A stretch of DNA of 64,000 bases from contig JAUSBL010000029.1 in NCBI GenBank assembly GCA_030658975.1, positions 1 through 64,000 of the forward strand, given 5' to 3'. Shown piece after piece: positions 1-64,000 of the stretch. The position numbers were made by a program, and so were the translations under genes. This DNA is from Candidatus Latescibacterota bacterium. Its GTDB lineage: Bacteria > Krumholzibacteriota > Krumholzibacteriia > LZORAL124-64-63. The notes beneath the pieces are model-generated. The model was not told the DNA's origin, ran no database searches, and saw only the letters and a list, made by a program, of their open reading frames with translations. Position 1 is the stretch's first letter. Each line of letters begins with the position of its first letter.

Positions 1-251
1 AGAACCAGGCTCATGATCTGGGTCATGCGGGCGCGTGTCACCAGTGCCAAGCGTGCCAGCTCGGCGTAGTCGGCGACCTCCCCTTGCCGATGGAGGTCCG
101 CCATATGGATTGCCAGGGCCATCACGCGCGAGACACGCGGCACACTGCCCAGAGTCGGCGGGGCCGCCTTTACGCCTTCCTGCAGCACCTTCCTGCCGCG
201 CTTCATGCTCCGGAAATGGACTTCCTTCGTGATCTTCAGCGGCCGTGTCAT
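1..251 (-). CDS. HTH DNA-binding protein of recombinase cassette (partial, runs off left edge)
   Basis: Reading the minus strand from an ATG at 251 gives an open frame of 83 codons with no stop before the window ends. The C-terminal part seen, with DYAELARLALVTRARMTQIM near residues 60-80, has the spacing of a helix-turn-helix. Small HTH proteins of this type commonly follow DUF2924 and recombinase genes. The ATG overlaps the recombinase stop codon as ATGA (positions 251-248), and a GGAGGAG ribosome-binding site lies inside the end of the recombinase gene, so translation is probably coupled. Function is inferred as DNA binding within the cassette; its target is unknown. The C-terminus is missing. 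Confidence 0.75.
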   Translation of the reverse strand, partial: MTRPLKITKEVHFRSMKRGRKVLQEGVKAAPPTLGSVPRVSRVMALAIHMADLHRQGEVADYAELARLALVTRARMTQIMSLV

Positions 252-1807
252 GCGTTCTCCTCCGCGTACTCGCGCGACAGCATCTCGATACCTGCCGGGT
301 GGAAGGTCACCGCGACCGTCCCGTTGTCGCCGTCGTAGTCAACGCGCTGGACCAGCAGGCGGAGCACCCGCCCCTGCTCGCGCAGCGTGAGCGTCTCCCA
401 GACGGGATCGAAGGCAGCCATGGCGCGAGCGGCCTCTTTCTCGTCGATCAGGTCCCGCCCCAAGGTAACGAGCTCCTCCTTGATCTCAGCGAGGCGCTGC
501 TCCGCCCCCCGGATGCGATCCAACAGGTCAGCCATGCGGTCGGTGGCTGTGCCGCCCGACCCGATCGAACCCGCCAGGTCGCGCATCTGGGCGTTGTGGC
601 GCCCCAGTTCGCGCGCCAGACCCGTCTTCTCCGCTTCGAGCTCCTTAATCCGCGCCTTGGCCTCAGCCCGCGCTCCGCCCAACGTCTCGGCCAAGAGTGC
701 CGGATCGCTCCCGATGCCTCGCACTTGGTCGACCACGAACTTCTCGATCTCGCCGGCGGGGATCGACTTCGACGGGCAGTTGTGCCAGCCGCGCTTCTGG
801 GCGTTCGCGCAGACGTAGTACCGGTAGCGCCGGTCCTGCTTGGTGGTGTGCGTCGGCACCATGGCGCAGTTGCACGGCACGCAGTTGATCAGGCCCTTCA
901 GAATCGCACCGAACTGGTTGCGGACGTGCTTGCCGCCGGTGGCCCCGTTGCGCCCCAGGATCTGCCTGACGCGGCGGAACGTCTCGTCGTCCACGATCGC
1001 CGGTTGCTCGCCGTCGTGAATCTCGTCCTTGTAGGTCAGGTGGCCGGTGTAAAGGACGTTGGTCAACATGCTGTAGAGACTGTGCTTGTTGAAGGGCGAC
1101 CCGCCGGATTCGCGGCCCTTCCTGGTGGTCCACTGCTTATTGGTCCACCCCCGCGCGTCGAGGTCCGCTATGGTGGCGATGAGCGACTCGCGCTCCAGGT
1201 AGATCTCGTAGATCGCCCGAACGCGCGCAGCCTCAGCCTCATTGACCAGCAGCCGGCCGCCCCGGGGATCGACATCGAAGCCGAGGATCGGCCGCCCGCC
1301 CGACCACTTCCCCTTGCGGCGTGCCGCGGCTATTTTGTCGCGGGTCCGCTCCGAGATGATCTCCCGCTCGAACTGCGCGAACGACAGCAGGATGTTCAGG
1401 GTCAGCCGACCCATGGAGCTGGTCGTGTTGAACTGCTGGGTCACCGAGACAAAGGAGACCCCCCGCTTTTCGAGGGCCTCCATGATCCGGGTGAAGTCCA
1501 GGAGGCTGCGCGACATCCGGTCGACCTTGTAGACCACGACGCAGTCCACGCGACCGTCATCGATGTCCGCCATCAGGCGCTTGAGCGCCGGGCGCTCCAT
1601 GTTGCCGCCCGTGTAACCGCCGTCGTCGTACCGGTCGGGCAGGCAGCCCCACCCCTCGCCCTTCTGGCTGGCGATACAGGCTTCGCCCGCCTCGCGCTGG
1701 GCATCGAGGCTGTTGAACTCCTGTTCGAGCCCTTCCTCGGTGCTCTTGCGCGTGTAAATGGCGCAGCGAACCGCCGGGGTGTCCGCCATCCTACCGGCCA
1801 TCGGCAC
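248..1807 (-). CDS. Large serine recombinase (resolvase/invertase family)
   Basis: A 519-residue large serine recombinase that would cut and rejoin DNA at attachment sites through a serine-DNA intermediate. The N-terminal resolvase domain (about 14-165) carries the catalytic serine in IYTRKSTEEG (Ser22) and the VYKVDRMSRS motif. A recombinase domain follows (about 185-300), then a zinc-ribbon-like stretch with paired cysteines (INCVPCNC and YYVCANAQKRGWHNC), then a predicted coiled coil (about 385-460). Length and domain order fit the phage-integrase/transposon group. The start overlaps the end of the upstream DUF2924 gene by 17 bp; Met7 (1789) is an alternative start. The next gene is coupled through an ATGA overlap. 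Known for the family: integration or excision of mobile DNA. No attachment sites could be identified. Confidence 0.93.
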   Translation of the reverse strand: MPMAGRMADTPAVRCAIYTRKSTEEGLEQEFNSLDAQREAGEACIASQKGEGWGCLPDRYDDGGYTGGNMERPALKRLMADIDDGRVDCVVVYKVDRMSRSLLDFTRIMEALEKRGVSFVSVTQQFNTTSSMGRLTLNILLSFAQFEREIISERTRDKIAAARRKGKWSGGRPILGFDVDPRGGRLLVNEAEAARVRAIYEIYLERESLIATIADLDARGWTNKQWTTRKGRESGGSPFNKHSLYSMLTNVLYTGHLTYKDEIHDGEQPAIVDDETFRRVRQILGRNGATGGKHVRNQFGAILKGLINCVPCNCAMVPTHTTKQDRRYRYYVCANAQKRGWHNCPSKSIPAGEIEKFVVDQVRGIGSDPALLAETLGGARAEAKARIKELEAEKTGLARELGRHNAQMRDLAGSIGSGGTATDRMADLLDRIRGAEQRLAEIKEELVTLGRDLIDEKEAARAMAAFDPVWETLTLREQGRVLRLLVQRVDYDGDNGTVAVTFHPAGIEMLSREYAEENA

Positions 1808-2291
1808 ACCCCGTTTCGCACAACTTGAAGAAATTGAATCCGTTCCAGTGCGTCCCGGTGACTTGCTTCGCCACGGCGCTCAAGGTCCGGTAGATGTCGC
1901 CCTCGTACTCGAACCCCTTTGGCAGGACCCGCACCTCGATGGTCTGGTCCTTGTAGCGGCGGGTGATGATCGCCCCGGGCATGGGCAGGCGGTCGTCCTT
2001 GGGGAATTCGATGGGCGCGGTGGTCGTCTCGCCACCGGGTGCCACTGGTCGCGGCCTCGGTGCGGTCATGCGCACGTCCGATTCGGCCGCCAGTTCCCGG
2101 GCCCGTAGCCGCGCGCGCTCGGACAAGCCGCCCTCCTGGTTGACCTGCAAGCGCCAGACGATCCGGCGGATCAAGAACTCCTTGTGCCGGGATGTCGTGG
2201 TCTCGCCGAAGGCCACGGCGTACTTTCGCCGTAGTTCCGGTACCGTCATACGCTTCAGCGCGGTGATTTCCTTCCCGATGTTCAGCGCCAT
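1791..2291 (-). CDS. DUF2924 family protein
   Basis: A 166-residue protein recognisable as DUF2924 from its position and sequence: an N-terminal LRRKYAVAFGE and RRIVWRLQVNQEGGLSERAR region (about 20-65) and a C-terminal beta-rich region with GAIITRRYKDQTIEVRVLP and FEYEGDIYRTLSAVAKQVTG. DUF2924 proteins usually sit directly upstream of large serine recombinases and are thought to help recombination or bind DNA, but their biochemical function is not established. A strong GAGGAGAT ribosome-binding site precedes the ATG. It overlaps the recombinase start by 17 bp and follows the small upstream ORF after 13 bp, so all four genes look like one transcription unit. Confidence 0.88.
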   Translation of the reverse strand: MALNIGKEITALKRMTVPELRRKYAVAFGETTTSRHKEFLIRRIVWRLQVNQEGGLSERARLRARELAAESDVRMTAPRPRPVAPGGETTTAPIEFPKDDRLPMPGAIITRRYKDQTIEVRVLPKGFEYEGDIYRTLSAVAKQVTGTHWNGFNFFKLCETGCADGR

Positions 2292-2304
2292 GGTGCATCT
2301 CCTC

Positions 2305-2517
2305 TCATGTTCTCGGCTCGGTTAACCAGGACACATGAGGGTCGCCGGGCGCAGACACATCAAGGGCTTTCTGGGCAGTGGGATCGGGTGCGGAATCGCA
2401 TGCTTCCGGCGGGTTCGTAGATGCGGCGCGAAGGCGCAGCAGGCCGCAGCCGAGGATGGTGGCGACCTCTTGGCGGCGCTGCGTGGGGGTCAGATTGTCA
2501 GGGGTCGAATGGTGCAT
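2305..2517 (-). CDS. Small cassette protein upstream of DUF2924
   Basis: A 70-residue ORF starting MHHSTPDNLTPTQRRQEVA, followed by a TILGCGLLRLRAAS helix-like stretch. Similar short ORFs with an LTPxxRxxEVAxILAxGLLRLR pattern are often found just before DUF2924-recombinase pairs, which is why I treat it as real; the function is unknown. I chose the ATG at 2517 over an upstream frame start at 2541 because a GGAG element lies 8 nt before it and because similarity begins there. The ribosome-binding site and the first base of the start codon lie inside the arm of a 17-bp inverted repeat, which suggests control of translation. The C-terminal third is low complexity. Confidence 0.55.
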   Translation of the reverse strand: MHHSTPDNLTPTQRRQEVATILGCGLLRLRAASTNPPEACDSAPDPTAQKALDVSAPGDPHVSWLTEPRT

Positions 2518-2574
2518 GGGTCGTCTCCGGGTATCGGTCACACCTCTGGTGTATACCTACCCGGGGACGACCCA
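2517..2574 (-). promoter_or_regulatory. 17-bp inverted repeat hiding the cassette's first RBS
   Basis: Positions 2517-2533 (TGGGTCGTCTCCGGGTA) and 2558-2574 (TACCCGGGGACGACCCA) are reverse complements with one mismatch. A second small inverted repeat (ACACC-TCT-GGTGT, 2540-2552) sits in the loop. In minus-strand RNA the stem would hold the GGAG ribosome-binding site and the A of the start codon of the first cassette gene. As DNA the same palindrome could be an operator or recombination site, so its role is an inference. Confidence 0.6.
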
Positions 2575-2609
2575 ATGTGTCGAAAGCAGTGAGAGAAGCT
2601 GCCCGCAGC

Positions 2610-3353
2610 TCAGCGTGTCGCCTTCATAATCCGCTGTCGGTCCTCTTTGGTGAACTTCTCGATAGCGTACCGAACCGACGTGCGCGGAATCTCTGGACCA
2701 TGCTTCAGCAGAAACTCCTCCAGACGCTTGGGGTCCTGCTTCCCAGCTTCACGCAACAACCAGCCGGTGGCCTTGTGCATGAGATCCTCTTCGTCCGCCA
2801 TGACTAGCCGAGCAATGCGGTAGGCCGTGGCCAGATACTTCTTCTTCTGGCTGACCAGCGGCACGAATGCCACGACCACACCACGCCGCAGCCAGAGGTT
2901 GGTTGAGTCCGTCCAGGTGACCACTTCCGGAATCAGGTCCGGATACCGGTCCAGCAGCGGCGCGAGCACGGACGGTGCCAGATTGTCCACCAGTCCCCAA
3001 TTGCCGCAGTATTCCTCCAACCACAGGCGGATGTCGGAGAGCAGATCCTGGTCCGCCGTCGTGACAAAATGGGCAACGACCTGAAAACCCAAGCCGCGAG
3101 CATCCATATTCGGGTCGTCCAACATCGCCTTGCAAAACACAACCGCATCAGCCGGGCCCCAAGTATCACGGACGCTAGCGATGAGGTCGGCCTGGTATTT
3201 CCTCAGTTCCTTGTAGTCGACACCGTACAGATCCACAGGTTCCTTGAAATAACGCTGGTAGGAGGCCGCGTTTTCGGCGTCAGCGTGCTCGCGCAGGAAG
3301 GAAAGGGCCTCTCGAGCAGCTGTGCTGGAATCGGGAATCTTGGCCGGCATCAT
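2610..3353 (-). CDS. AlkD-like DNA alkylation repair protein
   Basis: A 247-residue all-helical protein of the DNA alkylation repair (AlkD, HEAT-like repeat) family, whose known members are DNA glycosylases removing alkylated purines such as 3- and 7-methylpurines. The family signature is visible: W119-G-L-V-D123 in EEYCGNWGLVDNLAP and NLWLRR (Arg156/157), matching the Trp-Asp-Arg set used in AlkD. Length is normal for the family. Its start overlaps the stop of the upstream sigma factor as ATGA (3353-3350), indicating translational coupling and a shared mRNA. Met4-free alternatives are few; a second ATG follows immediately. Base composition looks less GC-rich than the surrounding core genes, suggesting transfer together with the sigma factor. 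Confidence 0.88.
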   Translation of the reverse strand: MMPAKIPDSSTAAREALSFLREHADAENAASYQRYFKEPVDLYGVDYKELRKYQADLIASVRDTWGPADAVVFCKAMLDDPNMDARGLGFQVVAHFVTTADQDLLSDIRLWLEEYCGNWGLVDNLAPSVLAPLLDRYPDLIPEVVTWTDSTNLWLRRGVVVAFVPLVSQKKKYLATAYRIARLVMADEEDLMHKATGWLLREAGKQDPKRLEEFLLKHGPEIPRTSVRYAIEKFTKEDRQRIMKATR

Positions 3354-4264
3354 CTCGCCCCCTCGTCACGAGTATCTAGCTCGAATATCTCACGAAAAGG
3401 TCGGCCAGCTATGGTTTCACGCAACCACGCCACCGCGTCTGGAGAGTCGTAGAAGGGGTGCTCACGGAGCAACTTGGAAAAATCGTCGTAGATCTCCGTG
3501 TCAAACCGTTCCATTCGTTGTCCCACCAGATCACGCAGCCTCGGTCCCTGCTCCTGGCGAAACGAGAGGCGGTCGGACGATAATGCCCCCGATTCGATGA
3601 AAGTCTGCACCTTCTTACGACAGTGGCATGGGGCATCCGGATTGAACAGGCTACAGTTGCCGCCCATGTACTCTTTCAGTTTGCGTCGAGCGCGAGATAG
3701 AATCTGGCGAAAGGTGTCGCTGGACACGTCCAGGATCTCTGAACCGACCTCATCGTTGACGCCGAATCCGACGGCCAATATGAAAACGACACGGGACCGG
3801 CGATCCAGACACAGCAACGTGCCCATCACGCAACTGATGGCCAAGTCCTGGGCGACCATCTCCGTCTCGGGGGAGTCGTCCGGCTCTCGGTCGGGCACCT
3901 GAGCCACGAAAGAGTAGTAGCTTTCCAAATCGGTAATGTGCGCTTCTAAACCGCGCGCCTTCATGTTGATCACATGGTTCGTGACGATCCGGTAGAGCCA
4001 AGTGCGAAAGGCCGCCTTCTCCGAGTCGTAAGTCGCCAGTTTGGTGATGATCTTGACCAGGACTTCTTGGGTCACATCTTCGGCCTCTTCGCGCACCATG
4101 ACCATGCGGAACGCAAGATTGTAGATCCAGGGTTGATGTCGAATGATGAGGTCTTCAAGAGCCTGGTGGCCACCGGCTGCAGCCTCGATGACGAGTTTAC
4201 GATCTGCCTCACCAGCGACATCTGCAGCGGCAAAAGGATTGATCTGGTGCGTGTAATCGGGCAT
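3350..4264 (-). CDS. ECF-type RNA polymerase sigma factor with Cys-containing C-terminal extension
   Basis: A 304-residue sigma-70 family protein. Region 2 spans about 45-100 (YNLAFRMVMVREEAEDVTQE, then FRTWLYRIVTNHVINM) and region 4 about 140-195 (SSDTFRQILSRARRKLKEYM). Classical ECF factors are about 180-200 residues; here roughly 100 further residues follow, opening with a cysteine motif C204-SLFNPDAP-C213-H-C215-RKK. Such Cys/His clusters can bind zinc or sense redox state; that is an inference. No anti-sigma factor gene is adjacent, so the C-terminal extension may itself control activity. A GGAAGGAC ribosome-binding site precedes the ATG. The stop overlaps the start of the AlkD-like gene by 4 bp, implying that the regulon includes alkylation repair. 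Confidence 0.9.
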   Translation of the reverse strand: MPDYTHQINPFAAADVAGEADRKLVIEAAAGGHQALEDLIIRHQPWIYNLAFRMVMVREEAEDVTQEVLVKIITKLATYDSEKAAFRTWLYRIVTNHVINMKARGLEAHITDLESYYSFVAQVPDREPDDSPETEMVAQDLAISCVMGTLLCLDRRSRVVFILAVGFGVNDEVGSEILDVSSDTFRQILSRARRKLKEYMGGNCSLFNPDAPCHCRKKVQTFIESGALSSDRLSFRQEQGPRLRDLVGQRMERFDTEIYDDFSKLLREHPFYDSPDAVAWLRETIAGRPFREIFELDTRDEGAR

Positions 4265-4304
4265 GGAGTCCTTCCTTCGGTTCGAATGGTACTGATTGTC
4301 GGAG

Positions 4305-4335
4305 ATGATACCCCGTCAGAATGTGTTTGTGACAA
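4305..4335 (-). promoter_or_regulatory. Possible promoter of the sigma factor-AlkD operon
   Basis: On the minus strand TTGTCA (4335-4330) and TATCAT (4310-4305) are separated by 19 bp, about 40 nt before the sigma factor ATG. The spacer is longer than ideal and an autoregulated ECF-type promoter is equally possible, so this is tentative. Confidence 0.35.
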
Positions 4336-4571
4336 CACCGAACCAGAAATCTCTCTCCACCGGCAGTTACGATCGGCCCGCAAAGGTATCGTCGGCGCTA
4401 ATTCCGAGGGGGTTGTGAAACAGAGATTCCGAGAGTTTTTCTACCACCGACCGGGGTCCGATCGTGAACCCCGACTGTTCCCACCGACCCCCAAACTCTC
4501 GCCCACGAACCAGAGAATCCGGCCCCACCCACCAGAACCGCGCAATCCGTTGCCATTATTGGGAATAAGCG

Positions 4572-4598
4572 AAAAGCCCGAGAGCTCTCGCCCCGGGC
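4572..4598 (-). terminator. Possible terminator after tRNA-Asn
   Basis: Minus-strand reading gives GCCCG, a loop containing the palindrome CGAGAGCTCTCG, then CGGGC followed by TTTT. It lies about 45 nt beyond the CCA end of the tRNA. The stem can form in more than one register. Confidence 0.45.
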
Positions 4599-4643
4599 CA
4601 CGCCGCTAACCGGATGGTAGGTCGAATTCCGTTAGAAAAGGAT

Positions 4644-4718
4644 TGGCTCCCCGGGTAGGGCTCGAACCTACAACCCTGCGGTTAACAGCCGCATGCTCTA
4701 CCATTGAGCTACCGAGGA
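4644..4718 (-). tRNA. tRNA-Asn (anticodon GTT)
   Basis: The minus strand folds as a complete tRNA cloverleaf: acceptor TCCTCGG pairs with CCGGGGA (one T-G wobble), D-arm GCTC...GAGC, anticodon stem TGCGG/CCGCA with loop CTGTTAA giving anticodon GTT, and T-arm GTAGG-TTCGAGC-CCTAC. The discriminator base is G and the CCA end is encoded in the DNA (4646-4644). No intron or mismatch is apparent. A strong promoter lies about 60 bp upstream. Confidence 0.95.
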
Positions 4719-5043
4719 ACCAGAACTCGTTGCGCCCGCGCCAGGAATGAATCCCGGCGTCCCGGCGGAATCGGTACGATAGCCGATCCCCCCCAACCTG
4801 TCAAGATATCGGCCCTTCCGGCACCCGCTTGAGTCCCCTGGCCCCCAGTCCAGCCCCTTGAAAACTCCCGCCGGACAGAGTAGCCTTGTTGAACTCGGGA
4901 TTTCGTCAGCTCCCCCGCCACCTCCCGGGTCATTCGGACGGCGCCGCCGGCGGCGCCACGACCTGTATCCGACAGGATTCCATCACCATAGCCATCACTG
5001 AGTGCTCCACAACCCGAGATCCGAGCCTAGGGGGAGTTCCGAA
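4719..5043. other. Intergenic region between tRNA-Asn and the secreted HExxH protein
   Basis: About 325 bp separating divergently transcribed features. It carries the minus-strand tRNA promoter (4776-4804) and, just before 5044, an AGGGGG ribosome-binding site for the plus-strand gene. A 74-codon minus-strand frame here lacks any supporting signal. No convincing promoter for the plus-strand gene was seen. Confidence 0.6.
4776..4804 (-). promoter_or_regulatory. Promoter of tRNA-Asn
   Basis: On the minus strand TTGACA (4804-4799), a 17-bp spacer, and TATCGT (4781-4776) match a sigma-70 promoter closely, followed by a GC-rich discriminator. Predicted transcription begins near 4769, giving a leader of about 50 nt before the mature tRNA. 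Confidence 0.7.
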
Positions 5044-8000
5044 ATGCACCGTCACCCGCAGAGCCGCGCGCATTCGCGCGCCGCTTGGTTCGCCGCGCTG
5101 TCGATCATGCTGCTGTCCGGCGCCGCCTTCGCCCAGGAACACACCCCCGACGCCACCACGTCGCTGCTGCTGCACTTCAACAGCTCGGCCAGCGGCGCCG
5201 CCGGAGAGACGCCGACCCAGGCCACCGGCCTCACATACGCCGCGGGCAAGTTCGGCAATGGAGTGAACCTGCTGTCCGGCAGCCGCCTCGCCTACAACGC
5301 GGCCGCGAACCTCGCCGCCGCCCAGGGCTCCCTCGAGTTCTGGCTGCGCCCGAACTGGAACGGCGACGACAACCAGGACCGCAACGTGCTCGCCTGGGGC
5401 ACCTGGGGCGGCCTCCTGATCTGCAAGGACGGCGGCAACTTCCTGCGCATCATCGTCAACCGCTGGGGGCCCGACGGCACGTCGGAGCGCGGGGCCGGCT
5501 TCTCGGTCGCCTCCGAGTGGCTCGCCGGCGACTGGCACCACTGTGCCTTCACCTGGAGCGCGACGCAGGTCCAGGTCTTCATCGACGGCGAGCTGCGCGC
5601 CCAGGAGCCGGTGGGCTTCGCGCTGCCGGCCATCGGCGCCGCCACCTTCCAGGTCGGCGGCGAGGGCGCGGCCGGTCCCCTGGACGGCCGACTCGATGAA
5701 CTGCGGATCAGCAGCACCGTGCGCACCGCCGACGAGATCCTCGAGAGCTACGCGCGCGGCCTCTCCTTCGCCTCGCTCGCCGTCGCGCCCGACCCGATGC
5801 AGGTCGCCGTGGGCTGGACGGTCACGCCCGCCGTCACCGCAACCGCGACCAGCGGCCCCGTCCTGCAGGTGCCGCCGGCGGCCTGCAGTTGGACGGTCAA
5901 CGACACGACCGTCGCCAAGGTCGACGCCCAGGGACGCATTCTCGGCCGCCGCACCGGCGCCACCAACGCCGTCGCCTCCTGGCACGGCGTCGTGGACGCC
6001 GTGGCGATCAACGTCCAGGCCGCGCTGCCCGCCCCCGCGAACCCGCGCGCCGTCGGCTTCCGCACCACAGCGCGCGTGGACTGGGACCCGGTCGTCGCCA
6101 CCGCCCTGGCCGGCTACGAGATCGAGCGGCGGCCCGCCGGCGGCACCTTCGCCGTGGTCAAGCGCGTGCTCGCCCGCACGTCATTCACCGACGGCGGACT
6201 GACGCCGGGACAGGCTTACGAGTACCGCGTCGTCGGCATCGACGCCTTCGGTTCGCGGATCACCGCGCTTTCGTCGGGCTGCGCCGCGACCACGCAGACC
6301 GCCGCGACGGGACTCTCGCGGCACAAGAACCTGGAACTGCTCGTCGCGTTCTACACCGAAGGCTACTCCGCCAACGACATCAACCGGATGACCCAGGGGA
6401 TCCACAAGGCGATCGAGTTCTACTGGCGCACCACCGAGGGCAACCTGAACTTCGACCCGACCTTCCTCTACATCGACGCGCCCCTGCCCGCCGACATCTG
6501 GGGTCCCGAGGTCGAGGCCGACCTGCGGGCGCGCGGCGTCCGCGACGGCCAGTACGACGTCGCCTACCTGATGGGCCTGGACCTGGCCGGCTGCCTCGGC
6601 CCGTACCACGTCTTCGACAGCACGATCGCCGCACTGGGCACGGTCTGCAGCGTGCCCTACCCCGAGAACCTGGCCGCCGTCGACTACAGCGTCGCCTGGA
6701 CCTTCACCCACGAGATGCACCACGTACTCGAGCGCATGGACGACATCACCGGCGACGCCACGCCGGACGTCGTGTTCTGCCACTTCGCGTGGGACTACCC
6801 CGGCCTCTTCGGCGGCGAGGGCCGGCACCTGGACTGGGGCCCCCACTACAACGGCATCGCGGTGACGAACCGCCTGTACGGGGACTCCTGGCTGACCTTC
6901 CCCGCCCCCTACGACGGGGTCCTGGAGTGCCTGGACACCGACGGCGACGGTTTGCCCGACGCCGACGATCGCGTCGCCCGGGACGAGGCGGGCTTCGGCT
7001 CCAGCCCCGCACAGCCCGACACGGACTTCGACGGCCTCGGCGACCTCGCGGAGTACGCCCGCTACGACTTCCGCGGCACCGGGCCGACCGTCCCGGACAC
7101 CGACGGCGACGGCGTGCTGGACGGCGCCGATCCCGAGCCGCTCTACGACGTCGCGACGGTGCTGCCGCGGCTCGGCGCCGCGCCGGTGATCGACGGCGTC
7201 CTGGAGCCGTCCTGGCCGCCGTTCGCCACGGGCTACTACTACACGAGCGCCCCCGACCCCTTCACGCTCCTGACCTACGCGGGCTGGCGCGCCGACGGCC
7301 TCTACCTCGCCTTCGCGTCGTCGGTGCGGCTGCGCTTCCACGTCTCGGTCGACGGCAGCGGCGAGAACGGCCGCTGGGAGTCGCCCGTCCGCCACGCCGG
7401 CGGCGCGACCGACACCGACAACCCCGACAACCGGGTCAACCACATCGGCGACTTCTGGGGCGACGGCAACGACATCACCTTCGCCCACGGGCTGGCCGGC
7501 GTGTCGGTCTACGACCGCGGGCCGGTCGGCGGCGCCCAGATCGCCTCGACCTTCACCGGCGGCGTCTACCGCACCGAGGTCCTGATCCCGGCGACGCTGC
7601 CGCCCGGCGCGGGCTACACCTGGTACCCGGCCGGCGCCGGCACGCCCGTGGTGCAGGGCCTCACCCTCGAGCAGGGGCGCGTGCTCGGCCTGAATGTCAG
7701 CGTGGCGCCCGTGGTGGGCTCCGACACCTGGGAGTACTCCGCCGCCTGGTCCGGCCTCTTCGAAACGCATTCCTACGTCGACTTCACGCTGGCCGGCGCG
7801 GTCACCGGCGTGGACGACCCGCCGGCGACCGGTCTGCCCGCGCGCAATGCGCTGGCCGAGATCTTTCCGAATCCGTTCAACCCCAGCGTGACGGTGCGCT
7901 ATGATCTGGCCGTCGCCGGGCGCGTCCGCGTGTCGGTCCACGACCTGGCCGGCCGCGAGGTGGCCCGCCTGCTCGAGGGCGAGAAGCCCGCCGGCCGCCA

Positions 8001-8118
8001 CGCGCTGGTCTGGACGGGCCGCGACGCCCGCGGCCGGCCCGCCGCGTCCGGCGTCTACTTCGCGCGCTTCGAAGCGGCCGGAGTCGCCGAGACACGCAAG
8101 ATCATGCTGGTCCGCTGA
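5044..8118 (+). CDS. Secreted multidomain HExxH protein (LamG, Ig-like, FN3, TSP3-type, FlgD-like C-terminus)
   Basis: A 1024-residue exported protein; the start at 5044 follows an AGGGGG ribosome-binding site and opens a clear signal peptide ending near AAFAQEH. Domains in order: LamG/concanavalin-like (about 35-232), bacterial Ig-like (about 239-325), fibronectin type III (about 329-418), a region with THEMHH (His556, Glu557, His560) suggesting a zinc peptidase, three calcium-type DTDGDG repeats (about 631-696), a CBM9-like beta domain (about 709-918), and a FlgD-like Ig domain with FPNPFNPSVTVRYDL and the tail RKIMLVR. FlgD-like C-terminal domains serve as export or anchoring signals in FCB bacteria. 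Catalytic activity is unproven: only HExxH is seen, with no third ligand identified. Probable role: cell-surface or extracellular adhesion or degradation. Confidence 0.85.
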   Translation: MHRHPQSRAHSRAAWFAALSIMLLSGAAFAQEHTPDATTSLLLHFNSSASGAAGETPTQATGLTYAAGKFGNGVNLLSGSRLAYNAAANLAAAQGSLEFWLRPNWNGDDNQDRNVLAWGTWGGLLICKDGGNFLRIIVNRWGPDGTSERGAGFSVASEWLAGDWHHCAFTWSATQVQVFIDGELRAQEPVGFALPAIGAATFQVGGEGAAGPLDGRLDELRISSTVRTADEILESYARGLSFASLAVAPDPMQVAVGWTVTPAVTATATSGPVLQVPPAACSWTVNDTTVAKVDAQGRILGRRTGATNAVASWHGVVDAVAINVQAALPAPANPRAVGFRTTARVDWDPVVATALAGYEIERRPAGGTFAVVKRVLARTSFTDGGLTPGQAYEYRVVGIDAFGSRITALSSGCAATTQTAATGLSRHKNLELLVAFYTEGYSANDINRMTQGIHKAIEFYWRTTEGNLNFDPTFLYIDAPLPADIWGPEVEADLRARGVRDGQYDVAYLMGLDLAGCLGPYHVFDSTIAALGTVCSVPYPENLAAVDYSVAWTFTHEMHHVLERMDDITGDATPDVVFCHFAWDYPGLFGGEGRHLDWGPHYNGIAVTNRLYGDSWLTFPAPYDGVLECLDTDGDGLPDADDRVARDEAGFGSSPAQPDTDFDGLGDLAEYARYDFRGTGPTVPDTDGDGVLDGADPEPLYDVATVLPRLGAAPVIDGVLEPSWPPFATGYYYTSAPDPFTLLTYAGWRADGLYLAFASSVRLRFHVSVDGSGENGRWESPVRHAGGATDTDNPDNRVNHIGDFWGDGNDITFAHGLAGVSVYDRGPVGGAQIASTFTGGVYRTEVLIPATLPPGAGYTWYPAGAGTPVVQGLTLEQGRVLGLNVSVAPVVGSDTWEYSAAWSGLFETHSYVDFTLAGAVTGVDDPPATGLPARNALAEIFPNPFNPSVTVRYDLAVAGRVRVSVHDLAGREVARLLEGEKPAGRHALVWTGRDARGRPAASGVYFARFEAAGVAETRKIMLVR

Positions 8119-8128
8119 GGAGGCCGCC

Positions 8129-8473
8129 GTGCAGCCCTGCGCCTGGATCCACGAGTTCCCCGCCGCGATCACCGTCTGCGACACGCAGGGGATCATCCTG
8201 GAGATGAACGCCCGCGCCATCGAGACCTTCGCCGACCAGGGCGGCGCCGCCCTGGTCGGCCTGAACCTCCTGGACTGCCACCCCGAACCCTCGCGCTCCC
8301 AGGTGGTGTCCATGCTGGCCGGCCAGACCCGCAACGCCTACACCATCGAGAAGCGCGGCGTGCGCAAGCTGATCTACCAGTCGCCCTGGTACCGGGACGG
8401 CGCGTACGCCGGCTTCGTCGAACTGTCCCTGGAGATCCCGGCCGAGATGCCGCACTTCGTCCGCCAGGGCTGA
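8129..8473 (+). CDS. PAS-like mini-protein
   Basis: A 114-residue protein starting at a GTG 7 nt after an AGGAGG ribosome-binding site. Its sequence, with WIHEFPAAITVCDTQGIILE, EMNARAIETF, LLDCHPEPSR and AYTIEKRGVRKLIYQSPW, resembles stand-alone PAS-domain proteins known from diverse bacteria. PAS domains bind ligands or cofactors and transmit signals; this one has no output domain. It starts 10 bp after the stop of the large secreted protein and ends 43 bp before an FHA-GAF-SpoIIE phosphatase, so it might feed a signal to that protein. The single DCHPEP motif could hold a ligand or metal, but that is an inference. Confidence 0.8.
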   Translation: MQPCAWIHEFPAAITVCDTQGIILEMNARAIETFADQGGAALVGLNLLDCHPEPSRSQVVSMLAGQTRNAYTIEKRGVRKLIYQSPWYRDGAYAGFVELSLEIPAEMPHFVRQG

Positions 8474-8516
8474 TTCCGGGAGGCGCGATCCGGGCAACCG
8501 CCTTATCCTGGTCGGC

Positions 8517-10172
8517 ATGGAAAAGCGAACCCTCATCCTGGGCGGCCGTGTCGGCGACCTCGACGTCCGCTTCGAGCTGGGCGAAGGCGTCCACGTCGCG
8601 GGCCGCGCCGCCGACTGCGACATCCTGCTGTCCGAATCCTCGATCTCGCGGCGGCACGCCGAGATCGAGTTCCGCGACGGGCGGGCGCGGCTGCGCGACC
8701 TGGGCAGCCACAACGGCACGCAGGTCAACGGCAACCCGGTCGACGGCTGGCGCCAGCTGGAGTTCGGCGACAAGCTGACGCTGGGCCGCGCGACGCTCAC
8801 CGTGGGCGGCAAGCAGGACACCGGGGCGCTGATGACCTTCGTCGGCGACCGGCCGTCGACGGGCGTGGCGATCACCTGGCACGAGGTCACCGGGCGCGAC
8901 CGCAGCGAGCGCCTCGCGCCGCGCAGTGGCGGCAAGCGGGCCGAGCTGTTCACCGTGCTGGCCGAGGCGGGCAGCCTGCTGGTGTCCCCGGGCGCGCCGG
9001 AGGACCTGTTCGAGCCCATCCTGGACCTCGTCGACGCGGCCATGGCGCCCGAGCGGGCGCTGATCGTGCTGCTGGACGAGAACGACGGCGAACCGCAGGT
9101 GCGCGCCTCGCGCGTGCGCGGCGGCGGCGCGGCCGACAACATCATGCTGAGCCGGACGGTGATCGAGCGCGTGCTCGGCGAGCGGGTGTCGTTCCTGATC
9201 GAGGACGCGCAGCGGGACGCGGCGCTGCAGGCGCAAATGAGCATCGTCTCGCAGGGCCTGCACACGGCCATGGCGGCGCCGCTGTTCGACAACCAGAGCG
9301 TCATCGGCCTGCTCTACGCCGACTCCGCCGACACCGCCGACCGCTACACCACCGACGAGCTGAAGGCCTTCACCCTGCTGGCCAACTGCATCGCGGTCGC
9401 CCTGACCCACGCGCGCTACCACACCATGGAGGCCGAGAAGCAGCGCCTCGACACCGAGCTGGGCGCAGCCAGGCGCATCATGGCCACGCTGCTGCCCGCC
9501 GAGTCGCCGGCGGTCCCGGGCTGGGAACTGCTGACCCACCTGGAGTCCTGCACCGAGGTCGGCGGCGACCTCTACGACGTCTTCCCGCTGCCCGACGGGC
9601 GCCTGGCGGTCGTGATCGGGGACGTGGCGGGCAAGGGGCTGGGCGCAGCGCTGCTGGTCTCATCGCTGCTGCCGCTGCTGCGGGGCCTGGCCGGCTCGAT
9701 CGCCGACCTCTCGGACCTGGTCCACCGGCTCAACGCGGTCCTCTTCGCCGCCACCGAGCCCATCCGCTACGCCACGCTGTTCGTGGGGCTGCTCGATCCC
9801 GCCACCGGGGAGCTGGCCTACGTCAACGCCGGGCACAACCCGCCCTTCGTGGTGCGCGGCGACGGCACCACCTTCACGCTGACCGGGACCGGCCTGCCGG
9901 TGGCGCTGATGGACGACGGCGTCTGGAAGTCCGGCACCGCGTCGCTCGCGGCCGGCGACCTGCTGGCCCTCTACACCGACGGCATCCCCGAGGCCTGGAA
10001 CGCCGCCGACGAGGACTACGGCGACGAGCGCCTGCGCGACCTGCTGGCGTCCCTGCGCGGCCGCCCGACGGCCGAGGTGCGCGACGCCGTGCTCGCCGAC
10101 GTGAAGTCCTTCGTGGGCGAGGCGCCCACCAGCGACGACGTGACGCTGGTGCTGCTGCGCCGCCTGCCCTGA
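8517..10172 (+). CDS. FHA-GAF-SpoIIE (PP2C-type) phosphatase
   Basis: A 551-residue cytoplasmic signalling protein with three domains. An FHA domain (about 5-100) has GRAADCDILLSESSISRRHA and LGSHNGTQVNG, the phosphothreonine-binding residues. A GAF domain follows (about 140-305). A PP2C/SpoIIE phosphatase domain (about 330-550) shows EVGGDLYDVF, VIGDVAGKGLGAAL, YVNAGHNPPF, LYTDGIPEA and SDDVTLVLL, including the metal-binding aspartates. RsbU-type phosphatases dephosphorylate anti-anti-sigma factors in partner-switching cascades, and FHA domains read Ser/Thr kinase phosphorylation. No anti-sigma or anti-anti-sigma partner is encoded nearby. The next gene is convergent, 14 bp away. Confidence 0.92.
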   Translation: MEKRTLILGGRVGDLDVRFELGEGVHVAGRAADCDILLSESSISRRHAEIEFRDGRARLRDLGSHNGTQVNGNPVDGWRQLEFGDKLTLGRATLTVGGKQDTGALMTFVGDRPSTGVAITWHEVTGRDRSERLAPRSGGKRAELFTVLAEAGSLLVSPGAPEDLFEPILDLVDAAMAPERALIVLLDENDGEPQVRASRVRGGGAADNIMLSRTVIERVLGERVSFLIEDAQRDAALQAQMSIVSQGLHTAMAAPLFDNQSVIGLLYADSADTADRYTTDELKAFTLLANCIAVALTHARYHTMEAEKQRLDTELGAARRIMATLLPAESPAVPGWELLTHLESCTEVGGDLYDVFPLPDGRLAVVIGDVAGKGLGAALLVSSLLPLLRGLAGSIADLSDLVHRLNAVLFAATEPIRYATLFVGLLDPATGELAYVNAGHNPPFVVRGDGTTFTLTGTGLPVALMDDGVWKSGTASLAAGDLLALYTDGIPEAWNAADEDYGDERLRDLLASLRGRPTAEVRDAVLADVKSFVGEAPTSDDVTLVLLRRLP

Positions 10173-10186
10173 CCCCCGCCGCCCCC

Positions 10187-13100
10187 TCAGGCCCGGCCCG
10201 CCCTCCCGCGGCTCAGCCGCTCCTGGAAGCGGTCGAGGTAGGTGAAGAACACCGGCGTCACGTACAGCGTGATGAGCTGCGAGAAGAGAAGCCCGCCCAC
10301 GACGGTCAGGCCCAGCGGCCGTCGCGCCTCCGAGCCCGCGCCCATCCCCAGCGCGATCGGCATCGTGCCGACCAGCGCCGCCAGCGTGGTCATCATGATC
10401 GGGCGGAAGCGGATGCTGCAGGCCTTCACGATGGCCGCCTCGGCCGGCGTGCCCCGGCGCTTCTCGTCCAGCGCGAAGTCGATCATCATGATGGCATTCT
10501 TCTTCACCACGCCGATCAGCATGATCAGGCCGACGAAGCTGTAGAGGCTCAGGTCGGCCCTGAAGATCAGCAGCGTCAGCAGCGCCCCGAACAGCGCGAA
10601 GGGCAGGCCGGTCAGGATCGTGATCGGGTGCACGAAGCTCTCGTAGAGGATGCCCAGGATCAGGTAGATGACCAGGATGGCGAGGATCAGCATCGACGTC
10701 ATGCCGGCCTGCGAGGCCTCGAACGCCTGCGCGGTGCCCGCGAAGTTGGTGACGATCGACGAGGGCAGCGTCTCGCGCGCGACGCGGTTGACGACCTCCA
10801 CGGCCTCGCTCAGCGCCACCCCCTCGCCGAGGTTGAAGGACACCGTCACCGACGGCAGCTGCCCCGAGTGGTTGACCGTGAGCGGTCCGACGCCGGGCAC
10901 GATCTGCGCGAGCGCCGACAGCGGCACCAGTTCGCCGCCCGCCGCCCTCACGTAGAGCTGCGCGACGGCCTCGGGGTCGCGCTGCCGCTCCGGCAGCAGC
11001 TCCATCAGCACGAAGTACTGGTTGTTGGGGGCCAGGATGGTCGACACCTGGCGCGTGCCGAACGCCGAGTAGAGCGTCTCCTCGATGGCCCGCGGCGTCA
11101 CCCCGAGAGAGGCGGCGCGGTCGCGGTCGATGACCACCTCCACCTCGGGGTTGCTCACGCGCAGATCGCTGTTGACGTCGCGCAGCCGCGCTTCCTGCCG
11201 CAGCCGGGCCTCGAACTCGGGTGCGGCCGCGTAGAGCGCCTCGAGGTCGGCCGACTGCATGGTGAACTGGTAGAGGCCCGACGCGAAGCGCGCGCCGATG
11301 TTGATGGCCGGCGGGTTGTTGACGAAGGCGCGGATGCCCGGGATCGCAGCCAGCTTCCCGCGCAGGCTGGCGACGACCTCGTCGGCGCTCAGTTCGCGCT
11401 CGCCGCGGGGCTTCAGGCGCAGGAAGAACCGCCCCTGGTTGCCGGAGGAGGTCGGGCCGCCGGCCCCCACGCTCGACATGAAGACGTCGACGTTCGGGTC
11501 CTGCGCCAGCACCGCCGCCACTTTCTGCTGGTGCGCGCTCATGGCCTCGAAGGAGAGGCCCTCCGCACCTTCGGTGGTCCCGGTGAGGTAGCCGGTGTCC
11601 GTGCTGGGGATGAACCCCTTCGGGACCACGCGGAACAGGACCAGCGTGCCGGCGAACACCGCCGCCGACAGCAGCAGGGTGGCGCGCTTGTGGCGCATCG
11701 CGATGCCCAGCGTGCGCTCGTAGAGGGCGAGCCCGTCCACCCAGACCCGCTCGATGCCGTCGTAGAGCCGGTTGTGCTTCACGTGCTGGGGCTTGAGGAA
11801 GCGGCTGCACATCATCGGGGTCAGTGTCAGCGAGACGAAGCCCGACACCAGGATCGCCGTCATGATGACGACCGCGAACTCGCGGAACAGGCGCCCCATG
11901 ATCCCGCCCATGAACAGGATGGGGATGAAGACGGCGGCCAGCGAGAGCGTCATCGAGACGATGGTGAAGCCGACCTCGCGCGCCCCGTCGACCGCGGCCT
12001 GGTAGGGCTTCTTCCCCATCTCCAGGTGCCGGTAGATGTTCTCCAGCATCACGATGGCGTCGTCGACGACGAAGCCGACCGACAGCGTCAGCGCCATCAG
12101 CGACAGGTTGTCGAGGCTGTGGCCGAGCAGCGCCATGACACTGAAGGTGCCGACCAGCGACATCGGCAAAGCGAGGCTGGGGATCACCGTGGCCGACAGG
12201 TTGCGCAGGAACAGGAAGATCACCAGCACCACGAGGCACAGCGTCAGCAGCAGCGTGAACTTCACGTCGTGGACCGACTCGCGGATCGGCTGGGCCCGGT
12301 CGATCATCACGTTGAGCGTCGCGGCGGCCGGCAGCTGGCTGCGCAGCTCGGGCAGCAGGGCCTGCACCTTGCGCGAGACCTCGTCGGTGTTCGTGCCGGG
12401 CTGCCGCTGCACCGCCAGCATGATCGCGCGCTGGTCGACGAACCAGCTGGCGGTCCGGTCGTTCTGCACGCTGTCGATGACGCGCCCGAGGTCCTGCAGC
12501 CGCACCGGCGCGCCGTCGCGGTAGGCCACGACGATCGGCCGGTACTCGGCCGCCGACTCGAGCTGGCCGGTGGCGCGCACGGTCGTGGCCTTGTCGGCCC
12601 CCCACAACGTGCCTGTCGGCAGGTTGACGTTGTTGGCCTGGATCGACTGGACCACCTGGTCGAGGCCGATGCCGCGCGAGGCCAGCGCCTGCGGGTCCAG
12701 CTGCACGCGCACCGCGTACTTCTGCGAGCCGTAGACCTGCACCTGGGCCACGCCGCTGACCATCGAGATGCGCCGCGCGATGATCGTCTGCGCGTACTCG
12801 TCCAGCACCGACAGCGGCAGCGTCGGCGACGTGATGTTGATCATCAGGATGGGCGAGTCGGCCGGGTTCACCTTCTGGTAGGACGGCGGCGACGGCATGT
12901 CGCTCGGCAGCTGGCGCTGCACCGCGGCGATGGCGGCCTGCACGTCCTGCGCGGCGGCGTCGATGTCGCGCTCGAGGCTGAACTGGATGGTGATCGAGGT
13001 GGAGCCCAGGCTGCTCGTGGAGGTCATGTTGTCGATGCCGGCGATCGTGGAGAACTGCTTCTCCAGCGGCGTAGCCACCGCCGAGGCCATCGTCTCGGGG

Positions 13101-13255
13101 CTGGCCCCGGGTAGGCCCGCCGACACCGAGATCGTCGGGAAGTCCACGTTCGGCAGGTCGCTGACCGGCAGCTGTCGGTAGCCCAGGACGCCGGCCCCGA
13201 GGATGGCCAGCATGATCAGCGTCGTCATGACCGGCCGGCGGATGAAGAGGCTCAT
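10187..13255 (-). CDS. RND efflux pump, inner-membrane transporter (AcrB/MdtB-like)
   Basis: A 1022-residue proton-driven RND transporter, normal length for the hydrophobe/amphiphile efflux group. It opens MSLFIRRPVMTTLIM (TM1) and has two large periplasmic loops. The TM4 proton-relay motif VGFVVDDAIVMLENI with the Asp pair lies near 395-410, and the partner lysine is in GVVKKNAIMMIDF near 915-926. The porter-domain sequences LPNVDFPTISVSAGLPGAS and QVYGSQKYAVRV are closest in style to MdtB/MdtC. It overlaps the adaptor gene by 4 bp (ATGA type) and is the last gene of an outer-membrane factor-adaptor-pump operon. The substrate cannot be told from sequence. Confidence 0.95.
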   Translation of the reverse strand: MSLFIRRPVMTTLIMLAILGAGVLGYRQLPVSDLPNVDFPTISVSAGLPGASPETMASAVATPLEKQFSTIAGIDNMTSTSSLGSTSITIQFSLERDIDAAAQDVQAAIAAVQRQLPSDMPSPPSYQKVNPADSPILMINITSPTLPLSVLDEYAQTIIARRISMVSGVAQVQVYGSQKYAVRVQLDPQALASRGIGLDQVVQSIQANNVNLPTGTLWGADKATTVRATGQLESAAEYRPIVVAYRDGAPVRLQDLGRVIDSVQNDRTASWFVDQRAIMLAVQRQPGTNTDEVSRKVQALLPELRSQLPAAATLNVMIDRAQPIRESVHDVKFTLLLTLCLVVLVIFLFLRNLSATVIPSLALPMSLVGTFSVMALLGHSLDNLSLMALTLSVGFVVDDAIVMLENIYRHLEMGKKPYQAAVDGAREVGFTIVSMTLSLAAVFIPILFMGGIMGRLFREFAVVIMTAILVSGFVSLTLTPMMCSRFLKPQHVKHNRLYDGIERVWVDGLALYERTLGIAMRHKRATLLLSAAVFAGTLVLFRVVPKGFIPSTDTGYLTGTTEGAEGLSFEAMSAHQQKVAAVLAQDPNVDVFMSSVGAGGPTSSGNQGRFFLRLKPRGERELSADEVVASLRGKLAAIPGIRAFVNNPPAINIGARFASGLYQFTMQSADLEALYAAAPEFEARLRQEARLRDVNSDLRVSNPEVEVVIDRDRAASLGVTPRAIEETLYSAFGTRQVSTILAPNNQYFVLMELLPERQRDPEAVAQLYVRAAGGELVPLSALAQIVPGVGPLTVNHSGQLPSVTVSFNLGEGVALSEAVEVVNRVARETLPSSIVTNFAGTAQAFEASQAGMTSMLILAILVIYLILGILYESFVHPITILTGLPFALFGALLTLLIFRADLSLYSFVGLIMLIGVVKKNAIMMIDFALDEKRRGTPAEAAIVKACSIRFRPIMMTTLAALVGTMPIALGMGAGSEARRPLGLTVVGGLLFSQLITLYVTPVFFTYLDRFQERLSRGRAGRA

Positions 13256-14379
13256 CGCGCGCCCCCGGTCGCCAGTTTCGGCGTCTTGATCTCGACGACC
13301 GTGCCCGGCGCCAGGCGCATCTGACCGTCGATGACGACCGCTTCGCCGTCGCGCAGGTCGCCCCGCACCACGGCCAGGCCGTCGATGGTGCGGTCCACTT
13401 CGACGGCGCGCTTTTCGGCCTTGCGGTCGTCGCCCACGACGAAGACGAACAGGCCGTCGCGCCCGGTCACCACGGCGGCGGCGGGCACCGTCAGCGCGTC
13501 GGACTCGATCGCGAGCACGAGGTCCACGTCCACGAACTGCCCCGGCCAGAGCGCGCCGTCCTCGTTCGGGAATTCCGCCTTCAGCGTCACGGTGCCGGTG
13601 CCGGTCCCCACGGCGTTGTCCACGAAGACCAGGCGGCCGACGAGCGCCTCGCCGGCGCCGTCGCGCGAGGGGTGGGCGTGGACCGCGAGCGCGCCGCCCG
13701 CCGTGTGCCTGCGCACCTGCGGCAGCCGGTCCGCGGGCACCGCGAAGTTCACCCGGATCGGGCTCAGCTGGTTGACCACCACGAGCGGCCCGCCGTTCGG
13801 GGCCACCACGTTGCCCTTGGTCACCAGGATGCTCCCGGTGCGGCCGGCCACGGGCGACGACACGGTGGCGTAGGCGAGGTTCAGCTTCGCCTGCTCCAGC
13901 GCCGAGCGGTCGGCCTGCACGGCGGCCCGGAAGACGTCCGCCTGGGTGCGGGCGGCGTCGGCCTGCTCGCGCGTGACGTAGTCCTTGGCCGCCAGCTTCG
14001 CGTAGCGGGCGGACTGGGCGTCGGCGTTGGCGGCCTGCGCCTCGTCGCGCGCGAGCTGGGCCTGCGCCGCCTCGAGCGCCGCCTGCAGCGGGCGCGGGTC
14101 GATCTGGAACAGCGGCTGCCCCGCCCGCACATCGTCGCCTTCGGTGAACGCGACGCGCGTGATGACGCCGCCCACCTGCGGGCGGACCGCCACGGACTCG
14201 ATCGGCTCGACCGTGCCCACCGCTTCCAGCAGCAGCGGCGCCGGCTGCACCTTCACGGCGCCGGTCACCACCGGCACCGTCGGCGATTTCGGGGCCGGCT
14301 TCGCACCCGTGCCCGCCAGCGCGAGCAGGACGGCGAACAGCATCAGCGCGGGAGCGGTGTGTCTCTTCGTCGCCGTCAT
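13252..14379 (-). CDS. RND efflux periplasmic adaptor (membrane fusion protein)
   Basis: A 375-residue HlyD/AcrA-family adaptor. An N-terminal hydrophobic segment ending near LALAGTGAKPAPK serves as a signal peptide, though there is no lipobox cysteine. Lipoyl-like halves (VGTVEPIESVAVRPQVGGVI and later AGRTGSILVTKGNVV) flank an alpha-helical hairpin rich in alanine (about 90-165), followed by beta-barrel and membrane-proximal domains. In the pump complex it bridges the RND transporter to the TolC-type channel. It overlaps the upstream channel gene and the downstream pump gene by 4 bp each, so the three proteins are probably made from one message in matched amounts. Confidence 0.93.
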   Translation of the reverse strand: MTATKRHTAPALMLFAVLLALAGTGAKPAPKSPTVPVVTGAVKVQPAPLLLEAVGTVEPIESVAVRPQVGGVITRVAFTEGDDVRAGQPLFQIDPRPLQAALEAAQAQLARDEAQAANADAQSARYAKLAAKDYVTREQADAARTQADVFRAAVQADRSALEQAKLNLAYATVSSPVAGRTGSILVTKGNVVAPNGGPLVVVNQLSPIRVNFAVPADRLPQVRRHTAGGALAVHAHPSRDGAGEALVGRLVFVDNAVGTGTGTVTLKAEFPNEDGALWPGQFVDVDLVLAIESDALTVPAAAVVTGRDGLFVFVVGDDRKAEKRAVEVDRTIDGLAVVRGDLRDGEAVVIDGQMRLAPGTVVEIKTPKLATGGAR

Positions 14380-15872
14380 CGTGCCACCTCGGGATGCAGG
14401 TTGTCGGGAGCCAGGGGATTCGCGCCGCGCAGGCCCAGGACGCCCGAGTCGCGGGCGAGCTGCGCCAGTGCGGTGAACCAGTCCAGACGGGCGTTGACCT
14501 GCTGGGCGCGCGCCGACGCCAGCGCGCGCTGCGCCGACAGCAGGTCCAGGATGTCGCCCACGCCCTCGCGGTAGCGGCCGAGCGCGACCTCTTCGGAGGC
14601 GGCGGCGCTCGTCAGCAACTCGTCGGCCGTCCGGACCCGCTCGGTGGCGGTGAGGAAGTCGCTGTGCGCGACGAAGATCTCGTAGACCACGCGCTGCCCG
14701 AGGCCGCGTGCCCGCTCGGCGGCGGCGTCGGCCTCGGCCCGGGCCCGGGCCAGCTCGTGACGGCCCGAGAAGCCGCCGAACAGCGGGATGCTGAGCGTGA
14801 GCGCGCCGCCGGTGCGGTCGACGGGATCATCCACGCCGTCGGTCCAGGTGCGGGACGTCGAGCCGCTCACCGACAGCGACGGCAGCAGGTCCGCGCGCGC
14901 GCTGCGGACGCGGGCCGCAGCGGCCCTTGCCTGCGCCTGCGCCGCCCGCAGGTCGGGCCGCGTCGCCACGGCGCCGGCGATCAGCTCGTCCACCGCGTGC
15001 GCGACGCCGTCGACCGGGACGTCGGGCACGCCGATCTCGATGTCGTAGGGCGCGTTCGCCGGGTAGCCCATCGACACCGCGAGCGCGCCCCTGGTGGTGC
15101 GCACCTGGCCCTCGGTGGTCTGCAGGTCCAGCTTGACCTGGGCGCGGGCCGTGCGCGCCTGCAGCACGTCGGCGATCGTGGCCAGCCCGACCTCGTGGCG
15201 CGCTTCGGCCGCGGCGAGGCTGCTGTCCGCCTCGGCCCAGGACGCGCGGTTCGCCGCGAGGATGGCCTTGGCGCCGCCGTAGCGGTAGAACGCCGTCACC
15301 ACGTCCAGGACGGCGTCCTGGATGACGGCGTTGTGCGTCCAGTCGGCCGCCAGCAGGGATTGTTTTGCAGCCTCGACGCGCCCCGCGCGCCCGCCGAAAT
15401 CCAGCAGCTGCCACGACAGCGTGGCGCCGGGCCCGTACGTCGTCGACCAACCCGATGCGCCGCCCGTCGCGCGGTTCTGCGCGGTGTTGCCGCGCGCGAG
15501 CGTCGCGGTCCCGTCGAGCGAGGGCAGCCGGGTCCCCCTCGCCGAGCCGTAACCCGCGGCGGCGGCCTTGGCGTTGGCCCAGGCCTCGCGCGTGGCGGGA
15601 CTGTTGGCCAGCGAGATGTCCACGACCTCGGCCAGGGTGAGGTTGGCCAGGCGCTCCGCGACGGCTTCGGGCGGGATGGCGGGTTCGGAGGGCGACACGG
15701 CGACGGCGGCGGACGCCGGCGGGATCCAGGGCGTGTCGGGCGCGGGCGAGACCCCGGCCACGCCGCCGACGCGCGGCGGCCCGCTGGCGCAACCGGCGGC
15801 GAGCAGCGCCAGGATCGCGGTCAGAAGCACGACGGCGCCGCGGACGGCCGGGCCTTGAGATCGAACGTTCAT
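14376..15872 (-). CDS. TolC-type outer-membrane efflux lipoprotein
   Basis: A 498-residue outer-membrane factor with the two repeated OEP domains typical of NodT/OprM channels. I placed the start at 15872 because GGGAGGAC lies 6 nt upstream and because it gives a lipoprotein signal ending LLAAGC (Cys28); the frame is open further upstream. Long amphipathic helices rich in alanine (for example AAQAQARAAAARVRSARADLLPSLSVSG) build the periplasmic tunnel. It is first in the operon with the adaptor and RND pump; a possible promoter lies at 15889-15917. Divergent from the DUF2723 gene. Confidence 0.92.
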   Translation of the reverse strand: MNVRSQGPAVRGAVVLLTAILALLAAGCASGPPRVGGVAGVSPAPDTPWIPPASAAVAVSPSEPAIPPEAVAERLANLTLAEVVDISLANSPATREAWANAKAAAAGYGSARGTRLPSLDGTATLARGNTAQNRATGGASGWSTTYGPGATLSWQLLDFGGRAGRVEAAKQSLLAADWTHNAVIQDAVLDVVTAFYRYGGAKAILAANRASWAEADSSLAAAEARHEVGLATIADVLQARTARAQVKLDLQTTEGQVRTTRGALAVSMGYPANAPYDIEIGVPDVPVDGVAHAVDELIAGAVATRPDLRAAQAQARAAAARVRSARADLLPSLSVSGSTSRTWTDGVDDPVDRTGGALTLSIPLFGGFSGRHELARARAEADAAAERARGLGQRVVYEIFVAHSDFLTATERVRTADELLTSAAASEEVALGRYREGVGDILDLLSAQRALASARAQQVNARLDWFTALAQLARDSGVLGLRGANPLAPDNLHPEVAR

Positions 15873-15888
15873 GATGTCCTCCCGAACC

Positions 15889-15917
15889 ACCTTAGGAACG
15901 CGGCGGTCGGCGGTCAA
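15889..15917 (-). promoter_or_regulatory. Possible promoter of the RND efflux operon
   Basis: Minus strand: TTGACC (15917-15912), 17-bp spacer, TAAGGT (15894-15889), ending 16 nt before the chosen TolC start codon. The -10 element is poor, so this is tentative. Confidence 0.4.
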
Positions 15918-15952
15918 GGCGCCATCGTCGCCGTCGTGACGGCAAGCGGGAA

Positions 15953-15981
15953 TCGACGTGCGGGCTGTCGGGCTCTACAAT
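15953..15981 (+). promoter_or_regulatory. Possible promoter of the DUF2723 gene
   Basis: TCGACG (15953-15958), 17-bp spacer, TACAAT (15976-15981). The -10 is good and the -35 moderate; transcription would start near 15988, about 44 nt before the GTG start. Confidence 0.45.
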
Positions 15982-16031
15982 CTCCAGGTAGATTTGTGCC
16001 GCAGAGCCGTCGCGGGAAGGGACACCTCTTG

Positions 16032-17657
16032 GTGACAGTAACCAAACCAACGACACCGGGATCTCCTGCGATCCCCGCCGGGAATGCCGGCTGGATGCCA
16101 TCGTTCCTGGCCGGGATCGGCGCGCTGGCCCTCTACCTGCTGCTCGCACCGCCGGCGGTCGGGGACAAGGACGCGGCGGAGTTCACGCTGGTGCTGGCGA
16201 CCCGCGGCGTCGCCCACCCCACAGGCTACCCACTCTACACGCTGTTCGGCCACCCGTTCGTATCGCTGCTGCACGCCTGCGGGGTGAGCTGGGTCTACGC
16301 CGCCAACGCGTGGAGCGCGCTGGGCGGCGCCGTGGCCATCGCGCTGCTGCACCGGCTGGCCCGCCAGCTGACCGCGGGCCGTCCCGGCGGCGCGCTGCTG
16401 TCCTGGCTGCCCGTGCTGCTCTTCGGGCTCAACCCCGTCTGGACCTTCGAGACGACGCTGGCCGAGACCGGTTCGTGGCACGTGGCCTGGTCCTGCGGCG
16501 CGGCGCTGCTGGCCCTGCGACTGTTCACGAAGCTGGACGCGCCCGTCGTCGCCGCCTTCGCCCGCCGCGACGCTGCCCTATGGGGTCTGGTCTGCGGCCT
16601 CGGGCTGGCCCACCACGCGACGGCCCTGCTGCCGGCGGCGATCCTGACCGCCGCGCTCGCGATCGCGGCGCGGCGACGTGGCCTGTCGTGGGGTCTGCTC
16701 CCGCCCGCGCTCGCCGGCCTGCTGCTGCCGCTGGCCGCCTACGGATTCGTGGCCTGGCGGGCCTTCCATCCCGGGGCGGTGCAGTGGCCGCTGCTGTCTC
16801 CCTCCTGGGGATCCGTGTTCGACCATCTGCGGGCCGCGCAGTACCGCGAGTTCTTCGGACGATTCCAGCCCTCGGCCGGTCAGGCGCGCCTGCTCGCCGT
16901 GCATGTCTACCCGTTCCTGGCCCTGTCCGCGCTCGCGCTGGTCGCGGCGATCCGGGCGAGCGGGCCCGGTCCGCGGCGCCGGCTGCTGCAGGCCGTCGCG
17001 GCCGCCTGCGTGCTGGAGTGCGCCGTGACGTTCAGTTACGGCGTTCCCGATCCCACTTCCTACTTCCTGCCGATCCTGGCGCTCGGTCTGGTCGCCACGG
17101 CCCCCGCGGCCGCCCGACTCCGCGTGGCAACGGCGGGGCGCGGACGGGCCGCGGCCGGCGCGTTGCTCGTGCTGGCCCTGCTCGCTGTCGCGACGCCGTG
17201 GCTGCGCACCGGCTGGCAGCGGCGCGTTGCCTACGTCCAGCACGAGCAACTGCTGCGGAAGATGTGGGAGTCCGTCACCGCCGAGCGCGGCTTCCTGCTG
17301 TGGGCCGATGACATGTCGTACCGGCTGCGCGCCTGGCAGATCCTCGACGGGGAGAAGCCCGGACTCGTGGTGGTGAATCCGGCCCAGCTGACCCACCCGT
17401 GGCCGCGCCGCGAATTCGCGCGCATTCACGGGTTCGATCCGCTGCAGGGCGTGGCGTTGCCGCGTCCGGGACAGCTCGGGAGCCCGCAAGCCGGCCGGAT
17501 CCTGGCGGAACTCGTCGACGGGACGGCCCGGAGCATCGGCGCTCAGTCCGACCTGCCGGTGTTCGTGTTCGATCCCGCCGGGCCTTCCGTGCGGCAGCTC
17601 CGCAAACCGGCGGCCGCACCGGCGAGCGTCGCGCCGAGTTCGCAGTTGTCGAGGTAG
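16032..17657 (+). CDS. DUF2723 family polytopic membrane protein
   Basis: A membrane protein of about 541 residues with roughly ten hydrophobic segments. The N-terminal motif KDAAEFTLVLATRGVAHPTG followed by YPLYTLFGH is the hallmark of DUF2723, a family related to GT-C-fold glycosyltransferases (protein O-mannosyltransferase-like) and common in Bacteroidetes and other FCB bacteria. Asp and Glu after the first transmembrane helix would be the catalytic candidates by analogy. Substrate is unknown. The start is uncertain: GTG 16032 follows GGGAAGGG by 11 nt, TTG 16029 is adjacent, and ATG 16096 would lose part of TM1. Its final 115 bp overlap the end of the convergent alkaline phosphatase gene. 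Confidence 0.85.
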   Translation: MTVTKPTTPGSPAIPAGNAGWMPSFLAGIGALALYLLLAPPAVGDKDAAEFTLVLATRGVAHPTGYPLYTLFGHPFVSLLHACGVSWVYAANAWSALGGAVAIALLHRLARQLTAGRPGGALLSWLPVLLFGLNPVWTFETTLAETGSWHVAWSCGAALLALRLFTKLDAPVVAAFARRDAALWGLVCGLGLAHHATALLPAAILTAALAIAARRRGLSWGLLPPALAGLLLPLAAYGFVAWRAFHPGAVQWPLLSPSWGSVFDHLRAAQYREFFGRFQPSAGQARLLAVHVYPFLALSALALVAAIRASGPGPRRRLLQAVAAACVLECAVTFSYGVPDPTSYFLPILALGLVATAPAAARLRVATAGRGRAAAGALLVLALLAVATPWLRTGWQRRVAYVQHEQLLRKMWESVTAERGFLLWADDMSYRLRAWQILDGEKPGLVVVNPAQLTHPWPRREFARIHGFDPLQGVALPRPGQLGSPQAGRILAELVDGTARSIGAQSDLPVFVFDPAGPSVRQLRKPAAAPASVAPSSQLSR

Positions 17658-18835
17658 GGTCCGCGAACCGGATCTGTCTCCATCGCGCGCGCGACGAGTT
17701 CTCCGCTGCCCGGTCCGCGGGCGAAGAGCGGCACCAGCGAGTTCGTGTGCTCGCCGGTGAGGAACACGTAGGCCGGCACGGGGCCGGCGAGGTGGCCGCA
17801 CTCGTGGTCCGCAGTGACCACGACGAGGGTCTCGCCGAGCAGGCCGCGCTCGTCGAGTCCAGCCAGCACGGCCTCGACCGCCCGGTTGAAGTCCGTCATC
17901 TCCTCGATCATCCGCCCCAAGCGGCCGTCGTGGCTGGCCCAGTCCACGGCGCCCCCCTCGATCAGCAGGCAGAAGCCGTCCGGATCCCCGTCGACGACGT
18001 TCAGGGCGGCCAGCGCCATCTCGGCCAGGCTCGGAACATCTTCGCGGCGCGGCTCGGCGAAGGGCGCAGCCAGCGGATCGCCGTCGCGCTGTTCCTGCAG
18101 CGTCTCGCGGGCCATCGCCACGCCGGCCACGCGGCGCGGCGCCGGCCCGTTGCCCAGGGCCCGGAACTGCGCGCGCGTCGAGACCAGCGTCCAGTAGCCC
18201 GCGTCCGCCGCACCGAGTTGCCCCGCGACGAGGGAATCCCAGGTCGCGGCGCCGCCGACCCAGCGGTAGTCCGCGACGTCGCACCGGCGCCCGTCATCGT
18301 CGTGCCAGGGGTGCCCGGCGCCCATGACCACGTCGAGGTCCCCGTCGCCCAGCATGAGCCGCGCGATTTCCGGGTAGGCGCCGCGGTCGGCATGGGAGAC
18401 GGCGAAGCCCGCCGGCGTGGCGTGGGTGAAGGGCACCGTGGAGACGACACCGGTCGCCTTGCCCGCCGCCGCCATGATGCGCCCGAGCGGCGTGACGGGC
18501 ACGCCCTGGGGATCGACGGCCAGCCGGCCGTTGGCCGTCTTGACGCCCGTGGTCATGGCGGTGATGGCGGCGGCCGAATCGGTGGCGTCGCGGTCGCACC
18601 AGTCGGGTTCGCGCCACGCCAGCTGCGGGTCGTACTGCACGCCGAGCGGCGCGGTGCTCATCGCGAGGCGCACCGGCCAGCCGTCGTACACCTGGCGTCC
18701 GGTCGGATCCTCGTCGTGGAGCCTCGCGGCCTCATAGTGCAGGAACCCGGCGCCGTCGGCGATGAACAGCACGATGTTGCGCGGCGCGGGCGCGCCTGCG
18801 GCCAGACAGAGCGAGAGGGCGAGCTGCGCGAACAC
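17543..18835 (-). CDS. Alkaline phosphatase
   Basis: A 430-residue exported phosphomonoesterase of the alkaline phosphatase superfamily. The N-terminus MFAQLALSLCLAAGAPAP is a short signal peptide. Metal and catalytic motifs are present: NIVLFIADGAG (aspartate metal ligand), DRDATDSAAAITAMTTGVKT with the nucleophilic serine near residue 88, IEGGAVDWASHDGR, and VVVTADHECGH. DGAG in place of the usual DGMG is a small variation. It releases phosphate in the periplasm; no Pho-box could be identified. The 3' end overlaps the convergent DUF2723 gene by 115 bp, and the C-terminal RSCRTEGPAGSNTNTGRSD is likely disordered. Confidence 0.92.
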   Translation of the reverse strand: MFAQLALSLCLAAGAPAPRNIVLFIADGAGFLHYEAARLHDEDPTGRQVYDGWPVRLAMSTAPLGVQYDPQLAWREPDWCDRDATDSAAAITAMTTGVKTANGRLAVDPQGVPVTPLGRIMAAAGKATGVVSTVPFTHATPAGFAVSHADRGAYPEIARLMLGDGDLDVVMGAGHPWHDDDGRRCDVADYRWVGGAATWDSLVAGQLGAADAGYWTLVSTRAQFRALGNGPAPRRVAGVAMARETLQEQRDGDPLAAPFAEPRREDVPSLAEMALAALNVVDGDPDGFCLLIEGGAVDWASHDGRLGRMIEEMTDFNRAVEAVLAGLDERGLLGETLVVVTADHECGHLAGPVPAYVFLTGEHTNSLVPLFARGPGSGELVARAMETDPVRGPYLDNCELGATLAGAAAGLRSCRTEGPAGSNTNTGRSD

Positions 18836-18953
18836 GGGACTCCTGTCAATGCCGGGACGGAACGGCCGGCGACGATGGCCGCGCCGTCACGAAGATGGCC
18901 GATTTCGCCGGAACGTCCAGCATTCTCCTGATTCCGCTCGTAACGCCCCCATG

Positions 18954-18983
18954 AAAAGGCCGCCGTCCCGTGGGGCGGCGGCC
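18954..18983 (-). terminator. Terminator of the secreted orphan at 19006
   Basis: GGCCGCCG (18958-18965) pairs perfectly with CGGCGGCC (18976-18983). Read on the minus strand, the hairpin is followed by TTTT. It lies just after the stop of the gene ending at 19006. Confidence 0.75.
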
Positions 18984-19005
18984 CTGGCTCACGCTGCGCC
19001 GGCGA

Positions 19006-19674
19006 TCACCGGTACATGCTCTTGACGTTGCCCCAGGCGGTCTGCTCGTTGGGGACGCCGCACTCCATGTAGTTGTAGGTGACCGAGTAGCTGACGTAGG
19101 CCTGCATGCCGATCGACCAGCTGTTGGCGCCGTTCTGGTAGGACATGTCGAAAGCCGTGCAGGGGAGGTTGACCGTGCCGGCGCCCGTGAAGAGCGCCAG
19201 ATCGAGGGCGCTCGCCAGGCAGACCGTGTTGCCCGCGGACACGTCCAGTCCGGAGTGGGTCACGCCGGAGGTGCCGGCGTAGTCCGCGACGCCGTCGAAA
19301 GACGTGAGCGCATCCGAGAAGGACTGCGACGGTTGGAGCACCATCACCGGCGACAGGTCGGGCCGCCTGACCGTGACCTGGACCTGGTAGACGCTCGTCA
19401 CGGACGCGGGAAAGGTCTGGGTGTTCTCGTAGCTCAGGAACCCGGCCCCGTGCGCCGTCGCCTGCACGCAGACGGAGGTCAGGCACTGGCCGGGAAGGTC
19501 GAACTGCGGCACGGACTGGACCGGGAACGTGTACTGGCTCATGCCGAGATAGGGAGACGGACCATAGGTGCCGCTGTGCGTGATGGAGGCGGCCCGGGCG
19601 CCGGCGCCGACGATCGTCAGCGACAGGCACACGGCGACGGCGAGGCGGGAGGCGGTCGGTTTCAAGCTGGTCAT
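19006..19674 (-). CDS. Secreted protein with WGNVKSMYR C-terminal tail
   Basis: A 222-residue exported protein of unknown function. The ATG at 19674 directly opens a signal peptide (MTSLKPTASRLAVAV, cleavage near GARAAS); a longer frame starts at 19740 but would bury that signal. No good ribosome-binding site is seen for either. The mature part is beta-rich, with SYENTQTFPASVTSVYQVQV, in the style of choice-of-anchor E type surface proteins. It ends ECGVPNEQTAWGNVKSMYR. Two other secreted proteins here (42292-42909 and 59768-60430) end with a similar Cys-spacer-W-K-Y tail, suggesting a common sorting or processing signal. A strong terminator follows the gene. Confidence 0.75.
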   Translation of the reverse strand: MTSLKPTASRLAVAVCLSLTIVGAGARAASITHSGTYGPSPYLGMSQYTFPVQSVPQFDLPGQCLTSVCVQATAHGAGFLSYENTQTFPASVTSVYQVQVTVRRPDLSPVMVLQPSQSFSDALTSFDGVADYAGTSGVTHSGLDVSAGNTVCLASALDLALFTGAGTVNLPCTAFDMSYQNGANSWSIGMQAYVSYSVTYNYMECGVPNEQTAWGNVKSMYR

Positions 19675-19792
19675 GATGACGATCCGATCATTGAAGTCCG
19701 CGAACGGCCCACTGCAGAGAGAGCGGAAGGGTAGGCTCAATGAAGACTGATCGCCACCTGTATGCGGCGGGAGGCAGGCGGGCAGGCGCCGG

Positions 19793-21265
19793 TTACAGAG
19801 CTTCCGCGACGATCCGGAAATGCCGCCCCGTGATGGCGAGGGTGACCGCCAGGCCGATGCGGTCGGGGTGCTGCAGGAGCGTCGTGGTCAGGAAGCGCCA
19901 GTACGCGCGGCGGCCGCGCTCGCGGATCCCCATCCACCACAACGACTTCGCGAGCGCCCGCAGATCGCTGCGCGACAGGTGCGCCCGCGGCCCCAGAGCG
20001 CGGTGGTTGTCCAGCAGGACCCGGGCGCGGCGGTAGTAGGTGTTCGGCTCGTAGAGCCGGCGCATCAGGGTGCGGTAGTTCTCGATCAGGAACTCGCGGT
20101 CCAGCTTCGGCTCGAAGTTGAAGGTCGCCTTGGTGTTGTCGCCGCCGCCGTCACCCCGCAGACGCCCCTCCCCCGCCAGCCGCTGGTAGAGGCGGCTGCG
20201 CGGGATGGCCTGGAGCATCCCGACCATTGCGGTCACCACGCCGGTGTTCTGGATGAACTCGAACTGCCGCTGGAAGATGTCGGCGCGGTCGCTGTCGAAG
20301 CCCACGATGAAGCCGCCCATGACTTCCAGGCCGGCGTGTTGGATGCGGCGCACGGCGGTCGGCAGGTCGCAGCGCAGGTTCTGCATCTTGTGGCACTCCT
20401 GCAGGCTCTCGGCGCTCGGCGTCTCGATGCCCAGGAACACCTTCTTGAAGCCGGCCTCGACCATCAGCTGCAGCAGCTCGGGATCTTCGGCCATGTTCAC
20501 CGAGGCTTCGGTGAGGAACGTCATGCGCGCGCGCGTCGCGCGGCGCCAGTCGATCATGGCGCGCAGCAGCTCCTTGCAGCGCTGCGGATTGCCCACGAAG
20601 TTGTCGTCGACCAGGAAGGTCTGGCCGCGCCAGCCCCGCTCGCGCAGCACATCCAGTTCGGCGAGGAACCGCTCCGGCTTCTTGTAGCGGGGCTTGTGCC
20701 CGTTCAGTGCCACCACGTCGCAGAACTCGCAGTCGAAGGGGCAGCCGCGGCACGACTGCACCGACATCGTCGCGTACTCGCGCAGGTCGATCAGGTCCCA
20801 GCGCGGCAGGGGCGTCAGCGACAGGTCGGGGTAGCGCGGCGCCTCGTACAGGGGCCGGACGCGCCCAGCCTCCATGTCGGCGGCGAGCGCCGCCGCGGTC
20901 TCCTCGGCCTCGCCGACCACGACGTGGTCGACGCCGGGATTGTCGGCCGCCTCGGCGGTGAACAGCGGCCCGCCGCCGATCATCGGCTTGCCCGCCGCGC
21001 GGCAGGTCCGGATCACCTCGAGCAGCGAATCGCGCTGCGCCAGCATGGCGCTGACGAGCACGTAGTCAGCCCACTGCACGTCCGCAGCCGGCAGGGGTCG
21101 GCAGTTCAGGTCGACGAGCTTCAACTCCCAGTCGCGCGGCAGTAGACCGGCGAGGGTCAGCAGACCGAGCGGCGGGTTCGAGGCGCGCTTGCCCACGAAT
21201 GGCAGGGCGTTGCGGAAGCTCCAGAAGGTGTCCGGTGTGCGCGGTTCGACCAGCAGGACCCGCAT
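19793..21265 (-). CDS. B12-binding radical SAM protein (BchE/HpnP-like)
   Basis: A 490-residue radical S-adenosylmethionine enzyme. The N-terminal cobalamin-binding domain (about 1-150) has RNALPFVGKRASNPPLGLLT and a WADYVLVSAML stretch. The radical SAM core carries the iron-sulfur motif C175-PFD-C179-EF-C182, preceded by SCRG, and a FLVDDNFVGN region. A C-terminal DUF4070-like domain follows (about 340-490). Family members methylate or rearrange unreactive carbons; hopanoid methylases HpnP/HpnR and the BchE cyclase have this architecture. The substrate is unknown because no hopanoid or chlorophyll genes are visible here. It is monocistronic and downstream of the ABC export operon on the same strand. 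Confidence 0.9.
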   Translation of the reverse strand: MRVLLVEPRTPDTFWSFRNALPFVGKRASNPPLGLLTLAGLLPRDWELKLVDLNCRPLPAADVQWADYVLVSAMLAQRDSLLEVIRTCRAAGKPMIGGGPLFTAEAADNPGVDHVVVGEAEETAAALAADMEAGRVRPLYEAPRYPDLSLTPLPRWDLIDLREYATMSVQSCRGCPFDCEFCDVVALNGHKPRYKKPERFLAELDVLRERGWRGQTFLVDDNFVGNPQRCKELLRAMIDWRRATRARMTFLTEASVNMAEDPELLQLMVEAGFKKVFLGIETPSAESLQECHKMQNLRCDLPTAVRRIQHAGLEVMGGFIVGFDSDRADIFQRQFEFIQNTGVVTAMVGMLQAIPRSRLYQRLAGEGRLRGDGGGDNTKATFNFEPKLDREFLIENYRTLMRRLYEPNTYYRRARVLLDNHRALGPRAHLSRSDLRALAKSLWWMGIRERGRRAYWRFLTTTLLQHPDRIGLAVTLAITGRHFRIVAEAL

Positions 21266-21344
21266 GGGGGTCTCCGTTCGGCGGGGGCGGCTAAAACGAT
21301 CCGCCTACATGATAATAAAATTTCAGCGATACGAAAGGGCCGCC

Positions 21345-22523
21345 TCAGCCGGCGCGCAGCGCCTCGCTGACCGTGCGCCGCGCCGCCGCGCGGGCGGGGA
21401 AGTAGCCGCCGACGAGACCGAGCACGACCGACGCCAGCAGACCGATGGCCAGGATGCCGGGGGAGATGCGGAACTCGAAGGCGACCTCGCTGAACGAGGC
21501 CCAGTTGGTGGTGCCCGTCGAGACGCCGTGCACGGGCAGGGCGAGCAGGCAACCCAGCACCCCGCCGATCAGGCACAGCAACACCGATTCGACCAGGAAG
21601 CTGGCCAGGATCGACCGCGGCGGGAAGCCCAGGGCCAGCAGCGTCGCGATCTCGCGGCTGCGCGAGCCGACCGCGGCGTACATCGTGTTCAGCGCGCCGA
21701 AGACGGCGCCGGCGGCCATCACCACCACCAGGAACAGGCCGAGGGCGCGGATCACGCCGGCCAGCTGCTGGGACTGGAGGCGGTAGTACTCCCGCTCGAT
21801 CTGCGGCTCGGCGCGCACGCGGGGGTCGGCCTCCAGGCGGGCCAGCAGGTCGGCGAGGCGGGCGGGATCGGTCAGGCGCAGGGTCAGCGAGGAATACTCG
21901 ACACGGTCGAAGGCCGGCAGGAAGGCTTCGCGGTCGCCCCAGATCTCGGAATCGAAACCGCTGCCGCCGGCGTCGAAGGTGCCGACCACGCGCCAGTCGC
22001 GGCCGCCCATGTGCAGCGTCTCCCCCAGCCCGCAGCCCTCGAAGCGCCGGTCCAGCTTGCGGCCGACCAGCACCTCGTCCATGCCGGGCCGCAGCATCCG
22101 GCCCTCGCGCAGTCGGATGTCGGGGCGCAGGGCGAACACCTGCGGGTCGACGCCGCGCACCGACACGTTCGAGGAGGCGTCCGGGTCGCCGCGCCGCAGC
22201 AGGTTCACCAGTACGACCATCTCGGGCTGGGCCAGCGGCTCGCCGTCCGGTCCGCGGGCCACGGCCGGGTCGGCCGCGACGATGCGGGCGGAATCCCGCG
22301 AGAGGCTCGACATCATCTCGCTGGTGGCGCCGCCGCGCAGCACGATGGCGTTGTCCGCCCGGCCGGTCGCGACGAGGGTGGCGCTGAAGCCGTGGGCCAG
22401 CGCGAGTGTCAGCACGAGCACCGCCACGACCAGGGCGATGCCGCCGGCGGTCATCAGCGTCATGGTGCGGCGCACGACCAGGTTGCGCAGGTTGTATTGC
22501 AGCGGCAGTCGCATCCTCGTCAC
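21345..22523 (-). CDS. FtsX/MacB-type ABC transporter permease (second)
   Basis: A 392-residue permease with a TM segment after LQYNLRNLVVRRTMTLMTAG, a large periplasmic MacB-core domain (about 45-270) and three C-terminal TM segments including VVVMAAGAVFGALNTMYA and SVLLCLIGGVLGCLL. The EIATLLALGFPPRSIL motif is typical of LolC/E- and MacB-type permeases. It forms the last gene of an adaptor-ATPase-permease-permease operon and overlaps the preceding permease by 4 bp. The two permeases probably form a heterodimer. Type VII ABC systems extract lipoproteins or export peptides, lipids and drugs; the cargo here is not evident. Confidence 0.93.
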   Translation of the reverse strand: MTRMRLPLQYNLRNLVVRRTMTLMTAGGIALVVAVLVLTLALAHGFSATLVATGRADNAIVLRGGATSEMMSSLSRDSARIVAADPAVARGPDGEPLAQPEMVVLVNLLRRGDPDASSNVSVRGVDPQVFALRPDIRLREGRMLRPGMDEVLVGRKLDRRFEGCGLGETLHMGGRDWRVVGTFDAGGSGFDSEIWGDREAFLPAFDRVEYSSLTLRLTDPARLADLLARLEADPRVRAEPQIEREYYRLQSQQLAGVIRALGLFLVVVMAAGAVFGALNTMYAAVGSRSREIATLLALGFPPRSILASFLVESVLLCLIGGVLGCLLALPVHGVSTGTTNWASFSEVAFEFRISPGILAIGLLASVVLGLVGGYFPARAAARRTVSEALRAG

Positions 22524-23665
22524 CCCGTGTGCCGCAGCGCGTCGACGATGTGCAGGCGCGCCGCGTTCCAGGCCGGCGCCACGCCGCTGACCACGCCCAG
22601 GAAGAGCGCGATGCCGAGCGCCTGCGCCACGGTGCCGTCGGTGACCGTGAAGCTGGGGAAGAAGCCGCCCGCCGTGAAGTCCGTGAGTCCGAAGACAAGT
22701 CGCGCGAGGCCGGCCCCGAGCAGGCCGCCCGCGAGGGTGATCAGCAGCGATTCCACCAGCACCAGGCCGACCACGGTGCGGTCGGTGAAGCCCAGGGCCT
22801 TCAGGACCGCGATCTCGCGCGTGCGCTCGCGGGCGGCCATCATCATCGTGTTCATCGAGACCAGGCCGATGGCGATGACGATGGCGGAGCCCAGCGCGTA
22901 GATCACCGCCTGGATGTTGCCGAGCATCGAGATGAAGCCCATCTGGAACGCCTTCTCGGTTTCGGTCTTGGTCTCCGCAGCGCTGTTGGCGAACGTGGCG
23001 TCGACGATGCGGGCGACGTCGCCGGCGCGGGCGGGATCGTCGAGCTTCAGCACGAAGGCGCCCACCTGCCCGAAGTCGCCCATGCGCTGGTTCAGGTACT
23101 CCCCGTTGAACAGCAGCCAGTTGGTGTCCAGGTCCGGCGTCGCGGGGTACGCCACGCCGCAGACCGTGAAGTCCCAGACGCCCTCGAAGATGGTGCCGCG
23201 CAGGGTGATTCGGTCACCGACCCCGAACCCGTACTTGCGCGCCAGCTTCTCCCCCACGATGCAGGCCGTGCGTTCGCGGCGGAAGACGTCCTTCTCCTCG
23301 GGCGTGAGGCGGTACTCGGGATACAGCTCCAGGTAGCGCTGCGGATCGACCGCGAACTGGGCGAAGAAGTTGCGCTCGTCGATGTAGATGCCGCCGAACC
23401 AGGTCATCCAGCTCGCGTCCTCGACGCCGGGGATCTGGGCCAGCCGGTCGCGGTAGGAGACCGGCAGCATGAAGGTGAGCGAGGTCGAGCGGCGCGTGAT
23501 CAGCCGGGCCGAAGAGGCCGACTCGAGCGAAGCGGCCAGCGACGTGATCACGGTGCGCAGCGTGCAGAACAGGAACAGCGAGATGACGATCGACAGGACC
23601 GTCAGCGCCGTCCGCCGCTTGTTGCGCAGCGTGTTGCGCAGGATGTAGGGCAGGTATCTCGTCAA
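22520..23665 (-). CDS. FtsX/MacB-type ABC transporter permease (first)
   Basis: A 381-residue permease with the same layout as its neighbour: TM1 after [19 protein letters not shown], a periplasmic core (about 40-260), then three TMs with [20 protein letters not shown] and LALGFTD-like [17 protein letters not shown] motifs. It starts 4 bp inside the ATPase gene (ATGA-type overlap) and its end overlaps the second permease, so the three are translated together. A partner permease instead of a homodimer resembles LolCDE-like systems; the adaptor upstream instead resembles MacA. Confidence 0.93.
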
Positions 23666-24375
23666 GGCTGCTCCCGCCGGACCGCCTCGACCAGGACGCC
23701 CTTGTCCAGGTGCAGCACGCGGTGGGCGCGTTCGGCGGCGCGCGGGTCGTGGGTGACCATCACGACCGTCTTGCCGAACTCGCGGTTCAGGCGCCCGATC
23801 AGGTCGAGGATCTCGGCGGCGGAGGCGGCGTCGAGGTCGCCGGTGGGCTCGTCCGCCACCAGCAGCGAGGGGTCGCTGACGATCGCCCGCGCGATCGCCA
23901 CGCGCTGCTCCTGGCCGCCCGAGAGCTGGCGCGGGAAGTGGTCGCTGCGGTCGTTGAGGCCGACGACCTCCAGGACGTCCAGCACGTGCTGCCGGCGCTC
24001 GCGGCGGTCCAGCGCGGTCAGCAGCAGCGGCAGCTCGACGTTCTGGAACGCGGTGAGCACCGGGATCAGGTTGTAGGACTGGAAGATGAAGCCCACGTGC
24101 CGCGCGCGGAAGGCGGCCAGCGCGGCGTTGTCGAGCCCGCCGAGGTCCACCCCCGCCACCACGACGCGCCCGGCGGTCGGCGTGTCGATGCCGCTGACCA
24201 GGTTCAGGATGGTCGACTTGCCCGAGCCCGACGGCCCCATCAGGGCGAGGAACTCGCCGGCGGCCACGTCGAGGTCGAGCGCCGCCAGCACCGGCACGGC
24301 GATCGTGTCGCGCCGGTAGGTTTTGCTGACGCCGCGCAGGGTGATGATCGGCGGGCCGGCGGCGAGGTTCTCCAC
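23662..24375 (-). CDS. ABC transporter ATPase (LolD/MacB type)
   Basis: A 237-residue nucleotide-binding protein. Walker [11 protein letters not shown]-loop [20 protein letters not shown], signature [16 protein letters not shown], Walker [13 protein letters not shown] and the H-loop VMVTHD are all intact. It powers the two adjacent FtsX-like permeases. Its start lies 10 bp after the adaptor stop and its end overlaps the first permease by 4 bp. Confidence 0.95.
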
Positions 24376-24384
24376 GCAGCTCCT

Positions 24385-25617
24385 TTAGAGCGCGATGCGG
24401 ACGCGCTGTCCCTGGCGCAGGCGCGCGGCGCCGTCGACGACGACCTGGTCGCCGTCCTCCAGGCCGGTGAGGATCTCCACGAGTTCGCCGCTGCGTTCCC
24501 CGACGGTGACCGCGGCGGCCGCCGCCTTGCCGTCCCGTACGACCCAGACGCGGCGCCCGCCCGCCTGCTCGCGCACCGCGACGGCCGGCACGCGCAGGAC
24601 CTTCGGGACGGTCGTGATCAGATTGGTCGGACGTCTTTCCAGGAAGGTCACCTTCGCGCCGAGGTCGGGACGGACGCGCGCGTCCGCCGCCACGAACCGC
24701 ACGCGCACCGGGATGGTGGCCTTGTCGCGGTCGGCCGAGGGGTAGACGGAACGGACCTCGCCGGGATAGTGGATCTCGGGGTAGGCGTCGAGCACCACGT
24801 CGCAGGGCATGCCCAGGACCACACGGGCGATGTAGCTCTCGTTGACGTCCACGCCGACCTCGAGGGTGCCCAGGTCGGCGATGGTGACCACCGCGCCGGC
24901 GCGGGCCGTGTTGCTGGTCATGATCGGGCCGACGATCTCCCCGACTTCGGCGTCCTTGCGCAGCACCGCGCCGGCGAACGGAGCCGTGACGCGGGTCTTG
25001 TCCAGTTCCAGGCGCGCGATCTGCAGCGCGGCGCGGGCCACGCCGACCTGGGCGCGGGCGGCGTTGACCTCCGCGACGGCGGTCAGGGCGACGGTGTCCG
25101 CGCTCTCGTCCTCCTCGGCGCCGATCGCGCCGGCCGCCCGCAGGTCGGCCCGCCGTACGGCGCGGCGCCGGGCGTCGACCTCGACGGCCTCGACCTGCGC
25201 CTGGCGGGCCCGGGCGAGCGCGAGGTCCGCCTCGGCGCGGGCGACCGCGGCCAGCTGGTCCTCGTCGAGCAGGCGCGCCACGACCTGGCCGGCTGACACG
25301 GTGTCGCCCTCCTCGACCATGACCTCGGCGAGGCGGCCGGTCGCGCGCGCCGCCACCGACGCCTGGTGGCGGGCCTCGACGTAGCCGTTGGTCGTCAGCA
25401 CGACCCCGCCCTGCTCGGCCGGCCCGCCGCCGCCGCTGCGGGCCGTGGCCACGGTGACCGTGGCGGGCCGCGACACGAAGACCAGCACGGCGACCACGAC
25501 GGCCGCCGCCAGCAGGAACCAGGGCCAGCGCCGCGGTTTCCGCCGCCCGCGGCGCTCGTCGTCGGTGATGCGCAGTTTTCCCAGATCGGCGGAAGCCGCG
25601 CCGCGTCCGTCAGCCAC
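24385..25617 (-). CDS. MacA-like periplasmic adaptor of ABC export system
   Basis: A HlyD-family adaptor of about 410 residues anchored by one N-terminal TM segment (WPWFLLAAAVVVAVLVFV). Lipoyl halves flank an alanine-rich coiled-coil hairpin (about 100-180), followed by a beta-barrel region (VVTIADLGTLEVGVDVNES). I prefer the GTG start at 25617, which follows GAGGCAGG by about 8 nt; the frame continues to an ATG at 25704, but that extension is proline/threonine-rich and gives no signal. In MacAB-type pumps the adaptor links the ABC transporter to a TolC channel; no dedicated outer-membrane gene is present in this operon, so it may borrow one. Confidence 0.88.
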   Translation of the reverse strand: MADGRGAASADLGKLRITDDERRGRRKPRRWPWFLLAAAVVVAVLVFVSRPATVTVATARSGGGGPAEQGGVVLTTNGYVEARHQASVAARATGRLAEVMVEEGDTVSAGQVVARLLDEDQLAAVARAEADLALARARQAQVEAVEVDARRRAVRRADLRAAGAIGAEEDESADTVALTAVAEVNAARAQVGVARAALQIARLELDKTRVTAPFAGAVLRKDAEVGEIVGPIMTSNTARAGAVVTIADLGTLEVGVDVNESYIARVVLGMPCDVVLDAYPEIHYPGEVRSVYPSADRDKATIPVRVRFVAADARVRPDLGAKVTFLERRPTNLITTVPKVLRVPAVAVREQAGGRRVWVVRDGKAAAAAVTVGERSGELVEILTGLEDGDQVVVDGAARLRQGQRVRIAL

Positions 25618-25865
25618 GGTTCGAACCTGCCTCGTTCGGGTGGTCGGAGTCGGTCTCCGCGAGTGGGCGGGAGGTAGTCTAGGCACGAGCGGCAACCCGG
25701 TCAAGGATGCCGGGTTGTCGCCAGGGTGCGGGAGGCGGTGATCATCCGGCTAAAAGATAAACGATATGGATATTCAATCTTATTTGCATTATTCTGGCCC
25801 GCGTCGGTGGCTGCCGGCGCAGAAACCGCACTTATCGATCTTTTCTTCCATCCAGGAGCCTCGCC

Positions 25866-28800
25866 ATGTCGGATGACCGCACCTTCTCGATCGGCCCCGA
25901 CGACGACTGCACCCTGCCCCTCGGCTCCGCCGGCGGCGGCGCTGCGGGTGAAGACGTCGGCACGGTGATCGGCCCCTACCGCCTGCTGCGCCGCATCGGC
26001 GAGGGCGGCATGGGCGAGGTTTTCGAGGCCGAGCAGACCGAGCCGATCCGCCGTCGCGTGGCCCTGAAGGTCATCAAGCAGGGCATGGACACCCGCGCCG
26101 TGGTGGCCCGCTTCGACGCCGAGCGGCAGGCCCTGGCCATGATGGACCACCCCTGCATCGCCAAGGTCTTCGACGCCGGCGCCACCGACCGCGGCCGGCC
26201 CTACTTCGTCATGGAGTACGTCGAGGGCGAATCGATCACCGACTACTGCAACCGCCGCCGCCTGGGCACCGAGGAACGGCTCGAGCTGTTCGTGCGCGTC
26301 TGCGAGGGCGTGCAGCACGCCCACCAGAAGGCCGTGATCCATCGCGACCTGAAGCCGTCGAACATCCTGGTCGCGGAGGTCGACGGCCGGCCCGTCCCGA
26401 AGATCATCGACTTCGGCGTGGCCAAGGCCACGACCCAGCGCCTGACCGAGATGACGATGTTCACCGAGCTGGGCCAGATGGTCGGCACGCCCGAGTACAT
26501 GAGCCCGGAGCAGGCGTCGATGACCGACGACGACATCGACACGCGCACCGACGTCTACGCCCTGGGTGTGGTGCTGTACGAGCTGCTGTCCGGCGCGCTG
26601 CCCTTCGACTCGCGCGACCTGCGCAAGGCCGGCTACGAGGCGATCCGCAAGATCATCCGCGAGCAGGACCCGCCGCGGCCGAGCACGCGCTTCAGCGATC
26701 TCGGGGAGCAGAGCACCAGCGTGGCCGAAGCCCGCGGCATCGCGCCGAAGCGGCTGCAGGGCGAGCTGCGCGGCGATCTGGACTGGATCACGATGAAGGC
26801 GCTGGAGAAGGACCGCGACCGGCGCTACGAGACGGCCAACGGGCTGGCGGCCGACGTGCGTCGCCATCTGCGCAACGAGCCGGTGAGCGCCGGGCCGCCG
26901 AGCGCCTCCTACCGCCTCGGGAAGCTGGTGCGGCGCAACCGCGGGACGTTCGCCGCGCTGGGCGCGATCACGTTCGTGCTGATCGCGGCCGTGGTGGTCA
27001 GCTCGGTGATGTACGTGCGCGCCGAACGGGCTTCGCGCCTGGCGATCAGCGAGGCCGCCAAGGCCACGCAGGTGTCGCGCTTCCTGGGGGACATGCTCGG
27101 CGGCGTGGGACCGCACGTGGCCCAGGGACGCGACACGGAGATGCTGCGCGCGATCCTCGACGAGACCGCCGCGCGCGTCGGCAAGGAGCTGGCGAACCAG
27201 CCCGAGGTGGAGGCGGCGCTGCGGCTGCAGCTGGGGCGCACCTACCGCCAGCTGGGCGAATACGAGGCCGCGCAGGCGCAGATCGACCGCGTGCTCGAAT
27301 TGCGGTCGGCGTTCGGCCGAGCCTCGGCCTTCCCCGCCATGTATCTGGTGGAGGCCGGTTCGCTGGCCTGGAACCGCGGCGAGATGAAGGAAGCCGAAGC
27401 GACGTACCGGCAAGCCCTGCAGCGCATGACGGACACCGCGGCGATCGATTCGATCGCCTTCGCAGAAGCCTCCCTCTATCTGGCGAACGTGCTGCAGGAG
27501 CAGGGCAACTACGGCGCGGCCGACTCGCTGATGCAACGCTCGCTCGCGGTCTACCGCAGCCTGCCGCAGGAGTCCGACGCCTTGGCCGTGACCCTCAACA
27601 GCCTGGGCAACCTGGCGCGCTACAAGGGCGACCTGCCGGCCGCCGAAGGCTTCTACACCGAGGCCCTGGCGGTCCACCGCCGGGTGCTGGGCGACCTCCA
27701 CCCGTTCGTGGCCACCGACCTGCACAACCTGGGCCGGCTGCTGGACGCGATGGGACGCAGCGGCGAGGGCGAGAAGCTGCTGCGCGAGGCGATCGCGATC
27801 CACGGGCGGGTCTTCGACGGTCCCCACCCGGACACGGCGGTCCTGCTGCGGTCGCTCGCCGAGATGATCATGGGCTCCGAGCGCTTCGACGAGGCGGATT
27901 CCCTCTCGCTGGCCGCCCACGAGATGACGCGCACGATCTACGGCGACCGCAACGAGAACACCCTGAAGTCGGAGATCTCCGTCGCCGAATTGAAATCGCG
28001 TCGGGGGAACTTCGCCGAGGCCGAGGCGATCTTCGCCGGACTCGTGCCGACCTGCCGCGATACGGGAATCACCGATCCCAGCCTGCTGCCGACCGTGCTC
28101 TACCGCCTGGCGACGACGCAGTTGAAGCAGGGGCGCAGCCGCGACGCCCTGACGCCCTTCGCCGAGGCGGTCGAGCTCTCGACCGCGACCAGCGGCGCGG
28201 ACCACCCCAACACGCTGCTGTTCCGCAACGACTACGCCCGCGCGCTGGCCGGACTGGGGGACGACGAGGCGGCGGTGAAGCAGCTCCGGGTCGTCCTCGC
28301 CACGCGCGAGCGGGTCCTGGGCGCCGGGCACCCCGAAACTTCGATCACGCGCGTGGACCTGGGGCGCAGCCTCAGGCGCCTGGGCCAGCCGGAGGAAGCC
28401 GAGCCGCAGCTGCGCCGGGGACGCGACGACTACACGGCCGCCAAGGGGATCGACCACCCCGGGCGCTGGATCGGCACGGTGCACCTGGCCGGCGCGCTGA
28501 TCGACCTGAAGCGGTACGACGAAGCCGAGAAGGAGTTGACGGACACCGAGGCGTTCTACCTGGGGCAATCCGGGGCGGGCAGCACCGATACCCGCTGGGT
28601 GCGCGCGAGGCTCTCCAGCCTGCACCTCAGGGCGGGCCACCGGGCCGACGCCGACCGCCTGCTGGCCCTGGCCCTGGACGAGACGCCGGGTCCCCTCGAT
28701 GCGCGGACCCGCGGCCGCATCCTCTACGACCGGGGCGAATCCTGGCTGGCGATGGGCGAACTGGACGAGGCCGAGAAGACCCTGCTGGACAGCTTCAAGG

Positions 28801-28925
28801 TCCTCGATGCGGAACTGGGCGCCGCCAACGGCGACACCCAGTACGTCATGCGCCTGCTGGCCACGACCTGCGACCGCCTGGGCCGGCCCCGGGACGCCGC
28901 GGCGTGGCGGGCGCGACTGCTGTGA
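25866..28925 (+). CDS. Transmembrane Ser/Thr protein kinase with TPR sensor region
   Basis: A 1019-residue PknB-type kinase. The catalytic domain (about 35-325) has the glycine loop [19 protein letters not shown] lysine, [11 protein letters not shown] catalytic loop, IIDFGVAKA, and [11 protein letters not shown] activation segment, all intact. A single TM segment (about 362-384, [20 protein letters not shown]) is followed by a C-terminal region of about 630 residues composed of tetratricopeptide repeats (TPR_12-like), for example [20 protein letters not shown]. The TPRs would lie outside the cytoplasm and sense or bind a partner. This architecture is common in Planctomycetes, Acidobacteria and FCB groups. 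A candidate responder is the FHA-SpoIIE protein at 8517, but there is no direct evidence. An AT-rich region precedes the gene. Confidence 0.93.
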
Positions 28926-28929
28926 GCGG

Positions 28930-29937
28930 CTAGAAGTCGTTCTCCAGGACGATCCGGTAGCGCGCCTTGCCCGACTCCAGCCGCGCGAGCGCCTTGTTCG
29001 CTTCGCTCAGCGGGAAGAACTCCGTCACCGGCTCGATGCCGTGGCGCGTGCAGAACTCCAGCATCTTGCGGATGGTCTCGGGCGAGCCCAGCGGCGAGCC
29101 CGACACGCTCTTCTGCCCCGTGATGAGACTGAAGGCCGGCACCGGGATGGGCTCCAGCACGGCGCCCACGGTGTGCAGTCGCCCGCGCGGCGCCAGCGCG
29201 CTCAGGTAGCGCCCCCAATCCAGCGGCGCGTTCACCGTCGAGAGGATGAAGTCGAGCGAGCCGGCGATCGCGTCGAGCTGCCCGGCGTCGCGCGAGTCGA
29301 CGACCTTGTGGGCGCCCATGCCCACGGCCTCGTCGTGCTTGCCGCCGCTGGACGTGAAGGCCGTCACCTCGCAACCCCAGGCGTTGAGGAACTGCACGGC
29401 GAGGTGGCCGAGGCCGCCCAGGCCGATCACGCCGACGCGGTCGGTCGGCTTGACGCCGAGGTCCAGGATCGGGTGGAAGACCGTGATGCCCCCGCAGAAC
29501 AGCGGGCCCGCCTTGCGCGGGTCCAGCCCGGCCGGCAGCGCGATCGCCCACGCGGCGTTGCAGCGCACCTTGTCGGCGAAGCCGCCGTGGCGGTGCACGA
29601 TGGTGGACTCGCCGTGCGTGCACAGGTTGTGGTCGCCCCCCATGCACTGCGGGCAGGTCATGCAGCTGGCGCTGACCCAGCCCAGGCCGACGGTGTCGCC
29701 GACCATGTGATTCTTCACGCGGCCGCCGACCGCGGCGACGGTGCCCACCACTTCGTGGCCCGGCACGAAGGGGTAGGCGGTCATGCCCCACTCGTTGTTC
29801 AGCATCGAGAGGTCGGAGTGGCAGAGCCCGCAGGCGGACACGTCGATCTCCACCTGGTCGGACCCAAGGGTGCCGGGATCGTAGTCGAAGCGGGCGAGCT
29901 GGCCGCGCGCTTCGGTGGCGGCGTAGGCACGGATCAT
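28930..29937 (-). CDS. Zinc-dependent alcohol dehydrogenase (cinnamyl alcohol dehydrogenase/YahK-like)
   Basis: A 335-residue medium-chain dehydrogenase/reductase oxidising or reducing alcohols and aldehydes with NAD(P). The catalytic zinc ligands are in ACGLCHSDL and PGHEVVG; the structural zinc site is CMTCPQCMGGDHNLC with four cysteines; the nucleotide-binding loop is GVIGLGGLGHLA. The overall pattern fits the CAD/Ahr group, which usually uses NADPH for aldehyde reduction. The start at 29937 has AGGAGG 9 nt upstream and is preferred over an upstream in-frame ATG with no such signal. It ends 4 bp from the convergent kinase gene and appears monocistronic. Confidence 0.93.
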   Translation of the reverse strand: MIRAYAATEARGQLARFDYDPGTLGSDQVEIDVSACGLCHSDLSMLNNEWGMTAYPFVPGHEVVGTVAAVGGRVKNHMVGDTVGLGWVSASCMTCPQCMGGDHNLCTHGESTIVHRHGGFADKVRCNAAWAIALPAGLDPRKAGPLFCGGITVFHPILDLGVKPTDRVGVIGLGGLGHLAVQFLNAWGCEVTAFTSSGGKHDEAVGMGAHKVVDSRDAGQLDAIAGSLDFILSTVNAPLDWGRYLSALAPRGRLHTVGAVLEPIPVPAFSLITGQKSVSGSPLGSPETIRKMLEFCTRHGIEPVTEFFPLSEANKALARLESGKARYRIVLENDF

Positions 29938-30031
29938 CGCGGACCTCCTGGCTGGGGTGCGTCGGCGGCGGATTTCGTGACGGCAGTTTAGGTGCGGCGG
30001 GGTCGGGCCGCTACGGTGCGCGGGAACACGC

Positions 30032-30063
30032 GGAACAGGGGAGCCGCGGGGCTCCCCTGTTCC
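30032..30063 (-). terminator. Strong hairpin downstream of VIT/VWA operon
   Basis: A perfect 14-bp stem, GGAACAGGGGAGCC (30032-30045) with GGCTCCCCTGTTCC (30050-30063), loop GCGG. There is no T-run on either strand, so it may terminate weakly or protect the 3' end of the minus-strand VIT/VWA message. A second 8-bp hairpin (30093-30111) overlaps that gene's stop codon. Confidence 0.55.
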
Positions 30064-30108
30064 ATCGCGATCGGGCGCCGGCGCCACGCTACTGAGGCTC
30101 CCCGAGCC

Positions 30109-32319
30109 TCACTCCCGGCGGAGTCCCGCCGCGTATCGTGCATCGAGCCACGCCCGCGCCTTGGCGGCCGCTCCCTTCCATTCCACCTCGCGATCGGCCA
30201 GGCGCGTCTCGAGCGTCAGCAGAGCTCGCCTGGTGGCGACCACGGCGGCCGCCGTCTCCGGATCCAGGGCCGTCAGGCTCGCCGCCTCCTCCTTCAGCTC
30301 CTTGAGCGTGGCCCCGACGGCCTTGGCCAGTTCCCTGGTGAGGCGCCAGGAGCCGTCCGCCTGCTGGGCCAGCATGAGCTGCATGAGCAGGTCCGGCAAA
30401 CAGGACTCGTTGTCCGAGAACAGATTGACCTCACGGCAGCGCACCTCGCGCATATTGTCGGTGACGATATTGTTCTGGCAGAAACTCGTCACGCTCGCTT
30501 TGATGCTGCGCTTGAAGTGCGGCATGATCTGCGGCGCATCCATCCCGCCCCATCCCCGCGTCAGCGCCACCGGCACCCGCCGCAGTTCGGCCGTGCCCTC
30601 GACGTGCGACTCCAGATCGACGGCCACGTAGCTCGTCAGGCTGGACATGACCTGGTAGGCGCAGGCCAGTCCGACGATGCGCTTCTCGGGTCCGGCGCGT
30701 TTGCGGTCGGCCTGGGCGGAGCCCATGCGCCGCGGCTTCTCCTCCAGGTCGCGGATCGCCCGGCGGGCCAGCAGGGCCGGCAGGCCGGCGTCGCTGTCGG
30801 CGACCTCCGAGGTGTCCAGCGGCAGCGACCAGGACCGCACGTTGTCGCCGTGGCGGGCGCGCAGCGTCACGGCGCCCTCACCGGGGTTGCGCAGACGCGC
30901 CATCACCGTGAACTGCTCGCCGCCGAACAGCTGGTCGAGGTGGCCGGGCGTCACCAGGTCGGGCTCCAGGCCCTCCCATTCCATCTCGATGCCGGTCCAG
31001 GCCGGGGCGCCCAGACGCGCGAACATCCGCAGCACCTTGGGCTCGATGCGCTCGCCCGGAAACACGAACTCGGCCGCGCCGCCCGAGGCGCGCGCCAGGC
31101 CGCGCACCAGGTGCTCCGAGGCGCCGCGTCCGATGCCGAACGTGAACAGGCGCGTGCCCGGATGGCGGCCGACCAGATCGATGCACTGCTGCTCGTTGCC
31201 CACCTGGCCATCGGTCAGCAGCAGGATGTCGCGCCGGCGCCCGTCGCCCGGTTGCAGGATGTGCCGCAGCGGCGACATGATTTCGGTGCCGCCCATGTTC
31301 GCGACCATGGCCTGGATGACCGTGGTGGCCTGATCCATCGTCATCTGGTCGTAGGGGACGGAGTGCGGATAGAGCGGTTCGAAGCTCGAGCCGAAGCTCA
31401 CCACGTTGAAGGTGTCGCCCTCCTTCAGGTTGCGCAGGCAGAGCAGCAGCGCGTTGCGGGCCTGCACGATGCTCTCGCCGCTCATCGAGCCCGAACGGTC
31501 GATCAGGAAGACGACCTCGCGCGCGACGCTCTCGGTCGCCGGCATCTCGGGCCGGAAATTCAGCAGCGCCACGAAGCCGCCGGTGGGATCCGGCGCCAGG
31601 GTGACGCGCGGCTGGAAAGGATCGGCCTGCCGGATGGAGAGCACGAAGTCCTGGTCCAGGGCCGTGGACTCGGCCGCCAGGGTGATCCGGGCCCGCGTCC
31701 CGTCCAGCTCGACCGACACGGGATGGCTCGGGCTCTCGATGCAGCGCAGCGGCGACGCGCCGGCGTAGGCCACGTCCAGGCGCAGGCCGTAGGGCACGCC
31801 CCCGGCCGCGACCGGCGGCGAGATGTGGTCGCGCTCGGAGGGATCCATCCCGGCGGCCTGATCGGCGGGGATGTAGCGCGGCGAAATGGTGGTGGGCAGA
31901 CACATGCGCACCCCATCGGCTGTGGCGTCCAGCATGGTGGCGTACTCCAGGGTCACGGTCGCCTCGGCGCCCGGGGCCAGGTTGCCCACGCTCACGGTGA
32001 AGATGTTTGGGCGATCCTGGTCCATCAGGAAGGCCTGGTGCCCGTCGGCGATGGCCTCGTCGTAGATCTCGAACGCCTTCTGCTTCTCCACGACACGGCC
32101 GACGATGCGGCGGCCGTCGACCTCGATCGCGAAGCCGCGGACGGCGCTGCTCTCCTCGAGCGGGAAGCTGTACACCGCTTCGATGGGACCGCTCTCCACA
32201 TTACGGAACCGCTGCCGAACCTTGACCAGGGCGGCGGTGTCGCGCGCGTCGACCTTGATCTCGACGCCCTGCAGCGGCACGGGCGCGTGGTTCGTGCTGA
32301 ATAATCCGAAGGTTTCCAT
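30109..32319 (-). CDS. VIT and von Willebrand factor A domain protein
   Basis: A 736-residue protein. The VIT domain (about 5-135) starts METFGLFSTNHAPVPLQGVE and includes YSFPLEESSAVRGF. A VWA domain (about 262-430) has the metal-ion-dependent adhesion site DRSGSMSGES near residue 270 and LLLTDGQVGNE. A C-terminal helical region follows, with ending repeats of leucine/alanine. No signal peptide or TM segment is visible, so it is cytoplasmic or exported by an unknown route. The start at 32319 follows GGGAGGAAG; the frame upstream is open but lacks homology. It follows the MerR regulator by 23 bp, so the regulator probably controls it. VIT/VWA proteins mediate protein-protein interaction; the specific role is unknown. 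Confidence 0.88.
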   Translation of the reverse strand: METFGLFSTNHAPVPLQGVEIKVDARDTAALVKVRQRFRNVESGPIEAVYSFPLEESSAVRGFAIEVDGRRIVGRVVEKQKAFEIYDEAIADGHQAFLMDQDRPNIFTVSVGNLAPGAEATVTLEYATMLDATADGVRMCLPTTISPRYIPADQAAGMDPSERDHISPPVAAGGVPYGLRLDVAYAGASPLRCIESPSHPVSVELDGTRARITLAAESTALDQDFVLSIRQADPFQPRVTLAPDPTGGFVALLNFRPEMPATESVAREVVFLIDRSGSMSGESIVQARNALLLCLRNLKEGDTFNVVSFGSSFEPLYPHSVPYDQMTMDQATTVIQAMVANMGGTEIMSPLRHILQPGDGRRRDILLLTDGQVGNEQQCIDLVGRHPGTRLFTFGIGRGASEHLVRGLARASGGAAEFVFPGERIEPKVLRMFARLGAPAWTGIEMEWEGLEPDLVTPGHLDQLFGGEQFTVMARLRNPGEGAVTLRARHGDNVRSWSLPLDTSEVADSDAGLPALLARRAIRDLEEKPRRMGSAQADRKRAGPEKRIVGLACAYQVMSSLTSYVAVDLESHVEGTAELRRVPVALTRGWGGMDAPQIMPHFKRSIKASVTSFCQNNIVTDNMREVRCREVNLFSDNESCLPDLLMQLMLAQQADGSWRLTRELAKAVGATLKELKEEAASLTALDPETAAAVVATRRALLTLETRLADREVEWKGAAAKARAWLDARYAAGLRRE

Positions 32320-32342
32320 CTCGGTCTTCCTCCCTGCCGGAC

Positions 32343-32855
32343 TCACCGGCTCTCCCACCCGCGGCGCGCGCCCTGATCCTCCCCGGACGGCATGTCCAGG
32401 TTGTCGCGCAACAGCCGCACGATCCGCTCCAGCCTCGGCCCGACGGGCATCCCCGCTCCGGCGGCGAACTCCAGCCAGACGCCCTCGGCCACTTCCACCC
32501 GCGTCACCACCTGGCGTCGCAGCGCCGGCGCCTCGAGCTGGGGCTCGCGCAGGAGCGAGCACCAGAGCGTGGGCCTCGGCTCAGCCACGGTGTGCCGGGA
32601 CACTTCACATTCCAGGTCCTTCTTCTCGGGCCGTTCCAGGAACACAGCCATCTGCTCCAGGTGGACGCCCTCGCGCTGCAGTTCCCGCACCTTCAACAGG
32701 CGCTCGAGATGCTGCGGCCCGTACTTCCCGCCCAGCCCGCGCCCCGCCGGCGGCGGCAGGACGCCCAGCTGCACGTAGTAGCGCACCGTGCGCGGACTGA
32801 CGCCCCCCAGGGCCGCCAACTCGGAAATGCTGTAGCTTTTTTCGTTCTTGTTCAT
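32343..32855 (-). CDS. MerR-family transcriptional regulator
   Basis: A 170-residue regulator with a MerR winged-helix domain (about 8-78: SISELAALGGVSPRTVRYYVQ and LERLLKVRELQREGVHLEQM). The C-terminal effector region (about 85-170) is not the cysteine-type metal-binding domain, so the inducer is not a thiophilic metal by sequence. It is the first gene of a two-gene operon with the VIT/VWA protein. A consensus promoter overlaps its 5' end such that transcription would start at or next to the ATG; no ribosome-binding site is present. Repeated ACTGTC elements around the promoter are likely its own binding sites, implying autoregulation. Confidence 0.9.
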   Translation of the reverse strand: MNKNEKSYSISELAALGGVSPRTVRYYVQLGVLPPPAGRGLGGKYGPQHLERLLKVRELQREGVHLEQMAVFLERPEKKDLECEVSRHTVAEPRPTLWCSLLREPQLEAPALRRQVVTRVEVAEGVWLEFAAGAGMPVGPRLERIVRLLRDNLDMPSGEDQGARRGWESR

Positions 32856-32861
32856 GAAGCC

Positions 32862-32890
32862 ATAATATCAGCATACTGTCGTTTTGTCAA
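32862..32890 (-). promoter_or_regulatory. Promoter of merR-VIT/VWA operon (leaderless)
   Basis: Minus strand: TTGACA (32890-32885), exactly 17 bp, TATTAT (32867-32862). Only 6 nt separate the -10 from the ATG at 32855, so transcription should begin at or within a base or two of the start codon. The spacer carries an AAAACGACAGT element and a second lies just upstream of the -35. Confidence 0.75.
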
Positions 32891-33031
32891 CTGTCATTTT
32901 TAAAAGCTGCGCTATTCGTTCGAACGAGACAGTAATGATGTAAATATCTATAATATAGATAAATACAATGGATGGGCCTTGGTGTGATGGAAGGAAAACG
33001 GGGAATCACGGTCAAAAAACACTGTCGTTTT
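32875..33031. repeat. ACTGTC[G/A]TTTT repeat elements
   Basis: ACTGTCGTTTT occurs at 32875-32885 and again at 33021-33031; ACTGTCATTTT lies at 32890-32900, 15 bp after the first. An inverted ACTGTC is at 32928-32933. Two copies overlap the MerR promoter. The spacing and location suggest operator sites. Confidence 0.6.
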
Positions 33032-33039
33032 AGATGCGT

Positions 33040-33420
33040 CTAGCCGCCCATGCCCAGCACCATGCCCCCGAAGTAGGGGATCAGCCAGATCAGCCAGACC
33101 ACGAGCGAGTAGCGGTGGAATCCCCGCCTGGCAGCCGCGCTGCCCCGGCGCAGGGTGTGGGTGGCCCAGATCGCGTGCCCGAACATGAGCCACAGCGCGA
33201 GCTGGCCGGTCAGCGTGTGGGGATCGCGCAGGTCGAAGGGGCCTGCCGCGAGACGGTGCATGGCGAGGGTGCCCGAGACGTCGAACGCGAGTCCGATCCA
33301 GAAGGCCGCGATGTGCCGCGGCTGCAGGTCACGGGCGAGCCGCTCGGACCAGACGCCCAGGGAGTAGAAGAGCAGTGCGAGCGTGATGAGCGTGAAGGAG
33401 GCGATCGCGGTCATCGACAC
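33040..33420 (-). CDS. HsmA-family four-TM membrane protein (TIGR03987-like)
   Basis: A 126-residue inner-membrane protein with four hydrophobic segments: AIASFTLITLALLFYSLGVW, FWIGLAFDVSGTLAMHRL, LALWLMFGHAIWATHTL and VVWLIWLIPYFGGMVLGM. The layout, with conserved His residues in TM2 and TM3 (HRL, GHAIWATH), matches the HsmA/TIGR03987 family, whose biochemical role is not known; heme or metal binding is conceivable. It begins 27 bp downstream of the CGMC-repeat protein and probably shares its message. A repeat element (33021-33031) lies just beyond its stop. Confidence 0.75.
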   Translation of the reverse strand: MSMTAIASFTLITLALLFYSLGVWSERLARDLQPRHIAAFWIGLAFDVSGTLAMHRLAAGPFDLRDPHTLTGQLALWLMFGHAIWATHTLRRGSAAARRGFHRYSLVVWLIWLIPYFGGMVLGMGG

Positions 33421-33447
33421 GGCGATCGCCTCCCGTCGGGCGTGGGA

Positions 33448-33939
33448 TCAGTGGGCGTGCTCGTGGGCGCCGCCATTCGCGGCGGCATACTTCGCGTACT
33501 CCTCGATGGTGCGCTCGGCGTGCGTGCGGATCATCGCGACGACCTTGGGATCCTGGCTGGTCATCACCGTGACCCAGCCGGCCTTGGTCTGGACCTGGTC
33601 CATCTTCGCGCCGGCCATCATGAGCTGGCCGTAGGAGTTGCACATGCCGCACATGGGGATCTGCTCCCCGGACATCATCTTGGCGCCGCAGGCCTCGAAG
33701 GTGGCCATGAGCTTCTTGAACCGCTCATCGTAGCTCGCGGGATAGGTCGTGACCTCCATCGAGCCGTTGGACAGCAGGTAGGTATCCCAGGTCATGTGCT
33801 CGAACAGGTCCTTGTCGGTCAGGAGGTTCTTGCACATGCCGCAGTTCTCGAGATCCAGCCAGGCCTTCTCTCCGGCCAGGGCGGCGCCGGCGCCCAGCAG
33901 AGCGAAGGCCAGCACCAGCATCGTGACGATCTTCTTCAT
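33448..33939 (-). CDS. Exported CGMC-repeat, His-tailed protein (putative metal-binding)
   Basis: A 163-residue protein with a clean signal peptide (MKKIVTMLVLAFALLGAG, cleavage near ALAGEK); GGGAGAGAAC precedes the ATG at 33939. Two CGMC motifs occur (LENCGMCKNLL and IPMCGMCNSYG), spaced about 70 residues, plus a methionine-rich stretch (QLMMAGAKMDQ) and a C-terminal HEHAH. Cys-x-x-Cys, Met and His clusters suggest binding of copper, iron or another soft metal, but no family is recognised with certainty. The C-terminal half (WVTVMTSQDPKVVAMIRTHA) resembles small uncharacterised proteins of Gram-negative bacteria. It is likely co-transcribed with the HsmA-like membrane protein. Confidence 0.8.
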   Translation of the reverse strand: MKKIVTMLVLAFALLGAGAALAGEKAWLDLENCGMCKNLLTDKDLFEHMTWDTYLLSNGSMEVTTYPASYDERFKKLMATFEACGAKMMSGEQIPMCGMCNSYGQLMMAGAKMDQVQTKAGWVTVMTSQDPKVVAMIRTHAERTIEEYAKYAAANGGAHEHAH

Positions 33940-34106
33940 GTTCTCTCTCCCTTGATTTGAAGTGCCGCAGACCCCGCCATGATACCGCCCCCTGTCGATT
34001 ATGGAAATCAAGATCGCCTGCAATTTACCCTGTGCGAAATGGAGGGGGCGAGTCCCTGTACCCGTCTAACATGTTGCCACGCAAATAACTTGTCTCCGTG
34101 ACAGCG

Positions 34107-36155
34107 TCATGGTTCGACCGGCACCGGAATCTCCGCCCCTTCCGCGGTAGAATCGTTCAGCAAGTAGTGGTCGAACCACCCGATCTCACGAGTCTGGTAG
34201 TCCAGCATGTGGCTCGGCTTGTTGATGCCGTGCCCCTCGCCCGGGTAGAGCACCAGCCGGCTGGGCACGCCGTTGAGCTGCAGGTACGTGAACAGCTCGA
34301 CGGACTGGCGCGGGTCGACGGGCTCGTCTTCCATCCCGTGCATCACGAGCGTCGGGGTGACGATGGCGCCGGCGCGCGCGGCGGGGCTGTGCTCCCACAT
34401 CCGCTGCAGGTCGCGGTCCCAGGGCCGGTCGTAGCCGTCGATGAACAGCTGCGGGTTGTTCTGCCCCATCGCCGAGACGTAGTTGAAGATGCCGGCGATC
34501 GAGACGGCTGCCTGGAAGCGGTCGGTGCGCGAGATCACGTTGTTGGTCGTCAGGCCGCCGTAGGAGTAGCCCGTGAAGCCCATGCGCGCGGGGTCGGCGA
34601 TGCCGCGCGCGACCAGCTCGTCGCAGGCCGCCATCAGGTCCAGGTGGTCGTCGGTGCCGAAGTTGCGGTAGACGCCGCGTTGGAAGGCTTCGCCGTAGGC
34701 GGTGCTGCCGCGCGGGTTGGCGATGAACACCGCGTAGCCGCGCCGGCTCAGCGCCTGCCAGGGGTAGCGCGTGGTCCAGGCGTTGCCGTAGCGCGCGAAC
34801 GGGCCGCCGTGCATCTCCATCACGAAGGGGAACGGGCCGTCGGCGACGGTCTTGCCCGGCGGCAGGAACAGGAAACCCTCCACCACGGCGCCGTCGTGGC
34901 CTGGCAGGTCCAGGCGCAGCGGCGCGGCCAGGCCGTGCGCGGCGACCGCATCATCGACGCTCGCGAGCAGGCGCGCGGACGCCGGCTTGGCGGCCGCGCC
35001 GGCGCGCACCGAGCCGGGCCGGTGCTGCTCGCTCTCGACGAAGGCGACGACGTCGGCGGCCAGGTCCATCTCGGTGACGTTGGCGGCGAACGAGGTCAGC
35101 TTCTGCAGGCCGCCCTGCCGCGCGTCGGCGCGCCACAGGTTGATGTCGCGGCCCTCCCCCACCCGCAGGGTGATCCAGCGGCCGTCGCGGGACCAGAACG
35201 GCGGATCCTCGGGCGTGGAGCCGGAGCCCGACAGGCAGGACTGCGCCGACGGCGCGAGGTCGCGCTCGGCGCCCGTGGCCAGGTCGCGCACGAACAGGCT
35301 CTTGAGGTTGAGGTAGGAGCGCAGCGCGTCGGTGCGGTCCATGAAGTAGGCCAGGCGCTTGCCGTCGGGCGAGAACGCGGCCAGCGAGGCGTGGCGGTCG
35401 GGGTCGCTGACCAGCGTGATCTCGCCGCCGTCAGCCGGGATCAGGCCCACGCGCTGCTCCTCGTCGACCAGGGTCGAGAAGCGCTCGTTGTAGGTCAGCG
35501 CCAGCGTCGCGCCGTCGGGCGACCAGGCGACGTGCGACGGGTGCAGCGGCGAGCGCGTGAGCTGCACGGGCTCGGCCGGAGCGGGCTCGTCGCGCTCCAC
35601 GGCCACGACCCACAGCTGCTCGTATTCCTCGGGATGCTCGAGGCGGTCCATGACCGTCCAGTCGGCGCGGTCGTCGTCCGCGGCCGCGGTGTCCGCCTCG
35701 GCTTCGGCCGGCGCCGCCAGCAAGGCCAGGCGCGTTCCGTCGGGCGACCACCAGTAGGCGCTCAGGCCGTCGGGCAGGTCGGTGACCGCGCGCGGCTCGG
35801 TGCCGTCGAGCGGGTTGACCCAGACCTGGGTCTGCTCGCCGCGCTTGGCCAGGTAGCTCAGGGCGCCGTCGGGACGCCAGCCGACCCCGCCCACGACGTG
35901 CTCGTCGTAGGTCACGCGGCGGGGCTCCCCGCCCCGGACCTCGGCCACCCAGATCTCGCGGCGGTTCTTGTCCGCTTCCAGGTCCCGCCAGCGCTTCAGG
36001 AACGCCACGCGCGTCCCGTCGGGCGAGACGGCGGGCGCGGTCAGCGTCGGCACCTCCAGGAAGGCCTCGATCGTGAACGTGTCGGCGGCGATCGCCGGCG
36101 GGACCACGGCGCCGCACAGCAGGGCCGCGCAGCAACAGACGAGCAGGGACTTCAT
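34107..36155 (-). CDS. Prolyl oligopeptidase family (S9) serine peptidase
   Basis: A 682-residue exported peptidase; the N-terminus has a signal peptide ending PPAIAADT. Residues about 25-430 form a beta-propeller with repeated SPDGTR/SPDGKR blades. The C-terminal alpha/beta-hydrolase carries the nucleophile in GYSYGG (Ser near 530), the aspartate in MHGMEDEPVD (near 610) and the histidine in GEGHGI (near 642). This matches dipeptidyl/acylaminoacyl peptidases, which release short peptides. The sequence PGEGHGINKP and RGSTAYGE fit S9C. It starts 22 bp after the glnS stop, so read-through from glnS is possible. Confidence 0.93.
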   Translation of the reverse strand: MKSLLVCCCAALLCGAVVPPAIAADTFTIEAFLEVPTLTAPAVSPDGTRVAFLKRWRDLEADKNRREIWVAEVRGGEPRRVTYDEHVVGGVGWRPDGALSYLAKRGEQTQVWVNPLDGTEPRAVTDLPDGLSAYWWSPDGTRLALLAAPAEAEADTAAADDDRADWTVMDRLEHPEEYEQLWVVAVERDEPAPAEPVQLTRSPLHPSHVAWSPDGATLALTYNERFSTLVDEEQRVGLIPADGGEITLVSDPDRHASLAAFSPDGKRLAYFMDRTDALRSYLNLKSLFVRDLATGAERDLAPSAQSCLSGSGSTPEDPPFWSRDGRWITLRVGEGRDINLWRADARQGGLQKLTSFAANVTEMDLAADVVAFVESEQHRPGSVRAGAAAKPASARLLASVDDAVAAHGLAAPLRLDLPGHDGAVVEGFLFLPPGKTVADGPFPFVMEMHGGPFARYGNAWTTRYPWQALSRRGYAVFIANPRGSTAYGEAFQRGVYRNFGTDDHLDLMAACDELVARGIADPARMGFTGYSYGGLTTNNVISRTDRFQAAVSIAGIFNYVSAMGQNNPQLFIDGYDRPWDRDLQRMWEHSPAARAGAIVTPTLVMHGMEDEPVDPRQSVELFTYLQLNGVPSRLVLYPGEGHGINKPSHMLDYQTREIGWFDHYLLNDSTAEGAEIPVPVEP

Positions 36156-36177
36156 CGAGCCTCCCGGCGGGTGACGG

Positions 36178-37854
<1,677 letters not shown>

Positions 37855-37967
37855 GGGACCTCGCTCCGGTGGGCGCGGGAAGCTGCCGCGGCCGGACGGC
37901 CGCGGTCGGCACCAACACTAGGCGCGGAACGCGGGACTGTCCAGCCGCAGTGGCGGACACGGGGCCT

Positions 37968-38549
37968 TCAGCGCGGGGTCGAGAAACCCCGCGGAGCGGA
38001 TGGCCAGTACCAGTGAAGAGTCAACCGCTGCGGGTCCAGGCCCGGCGGCATCCCCTGCGGGAAGCGGGCGTGCGTCCGGCAGGCGTCCCAGGGGCCGTCG
38101 CGGATCTCGAGCACGCCGACCCGGGACTGCGTGTGGGACTCGACGATGCCGACGAGCCAGTTCAGAGGCATGGTGATCACCGAATACCAGCCGTTGGAGA
38201 GGCTCAGGATGCTCAGGCCGAGGGAGGCCAGGGCCCGTTCGCCGGCCCGGTTGTGCAGGCCGACGAGCGTCACCCGGTCGCGCGGCGCGCGCACGACCGT
38301 CAGGGGGCCCGTTCCGGTCAGCACGTGCAGCGTGTCGGCGCCGGCGGCCAGCAGTTCCCCCTCGACGACGAGCTGCGAGCCGAAAGTGGCGTCGGCGCTG
38401 CTGCGGACGACCTTCACCCAGCCGCCCCGCGCCGTATGCACGACTTCCGGCGCGGTCGACAGGTACCCGCGCGGTCCCGGCGCCCCCGCGCACCCGCCCA
38501 GGACGAGCGCCGCGGCCGCCGCGGCGATGCTAGCGCGCCGCGCGGACAT
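37968..38549 (-). CDS. Lipoprotein of unknown function
   Basis: A 193-residue protein with a lipoprotein signal (MSARRASIAAAAAALVLGGC, Cys20 as acceptor). The rest shows beta strands (VVEGELLAAGADTLHVLTG) and a hydrophobic stretch LSILSLSNGWYSVITMPLNW near 110-130 that could insert in a membrane. No known domain is recognised. It overlaps the upstream lipoprotein gene by 20 bp on the same strand, so the two are probably co-expressed and might form a complex at the outer membrane. Confidence 0.75.
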   Translation of the reverse strand: MSARRASIAAAAAALVLGGCAGAPGPRGYLSTAPEVVHTARGGWVKVVRSSADATFGSQLVVEGELLAAGADTLHVLTGTGPLTVVRAPRDRVTLVGLHNRAGERALASLGLSILSLSNGWYSVITMPLNWLVGIVESHTQSRVGVLEIRDGPWDACRTHARFPQGMPPGLDPQRLTLHWYWPSAPRGFSTPR

Positions 38550-40086
38550 ACCGGCTCCCCCAGAAGATCTCCTCCATGCCGGACTCGACGGACTTGTAGG
38601 CCGGCGCCAGCCTGCGCAGGGAGCCGGCGGGATCGCCGAGCAGCCGGCTCGCCGCCGCGAGATCCGGCGAACCCAGCCATTCCTGGCGCATCCACTCCAG
38701 GTACCAGCCGCGCGCCTCGAGGAACAGCTCCCAGTCGCCGTCGCCCGGCGGCAGTTCGTAGACGAGGCTGACCGCGTCGCCGGGCAGCGCCGCCAGCACG
38801 TGGTCGGGGTCCCGCAGGGTGTCGAGCGTCTCGGGATCGTCGAACCCGTCGCGCAGGGCGGCCGACGGCGGCAGGCGAACCGCCTCGCGCGCCTCGCCGA
38901 GCGTCGCCAGGGCGACCCAGTCCAGGCGCCAGTGCCCCTTGGTGAGCCGCAGCCGCACGCGCGAGGCGTCGCACCCCGCGGGCAGCGGCAGCAGGTGGAC
39001 GTTGAGCGCCAGCGGACCGGTCTCCCCGACCTCGCCCACGGTGCGCCAGCCGCCGGCGCCGTCGGGGAGCTGGACTTCGATGAAGCCCAGCGCTTCGCTG
39101 GGTTGCAGCAGGCTCTGCGCGCCCCCCATCCCGCCGCGCTCCAGCAGCGCCAGGCAGGAACCCGCCTCGGCGCCGAGCAGGGACAGGGCGTGGTAGAACA
39201 GGTAGGTGCTCATCAGGCTCTGGCGCGAGCGGACGACCAGGCCCAGGTCTCCCGTCGCGGGCGCGTCGAACCGCAGGTCGATCACCTCGCGGGTCGCGAG
39301 GTCGAAGCTGTCGGCGAGGCTGGTACGTTCCTTCGCGTCGGGCGCGCGCAGCAGCTCGGCGATGTCGCCCTCGGCGGCGATGCCGGCCGCCGGCGGGTTC
39401 AGGCCGCTGACGGCGCGGAACGCGCCGGCGCCGTCGGCCAGCACGCGCTCGCCGGGTCCGCGCGGCACCGCCAGCAGGTCGGCGTGCCGGATCGCGTGGG
39501 TCTCGAGGGCCTCGTTCTTCATCTGCAGGACCACGACGCCGTCCACCGGACGCACGCGCCACAGGGCGTCGAGGTCCGTGGCTTCCAGCGTGGGGGTCAC
39601 GCTGGAGGAGAAGCCCTCCGCGACCAGGTGCTCGTCGCCGTCGCCGCCGGCGTAGAAGGTGGGGCAGGACCCGAAGCAGGCTTTGGGATTCAGGGCGCAG
39701 AGGAAGCCGACGACGCCGATGACGACGGTCATCACCGCCAGCCCGGGCGCGGAGCGGCCGGGTGTCAGCCGATCCGTCTCGAACAGCACGAAGGAATCCA
39801 GCGGCACGACGAAGGGCCCGACGGCCAGCGTATCGCGGTCGGCGCCCAGCAGCACGCCGTCCCCCTCGACGGTCCGCTGCAGGACCTGCCACGAGTCGAA
39901 GATGGCGACGCGCCCGTCGCGGTAGTGGGCTTTCAGCCAGGTGTCTTCGTCGTCGGCCCGGACCGCGGCGGCTTCGGTGGTCGAGGTCCGCTCCAGGCCC
40001 GGGATCCGCGGCGCGCATCCCTCGGCGACGAGCAGGACGGCCAGCAACAGCGAAAGTCCTGGAATCGGCTTTTTGCGCAAGGTCAT
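38530..40086 (-). CDS. Large lipoprotein of unknown function with NPKACFGSCPTFY motif
   Basis: A 518-residue lipoprotein (signal LSLLLAVLLVAEGC, Cys24). A second hydrophobic segment LAVMTVVIGVVGFLCAL precedes the motif NPKACFGSCPTFYAGGD near 120-135; CFGSCPTFY-containing lipoproteins occur in FCB bacteria but have no assigned function. The remainder is beta-rich, with GDLGLVVRSRQSLMSTYLF and WYLEWMRQEW near the C-terminus. It is followed by a smaller overlapping lipoprotein gene. Paired cysteines C-x3-C could form a disulfide after export. Confidence 0.75.
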   Translation of the reverse strand: MTLRKKPIPGLSLLLAVLLVAEGCAPRIPGLERTSTTEAAAVRADDEDTWLKAHYRDGRVAIFDSWQVLQRTVEGDGVLLGADRDTLAVGPFVVPLDSFVLFETDRLTPGRSAPGLAVMTVVIGVVGFLCALNPKACFGSCPTFYAGGDGDEHLVAEGFSSSVTPTLEATDLDALWRVRPVDGVVVLQMKNEALETHAIRHADLLAVPRGPGERVLADGAGAFRAVSGLNPPAAGIAAEGDIAELLRAPDAKERTSLADSFDLATREVIDLRFDAPATGDLGLVVRSRQSLMSTYLFYHALSLLGAEAGSCLALLERGGMGGAQSLLQPSEALGFIEVQLPDGAGGWRTVGEVGETGPLALNVHLLPLPAGCDASRVRLRLTKGHWRLDWVALATLGEAREAVRLPPSAALRDGFDDPETLDTLRDPDHVLAALPGDAVSLVYELPPGDGDWELFLEARGWYLEWMRQEWLGSPDLAAASRLLGDPAGSLRRLAPAYKSVESGMEEIFWGSRYVRAAR

Positions 40087-40151
40087 GCTCCTCCCTGGGC
40101 GGGGAGCCTACATCCTCCCTGATCCTGGCGCACGGATAAAAGCCGGGGTGC

Positions 40152-40613
40152 TCAGACGTCGGACAGGAACTTCTCCGCCAGCGCCACGCTGTCCGCCGGA
40201 CTCACCTTGATCCGCTCGTCGAGGATGCGCCCGTCCTCGCCCACGATCCAGTGCGAGCGGATCACGCCCTCGTACTTCTTGCCGTACATGCTCATCTCAC
40301 CCCAGGCGCCCCACTTCGCCAGCACTGCGTGGTCGGGATCCGAGAGCAGGTCGAACGCCAGGCCCTGCTGTTCCTTCCAGCGGGCCAGCGCCGCCGGCGC
40401 ATCCGGACTGATCCCGAGGATCACGGCCCCCTGCTTGGCGAAGCGCGGCAGCGCCGCCGAGAAGCCGCAGGCCTGGGCGGTGCAGCCCGGCGTGTTGGCC
40501 TTGGGGAAGGCGAACAGGACCACCTTGCTGCCCAGGTGGTCGGACAGCTTGACCTTCTCGCCCTTCTGATTCAGCAGCGTGAACGACGGGGCCTTGGTTC
40601 CGATCTTCGGCAT
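40152..40613 (-). CDS. bcp: Thiol peroxidase, Bcp-type peroxiredoxin
   Basis: A 153-residue peroxiredoxin reducing hydrogen peroxide and organic hydroperoxides with thioredoxin-like partners. The peroxidatic cysteine is Cys44 in PKANTPGC and the candidate resolving cysteine is Cys49 in TAQACGF, the 1-Cys/2-Cys Bcp spacing. The active-site Thr41, Pro42 and an Arg (VIRSHWIV) are present. Normal length. It lies upstream of the lipoprotein pair on the same strand, 65 bp away. Confidence 0.95.
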   Translation of the reverse strand: MPKIGTKAPSFTLLNQKGEKVKLSDHLGSKVVLFAFPKANTPGCTAQACGFSAALPRFAKQGAVILGISPDAPAALARWKEQQGLAFDLLSDPDHAVLAKWGAWGEMSMYGKKYEGVIRSHWIVGEDGRILDERIKVSPADSVALAEKFLSDV

Positions 40614-40680
40614 GGGACGTCCTCCCGGACGAGGTTGGTTCGCGAGCGGCGGTCAAGTTAAACGACCTGCCGTCAACGCG

Positions 40681-40712
40681 CGACCCCGGCTTCCGCGTGG
40701 AAACCGGGGTCG
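40681..40712 (-). terminator. Hairpin downstream of the Cys-rich protein gene
   Basis: CGACCCCGG (40681-40689) pairs perfectly with CCGGGGTCG (40704-40712), extended after one mismatch by TTCC/GGAA. It lies 26 bp beyond the stop of the gene at 40738. No T-run follows, so termination is inferred from position and stem strength only. Confidence 0.5.
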
Positions 40713-40737
40713 GCGCAGACGACGGAACTCGACGCGT

Positions 40738-41226
40738 CTAGCTGGAGGCCTTCGCGGCCGCGACCTTGGCGTCGGCGGCCTTCTGGTCGAAGGCGGCCTT
40801 CAGGCCGGCGGCGTCCTTGCCACAGCAACCCTTGCCATCGGCGACGGCCGTGGCGCAGCAGGGGTGCATGGACGCCAGCGCGGCGTCGCAGGCGGCCTTG
40901 TCGGCGGCGCAGGCGGCCTTCATCTCGGGGGTGCAGGCCTTGCCGTCGGCGGAAGCGTGGGCCGCACCGGCGGCCTTGTCGCCGGTACACGCGGTCTGGG
41001 CACCGCTGCAGGCCGACTTCACGCCGTCGGCGGAAGCGTGCGTCGCGGTGGCGGCCTTCTCGCCGGAGCTGCAGGTCTTGCCGGCTTCGGCGGTCTTGGT
41101 CGCGCACCCGGACTTCTCACCGGCGGCGGCCTTCTGGGCACAACCCGGCCCACCGGCCTGCGCGCTGAACGCCACCATGGCGACGACGGCAAGGGCGATG
41201 ACCAGGAGCGTGGTCATTTTCTTCAT
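40738..41226 (-). CDS. Exported Ala/Cys-rich protein with 12 cysteines
   Basis: A 162-residue protein. The signal peptide is MKKMTTLLVIALAVVAMVAF with cleavage near SAQAGG. The mature part is alanine- and lysine-rich with 12 cysteines: eight spaced singly about 8-16 residues apart, then PCCA and GCCG pairs near 123-136. Repeated segments THASADGVKSACSG and AHASADGKACTP indicate internal duplication. No family is recognised. Cysteine and histidine content suggest metal storage or redox buffering in the periplasm, but that is an inference. A peroxiredoxin gene lies downstream. A ribosome-binding AAAGGAC precedes the ATG. Confidence 0.75.
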   Translation of the reverse strand: MKKMTTLLVIALAVVAMVAFSAQAGGPGCAQKAAAGEKSGCATKTAEAGKTCSSGEKAATATHASADGVKSACSGAQTACTGDKAAGAAHASADGKACTPEMKAACAADKAACDAALASMHPCCATAVADGKGCCGKDAAGLKAAFDQKAADAKVAAAKASS

Positions 41227-41388
41227 GTCGGGGTCCTTTCCTCAGTGTCACTTCGGGTCATCCCTCGCGCCGCCCAGAACCGAAACGGGCCCCCGGCCAC
41301 GAGGAAGGAATACATAGTTTACCTATATGCGATCCGGAGAGCAACAGTTCCCGCATGATCCGACATTTTTCCTGATGATCATTGATTA

Positions 41389-42138
41389 TCAGCTAAGAAC
41401 AAGATCAACCGGGCAATGGTCGGAGCCGTGGATGTCGTTGAGGATGGAAGCGGAGGTGAGCCGCGGGCGCAGGGATGCGGAGACCAGGGCGTAATCGATG
41501 CGCCAGCCGATATTGCGGGCGCGGGCGTCCACGCGCCAGGTCCACCAGGTGTAGTGTCCCCCGCCGGGTTCGAACTCGCGGAACGTGTCCACGAAGCCGG
41601 CGCGGATCAGGGCGTCGAAACCCGCGCGCTCCTGGGGCGTGAAGCCCGCGTTGTTCACGTTCTGCCGCGGGTTGGCCAGGTCGATCTCGCGGTGGGCGAC
41701 GTTGAAGTCGCCGCAGGCGATGACGGGTTTCTCGCGTTCGAGCCGCTGCAGGTAGGCCAGGAAGGCCGCGTCCCAGCGCATGCGGTCCTGCAGCCGCAGC
41801 AGGCCGCGCTGCGCGTTGGGAGTGTAGACCGAGACGACGAAGAAATCGGGGAACTCCAGCGCGAGCGTGCGGCCCTCGTCGTCGAGACCCGACAGCACGC
41901 CGCCCAGTCGCACGTCCAGGGGTTCGGCCCGCGTCATCACGGCCACGCCGGAGTAGCCGGGCTTCTGCGCCGGGTTCCAGAACTCCAGGTAGCCCTCCAT
42001 CCCCACGGCCGCCTGATGCGGCAGGGCCCGCGTCTCCTGCAGGCAGAGCACGTCGGGCGCTGCGCGGGCGATCGAATCGCGCAGGCCCTTGCCCAGGGCC
42101 GCGCGCACGCCGTTGACGTTCCAGGAGACGATGCGCAT
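41389..42138 (-). CDS. xthA: Exodeoxyribonuclease III (AP endonuclease)
   Basis: A 249-residue nuclease of the ExoIII/APE1 family that cleaves abasic sites and removes 3' blocks in base-excision repair. Signature motifs are intact: MRIVSWNVNGVRA, VLCLQETR (Glu metal ligand), SVYTPNAQRG, IACGDFNVAHREIDL (Asp/Asn), NIGWRIDYALVS and GSDHCPV (Asp/His). Length is typical. Apparently monocistronic; the adjacent plus-strand gene diverges. Confidence 0.96.
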   Translation of the reverse strand: MRIVSWNVNGVRAALGKGLRDSIARAAPDVLCLQETRALPHQAAVGMEGYLEFWNPAQKPGYSGVAVMTRAEPLDVRLGGVLSGLDDEGRTLALEFPDFFVVSVYTPNAQRGLLRLQDRMRWDAAFLAYLQRLEREKPVIACGDFNVAHREIDLANPRQNVNNAGFTPQERAGFDALIRAGFVDTFREFEPGGGHYTWWTWRVDARARNIGWRIDYALVSASLRPRLTSASILNDIHGSDHCPVDLVLS

Positions 42139-42291
42139 GGGCCTCCCCGCTTGGTGCCGGGCACGGATCTTCCAGTGACGTGAAAGGGAATGGTCCCGGG
42201 GACCTTTCCCGTGGGGGATCGAGAGGGAGCGAACGGCGCCGGGGGTTCTTCCCGGATCCCACCGTTCCTTCGCAAACCGAGCGAGGGCGCT

Positions 42292-42909
42292 ATGAACAAT
42301 TGCAGAACGCTACGACAACTGCAGTTCGCGGCCGTGGCGATCCTGATCCTGCTGCCGGCAGGTTCGGCTCTCGCCAGCGACCTGACCGGCGTGATCACCG
42401 CAGAGTACGTGGGCCAACGCGAGGTCGGCGAGTGGTGCTACACCCTGGCCGTCACCTGGCAGAACGATCCCGCGCGCGGCCTGAGCCACGTCAACCTGTC
42501 CCTGGGCGAAGGCACGGACTGCACCGAGGCCGAGATCAACTCCGGAGTCCTGTGGGACGACCTCGCGGGAGTGGTGACCAACGCCTCGTTCACGGGCGAG
42601 ATCCCCTGCATGGCCTGGTACGAGCCCAACGGGGATCCCTCGCTGAACCTCACCGTACCCCTGCTGAAGTTCGAGCCCCATCCCGGCGCGGTCCGGGGGC
42701 CGGGTCCCGTCGGCTGGGGCCGGCTCGTCTTCTACTCCGACAAGCCGCCCGCGCAGATCGCCACGCCGAACAGTTTCCTGAGCCAGAAGTTCGGCACGTA
42801 CAGCAGTTTCGGCCAGGTGACGGGCGTGTTCCCGGCCCTGCCGTGCGATCCCGTCGCGTCGCAGGCGTCGGCCTGGGGCGAAGTGAAGGCGCTCTACGGC
42901 GCCCGCTGA
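42292..42909 (+). CDS. Secreted protein with WGEVKALYGAR C-terminal tail
   Basis: A 205-residue exported protein of unknown function. The ATG at 42292 follows GAGGGCG and opens a signal peptide (LQFAAVAILILLPAG, cleavage near ALASDL). A longer frame begins at 42190, but its added residues look like leader. The mature protein is beta-rich with four or five cysteines and no recognised domain. It ends LPCDPVASQASAWGEVKALYGAR, matching the Cys-spacer-W-x-x-[VL]-K-[SA]-[ML]-Y tail of the proteins at 19006 and 59768. Divergent from exonuclease III and convergent with the methyltransferase. Confidence 0.75.
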   Translation: MNNCRTLRQLQFAAVAILILLPAGSALASDLTGVITAEYVGQREVGEWCYTLAVTWQNDPARGLSHVNLSLGEGTDCTEAEINSGVLWDDLAGVVTNASFTGEIPCMAWYEPNGDPSLNLTVPLLKFEPHPGAVRGPGPVGWGRLVFYSDKPPAQIATPNSFLSQKFGTYSSFGQVTGVFPALPCDPVASQASAWGEVKALYGAR

Positions 42910-42931
42910 ACCGCGCTAACCGGAGCCTCGA

Positions 42932-43741
42932 TCAGGCGCGCCGGGCGAGCACCTCCAGCTGGTAGAGGAGGTCGCGTCCGGCGCGCGGCATTCCCAGGCG
43001 ATCGAGGCTGGCCAGCCGGCGCAGGCCGCTGCCCGCCAGCAGTTCCTCCCACTGGCGGGGCGTGTAGGTGCGCAGGTCGTAGACGTGGTCACGATGCTCT
43101 TCGCGACCGGAGCGCTGCACCACCAGGTGGCTGATCACCCGCTCGAGGCGCGGACCGGGAGCGCCCGTTTCCGGCGGCAGGTAGTTCACGACCCGGGTCA
43201 CGCGGATCCCGCCGCGCGACGCCGTCCACACGTCCTCGTCCGGCTCCTCGCCTTCCGGATTCGTCAGGCTGATCCCCACGACGTAGACGCCGCCGGGCCG
43301 CAGCAGCTTCGCCATCCCGTCCAGATGAGCCAGCGCCGCTGCGTCGTCCGGCAGGTGGCGGAAGGAGTTGTCGGGCAGGTACGCGACATCGACCGTACCC
43401 GGCGGCAGCAGGCCGCCGCAGTCCGCCATGTCGGCCACCCGGGCTTCGGCGAAGTCGGCCAGGCCGCGCCGCCGCAGCCGGCGGCGGGCGTCGGCCACCA
43501 TCGTCCCGCTCACGTCGAACCCGACGGCCCGGCGCCCCCGGGCCGCCCATCCCCGCAGGCAGCGACCAGTGCCGCAGGCCGGTTCCAGCCACAGGCGCGG
43601 ACCGCCAACAGGCGCGGCCCATTCTTCGACAACCGATTCCAGAACATCGAGTTCGTCCTGCGTGCCGGGGGCGGCCAGGATGTCGTAGACGACCGGATCG
43701 TCGTAGAAACCCCCACCGAAATCGTTTGCTTGCTTCATCAT
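42932..43741 (-). CDS. SAM-dependent methyltransferase (class I)
   Basis: A 269-residue cytosolic methyltransferase. Motif I LWLEPACGTGRCLRGWAARG binds S-adenosylmethionine, followed by AVGFDVSGTMVADARRR and the post-motif VDVAYLPDNSFRHLPDD. The C-terminal region (FRTYTPRQWEELLAGSGL-like) matches the Methyltransf_25/small-molecule group. Substrate unknown. Two tandem ATGs occur at 43741 and 43738; ribosome-binding signals are weak, and the frame is open well upstream, so the start is uncertain. It shares a divergent intergenic region with the secreted protein at 43890. Confidence 0.85.
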   Translation of the reverse strand: MMKQANDFGGGFYDDPVVYDILAAPGTQDELDVLESVVEEWAAPVGGPRLWLEPACGTGRCLRGWAARGRRAVGFDVSGTMVADARRRLRRRGLADFAEARVADMADCGGLLPPGTVDVAYLPDNSFRHLPDDAAALAHLDGMAKLLRPGGVYVVGISLTNPEGEEPDEDVWTASRGGIRVTRVVNYLPPETGAPGPRLERVISHLVVQRSGREEHRDHVYDLRTYTPRQWEELLAGSGLRRLASLDRLGMPRAGRDLLYQLEVLARRA

Positions 43742-43769
43742 GGGATCACGCTGCCAGCGATCTGCCGTC

Positions 43770-43799
43770 TTGTCAAATAGGTGTCGAATTGAATATACT
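43770..43799 (+). promoter_or_regulatory. Promoter of the secreted adhesin-like gene at 43890
   Basis: TTGTCA (43770-43775), 18-bp spacer, TATACT (43794-43799). Predicted start is near 43806, giving an 84-nt leader before the ATG at 43890. Confidence 0.55.
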
Positions 43800-43889
43800 C
43801 CATCATCGTAGGGTGTTTGCGCCAACCTCGAGATGCTCGCCCATCTCTTGAAGCGCCCTTCCGCATCCATATCCCGAGGGGGTCCCCTG

Positions 43890-45827
43890 ATGCAACCCGT
43901 TGCTCGACGACTACTGCTTGCGATCTGTGCGCTGCTGCTGCTGGCGACGCCGCTGGCCGCCAAGGACAACCTGGACAATCCTGACCTGAGCCTGGGCAGG
44001 ACGGCGCCGCCGGCCGCGGCGACCCGCGACGACAACATCCTGGTGGAGGGCTTCGAGGCCACGACCTTCCCGCCCACGGGTTGGGCCCGCCTCCACCTGA
44101 GCACGTCCTACGCGTGGGCGCGCAGCACCACTTCGCACAACACGGGCGTAGCCTGCGCCTGGGTGCGCTACGGCCCGTCGACCATCACGCAGAACGAGTG
44201 GCTGGTGACGCCCGCCCTCGACTTCTCGGCCCTGACCAACCCGAAGCTGGAGTTCTACGAGGCTTCGCCCTACTGGGGCAGCTACGGCGAGCACCACTAC
44301 GTCATGGTCAGCACGACCAGCCAGACCACGCCGGCCTCGTTCTCTACGGTGGTCGACTGGACGCCGCTGAACCACTCCATCAACGAGAACGCGTTCGGCG
44401 CCACGCCGACGGTGGTCAACCTGTCGGCCTACGCGGGCCAGCCCGTCGTCTACGTCGCCATCCGGTACGTGGGCAGCGACGCCGACAACTGGTACGTGGA
44501 TGACCTCCGAATCTACGAACCGCCGCTGCACGACCTGGCGCTGACTGCCCTCACGCCCGACCTGCAGCAGTACGACGCCATGGACACCCCGACTCCCCAG
44601 GTGACCGTCGTGAACGCGGGCCGCAGCACCGAGGACTTCGCGGTCACCCTCACGGTCACCGAGAACGACCTGCCGTACTCCCAGGAAACCGTGAACGTCA
44701 CGGGCCTGGCCATGAACGACGAGACCGTCGTCGATTTCCCGGCGCTCGCGCTGTCGCCCGGAAACTACTACCGTCTGCAGGCCGAAATCGTGTCCCCCGA
44801 CGATCTCGTTCCGGGAAACAACACCGGCTCTGCCGTGAACGACACCTACACCGGACCGCACACTCCCCTCGGGATGCTGAACACCAACGCCGGCTGCGAC
44901 CCCTGCGTCCAGGCGAACCTAGCCCTCGACGCCTACCTGCCGAGGCAGGGTGACGACGTGGCCTGCATCCGCATCCACGTCTGGTGGCCGGGCGCCGACG
45001 GGATCTACAACGCCAACACCGAGCAGAGCGCCTTCCTGGCCAACGGGATCGGCGCCGACTACGCCCCGCACATGTGGATGGACGCCGTCGTCGATGCCGG
45101 TTCGGACGGCTCCGGCTACGATGACCACTTCGAGGCCCGCAAGTCCTACCACAGCCCGCTGACCATCGTGCAGGCCTGGAACGACGCCGCCCAGGAACTG
45201 TCGGTCACCGTCACGGTGGACGAGCCGCTGCCGCCCGAGGCCGACCTGCGGTTGCGCGTGGCGATCACCGAGGACGACGTCTTCTACGCCGGCAGCAACG
45301 GCGAGAGCTACCACGACCAGGCGTTCCGCTACATGTACCCCACCACCGACGGCCTGCAGGTGCCGCCGGCTCCCGGCGTCTACCACTACGTGGTGCCCTG
45401 CATTCTGGATCTGATCGAGTGGAACTACGCCAAGCTGCGCGCGACGGTCTACGTGCAGGACAACGACAGCTGGAAGGTCCACAACACGACGACCGGCTTC
45501 CTGTCGGCGCTGACCTACGACGTGGCCGTCGGCGACGGCGCGCTCCCGGCGCGCCTGACCGCGTCGCCGGTGCGCCCCAACCCGTTCAACCCCTCGACGT
45601 CGGTCGCCTTCTCGCTGCCTGCGGCGCAGAGGGTGCGCGTCACCGTGCACGACCTCGAGGGCAAGCTCGTGGCCACGCTGCTCGACGAGCAGCGCGCGGC
45701 CGGCCCCCACACCCTGATCTGGGACGGCCGCGACGGTGCTGGCCGCAACTCAGCCTCGGGCACGTACGTGTTCCGCATCGAGGCCGGCGGCGAAACCGCG
45801 ACGCGGCGGGCGATGCTCGTGAAGTGA
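43890..45827 (+). CDS. Secreted adhesin-like protein with FlgD-like C-terminal domain
   Basis: A 645-residue exported protein. The start at 43890 follows GAGGGGG and gives a signal peptide (RRLLLAICALLLLATPLAA). An N-terminal choice-of-anchor J/cleaved-adhesin domain (about 45-205; VEGFEATTFPPTGWAR and DNWYVDDLRIYEP) is followed by a CARDB-like Ig domain (about 210-310; PQVTVVNAGRSTEDFAVTL), a region with GCDPCVQANLALDAYLP, and a FlgD-like Ig domain with VRPNPFNPSTSVAFSL ending ATRRAMLVK. The CDPC motif and following VACIRIHVWWPG recall thioredoxin-like Omp28 domains. Probably surface-located or secreted; specific ligand unknown. A perfect terminator follows. Confidence 0.85.
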   Translation: MQPVARRLLLAICALLLLATPLAAKDNLDNPDLSLGRTAPPAAATRDDNILVEGFEATTFPPTGWARLHLSTSYAWARSTTSHNTGVACAWVRYGPSTITQNEWLVTPALDFSALTNPKLEFYEASPYWGSYGEHHYVMVSTTSQTTPASFSTVVDWTPLNHSINENAFGATPTVVNLSAYAGQPVVYVAIRYVGSDADNWYVDDLRIYEPPLHDLALTALTPDLQQYDAMDTPTPQVTVVNAGRSTEDFAVTLTVTENDLPYSQETVNVTGLAMNDETVVDFPALALSPGNYYRLQAEIVSPDDLVPGNNTGSAVNDTYTGPHTPLGMLNTNAGCDPCVQANLALDAYLPRQGDDVACIRIHVWWPGADGIYNANTEQSAFLANGIGADYAPHMWMDAVVDAGSDGSGYDDHFEARKSYHSPLTIVQAWNDAAQELSVTVTVDEPLPPEADLRLRVAITEDDVFYAGSNGESYHDQAFRYMYPTTDGLQVPPAPGVYHYVVPCILDLIEWNYAKLRATVYVQDNDSWKVHNTTTGFLSALTYDVAVGDGALPARLTASPVRPNPFNPSTSVAFSLPAAQRVRVTVHDLEGKLVATLLDEQRAAGPHTLIWDGRDGAGRNSASGTYVFRIEAGGETATRRAMLVK

Positions 45828-45852
45828 CCTCCGTCATCACGCGCTGACCGAC

Positions 45853-45885
45853 AGGGCCCGGAACGCATGTTCCGGGCCCTTCTTC
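45853..45885 (+). terminator. Rho-independent terminator
   Basis: A perfect 12-bp stem AGGGCCCGGAAC (45853-45864) and GTTCCGGGCCCT (45869-45880) with loop GCAT, followed by TCTTC. It lies 26 bp after the adhesin-like gene and before the convergent thioesterase. Confidence 0.85.
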
Positions 45886-45915
45886 ATCGATCGCGCGAGT
45901 GGTTCACCGATCCGC

Positions 45916-46305
45916 TCACGCGGACGATGAAGAAGGATCCAGGAAGGGCGCCGGAGCATCATCGGCGCCGATGTTGACATACGTCACATCGGCGCCGGTG
46001 ACTTTGACCGCGCTGCCGTCGCGCCGCTCGGCCTCGACTTCGATGCGAATCGTGATGGAGGTGCGGCCCGTTCGTTCGACTTCCGTATAGAAGCTCACGA
46101 GATCGCCGACCTGCACCGGGGCGTGGAAGACGACCTTCTCCATGGCGACGGTCACCACGCGGCGGCAGCCGTGGCGGTGGGCGGCCACGGCGCCGGCCTG
46201 GTCGATGTGGCTGAGGATGACGCCGCCGAAGATGGTGCCGTGGGCGTTGGTGTCGCGCGGCATCATGAGCACGCGGATGGCGGGTTCGCGGCGGGGCGGG
46301 TTCAT
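45916..46305 (-). CDS. Acyl-CoA thioesterase (hotdog fold, YciA-like)
   Basis: A 129-residue hotdog-fold thioesterase hydrolysing acyl-CoA to free acid and CoA. The helix-containing motif RDTNAHGTIFGGVILSHID (Asn and Asp as catalytic candidates) and VVFHAPVQVGDLVSFYTEV identify the family. I chose the ATG at 46305 because AGGAAGG lies 6 nt upstream; the ATG at 46311 would have no spacing. The protein ends in an acidic/serine tail. It is located 56 bp downstream of the tricorn-like protease on the same strand. The reading frame is open far upstream, but that part is antisense-like and not homologous to anything. Confidence 0.92.
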   Translation of the reverse strand: MNPPRREPAIRVLMMPRDTNAHGTIFGGVILSHIDQAGAVAAHRHGCRRVVTVAMEKVVFHAPVQVGDLVSFYTEVERTGRTSITIRIEVEAERRDGSAVKVTGADVTYVNIGADDAPAPFLDPSSSSA

Positions 46306-46361
46306 GGGCATCCTTCCTGGTCGCGGCGGCGCCGGTGCGGGCCGGCGCCGCCGCGGTGGGG

Positions 46362-49300
46362 TCAACCTTCGGCGCGGGGCGCCGGCTGCGGCTTGCGGCG
46401 GTCGGCGTCGGCCGCCTCGATCATGAGGTCCACGGCGCGGTCGAGCTGCGGGTCGCGGCGGTGCAGGCGGTCGGCCGGGGTCAGCGCGACCGGCACGTCG
46501 GGCACGCAGCCGGCCCCGTCGCGCTTGGCCTCCTGGGGACGGCCGTTGCGCTCGGCGCGGACCGCGTCGCCCCAGATCCACCAGCCGCGGAAGGGCAGGC
46601 GCACGATGCCGCGGTAGCGGTTGCCGAAGGCGCCGGTGGAGATGACGTTGCCGCCGGTCTCGGCGCCGACCACGGGGCCGCGGCCGATCGTCTGCATCGC
46701 GTGGCTGAAGATCTCGGCGTTGGAGTAGCTGCCCTCGTTGCAGATCACGGCCACCGGCTTCGACCAGCGATAGAAGGTCTGGCGCTCGGTCTGCGGGTAG
46801 CCGATCTCGCCGTCGCGGCTGATGGTGAAGGCGTGCACCGGCTGCGTCAGCATCGTCAGCAGCAGGTCGGTGGTCCAGCCGCCGCCGTTGTCCCGCACGT
46901 CGATGACCAGGGCCTCCTTGCCGTCGGCGGCGGCGAACAGCTCCTGCTGGAAGCGCTCGACCTCGCCGAGGCCCATGCCCTGGATGTGCACGTAGCCGAC
47001 GCGGCCGTCGCTGCGCTGCTCGGCGCGGGCGCGCCGCTCGCGCTCGGTCTCGAGGTACTGCAGCTGGCGCTCGTCGGCCCACTTCTGGGGCACGGCCTGG
47101 AATTCGAGCTGCTCGCGCCCGCGGCGCACCGTCAGCCACGCCGGGACGCCGGCCCCGTTCTCCAGCGCGGCCTCCAGGCTCGCGTCGCGGCCCACGGGCC
47201 GGCCGTCGACAGCCTGCAGCAGGTCTCCCGGCTGCAGGCGGCAGCGCGCGCGGTCGCAGGGCCCGTTGCGCAGGACGCGGGCGACCTTCAGCCCCTCGCC
47301 GTCGTGCGCGGGGTCGAACTCCAGACCGAGCCAGCCGTCGTCGCCGTAGTTGCCGATCGGCTCCCAGCCCGGCCGGAAGCCCATGTGACTGGCGTTCAGT
47401 TCGCCGAGCATGAGGTTCATCACGTCGCCGAAGTCGGTGTCGTGGGCCACGCCCTTCACCCAGGCGGCGTACTTGCCGCGCAGGCCGGGCCAGTCGACGC
47501 CGTGCATGTCGGGGTCGTAGAAGCGGTCGCGCAGCGTGCGCCAGGCCTCGTCCATGACGCGCAGGCGCACGGCGGGACGGTCGATCGTCAGGCGCGCGGT
47601 GAAGCTCACGGTCTCGGTCTTGCCGCCCTCGGCCGGCGTCGTGGCCGGCTTGCCGCCCTTGAGGTAGGTGAAGGTCTTGCCCTTGGCATCCAGATGCAGG
47701 CGGCGGGGCTTCGCGTCGTCCTCGGTCACGGCCTTGCGGTCCTCGCCGAAGCGGTCCACCGACCAGAGGTCGCTCGCCTCGGCGCGCTGCACCAGGAAGT
47801 AGACGCGGTCGCCGTGGGGGTCGGCGGCCACGGGCCGCTCGTCGTCCGGCAAATTCGTGAGGCGGCGTCCGCGCAGGTGGATGTCCTGGAAGTCGACGGC
47901 GACGACGACCTTTTCCTTGTCCTTGTCTTTGTCCTTCCCTTTGTCCTTGTCGCCGTCCTTCTCCTTGCCGGCGTCCTTCTTCTTGTCGTCCCGCGACTTC
48001 TGCTCGATCTCCCACTCCTCGCGCGTGAGCTCGTGGTCGGCCAGGGTGAGGTAGAGCGCGTAGACGTCGTGGCCGCGGTCGCCGGGGTTGTGGGCGTGGC
48101 GCGTGGTGGACCAGTAGAGCCGGCGGCCGTCCGGCGACCACACGGGATTCTCGTCGTAGGCGGGGTGGCGCGTGACGTTGACGGCTTCGCCCCCCTCGGC
48201 GGGCACGAGCCAGATGTCGGTGTTGAAGTCGCGGTCGGCGCGGCCCAAGGCGAGCCAACGGCTGTCGGGCGACCAGGCGAAGGAGTCCAGGTCCCAGTGG
48301 CGCACGAGCGTCTCGTCGCCGGAACCGTCCGCCTTCATGACGTGCAGGTCGCCGAGGCCGCGCACGTAGGCGATGCGGCGGCCGTCGGGGGACCAGGCGG
48401 CGCGGCCGCAGGGCACGTCGCCGTCGGTCAGGCGCACCAGATCGTGGCGGCGGGCTTTGCGCAGCAGAGGCTCCTGCTTGTCGCCGGAGACCAGCAGGTA
48501 GACGGCGTCCTCGCCGTCGCGGTCGCTGACCAGCAGCAGGGTGTCGGCGCCGCCGGGGCGGAAGGAGGGCATCTGCTCGAGCGGGGAGCCGGGCACGGCC
48601 ACGACGGCGCGGCCGCCCTGTTCGCGGTTCAGCAGGACGATCTCGCCGGCGATCGTCAATGCGAGCTCGTCGCCGTCGTCGGCGACGGCGAGGTCGTCGG
48701 CGTCGGCGGTCTTCGTCTCGACGACCACCGGGTTCTCGATCTGGTCGGCGGCCACGTTGATGGCGAGGCGGCGGGGCTCGCCGGCGCCGGGCTCGAACAC
48801 GTAGAGATCGGCGCCGCGCTCCAGGACCAGGCGGCGGCCCGCCATGCCGAGCGAAGCGGCGCGCACGCCGTCCCCCTCGAAGAAGGTCAGCTGGCGCTTG
48901 TCGCCGCCGTCGGGCCCCATGGTCCAGACGTTGGCGGTCAGCGCCGCGTCCTGGTCCGACAGCCAGTAGATCCGGCCGTCCGGGGCCGTCATGGGGTTGC
49001 TGTCGTAACCGCGGTTGGCGGTCAGGGGCGCCGGATCGCCGCCGCGCGTCCAGGTGAACAGTTCCCGCTGGTAGGTGCCGCGGTAGCGCATGCGCCCGCC
49101 GCCGGTGCTGCCCTCGGCGTAGACGAAGGTGCGGCCGTCGGCGGTGGCGACCTCGTCGGCGAACACGTCGACCAGCCGCTCGGGCTGGCCGCCGGCCACC
49201 GGCACGGCGTGGATCTGGGACGACATCGGGTAGTCGAACAGGCGCCGCGACGTGAAGTACACGGTGCGGCCGTCCGGCGCGAAGGCCCGCGGGACGTCGC

Positions 49301-49631
49301 CGGTGCCGGCGAAGGTGAGGCGGGTCGGCGGGCCGCCTTCCAGGGGCACGACGAACACGTCGTCGTCGCCGAACCGGTTGGAGGCGAAGGCGAGGCTGCG
49401 GCCGTCGGGCGAGAACACCGGTGCGGTGTCGTAGGCGGGGTGGGCGGTCAGGCGGACGGCCTCCCCGCCCTGCGCCGGCACGCGCCACAGGTCGCCCTGG
49501 AAGCCGAAGACCACCGTGCCGCCGTCGGGGCTCAGGGCCGGGCTGCGCGGCATGAAGACCTCGGCCGCGCGGGCGGCCGGGGACGCGAGGAGCAGCAGGA
49601 CGGCCGCCGCGGCCGCGAACTTCGAGGTCAT
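46362..49631 (-). CDS. Tricorn-like S41 family protease
   Basis: A 1089-residue exported protease with signal peptide FAAAAAVLLLLASPAARAAE. Residues about 25-530 form tandem beta-propellers with repeated SPDGR blades. A lysine/aspartate-only linker (about 545-577) separates a C1-like helical region, a PDZ domain (about 760-834, LQPGDLLQAVDGRPV) and the S41 catalytic domain with VIDVRDNGGGWTTD (about 913) and NEGSYSNAEIF, whose serine near 964 is the nucleophile. Tricorn proteases cut peptides released by other proteases; periplasmic forms are frequent in FCB bacteria. The linker is coded by a near-perfect GACAAG hexamer repeat. Start codon and signal agree at 49631. Confidence 0.93.
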   Translation of the reverse strand: MTSKFAAAAAVLLLLASPAARAAEVFMPRSPALSPDGGTVVFGFQGDLWRVPAQGGEAVRLTAHPAYDTAPVFSPDGRSLAFASNRFGDDDVFVVPLEGGPPTRLTFAGTGDVPRAFAPDGRTVYFTSRRLFDYPMSSQIHAVPVAGGQPERLVDVFADEVATADGRTFVYAEGSTGGGRMRYRGTYQRELFTWTRGGDPAPLTANRGYDSNPMTAPDGRIYWLSDQDAALTANVWTMGPDGGDKRQLTFFEGDGVRAASLGMAGRRLVLERGADLYVFEPGAGEPRRLAINVAADQIENPVVVETKTADADDLAVADDGDELALTIAGEIVLLNREQGGRAVVAVPGSPLEQMPSFRPGGADTLLLVSDRDGEDAVYLLVSGDKQEPLLRKARRHDLVRLTDGDVPCGRAAWSPDGRRIAYVRGLGDLHVMKADGSGDETLVRHWDLDSFAWSPDSRWLALGRADRDFNTDIWLVPAEGGEAVNVTRHPAYDENPVWSPDGRRLYWSTTRHAHNPGDRGHDVYALYLTLADHELTREEWEIEQKSRDDKKKDAGKEKDGDKDKGKDKDKDKEKVVVAVDFQDIHLRGRRLTNLPDDERPVAADPHGDRVYFLVQRAEASDLWSVDRFGEDRKAVTEDDAKPRRLHLDAKGKTFTYLKGGKPATTPAEGGKTETVSFTARLTIDRPAVRLRVMDEAWRTLRDRFYDPDMHGVDWPGLRGKYAAWVKGVAHDTDFGDVMNLMLGELNASHMGFRPGWEPIGNYGDDGWLGLEFDPAHDGEGLKVARVLRNGPCDRARCRLQPGDLLQAVDGRPVGRDASLEAALENGAGVPAWLTVRRGREQLEFQAVPQKWADERQLQYLETERERRARAEQRSDGRVGYVHIQGMGLGEVERFQQELFAAADGKEALVIDVRDNGGGWTTDLLLTMLTQPVHAFTISRDGEIGYPQTERQTFYRWSKPVAVICNEGSYSNAEIFSHAMQTIGRGPVVGAETGGNVISTGAFGNRYRGIVRLPFRGWWIWGDAVRAERNGRPQEAKRDGAGCVPDVPVALTPADRLHRRDPQLDRAVDLMIEAADADRRKPQPAPRAEG
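47905..47995 (-). repeat. Lys/Asp codon repeat within the tricorn-like gene
   Basis: On the minus strand this stretch is built of repeated GACAAG or GACAAA hexamers with GAG/GGC interruptions, coding an alternating Lys-Asp linker. The reading frame stays open, so it is a coding microsatellite whose copy number could vary by whole codon pairs. Confidence 0.7.
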
Positions 49632-50100
49632 GGATCGCCTCCAGGTAGGGCGTGGGGTCGCCCGGCCGCCGGGGGCCGCCGGCGCCGGTTGCGGGGCATC
49701 CTAGCCGCGGTCCGCTCCGCAGGGCAACCACTGGGTGGCGGAAATTGCCGGCGAACCCCGTAAGACGCGTGATGACAACGAGATGTTTCAGCGTCAAAAT
49801 TTCGGCCTCCATCTTGACATTTCGCTGGAGTGCCGTCACATTATGGCCCTCGATTCGGCGACCCGGCCGCCTGCCGGGCCGTTGCCGTCCCGTACCATCA
49901 GACGCGGCGCCGCCCAGCGCCGCGCCGCGAGCGACCAGGAGTGGGCTTCGATGCCGCACCGTAACCGGCGCAACCCCGGGGAGAGCGATCCCGAGGCCAG
50001 GCCCCTGATCAAACGCAAGCGTGTCGGGACTGACCGCCCGTCACCCGAGTCAGAAGTTCCGTTCTACAGCCGACGCACCCCGCGCGATGGGAGGGACACG
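49632..50100. other. Intergenic region upstream of the polyamine operon
   Basis: About 470 bp between divergent genes. It contains an AT-richer stretch with a possible plus-strand promoter (49814-49844). An in-frame ATG at 49951 with AGGAG 9 nt upstream could extend the acidic protein by 50 mostly basic residues; otherwise this is a leader of about 250 nt. No riboswitch class was recognised by eye. Confidence 0.55.
49814..49844 (+). promoter_or_regulatory. Possible promoter of the acidic protein-agmatinase operon
   Basis: TTGACA (49814-49819) and CATTAT (49839-49844) are separated by 19 bp. The -35 is perfect, but the spacing is long. Confidence 0.4.
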
Positions 50101-50244
50101 ATGAAGAACGATTACGATGACGAGACCATCGAGTTCGAGGACGACGATCTGGAAGACGACGACGACCTGGAAGAGGACGACGATTTCGACGACGACGAGG
50201 ATTTCGATGACGATGACATCGAGGAAGAAGACGAAGAGAATTGA
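50101..50244 (+). CDS. Extremely acidic mini-protein
   Basis: A 47-residue protein, MKNDYDDETIEFEDDDLEDD onward, made up almost entirely of Asp and Glu with scattered Phe and Leu; the only basic residue is Lys2. The start at 50101 follows GGGAGGG by 5 nt. An alternative start at 49951 (AGGAG 9 nt upstream) would add 50 residues rich in Arg and Pro and give a basic-acidic bipartite protein. The stop overlaps the agmatinase TTG start (TTGA), so translation is coupled. No family is recognised. Such polyanions could bind polyamines, metals or a basic partner; none of this is shown. It heads an operon of polyamine-related genes. Confidence 0.65.
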   Translation: MKNDYDDETIEFEDDDLEDDDDLEEDDDFDDDEDFDDDDIEEEDEEN

Positions 50245-51110
50245 CGTGGCCGCTGCATGAAGATCCCGGGGCGTTCGGGGGCCTCCCGGAACGCCCCGTT
50301 CCGGACCTCTGCCGCTTTGCGGTCCTCCCGATCCCCTACGACGGCACCTCCACCTGGCGCAAAGGCGCGGACCGCGGGCCCGACGCCCTGCTCGCGGCGT
50401 CGTCGAACATGGAGTTGTACGACATCGAGACCGCGTCCGAGCCGTGGCGCGCCGGCATCGTCACGATGGCGCCGGTGCTGCACGACGGCCCGCCCGAAGG
50501 CATGGTGGCGAAGGTCCGCGCCGCGGCCGACGACCTGCTGGACCGCGGCCTGACCGTGGTCGGGCTCGGCGGCGAGCACTCGGTGAGCATCGGCCTGATC
50601 CAGGCCCACGCGGCGCGCCACCCCGGCCTGACGGTCCTGCAGTTCGACGCGCACGGCGACACCCGCGACAGCTACGAGGGTTCGCCCAACAATCACGCCT
50701 GCGTCATGGCGCGGGCGGCCGAAATCGCCGACTATGTGCAGGTCGGCATCCGCAGCCTCGACGCCGCCGAGGCGCCGAAGCTCCGCCCCGGCCGCACGTT
50801 CTTCGCGCACGAGATCGGCGAGGGGTACGACTTCATTCCGGCGGTGGTCGAGCGCCTGTCCGGCCCGGTCTACGTGACCATCGACCTGGACGTCTTCGAT
50901 CCGGGGATCATGCCGTCGACCGGCACTCCCGAACCCGGCGGCCTCTCCTACCGGCAGGTCGTCCGCACCCTGGCCGCGGTGGCGCGCAGCCATCGCATCG
51001 TCGGCTTCGACGTGGTCGAGCTGCTGCCCGACCCCCGCAACCCCGGCCCGGATTTCCTGGCGGCGCGCCTGGCCTACCAGCTGATGGCCTACCTGACCGC
51101 CCGGCAGTAA
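50241..51110 (+). CDS. speB: Agmatinase (ureohydrolase)
   Basis: A 289-residue ureohydrolase converting agmatine to putrescine and urea. Manganese ligand motifs are intact: GLGGEHSVS (His near 114), LQFDAHGDTRD (near 133-143) and TIDLDVFDPGIMPSTGTPEP (near 213-232). NNHACVMARA and SFGGLSY-like PGGLSYRQVV agree with agmatinase over arginase. The start is TTG at 50241, overlapping the acidic mini-protein stop; no in-frame ATG or GTG exists nearby, so coupling probably drives translation. Arginine decarboxylase is not seen in this window. The next gene, a deoxyhypusine-synthase-like enzyme, follows 10 bp later. Confidence 0.93.
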   Translation: MTWPLHEDPGAFGGLPERPVPDLCRFAVLPIPYDGTSTWRKGADRGPDALLAASSNMELYDIETASEPWRAGIVTMAPVLHDGPPEGMVAKVRAAADDLLDRGLTVVGLGGEHSVSIGLIQAHAARHPGLTVLQFDAHGDTRDSYEGSPNNHACVMARAAEIADYVQVGIRSLDAAEAPKLRPGRTFFAHEIGEGYDFIPAVVERLSGPVYVTIDLDVFDPGIMPSTGTPEPGGLSYRQVVRTLAAVARSHRIVGFDVVELLPDPRNPGPDFLAARLAYQLMAYLTARQ

Positions 51111-51120
51111 GGAGTCCCCG

Positions 51121-52134
51121 ATGCAGAAGAGCGATTTCCTCAAGGACGTGGTCCGCCACGTCGACGTCACGGCCTTCGACGCGCGGCCGCTGATGGACTC
51201 CTACCGGGACATGGCCTTCCAGGCCCGCAACCTCGCCACCGCGGCGGGCATCCTGCACCGCATGGAGTCCGACCACGGCTGCGGCGTCATCCTGACGCTC
51301 GCCGGCTCGCTGGTCAGCGCCGGTCTGAAGGACGCCATCGCCCTGATGATCGAGAACGACATGGTGGACGCCGTGGTCTCCACCGGCGCCAACATCGTCG
51401 ACCAGGACTTCTTCGAGGCGCTGGGCTTCCGCCACTACAAGGGCACGCCCTTCATCGACGACCAGATGCTGCGCGGGCTGGCCATCGACCGCATCTACGA
51501 CACCTACATCGACGAGGACGAGCTGCGCACCTGCGACATGACGATCGCCGAGATCGCCGAGAGCCTCGAGCCCCGCCCCTACTCGTCGCGCGAGTTCATC
51601 GCGGCGATGGGCGCCCACATCGAGGCCAGGGGCCTGAAGTCCGACCACTCCATCGTCCACGCCGCCTGGCGCAAGGGCGTGCCGATCTTCTGCCCGGCCT
51701 TCAGCGACTGCTCCGCCGGCTTCGGCCTGGTGCACCACCAGTGGCACCGCGAGAAGTACCTGACCATCGACTCGGTGGCCGACTTCCGCGAGCTGACGCA
51801 GATCAAGCTCGAGGTCGGCGAGACCGGCCTCCTGATGATCGGCGGCGGCGTGCCCAAGAACTTCACCCAGGACGTGGTGGTGGCCACCGAGATCCTGGGC
51901 CGCGAGCAGCCGATGCACAAGTACGCCATCCAGCTGACCGTCGCCGACGAGCGCGACGGCGCCCTCTCGGGCTCGACCCTGAAGGAAGCCTGCTCCTGGG
52001 GCAAGGTGGACACGGTGTACGAGCAGATGGTCTACGGCGAGGCGACCGTCACCTTCCCCCTGCTGGTCAGCGACGCCTGGCACCGGGGCGGCTGGCGCGG
52101 CCGGCCCTCGCGGCGCTTCAACGACCTCTTCTAG
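51121..52134 (+). CDS. Deoxyhypusine synthase-like enzyme
   Basis: A 337-residue member of the deoxyhypusine synthase family. The NAD-binding region (LTLAGSLVSAGLKD, STGANIVDQDF), GLKSDHSIVHAAWRKGVPIF, and the catalytic lysine motif LKEACSWGKVD with Lys295 are conserved. In eukaryotes and archaea this enzyme transfers an aminobutyl group from spermidine to eIF5A/aIF5A; bacteria lack that substrate, and some bacterial homologues make homospermidine from putrescine or spermidine. Its place 10 bp after agmatinase supports a polyamine role. The start has AAGGAG 6 nt upstream. Which acceptor it uses is unknown. Confidence 0.9.
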   Translation: MQKSDFLKDVVRHVDVTAFDARPLMDSYRDMAFQARNLATAAGILHRMESDHGCGVILTLAGSLVSAGLKDAIALMIENDMVDAVVSTGANIVDQDFFEALGFRHYKGTPFIDDQMLRGLAIDRIYDTYIDEDELRTCDMTIAEIAESLEPRPYSSREFIAAMGAHIEARGLKSDHSIVHAAWRKGVPIFCPAFSDCSAGFGLVHHQWHREKYLTIDSVADFRELTQIKLEVGETGLLMIGGGVPKNFTQDVVVATEILGREQPMHKYAIQLTVADERDGALSGSTLKEACSWGKVDTVYEQMVYGEATVTFPLLVSDAWHRGGWRGRPSRRFNDLF

Positions 52135-52150
52135 ACCGGGGACGGCGGCG

Positions 52151-52879
52151 ATGGGCGCGACCCAGGAAAGCTTCGACCTGCGGCCGGGACGCGTCCTGGC
52201 GCGCAAGTTCGAGGTGATCCGCCGCCTGGGCGCCGGCTGGGAAGGCGAAGTCTATCTGGTGCGCGAGAGCGCGACCGGCATCGACCGCGCCGCCAAGCTC
52301 TTCTTCCCGGAGCGCAACCCCCGCAACCGCACCCTCAACGAGTACGCCCGGCGCCTGCACCGCCTGCGCGAGTGCCCCATCCTGGTCAGCTACGTCACCC
52401 AGGAGACCGTGCGCGCGAACGGCGCCGACGTGTCGGTGCTGATCTCCGAATTCGTGGACGGCGAGATGCTCTGCGAGTTCCTGGCGCGCCAGCCCGGCCG
52501 CCGCCTCGACGTGTTCCAGGGGCTGCACCTGCTGCACGCGCTGGCCGACGGCGTCTCGGCGATCCACGCCAACAACGACTACCACGGCGACCTGCACGCC
52601 GCCAACGTCATCGTCCGGCGGCTGGGCCTGGGCTTCGAGGTCCGCCTGCTCGACCTGCACCGCTGGCCGGGCTCGCGCAGCTCGAACATCCAGGAAGACG
52701 TCTGCAATCTCGTGCGCCTGCTCTACGACGTGCTGGGCGGATCACGCACCTACGCGAAGCACCCGCCCGAGATCAAGGGCGTGCTGCGCGGCCTGCGCCG
52801 CTCGCTGATCCTCGAGAGCTTCCGCACCGCCGGCGACCTCGCCCTGCACCTCGAGACCATGCCCTGGGAATCACGGTGA
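52151..52879 (+). CDS. Compact protein-kinase-like protein
   Basis: A 242-residue protein with the protein kinase fold. The glycine loop LGAGWEGEVYLV, the lysine in DRAAKLFFPE (near 48), the catalytic loop YHGDLHAANVIV (Asp near 147) and a metal-binding DLH in VRLLDLHRW (Asp near 168, where DFG is expected) are visible. The activation segment and APE motif are missing and the C-lobe is short. HGDLHAAN resembles aminoglycoside phosphotransferase/RIO-type loops, so the target may be a small molecule or a protein. It starts 16 bp after the deoxyhypusine-synthase-like gene, in the same operon. Activity is plausible because Lys and both Asp residues are present. Confidence 0.85.
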   Translation: MGATQESFDLRPGRVLARKFEVIRRLGAGWEGEVYLVRESATGIDRAAKLFFPERNPRNRTLNEYARRLHRLRECPILVSYVTQETVRANGADVSVLISEFVDGEMLCEFLARQPGRRLDVFQGLHLLHALADGVSAIHANNDYHGDLHAANVIVRRLGLGFEVRLLDLHRWPGSRSSNIQEDVCNLVRLLYDVLGGSRTYAKHPPEIKGVLRGLRRSLILESFRTAGDLALHLETMPWESR

Positions 52880-52898
52880 GCCGGGCCGGGGGCGCGGC

Positions 52899-53603
52899 GT
52901 GAGTCCCGCCGGCTTCGACATCCTCCACGAGAACGGGCCCTGCCTGGTCGTCGGCAAGCCGCCGGGGCTGCTGACGCAGTCGCCGGCGGGCATCGACAGC
53001 CTGGAGGCGCGCGTGCGCGCCTTCCTGCAGGCGCGCGACGGCCGCGCCCCCGGCGCCCACCTCGGCGTCGTGCACCGCCTGGACCGCCCGGCGAGCGGCG
53101 CGCTGCTGCTGGGGCTCGCGCCGGCGACCACGCGCGAGCTCAGCCGGCAGATCGAACAGCGCCTGGTGCGCAAGCTCTACTGGGCGCTGGTGGCCGGCGC
53201 GCCGACGCCGGCGGCGGGCGCCTGGTCGGACCACGTGCGCAAGGTGCCGGACGAACCGCGCGCGGAGATCGTGCCGGCCGACCATCCGGACGCCCGGCCG
53301 GCGACGCTGCGCTACCGCACGCTGCGCGGCGGGCCGGACTTCACCTGGCTCGAGATCGAACTGGAGACGGGACGCACGCACCAGATCCGGCTGCAGGCAG
53401 CCAGCCGGGGGCATCCGGTGCTGGGCGACGCTCAATACGGGTCGCCGTCGCCCTTCGGGGAGCAGCACGCGGATCCGCGCCTGCGGGCGATCGCGCTGCA
53501 CGCGCGGTTGCTGGGCTTCCGCGATCCGACCGCTGGACGGGATGTGGAGATCGTCGCGGAGCCGCCCCCGGCCTGGGGTGGACTCCTGCCCCGACCGGCA
53601 TGA
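52899..53603 (+). CDS. RluA-family pseudouridine synthase
   Basis: A 234-residue RNA pseudouridine synthase. The catalytic aspartate is in VVHRLDRPASG (near 58-66), with VVGKPPGLLTQ upstream and ETGRTHQIRLQ, GHPVLGDAQYG downstream, all typical of the RluA/RluC/RluD group. No S4 domain is present, so it resembles RluA or TruC-like enzymes; rRNA or tRNA target not identifiable. It begins with GTG 19 bp after the kinase-like gene, most likely the last gene of the operon, and a hairpin terminator follows. Confidence 0.9.
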   Translation: MSPAGFDILHENGPCLVVGKPPGLLTQSPAGIDSLEARVRAFLQARDGRAPGAHLGVVHRLDRPASGALLLGLAPATTRELSRQIEQRLVRKLYWALVAGAPTPAAGAWSDHVRKVPDEPRAEIVPADHPDARPATLRYRTLRGGPDFTWLEIELETGRTHQIRLQAASRGHPVLGDAQYGSPSPFGEQHADPRLRAIALHARLLGFRDPTAGRDVEIVAEPPPAWGGLLPRPA

Positions 53604-53604
53604 A

Positions 53605-53638
53605 AAGGTCCGGACGCCCCGCAGGGAGTCCGGACCTT
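53605..53638. terminator. Terminator between convergent genes
   Basis: AAGGTCCGGAC (53605-53615) pairs perfectly with GTCCGGACCTT (53628-53638). On the minus strand TTTT follows, giving a good terminator for the coiled-coil gene; on the plus strand there is no T-run, but the stem may also stop the operon. Confidence 0.75.
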
Positions 53639-53657
53639 CGCGATTCGTCCCGGGGCT

Positions 53658-54419
53658 CTAGCGGCTGCCGGGCACCTTCAGCTGCGTGTCGTAGACCTTG
53701 CGCCGCGACTTGGCGAGGTCGACCTCCTTGGCCGACAGGTCCTTGAGGCGGTCGGCCTCCCGGACGCGGGCGTCGAGGGTCTGGCCTTCGTACTTCCGGA
53801 TCTCGGCCTCTGCGGCCTGGAGCTGGGTCAACAGAGAGGCCGTGAGGGGCTGACGCAGCAGTTCGCCGCGCTCGTTGCGCTTGGTGGCCAGCTTCAGCTC
53901 TTCCTCGCAGGCCCGGGCCGACGCCGTCGCGAATTCCACCAGCGCCTTCGCGTGAGAGACCTCGCGCGAGCGCAGGTCAGCGCGCCGCTCCAGGAGCTGC
54001 TTCTCCAGCTCGGCCTGCTTCTTCTGCCCCTCGAGATCGAGCTTGCGGACCTCGTCCTTCTCCTTCTTGGCCAGGTCCAGCCGGCTCTTGACGGCGTCGA
54101 GCTCGCTCTGCTTCAGGCGGATGCGCATCTCGGAGCGGGCCTTCATCGCCATCGCCCTCTGCAGGCGCATCTCGCCCTCGGCGCGCTGGGCCTGGGCCGC
54201 GTTCATGGCGGACTGGATTTCGGAGATGTCGCGGATCGGGACCAGGGCGAGCAGCGAGTCGGCCGCCGCGTCGAAAGTCTGCACCGCAGGCTGTGCGGAG
54301 GTCGCGGTCGACAGCACGCCCTGCGCGACGGCGCCGCCGGCGGCGCCGACCACGACGGCCGCCAGCACGAACAGCGACAGGGACAGGGATCGTCTCGTCT
54401 TCCGAACAACCATCATCAT
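53658..54419 (-). CDS. Exported coiled-coil protein
   Basis: A 253-residue protein. AGGAGG precedes three tandem ATG codons (54419, 54416, 54413), and the N-terminus holds a signal peptide (SLFVLAAVVVGAAGGAVAQ). Residues about 60-245 form long charged helices with heptad-like Leu/Ala spacing (LKQSELDAVKSRLDLAKKEK, EGQKKQAELEKQLLERRADL). One cysteine (ARACEEEL). No family is recognised; the arrangement resembles periplasmic coiled-coil adaptors or OmpH-like chaperones only superficially. Convergent with the RluA gene and divergent from the metzincin-like gene. Confidence 0.75.
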   Translation of the reverse strand: MMMVVRKTRRSLSLSLFVLAAVVVGAAGGAVAQGVLSTATSAQPAVQTFDAAADSLLALVPIRDISEIQSAMNAAQAQRAEGEMRLQRAMAMKARSEMRIRLKQSELDAVKSRLDLAKKEKDEVRKLDLEGQKKQAELEKQLLERRADLRSREVSHAKALVEFATASARACEEELKLATKRNERGELLRQPLTASLLTQLQAAEAEIRKYEGQTLDARVREADRLKDLSAKEVDLAKSRRKVYDTQLKVPGSR

Positions 54420-54520
54420 CGAGCCTCCTGGTTGAGTGCAGCCATAGGCGGACGCCAACGTCCGCAATGCCGTCCACAGGATATTCATAATCGACCACTG
54501 TCGCATCCCTTAACGGAATT

Positions 54521-54550
54521 TTGAACGTTGATATTCGCTTGTGATATCAT
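54521..54550 (+). promoter_or_regulatory. Possible promoter of the metzincin-like gene
   Basis: TTGAAC (54521-54526), 18-bp spacer, TATCAT (54545-54550), in an AT-rich patch. Transcription would begin near 54557, about 52 nt before the ATG. Confidence 0.45.
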
Positions 54551-54608
54551 CCTGATCGACGATCGCGCCCGCTCCGCGGCGGGCCCGCCCCCTACAAGGA
54601 GCGCCGAC

Positions 54609-56591
54609 ATGACCGGCATTCACCGTGCCCATGCCCGACTACCCGGCCTCGTCCTGATCCTGCTGTGGGCTCTCGTCCCACCGGCGCTCGCCGACGACGC
54701 CGGAACGCCCGGGACGCTGTCCGCATCCGTCGCCGCCGCGCTCGGCGCGCCAGCCGACCGGATCATGCTGCAGCAACTCACCTCCCTGCCCGAACCCGGC
54801 AAACCGGCGACGGTCGATCTCGTGCTCGAGGGCCGGGCGGTGCGACTGGCGTTGACGCCACGTTCGCTGCGGGGACCGAACTTCCGGGTACGTGTCCAGG
54901 GCGCCGACGGCGAGTTGCGGACGTTCGCGCCGGCGCCGCCCGCCACCTGGCGCGGCGAGATCGCGGGCGAACCCGGCAGCCGGGTCGTCGCGTCGCTGGT
55001 CGACGGCGAACTGCACGCGTCGGTGCTGCTGCCGGGCGACGCCGGCGAAGCCGACTGGTGGTCGGTCGTGCCGGTGCGTGGGCTGGCGCCCGATACGCCG
55101 GCTGGCACTTTGCGGGATCTGGTGGCCGTGGGACGCACGTCCGATCTCTCCCCCGACGGCGCGACCTGCGCCGCGCCCGACGGCCCGAAGGCGCCGCCGC
55201 CCGCCGCCGCCGCGCGCACGGACCGTTCGCCGACGACGGTCGACGTGCTGGAGATCGCCTGCGACGCCGACGTCGAGTACTACGCGCTGAACGGGTCGTC
55301 GGTCGCGAACACGGTGGCGGACATCGAGGCGGTGCTCAACGGCGCGGCCGACCTGTTCGAGTTCGACGCGCAGACGACGTTCGCCGTCGGCGACATCGTC
55401 GTGCGCACCGCCGAGCCCGACCCCTACGCGACGACCAACCCGTACGCGTTCATCGTCGAGGTCCGCACCGAATGGCTGGCGAACCAGACGGACATCGAGC
55501 GGGACCTGGTCCAGCTCTTCACCGGCAAGGATCTCGCCGGCTCCGCGGTGGGCATCGCCTTCTCCGATCCGGGTGTCTGCAGCACCTACTACGGCTACAG
55601 CATCGTCCAGTCGCGCTACACCACCGCGATGGCCTACCGCGTCGCGAACTCGGCGCACGAGATCGGCCACAACTGCACCCTCTACCACTGCAACGACGAT
55701 GAAATCATCTGCCGGATCATGTGCGCGAGCATCGGCGGCTGCTCCTGCGCGCTCCACTCGTTCGGGCCCCTCTCGACGGCCCGCCTGCGCAGCTACCTGG
55801 CCGGCGTGGCCTGCCTGGGCACGACCGAGCTCGAGTTCCCGCACGCGACGCTGCCCTTCACCGACAACTTCACCGCCGTGAACCTCGACCCGGCGAAATG
55901 GACGGCCGCCGACAACGCCTATCCCAGTTCGGGACGTTTGCAGATCGCCCACGGCGGCGGCTGGAGCCCGGAGTTCTACCTGGGCACCGCCCGCACCCTG
56001 CCGATCGCGCTGTCCGGCCGGGCCGACGTCAGCTACAAGGTGCGCCCGCTGGGCGTGATCGCCGGCCAGCGGCTGTGGGTGGAGTACTTCGACACCGCTA
56101 CCGGGACATGGATCATGCTGAACAACATCCAGGCGCCGGGCGGCACGCCGGCCGACTACACCACCTACACGCACACCACGCCGCCGGAGGCCACCGGCGA
56201 CCTGTTCAGCCTGCGCTTCAGCGCCTACGGCAACCAGGGGAGTTCGTCGACCGACTGGCTCGTCGACGACGTGGCGATCACGGCCTCCGCAGTCGATGTT
56301 CCGTCCGTACGCGCCGCCGTGCTGCTGCGCGGCGTGCGGCCGAACCCCTTCAATCCACAGGCAGAGGTCGAGGTCGCGCTCGACCGCCGGCGCCACCTCC
56401 TGCTGCGGGTGTTCGACGTCACGGGGCGCGAGTTGGCGGTGCTGGCGAAAGGCGATTTCGGCGCCGGCAGGCACGCCTTCGTCTGGGAAGGCCAGGAATC
56501 CGGCGGCCGCGTGGTTCCATCGGGAACCTATGTCGTCCGGCTGGAGTCCGGGGAGATCCGCGAGAGCCGGCTCGTCAGCCTGGTCCGCTGA
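54609..56591 (+). CDS. Secreted metzincin-like metalloprotease with FlgD-like C-terminal domain
   Basis: A 660-residue exported protein; AAGGAG precedes the ATG and a signal peptide ends near ALADDA. A propeptide-like region (about 30-190) is followed by a peptidase domain in the style of reprolysin-like M12 enzymes. The zinc motif is H350-EIG-H354-NCTLY-H360, with the three histidines correctly spaced, but the usual glycine is Thr357. A Met-turn candidate (ICRIMCAS) follows. Next come a jelly-roll-like domain (about 415-565) and a FlgD-like Ig domain with VRPNPFNPQAEVEVAL ending RLVSLVR. It probably degrades extracellular proteins after prodomain removal. The peptidase domain is cysteine-rich. 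Confidence 0.87.
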   Translation: MTGIHRAHARLPGLVLILLWALVPPALADDAGTPGTLSASVAAALGAPADRIMLQQLTSLPEPGKPATVDLVLEGRAVRLALTPRSLRGPNFRVRVQGADGELRTFAPAPPATWRGEIAGEPGSRVVASLVDGELHASVLLPGDAGEADWWSVVPVRGLAPDTPAGTLRDLVAVGRTSDLSPDGATCAAPDGPKAPPPAAAARTDRSPTTVDVLEIACDADVEYYALNGSSVANTVADIEAVLNGAADLFEFDAQTTFAVGDIVVRTAEPDPYATTNPYAFIVEVRTEWLANQTDIERDLVQLFTGKDLAGSAVGIAFSDPGVCSTYYGYSIVQSRYTTAMAYRVANSAHEIGHNCTLYHCNDDEIICRIMCASIGGCSCALHSFGPLSTARLRSYLAGVACLGTTELEFPHATLPFTDNFTAVNLDPAKWTAADNAYPSSGRLQIAHGGGWSPEFYLGTARTLPIALSGRADVSYKVRPLGVIAGQRLWVEYFDTATGTWIMLNNIQAPGGTPADYTTYTHTTPPEATGDLFSLRFSAYGNQGSSSTDWLVDDVAITASAVDVPSVRAAVLLRGVRPNPFNPQAEVEVALDRRRHLLLRVFDVTGRELAVLAKGDFGAGRHAFVWEGQESGGRVVPSGTYVVRLESGEIRESRLVSLVR

Positions 56592-56612
56592 GGCCGCGCC
56601 CGCAGGCCGCGG

Positions 56613-57317
56613 TCAGGGCCGCGCGAAGCGGCCCCAGTACACGATCATGTACCCGACCGTCGCGCCGGCGTGGCCCAGCATCGCCGGCCAGGCGTTGCCG
56701 AGGCGCTCGCGCAGCCAGCCCCAGAAGCAGCCGGCGGCGAACACGGCCAGCAGCGCCGGCAGCGCCGCGGACCACGACCCCAGCAGCACCAGCAGCGTCA
56801 CGCCGTGGTAGGACGCGTACGCCAGCGCCGCCGCGGCGATCGCCGCCGGCCGCGGGCGCCAGCCCGCCAGCCGCGTCTGGACGTGCCCGCGCCAGTACGA
56901 CTCTTCCGCCGGGCCGTTGAGCAGCAGCATCACCGCGAGCAGGGCACCGCTGTGCGACCGGTCGATGCCCCAGCCCGCCAGCCCGTCCAGGACGCGCTGG
57001 TCCACCAGCAGGACCCCCTCCAGAAGCTTGAACCCGAGCCAGGATCCCGCCGCCATCGCGACGCCGACCACGAGGCCGGCGAGCAGGCCGGCCCCGACAC
57101 GCCCGCCGGTCCACCCCACTTCCCGCGCGTGGGCGCGCCAGGAGCGGCGCCGCAGCAGCACGTTGTCGATCAGCGGCCAGAGCAGGCAGATCCCGAAGTG
57201 GTAGGTCAGGAAGACGGCCCACACGCTGTGCAGGCCCGCCAGGGCGGCGACCACGACGGCGGGCGGGACCAGCAGCAAGAGGAGCGCCTCGCGCCCGCTG
57301 CGGTGTCGATCGACCAT
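56613..57317 (-). CDS. CPBP family intramembrane metalloprotease
   Basis: A 234-residue inner-membrane protein with seven or eight hydrophobic segments. The CPBP (Abi/CAAX protease) motifs are present: GPAEESYWRGHV with the EExxxR signature near 136-141, YASYHGVTL with the first histidine, and MLGHAGATVGYMI with the second. Relatives include type II CAAX proteases and MEROPS M79/M82-like enzymes. The start at 57317 is chosen from homology; an open frame continues upstream but is antisense to nothing useful. Located 68 bp downstream of the lipase-like gene on the same strand; function unclear. Confidence 0.85.
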   Translation of the reverse strand: MVDRHRSGREALLLLLVPPAVVVAALAGLHSVWAVFLTYHFGICLLWPLIDNVLLRRRSWRAHAREVGWTGGRVGAGLLAGLVVGVAMAAGSWLGFKLLEGVLLVDQRVLDGLAGWGIDRSHSGALLAVMLLLNGPAEESYWRGHVQTRLAGWRPRPAAIAAAALAYASYHGVTLLVLLGSWSAALPALLAVFAAGCFWGWLRERLGNAWPAMLGHAGATVGYMIVYWGRFARP

Positions 57318-57385
57318 GGCGACATCCCCGGGCGCGCGTCGCGCCGGCGCAGGTGCGGGAACCCGGACATCCGTCCGCGGCGCGT

Positions 57386-59557
57386 TCACTCCACGAGCAT
57401 CACCCGGGCCGTGCTCACCCCGCCCGCGGCGCGCAGCCGCAACAGGTAGGCGCCCGCCGCCGGGGATGAACCGCCGGCGCTCCCGTCCCAGACCGCCGCC
57501 TGGCGCCCCGCCGGCAGGTCGGCGTCGAGCAGGACGGCGACGCGGCGACCGCGCAGGTCGAAGGCCTCCAGGAGGGCGTGCCCGGCGGCCGGCAGTTCGA
57601 AGCTCACGGTCGTGCGCGGGTTGAAGGGGTTCGGGAACGCCCGCAGCGGCGCGGCGGCGACGGCCGGCAACGCCTCGGCCGCGGTCACGCCCTCGCGCAC
57701 TTCGTCCAGGAACCAGAGCGCCGACTCGGGCGTGATGCTCACGTGCTCCTGGTTCTGCAGCGGCACGTGGAGCGCGTCGAAGGTGGTGCGGCTCATCAGG
57801 TCGGGATCCGCGAGCACGTCGTGCAGCGGCCCGACGCCGGCGAGGTCGAGCGCGCTGATCGTCGGGATGAAGCAGTGGTGTCCGAAGAGCGCCTCGATGT
57901 CGCCGTAGGGCACGCTGGTGGTGTCCATCTGCGCCATCGACGCCCGCCAGCCGCCCGGCGCGCCGTCCCACGACACGGCGCCGGCGACCGTCACGTCCTG
58001 GTAGGTGTCCGGCAGCGGCCAGATCACGTTCATCACGCCCTGGAAGATGCGCGCCGAGTTCTGCTGCGGCACCGCCCACACGTTGCCCCGGATGTCCACC
58101 AGGAACGAATCGTACTGGTAGCGGATGATCTGCTGGCCGGGCGCGAAGCCCTGGCCGGCGACGGCGCCCGAGCCGTTGGCCACCGCGACGCGGCGGCAGG
58201 GCGGCAACCCGACCGCCTGCAGGTCGGCTTCGAACGCGGTGCGCAGCGGGTCGGCGGCGGCCGTGGTGCCGCTCGTGGCGAGGTGGTGCTGCAGCAGCAG
58301 CTGCCGCGCGGCGGGCGTGTCGAGGCGGCTCAGCAGGAAGGCGGCGGCCTCGGAGTCGTCCTGGAAGAAGTCGAGCCAGTGCTGCAGGCCCAGCGGGATG
58401 ACGGCGCCGCGCTGCGGCGAGTCGAAGGCGATCCAGGTGCGCACGCCGGAATCGATCTGCTGCTGAGCGAGCCAGCCCAGGGCGTAGCGCGAGACCAGGC
58501 CGCCCATGCTGGCGCCGATCAGCGCGCTGGTGCGCTGCGGGCCCGCGGCCGCGCGGACCATGCCCAGCAGCTCGGTCAGCACGAAGGCGTTGCGCTGGAT
58601 GGGCGCGGTGGCGGACGCGAAGTCCAGCACCACGGCGTCGAAGCCCTCGGCGCGCAGCGTCTCGATGAGCTGCTCCTGGTTCAGCATCTCGTAGAGCACG
58701 TCCCAGCCCATCGTGTCGTCGAGGTCGAAGCCCTCGACCACGACCACCGGGTTGGTCAGCTGGGTGCGGCCTTCGGCGAGGTAGACGTAGGCCGAGCCGG
58801 CGCCGGCCGCGCCATCGTAGGGCAAGCTCGCCGTGACGGACCAGGTCTCGGTCGGCTGGGGGGTCTGCAGCGCGGCGACCTCGAGCGTGAAGGCGGCGTG
58901 GCGCAGGGCGCCGTCGGACGTCGTCGCGCGCAGACGCAGCGTGCGGGCGCCCGTGGCGGCGTAGCTCACCGCGAGCCGGCCGTCGGGGCCGACCGTGCGC
59001 CAGCCGCCGCCGTCGTCGGGGTCGACCTCGAGGCGCGGCGGCAGACCGCCGACGCACAGGTCGGCGGCAAAGGACAGTTCGATCCGGGCGCCGCGGTACG
59101 TCACGGGGCGCAACGCGGCGGCGGCGAAGACGCGACCCCGCTCGACGTCGGCGCGGTCCCAGCGCTGCCGGTCAGCGGACGGGCCGGGCCGCAGGCGGTC
59201 GTAGGGCGCGTCCAGCAGGGCGACCGGTACGACCTCGGGCGGCGCCGCGGCCAGCGCGCGCCGTTCCAGGTCGCGCGGCTCGGGCCAGCCGCGTTCCACG
59301 AGGCTGGAGCGGCGCAGTTCGAAGAGCATCTGGCGCCACAGGCCGGTCGTGGCCGCGGGCGCGTTCCCGCTGCCGTCGAAGCGCTCGAGTCCGGCCAGGG
59401 GGGCGGCCAGATCGACGAGCGTGCCGCTCGGGACGTCGGCGACGGTCAGGCCGGCGGGCAGGGGAGGCGTGCCTGCGAGGGGGCGCGCCGCCACTTGTGC
59501 GACCAACGCCAGAGACACGAGCAGGGTGGCGAAGACGGTGATGCGGTTCCTGGACAT
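57386..59557 (-). CDS. Secreted lipase-like (alpha/beta-hydrolase) protein with FlgD-like C-terminal domain
   Basis: A 723-residue exported protein; GGAAG precedes the ATG at 59557 and the signal peptide ends near AQVAARP. The middle holds an alpha/beta-hydrolase: NPVVVVEGFDLDD strand, nucleophile elbow ALIGASMGGLVSRYALGW (Ser near 350), and AFDSPQRGAVIP, resembling triacylglycerol lipases and PGAP1-type esterases. HCFIPTISALDL and later VPLQNQEHVSIT (His) complete a plausible triad. The C-terminus is a FlgD-like Ig domain, FPNPFNPRTTVSFEL, ending ARVMLVE. Likely cell-surface or secreted esterase; substrate unknown. Confidence 0.85.
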   Translation of the reverse strand: MSRNRITVFATLLVSLALVAQVAARPLAGTPPLPAGLTVADVPSGTLVDLAAPLAGLERFDGSGNAPAATTGLWRQMLFELRRSSLVERGWPEPRDLERRALAAAPPEVVPVALLDAPYDRLRPGPSADRQRWDRADVERGRVFAAAALRPVTYRGARIELSFAADLCVGGLPPRLEVDPDDGGGWRTVGPDGRLAVSYAATGARTLRLRATTSDGALRHAAFTLEVAALQTPQPTETWSVTASLPYDGAAGAGSAYVYLAEGRTQLTNPVVVVEGFDLDDTMGWDVLYEMLNQEQLIETLRAEGFDAVVLDFASATAPIQRNAFVLTELLGMVRAAAGPQRTSALIGASMGGLVSRYALGWLAQQQIDSGVRTWIAFDSPQRGAVIPLGLQHWLDFFQDDSEAAAFLLSRLDTPAARQLLLQHHLATSGTTAAADPLRTAFEADLQAVGLPPCRRVAVANGSGAVAGQGFAPGQQIIRYQYDSFLVDIRGNVWAVPQQNSARIFQGVMNVIWPLPDTYQDVTVAGAVSWDGAPGGWRASMAQMDTTSVPYGDIEALFGHHCFIPTISALDLAGVGPLHDVLADPDLMSRTTFDALHVPLQNQEHVSITPESALWFLDEVREGVTAAEALPAVAAAPLRAFPNPFNPRTTVSFELPAAGHALLEAFDLRGRRVAVLLDADLPAGRQAAVWDGSAGGSSPAAGAYLLRLRAAGGVSTARVMLVE

Positions 59558-59767
59558 GGCACTTCCTTCGCGGTGGTTCTGGGCACGCGGCCGCACTCCA
59601 TGGTGGATTCTATCATAGCCGGGCGTCGTCCTGACCGGGCGGCCGCCACCGGGCACTCTGGCCGATCATGCCACAAAATGAGATAAAATTAGACCGCTAT
59701 TGCATCCGACTGGGCGATCGTGTCATGATTGTCGGCGCACACCCATGGGCACAGACAGGAGATCTTC

Positions 59768-60430
59768 ATGATGAACGACAAGTTGGATCGTCGCGCCGCT
59801 CCCGGCGCCGGCCGGTGGCTGGTCTGCCTGTCGGCCGTGGCGCTGCTGGCCGTCCCGGCCGCGATCGCACAGGTCTGGACCGAGGACGGCGACGCCGGCG
59901 ACCTGCTCGGCACCGCGCAGATCACGCTCGGGACCGGCGGCCTCACGACCATCGCAGGCGTCCTCGCGGGCCACGACGACGTCGACCTGTACTGCATCCA
60001 GTTGACGGCCACACCGCCGGCGGGCCTGCCTCTGGTCTCCCTTCAGTGCCTCCAGGATGCCGGCCCGAGCCCGTGGCTGTTCGACGCCGTCGGGATGGGA
60101 GTGCGCGCCAACCAGGTCTGTTCCGGCGGCATGAAGATCCTCACGGCGCCGAACGTGTCCCTGGCGCCCGGCCTCTACTACGTCGCGGTGTCCCACCCCG
60201 GCCGCGAGCCGTCGTCGGCGGGCGGCGACATCTGGCAGATCCCGGCCCTCGGCCCGCAGAGCCCCGACGGCCCGGGAGCGGGCAGCGGGTTGTTGAGCTG
60301 GCCCGGTACGCTGGCGATCGTGCCGCCCGCCTCCTACCAGATGACGCTGGGCTGGATGACCTTCTGCGACGGGGCCACGCCCGCGGAGCGGGCCTCCTGG
60401 AGCACGCTCAAGTCGATGTACGGCAACTAG
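59768..60430 (+). CDS. Secreted protein with WSTLKSMYGN C-terminal tail
   Basis: A 220-residue exported protein of unknown function. AGGAG lies 8 nt before tandem ATGs (59768); the signal peptide is WLVCLSAVALLAVPAA, cleaved near AIAQVW. The mature part has strands typical of pre-peptidase (PPC-like) domains, with DDVDLYCIQLTA and LAPGLYYVAVSHPGR, which are common in secreted proteases' C-terminal modules. It ends FCDGATPAERASWSTLKSMYGN, the Cys-spacer-W-x-x-L-K-S-M-Y tail shared with the proteins at 19006 and 42292. Monocistronic; convergent with an HNH endonuclease gene. Confidence 0.75.
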   Translation: MMNDKLDRRAAPGAGRWLVCLSAVALLAVPAAIAQVWTEDGDAGDLLGTAQITLGTGGLTTIAGVLAGHDDVDLYCIQLTATPPAGLPLVSLQCLQDAGPSPWLFDAVGMGVRANQVCSGGMKILTAPNVSLAPGLYYVAVSHPGREPSSAGGDIWQIPALGPQSPDGPGAGSGLLSWPGTLAIVPPASYQMTLGWMTFCDGATPAERASWSTLKSMYGN

Positions 60431-60453
60431 CGTTGCCTGTCAGCGGGACTCCG

Positions 60454-61449
60454 TCAACCGGCCGGGTCGACGGTGGCGGCTTTCAGCGCCTCCTCGCGTT
60501 CGTGCAGCGCCCGATGGCAGCGGCCGCAGAGCGTGATCAGGTTGTCAAGGGTCGCGCGCCCACCCACTTCGATCGGCATGCGGTGGTGGACCTGCAGGTG
60601 CTGGGCGCGACCGCAACCTTCCGCCTGGCAGCGATGACCATCGCGGGCCAGGACGAGGCGCCGCAATCGCGGCGGCACTGCCCGGCGCACGCTCCCGTCG
60701 GGACCCTGCCGCTCGGCCTCGCAGGCAGCGCGCGCCAGGAGCGCGCCGGTCACGGCCAGATCGCCGCGGGATGTAGCGATCACACTCGACCGACAGTCAG
60801 GACACCGCTGGATCACGAGGCGCACGACCACTTCAGCGCCACCCTGCTCGATCAGCCTAGTCACAAGTTCGTCCGTCGGTGCGCCCGGTGCCGCGACTCG
60901 CGCAGAGGCGAGCCAGGCTTCCCAGATCGCGAAGCGGTCTGCGTGGAAGGCGACGGTGACGAAGCTTGGTTTCGGCGCGGATGGCGGCTCGGGAGCGACA
61001 AGCGCGGGACGTGCCGTCGATGCCGCGACCGGCCTCACGGGCGTGGTAACCCGCCTGACCACTTCGGCCAGCGAGCGCACCGACAAGCCCTTGGCGGTTT
61101 CGATCCACTCCTGCTCGGTCGCCGGCGTCGCGGCGCGGCACAACAGTTTGGCCTGCGACCAATTCAAGTCCCCGTTCTCGATACCCGCCGCGACGCCGGG
61201 CAGCAGCGGCAATCGTCGGGCGAGCGCCAGGAAACTGTCGCATTGAGCGCGTGTCAGCCCAGCTTCGGCGGCCGCATACTCAGCGATCGTGTGATAGCCG
61301 AACACGCAGTGAACCTTACGGTTCTGGATCTGGAGCAAGTAGTGACAGCTGCGAACGAGCCCCCTTTTCAACTGCTGCACCGATTCGACGAACTTGTGAT
61401 GAAGGACCAGTTCCGCAGGGGTCGCTGATGTGGGTATCGACTCACTCAT
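60454..61449 (-). CDS. HNH endonuclease (DUF222-like N-terminus)
   Basis: A 331-residue protein. The C-terminal HNH nuclease motif lies near 262-315: LARDGHRCQAEGCG with zinc-type cysteines, LQVHHRMPIEVGG (catalytic His), LDNLITLCGRCHRALHE. The N-terminal 170 residues are helical, with HYLLQIQNRKVHCVFGYHTI, YAAAEAGLTRAQCDSFL and LARRLPLLPGVA, in the DUF222-like pattern often fused to HNH domains. Such genes are frequently multi-copy in genomes and may be mobile or part of defence or competition systems; no partner is seen here. The less GC-rich style and wide flanking intergenic space suggest recent acquisition. Confidence 0.88.
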   Translation of the reverse strand: MSESIPTSATPAELVLHHKFVESVQQLKRGLVRSCHYLLQIQNRKVHCVFGYHTIAEYAAAEAGLTRAQCDSFLALARRLPLLPGVAAGIENGDLNWSQAKLLCRAATPATEQEWIETAKGLSVRSLAEVVRRVTTPVRPVAASTARPALVAPEPPSAPKPSFVTVAFHADRFAIWEAWLASARVAAPGAPTDELVTRLIEQGGAEVVVRLVIQRCPDCRSSVIATSRGDLAVTGALLARAACEAERQGPDGSVRRAVPPRLRRLVLARDGHRCQAEGCGRAQHLQVHHRMPIEVGGRATLDNLITLCGRCHRALHEREEALKAATVDPAG

Positions 61450-61750
61450 CGGTCCTCACTTGATGAAATGTTGGCGCCACACCATAACGTCACCATGATT
61501 TCTGACATTTATTCAAATTCAGGGAGAGTTGGTCAACGGCGTTCACTAGAATCGCGTCCCGGCGAGGACCGCAGGCTTCATGCCGATTTCCGGTGATTTC
61601 CTGCAACCCCGCCTCCCCCCCGCCGTCCTAGACCGATCCCCGCCGGGCGGCGATTGTCAAAACCGCTCCGGTGGTGGATCTTGTAGCGTTCGCCGCTCTC
61701 CGCGCCCCCGCCCGGGCCCCGGCCGCAACCAGTGAAGGGATCGCAGACCC
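61450..61750. other. Divergent intergenic region
   Basis: About 300 bp between the HNH gene and the second RND adaptor. The left half is AT-rich and the right half very GC-rich. No tRNA, repeat or coding signal is visible, and no promoter could be placed with confidence. The adaptor's ATG is preceded by GAAGGGA. Confidence 0.5.
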
Positions 61751-62857
61751 ATGACGATCGCGAAATTCCCCCGCTTCCTCGTGTTCGCGCTCCTGCTGGC
61801 GGCCGTGGCCGGCTGCGGCGGCGGCAAGAACGACGCGCCCGCCGGGGGCGCGCAGGCCGAAGCCCGCGGCGGCGGTGCCGGGGGCCAGCCCGAGGAGCCG
61901 GCCGTGCCGGTCGCGGTGGCGCCCGCTGAGCTGGGCTCCATCTCCAGCTACTACAAGGCGACCGCGACGCTGGAGGCCGAGAAGGAGGCGCAGGTCCTCG
62001 CGCGGGTCGCGGGCGTGATCGCGTCGCTGTCCGCCGAGGAGGGCGACCGTCTGGGCGCGGGGTCCGCGCTGCTGCGCATCGACAACAACGAGTACCGCCT
62101 GCGCGCCGACCAGGCGGCCGCCGCCGCGGCGAACCTCCGCGCGCGCTTCCAGCGTCTGCAGGCCATGCGCGACGAAGACCTGGCCACGGACGAGGAGTTC
62201 GAGGCCGCCCGCAGCGAGCTGGCCCGGGCCGAGGCCGACGAGGGGCTCGCGCGGCTCGACCTGTCCTACACCGAGGTGACCGCGCCCTTCGGCGGGCGCG
62301 TGACGCGGCGCCTGGTGAGCGTCGGCCAGAACGTGTCGGTCGGCACGCCGCTGTTCGCGCTGGCCGACTTCGACCCGCTGCTGGCGAAGGTCCACGTGCC
62401 CAGCCGCGAGTTCAACAAGCTGCGGCAGGACCAGGACGTCGAGCTGGTGCTCGACAGCGTCGGGCAGCGGGTGCAGGGGCGCATCAAGCTGATCAGCCCG
62501 GTCATCGATCCCGCCAGCGGCACGATCAAGATCACGATCGAGATCCCGTCGTACCCCGAGGGCACGCGGCCCGGCGACTTCGCCCAGGTGCAGATCGTCA
62601 CCGAGCGGCGCGACGGCGCGGTGCTGGTGCCGCGGTCGGCCGTGCTGACGGACAAGGGCGAGACCGTCGTCTACGTGGCGGCCGGCGCGGACGGCGCGAC
62701 CGCCGAGCGGCGCGTCGTCGAGACCGGCTTCACCGACGACGAGCGGACCCAGATCCTGAGCGGGCTGGCGGCGGCGGAGCGGGTCGTGGTCAAGGGGCAG
62801 CGCTCGCTGAAGCACGGCTCGAAGCTGAAGGTCCTCGCCGAGGGGGCCGGCTCCTGA
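61751..62857 (+). CDS. RND efflux periplasmic adaptor lipoprotein
   Basis: A 368-residue HlyD/AcrA-type adaptor with a lipoprotein signal (FALLLAAVAGC, Cys22) followed by a glycine-rich linker. Lipoyl segments (YYKATATLEAEKEAQVLARV and YTEVTAPFGGRVTRRLVSVG) flank a short hairpin (about 115-160), followed by a beta-barrel (FDPLLAKVHVPSRE) and a membrane-proximal domain. It links the RND pump that starts at its stop codon (TGATG overlap) to an outer-membrane channel, presumably encoded beyond the right edge. The short hairpin differs from the long one in the first RND adaptor. Confidence 0.93.
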   Translation: MTIAKFPRFLVFALLLAAVAGCGGGKNDAPAGGAQAEARGGGAGGQPEEPAVPVAVAPAELGSISSYYKATATLEAEKEAQVLARVAGVIASLSAEEGDRLGAGSALLRIDNNEYRLRADQAAAAAANLRARFQRLQAMRDEDLATDEEFEAARSELARAEADEGLARLDLSYTEVTAPFGGRVTRRLVSVGQNVSVGTPLFALADFDPLLAKVHVPSREFNKLRQDQDVELVLDSVGQRVQGRIKLISPVIDPASGTIKITIEIPSYPEGTRPGDFAQVQIVTERRDGAVLVPRSAVLTDKGETVVYVAAGADGATAERRVVETGFTDDERTQILSGLAAAERVVVKGQRSLKHGSKLKVLAEGAGS

Positions 62858-64000
62858 TGCGCGCGCTCGTCGATCTCGCCGTCCGCCGCCGGGTCAGCGT
62901 CGTGATGGCGGCGCTGGCGATCATCGTCTTCGGGGTCGTGGCCTACGGGCGCCTGGCGCTGGAGCTGTTCCCCGACATCACCTACCCCTCGCTCACGGTG
63001 CGGACCGAGTTCCCCGACACGGCGCCCCAGGAGGTGGAGAACCTCGTCACGCGGCCGGTCGAGGAATCCGTCGGCGTGCTGCGCGGCCTGCAGTCGATCC
63101 ACTCGGTGTCGCGGCCCGGCATGTCGGAGGTCACGCTCGAGTTCGAGTGGGGCGCGGACATGGACCTGCTGTCGATGGAGGTCCGCGAGAAGCTCGACCG
63201 GCTGGTCCTGCCCGCCGAGACCACCGACCCCGTCGTGCTGCGCTACGACCCGAGCCTGGACCCCATCATCCGGCTCGCGCTCTCGGGCAGCGACGACCTG
63301 ACCGCCCTGCGCCGGCTGGCCGACAAGCAGCTCAAGCAGGACTTCGAGACGCTCAAGGGCGTGGCCGCGGCGCAGGTCAAGGGCGGCTTCGAGGAGGAGA
63401 TCCAGGTCGACGTCGACCAGGACCGCCTCGCGGCGCTGGGCCTGCCGCTCGAGGCGGTGCGGCAGGTGCTGGGCGTGGGCAACGTCAACCTGCCCGGCGG
63501 CGCCCTGCGCGGCCGCGACGACCAGTTCCTGATCCGCACGATCAACGAGTACGACGACGTCGCGGAGATCGCCGACCTGATCGTGCAGCGCGACGAGCGC
63601 GGCGTGGTGCGCATCGGCGACGTGGCGGAGGTGCGGCGCGGCAGCAAGGAGCGCGAGGAGATCACGCGGGTCGACGGCGCGGAGTCGGTGGAGATCTCCC
63701 TCTACAAGGAGGGCGACGCCAACACCGTGACGGTGGCCAAGCGCCTGCGCGAGCGCCTCGCGGCCTGGCAGGACGGCAAGCTGCCGCCGGGCACGCAGCT
63801 GACCGTGCTGTTCGACCAGTCGCACTTCATCCAGCAGTCCGTGGACGAGGTGCGCGACGCCGCCCTGGTCGGCGGCCTGCTCGCGATCCTGGTGCTGATG
63901 CTGTTCCTGCGCGACCTGCGCAGCACGCTGATCATCGCCACCTCGATCCCGATCTCGGTGGTGGCGACCTTCGTCGCCATGTACGAGCTCGACATCACCT
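62857..64000 (+). CDS. RND efflux pump, inner-membrane transporter (partial, runs off right edge)
   Basis: The first 381 codons of an RND transporter, starting at an ATG that overlaps the adaptor stop (TGATG). TM1 is VSVVMAALAIIVFGVVAYGR, followed by a periplasmic loop with LFPDITYPSLTVRTEFP, LRYDPSLDPIIRLALSG and a porter region, then TM2 LVGGLLAILVLMLFLRDLRS. The proton-relay segments lie outside the window. Sequence style fits the HAE1 group, distinct from the pump at 10187, so the organism has at least two RND systems in this region. Confidence 0.93.
   Translation, partial: MRALVDLAVRRRVSVVMAALAIIVFGVVAYGRLALELFPDITYPSLTVRTEFPDTAPQEVENLVTRPVEESVGVLRGLQSIHSVSRPGMSEVTLEFEWGADMDLLSMEVREKLDRLVLPAETTDPVVLRYDPSLDPIIRLALSGSDDLTALRRLADKQLKQDFETLKGVAAAQVKGGFEEEIQVDVDQDRLAALGLPLEAVRQVLGVGNVNLPGGALRGRDDQFLIRTINEYDDVAEIADLIVQRDERGVVRIGDVAEVRRGSKEREEITRVDGAESVEISLYKEGDANTVTVAKRLRERLAAWQDGKLPPGTQLTVLFDQSHFIQQSVDEVRDAALVGGLLAILVLMLFLRDLRSTLIIATSIPISVVATFVAMYELDIT

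Follow-up and report, generated by a model that had tools for sequence, protein, structure and literature searches.

A short C-terminal tail on unrelated secreted proteins of Krumholzibacteriota and Candidatus Eisenbacteria as a probable sorting signal

Many otherwise unrelated secreted proteins share one short C-terminal tail, both in Krumholzibacteriota and in a second phylum, the named members of which are Candidatus Eisenbacteria. Judged from its sequence, the tail is very probably a new, about 16-residue and probably helical C-terminal sorting signal, whichever export route it serves. This reading draws on the restriction of the tail to proteins of the Sec pathway, its place at the extreme C-terminus, its sharing by tens of unrelated families, its slower divergence than that of the bodies it is attached to, its occurrence at the ends of choice-of-anchor E and J proteins, and its exchange with the FlgD_ig/type A sorting domain of the type IX secretion system (T9SS). 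A sequence-only reading of the 64,000-nucleotide stretch of DNA analysed here (the window) had suggested a C-terminal sorting, anchoring or processing signal on three proteins, and that suggestion stands as the best account of the data. The most likely mechanism, which is put forward with modest confidence, is that the tail is read by the T9SS.

The three tail genes of the window are listed in Table 1, together with four genes for large secreted proteins that end in, or seem to end in, the FlgD_ig domain. The tails lie at the very ends of the products, as first quoted: ...YMECGVPNEQTAWGNVKSMYR* (19006-19674), ...LPCDPVASQASAWGEVKALYGAR* (42292-42909) and ...TFCDGATPAERASWSTLKSMYGN* (59768-60430). 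The three proteins had been described as bearing signal peptides, lacking a FlgD-like domain and being unrelated in their mature sequences; indeed, their N-termini are all signal-peptide-like, no kinship between the bodies is detectable, and a Pfam search of the three gave no domain match of any kind. A choice-of-anchor E domain in the 19006-19674 protein had been overlooked (NF033208, E = 4.5e-22). In the AlphaFold model of this protein, a beta-domain spanning residues 30-204 is predicted at high pLDDT and the tail (residues 208-222) is unstructured (pLDDT<50); a PDB fold search with the model returned low TM-scores throughout, at most 0.37. Six orthologues or homologues, with body identities of 22-99%, retain the tail, and in the distant homologues its identity is 38-56%, against 22-29% in the body. 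Near the window start, an ORF at 248-1789 resembles a large serine site-specific recombinase, as judged by its sequence alone.

Table 1. Tail-bearing proteins, their tails and FlgD_ig-type secreted proteins in the window
Feature	Position	Strand	Evidence
Choice-of-anchor E domain protein, secreted, tail-bearing, 222 aa	19006..19674	-	NF033208, signal peptide, AlphaFold
C-terminal tail VPNEQTAWGNVKSMYR of choice-of-anchor E protein	19009..19056	-	pattern match 19012-19035, minus
Tail-bearing secreted protein without family match, 205 aa	42292..42909	+	
C-terminal tail VASQASAWGEVKALYGAR of 205-aa protein	42853..42906	+	pattern match 42874-42897
Tail-bearing secreted protein without family match, 220 aa	59768..60430	+	
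C-terminal tail ATPAERASWSTLKSMYGN of 220-aa protein	60374..60427	+	pattern match 60398-60421
Large secreted choice-of-anchor J protein, FlgD_ig / T9SS type A end	43890..45827	+	PF13860 1.4e-10, NF038128 8.4e-17
Large secreted protein, FlgD_ig / T9SS type A sorting domain	5044..8118	+	TIGR04183 25.2 bits (cut-off 23), PF13860 8.3e-8
Large secreted protein, FlgD_ig-like C-terminus SGTYVVRLESGEIRESRLVSLVR	54609..56591	+	sequence pattern only
Large secreted protein, FlgD_ig-like C-terminus, adjoins tail gene at 59768	57386..59557	-	sequence pattern only

The genome that contains the window is a 3.2 Mb MAG, and its statistics come from pattern scans and from ~464 kb of stretches picked around the matches. 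A relaxed DNA pattern encoding W-x-x-Φ-K-x-Φ-[YF] has 59 matches, compared with 4 for the reversed pattern used as control; when one further residue and a stop codon are included, the counts are 36 and 0. Among the matches viewed in context, nearly all end 0-12 residues ahead of a stop, and at least 52 are C-terminal tails. By a hydrophobicity heuristic, a signal peptide is present on 51 of the 52 proteins concerned; the remaining one is a fragment of 27 residues, possibly frameshifted. Of the ORFs called in the 464 kb, 39 carry a tail, all with a hydrophobic N-terminus (in eight, the start had been called too far in or the score was weak, and the hydrophobic stretch is visible or is gained via an earlier start), and the tail occurs on none of the 162 ORFs without a signal peptide. 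Because the stretches were picked around matches, the frequency of the tail in them is inflated, but its restriction to secreted proteins is not. Both ways in which the sequence-only reading might have failed, absence of the motif from other secreted proteins of the organism and equal frequency at cytoplasmic C-termini, are thus contradicted: the pattern scan of the genome places the tail on many other secreted proteins (51 of 52 with a signal peptide), and in the 464 kb it is on 0 of 162 ORFs that lack a signal peptide. The 51 proteins form 35 clusters, corresponding to about 35 unrelated families. Seven tail genes, some of them tandem paralogues, lie inside 20 kb at one locus (L039, G000:C103:33000-52999). 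A lipobox-like stretch is seen in 1 of the 51, which does not mark them as lipoproteins, and 18 have an A-x-A/Q signal-peptidase site, which recalls the pyroglutamate rule of Bacteroidota.

The tails have the consensus V-A/P-N/V-E-x-x-S/T-W-G-x-V/I-K-A/S-L/M-Y-R, at the extreme C-terminus. In a position table of the 51 own tails and 147 others, with Trp as position 0, the own genome shows V(-7) [AP](-6) [NT](-5) E(-4) [DE](-3) x [ST](-1) W G x [VI] K [AST] [LM] Y [RK]; other genomes are dominated by P-V-E-x-[ST]-[ST]-W-G-x-I-K-A-L-Y-R, in a set selected with the E and the S/T in the search pattern. The Lys near the C-terminal end is near-invariant, and the Trp position is sometimes occupied by Phe. 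In genomes of one family of the phylum (f3; G005, G006 and others), the tail stops exactly at the Tyr, without the final Arg or Lys. The sequence-only reading had also noted a Cys 9-11 residues before the Trp. The spacing is 9, 10 and 11 residues in the three window proteins, so the observation holds there, but it does not extend to a general rule: a Cys occupies one of the positions -11 to -9 in 16 of the 51 own tails (31%, against 3.2 tails expected) and in 69 of the 147 others (47%, against 14 expected). Cys is therefore about five-fold enriched, yet, present in about a third to a half of the tails, it is rejected as a defining part. Third codon positions within the tails are free to vary and the residues are kept, so the constraint acts on the protein. 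Chance, shared ancestry of the proteins or a DNA or RNA element at gene ends might be invoked on the grounds that some tail proteins are paralogues (51 in 35 clusters), but the near-zero reversed-pattern controls, the unrelated bodies and the codon pattern refute such explanations, which are hardly credible.

A pointer to function comes from proteins that share a body and differ in their ends. After removal of the signal peptide and the tail, each body was searched against the remaining ORFs of the DNA stretches examined. Apart from near-miss tails, the matches are larger proteins with a FlgD_ig end, seen in at least 13 cases. Several of the pairs are adjoining genes, among them L050:11508-12104 (tail) with L050:12205-14526 (FlgD_ig), and L062:6392-6985 with L062:4008-6293, which both contain a Lamin Tail Domain; further cases are found at L043, L085 and L161. 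The C-termini of the partners match FlgD_ig (PF13860), and several exceed the cut-off for the T9SS type A domain (TIGR04183). Within the window, the choice-of-anchor J protein at 43890..45827 does so (24.3 bits; cut-off 23), and its domain matches a tail protein elsewhere (L138:2028-3320). Since the same mature domains carry either end, the tail and the T9SS sorting domain behave as alternative C-terminal modules, although most large secreted proteins carry FlgD_ig, so that partners would be of this kind even if the routes differed. Tail proteins have a median length of 230 aa, compared with 669 aa for FlgD-tail proteins (p = 1e-8), and this division into small and large cargo fits two signals for one route. 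Overall adjacency of tail genes and FlgD genes is not significant (10 pairs, 6.8 expected, p = 0.11).

The exchange also bears on whether the tail acts during export at all. After export, a dockerin-like helix might instead bind an outer-membrane or surface partner non-covalently, in which case the tail would be a docking peptide and no export signal. A short amphipathic helix behind a flexible linker, carried by many different small domains, would suit such a role. In the AlphaFold model of a choice-of-anchor J family, the tail forms a short helix (residues 337-344, modest confidence) after a low-confidence linker, with W-V-L-Y on the hydrophobic face; the helical moment of the tail is modestly above that of shuffles, and no more. 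However, the same bodies also occur with a type A sorting domain of the T9SS in place of the tail, which argues for targeting, and the analysis turned up no partner domain, making docking unlikely.

The tail in its C-terminal form is present in 79 of 80 genomes of the window's own phylum and in 41 of 47 of the second phylum, and reversed controls are almost always zero. By matching SprA coordinates, genomes labelled Krumholzibacteriota coincide with members of the own phylum. A scan of the collection gave at least 116 contigs with the tail, and nearly all the named ones listed belong to these two phyla. The sequence-only reading had proposed looking for a co-occurring peptidase or translocon, and SprA and Peptidase_C25 are each encoded by every one of the 80 own-phylum genomes and by 0 of 14 controls; a PorV-family gene is found close to a tail gene in the own genome. 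In an outside set, SprA occurs in 20 of 21 tail-bearing genomes, several of which are of the own phylum under other labels. The exception, deposited as 'Verrucomicrobia bacterium B12_G4' (G094, L102), lacks SprA; all its true tails are on contigs <10 kb and none on longer ones, and they are taken as Krumholzibacteriota-like contamination, so that this likely contaminated bin is rejected as an SprA-free tail genome. Two other deposited names look wrong: 'Gemmatimonas sp. SW.020' (G080, L114) and 'Fibrobacter sp. IMS_BF' (G093, L062) appear to be the same as G070 and G071, of the window's own genus (identical SprA coordinates). Directly beside sprA in the own genome (L215, G000:C8, 1768-2727 and 2717-9307) lies a gene for a secreted M28-like peptidase or possible glutaminyl cyclase, a family guessed from sequence, NCBIfam having given a weak dapE match alone.

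The T9SS signals reported to date have a beta-sandwich fold, and in Bacteroidota such signals are not known to have the form of this tail. As in T9SS substrates, an N-terminal Sec signal peptide is combined with a conserved C-terminal signal (51 of 52 own tails), and the host encodes SprA, a PorV-family protein and a C25 peptidase. The type A domain (TIGR04183/PF18962; here FlgD_ig-like, PF13860) and the tail both occupy the extreme C-terminus of Sec-signal proteins, occur on many unrelated cargo families with the same mature domains, and share genomes with SprA, PorV-family proteins and C25 peptidases. However, the type A domain is a beta-sandwich of about 70-80 residues with a G-x-Y motif, whereas the tail has about 16 residues and neither feature. 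The type A profile (TIGR04183/PF18962) does not match the three window proteins or further tail proteins in NCBIfam and Pfam searches, and in place of a beta-sandwich with motifs B, D and E, AlphaFold leaves the tail unstructured or as a short helix. Type A C-terminal domains (CTDs) carry, close to their end, a Lys that is near-invariant and important for function (PMC10994853); the near-invariant Lys of the tail resembles it, and no more than that. The shortest T9SS signals described, the type A CTDs of Prevotella intermedia (43-55 aa), still have motifs B, D and E along with three beta strands (PMC11969387); like the tail, they are shortened C-terminal signals beside long ones in the same organism, but the tail has neither these strands nor these motifs. 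Type B domains (CHU_C, PF13585) are folded, with five motifs and their own shuttles (PMC12618676); they too represent a second signal class at the C-terminus in organisms with a T9SS, but show no sequence similarity to the tail. With neither the profile nor the fold of type A, the tail is not assigned to the type A or type B domains, although it probably acts at the same site as they do. The claims that it is distinct from the known type IX signals and belongs to no named family are thereby borne out, no Pfam or NCBIfam model matching it, and a literature search found no description of the tail, or of any T9SS signal, in Krumholzibacteriota or Eisenbacteria.

The same differences leave some room for a separate, undescribed surface-sorting system in most Krumholzibacteriota and Eisenbacteria, parallel to the T9SS, with its own receptor and perhaps its own processing peptidase or transpeptidase. 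The tail resembles T9SS signals neither in sequence nor in predicted structure, lacking strands and motifs kept even by signals of 43-55 aa, and its cargo forms a size class of its own. SprA, being present in every genome of the phylum, does not separate the T9SS from other routes, and tail numbers vary independently of it, from 0 to 47 per SprA-bearing genome; in the second phylum, some ten genomes that form a clade carry 0-3 tails each. Against a separate system, no candidate machinery was found, exosortase being excluded, and the fact that the same bodies occur with the sorting domain of the T9SS suggests a common destination. Such a system is possible but rather unlikely, and reading by the T9SS is preferred.

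The better-known C-terminal signals of the PEP-CTERM and LPXTG types combine a recognition motif with a transmembrane helix and a tail of basic residues. Like the tail described here, they are short C-terminal modules on many unrelated secreted proteins, including choice-of-anchor ones, and members of the choice-of-anchor E and J families elsewhere carry PEP-CTERM-type signals. The ending of such domains in the tail could therefore suggest a degenerate PEP-CTERM-type signal, with a membrane enzyme of the exosortase or sortase kind as its processor. However, the tails (51 + 147) have neither a hydrophobic segment nor a terminal basic cluster, and no LPXTG-like motif was found in those viewed. 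Exosortase (PF09721) is missing from the own genome and from 38 of 38 genomes of its tail-rich family, but common in families with few tails, and is thus rejected as the tail processor. This explanation is very improbable, and the distinction from PEP-CTERM and LPXTG drawn in the sequence-only reading is upheld.

If the tail is a T9SS signal, its proteins would leave the cytoplasm via the Sec pathway, as their N-terminal signal peptides imply, and would fold in the periplasm as small, mostly beta-rich domains. At the end of each, a short amphipathic helix, [ST]-W-G-x-[VI]-K-[AS]-[LM]-Y-[RK], would sit behind an acidic, flexible linker. This helix may be recognised at the outer membrane, where the T9SS translocon (SprA with PorV-family shuttles) is its most likely reader. 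The tail would thereby be a compact stand-in for the roughly 80-residue FlgD_ig/type A beta-sandwich of larger proteins, and transport across the outer membrane would leave the tail proteins on the surface or outside the cell.

The extracellular biology of these two large uncultured phyla is almost unread, and the tail would name their surface or secreted proteins, tens per genome, and would supply a new sorting-signal model for genome annotation. If the T9SS does not read the tail, another outer-membrane sorting route exists to be found. If it does, the translocon accepts a 16-residue peptide, and not only the folded beta-sandwich now thought to be required, and recognition would become directly testable.
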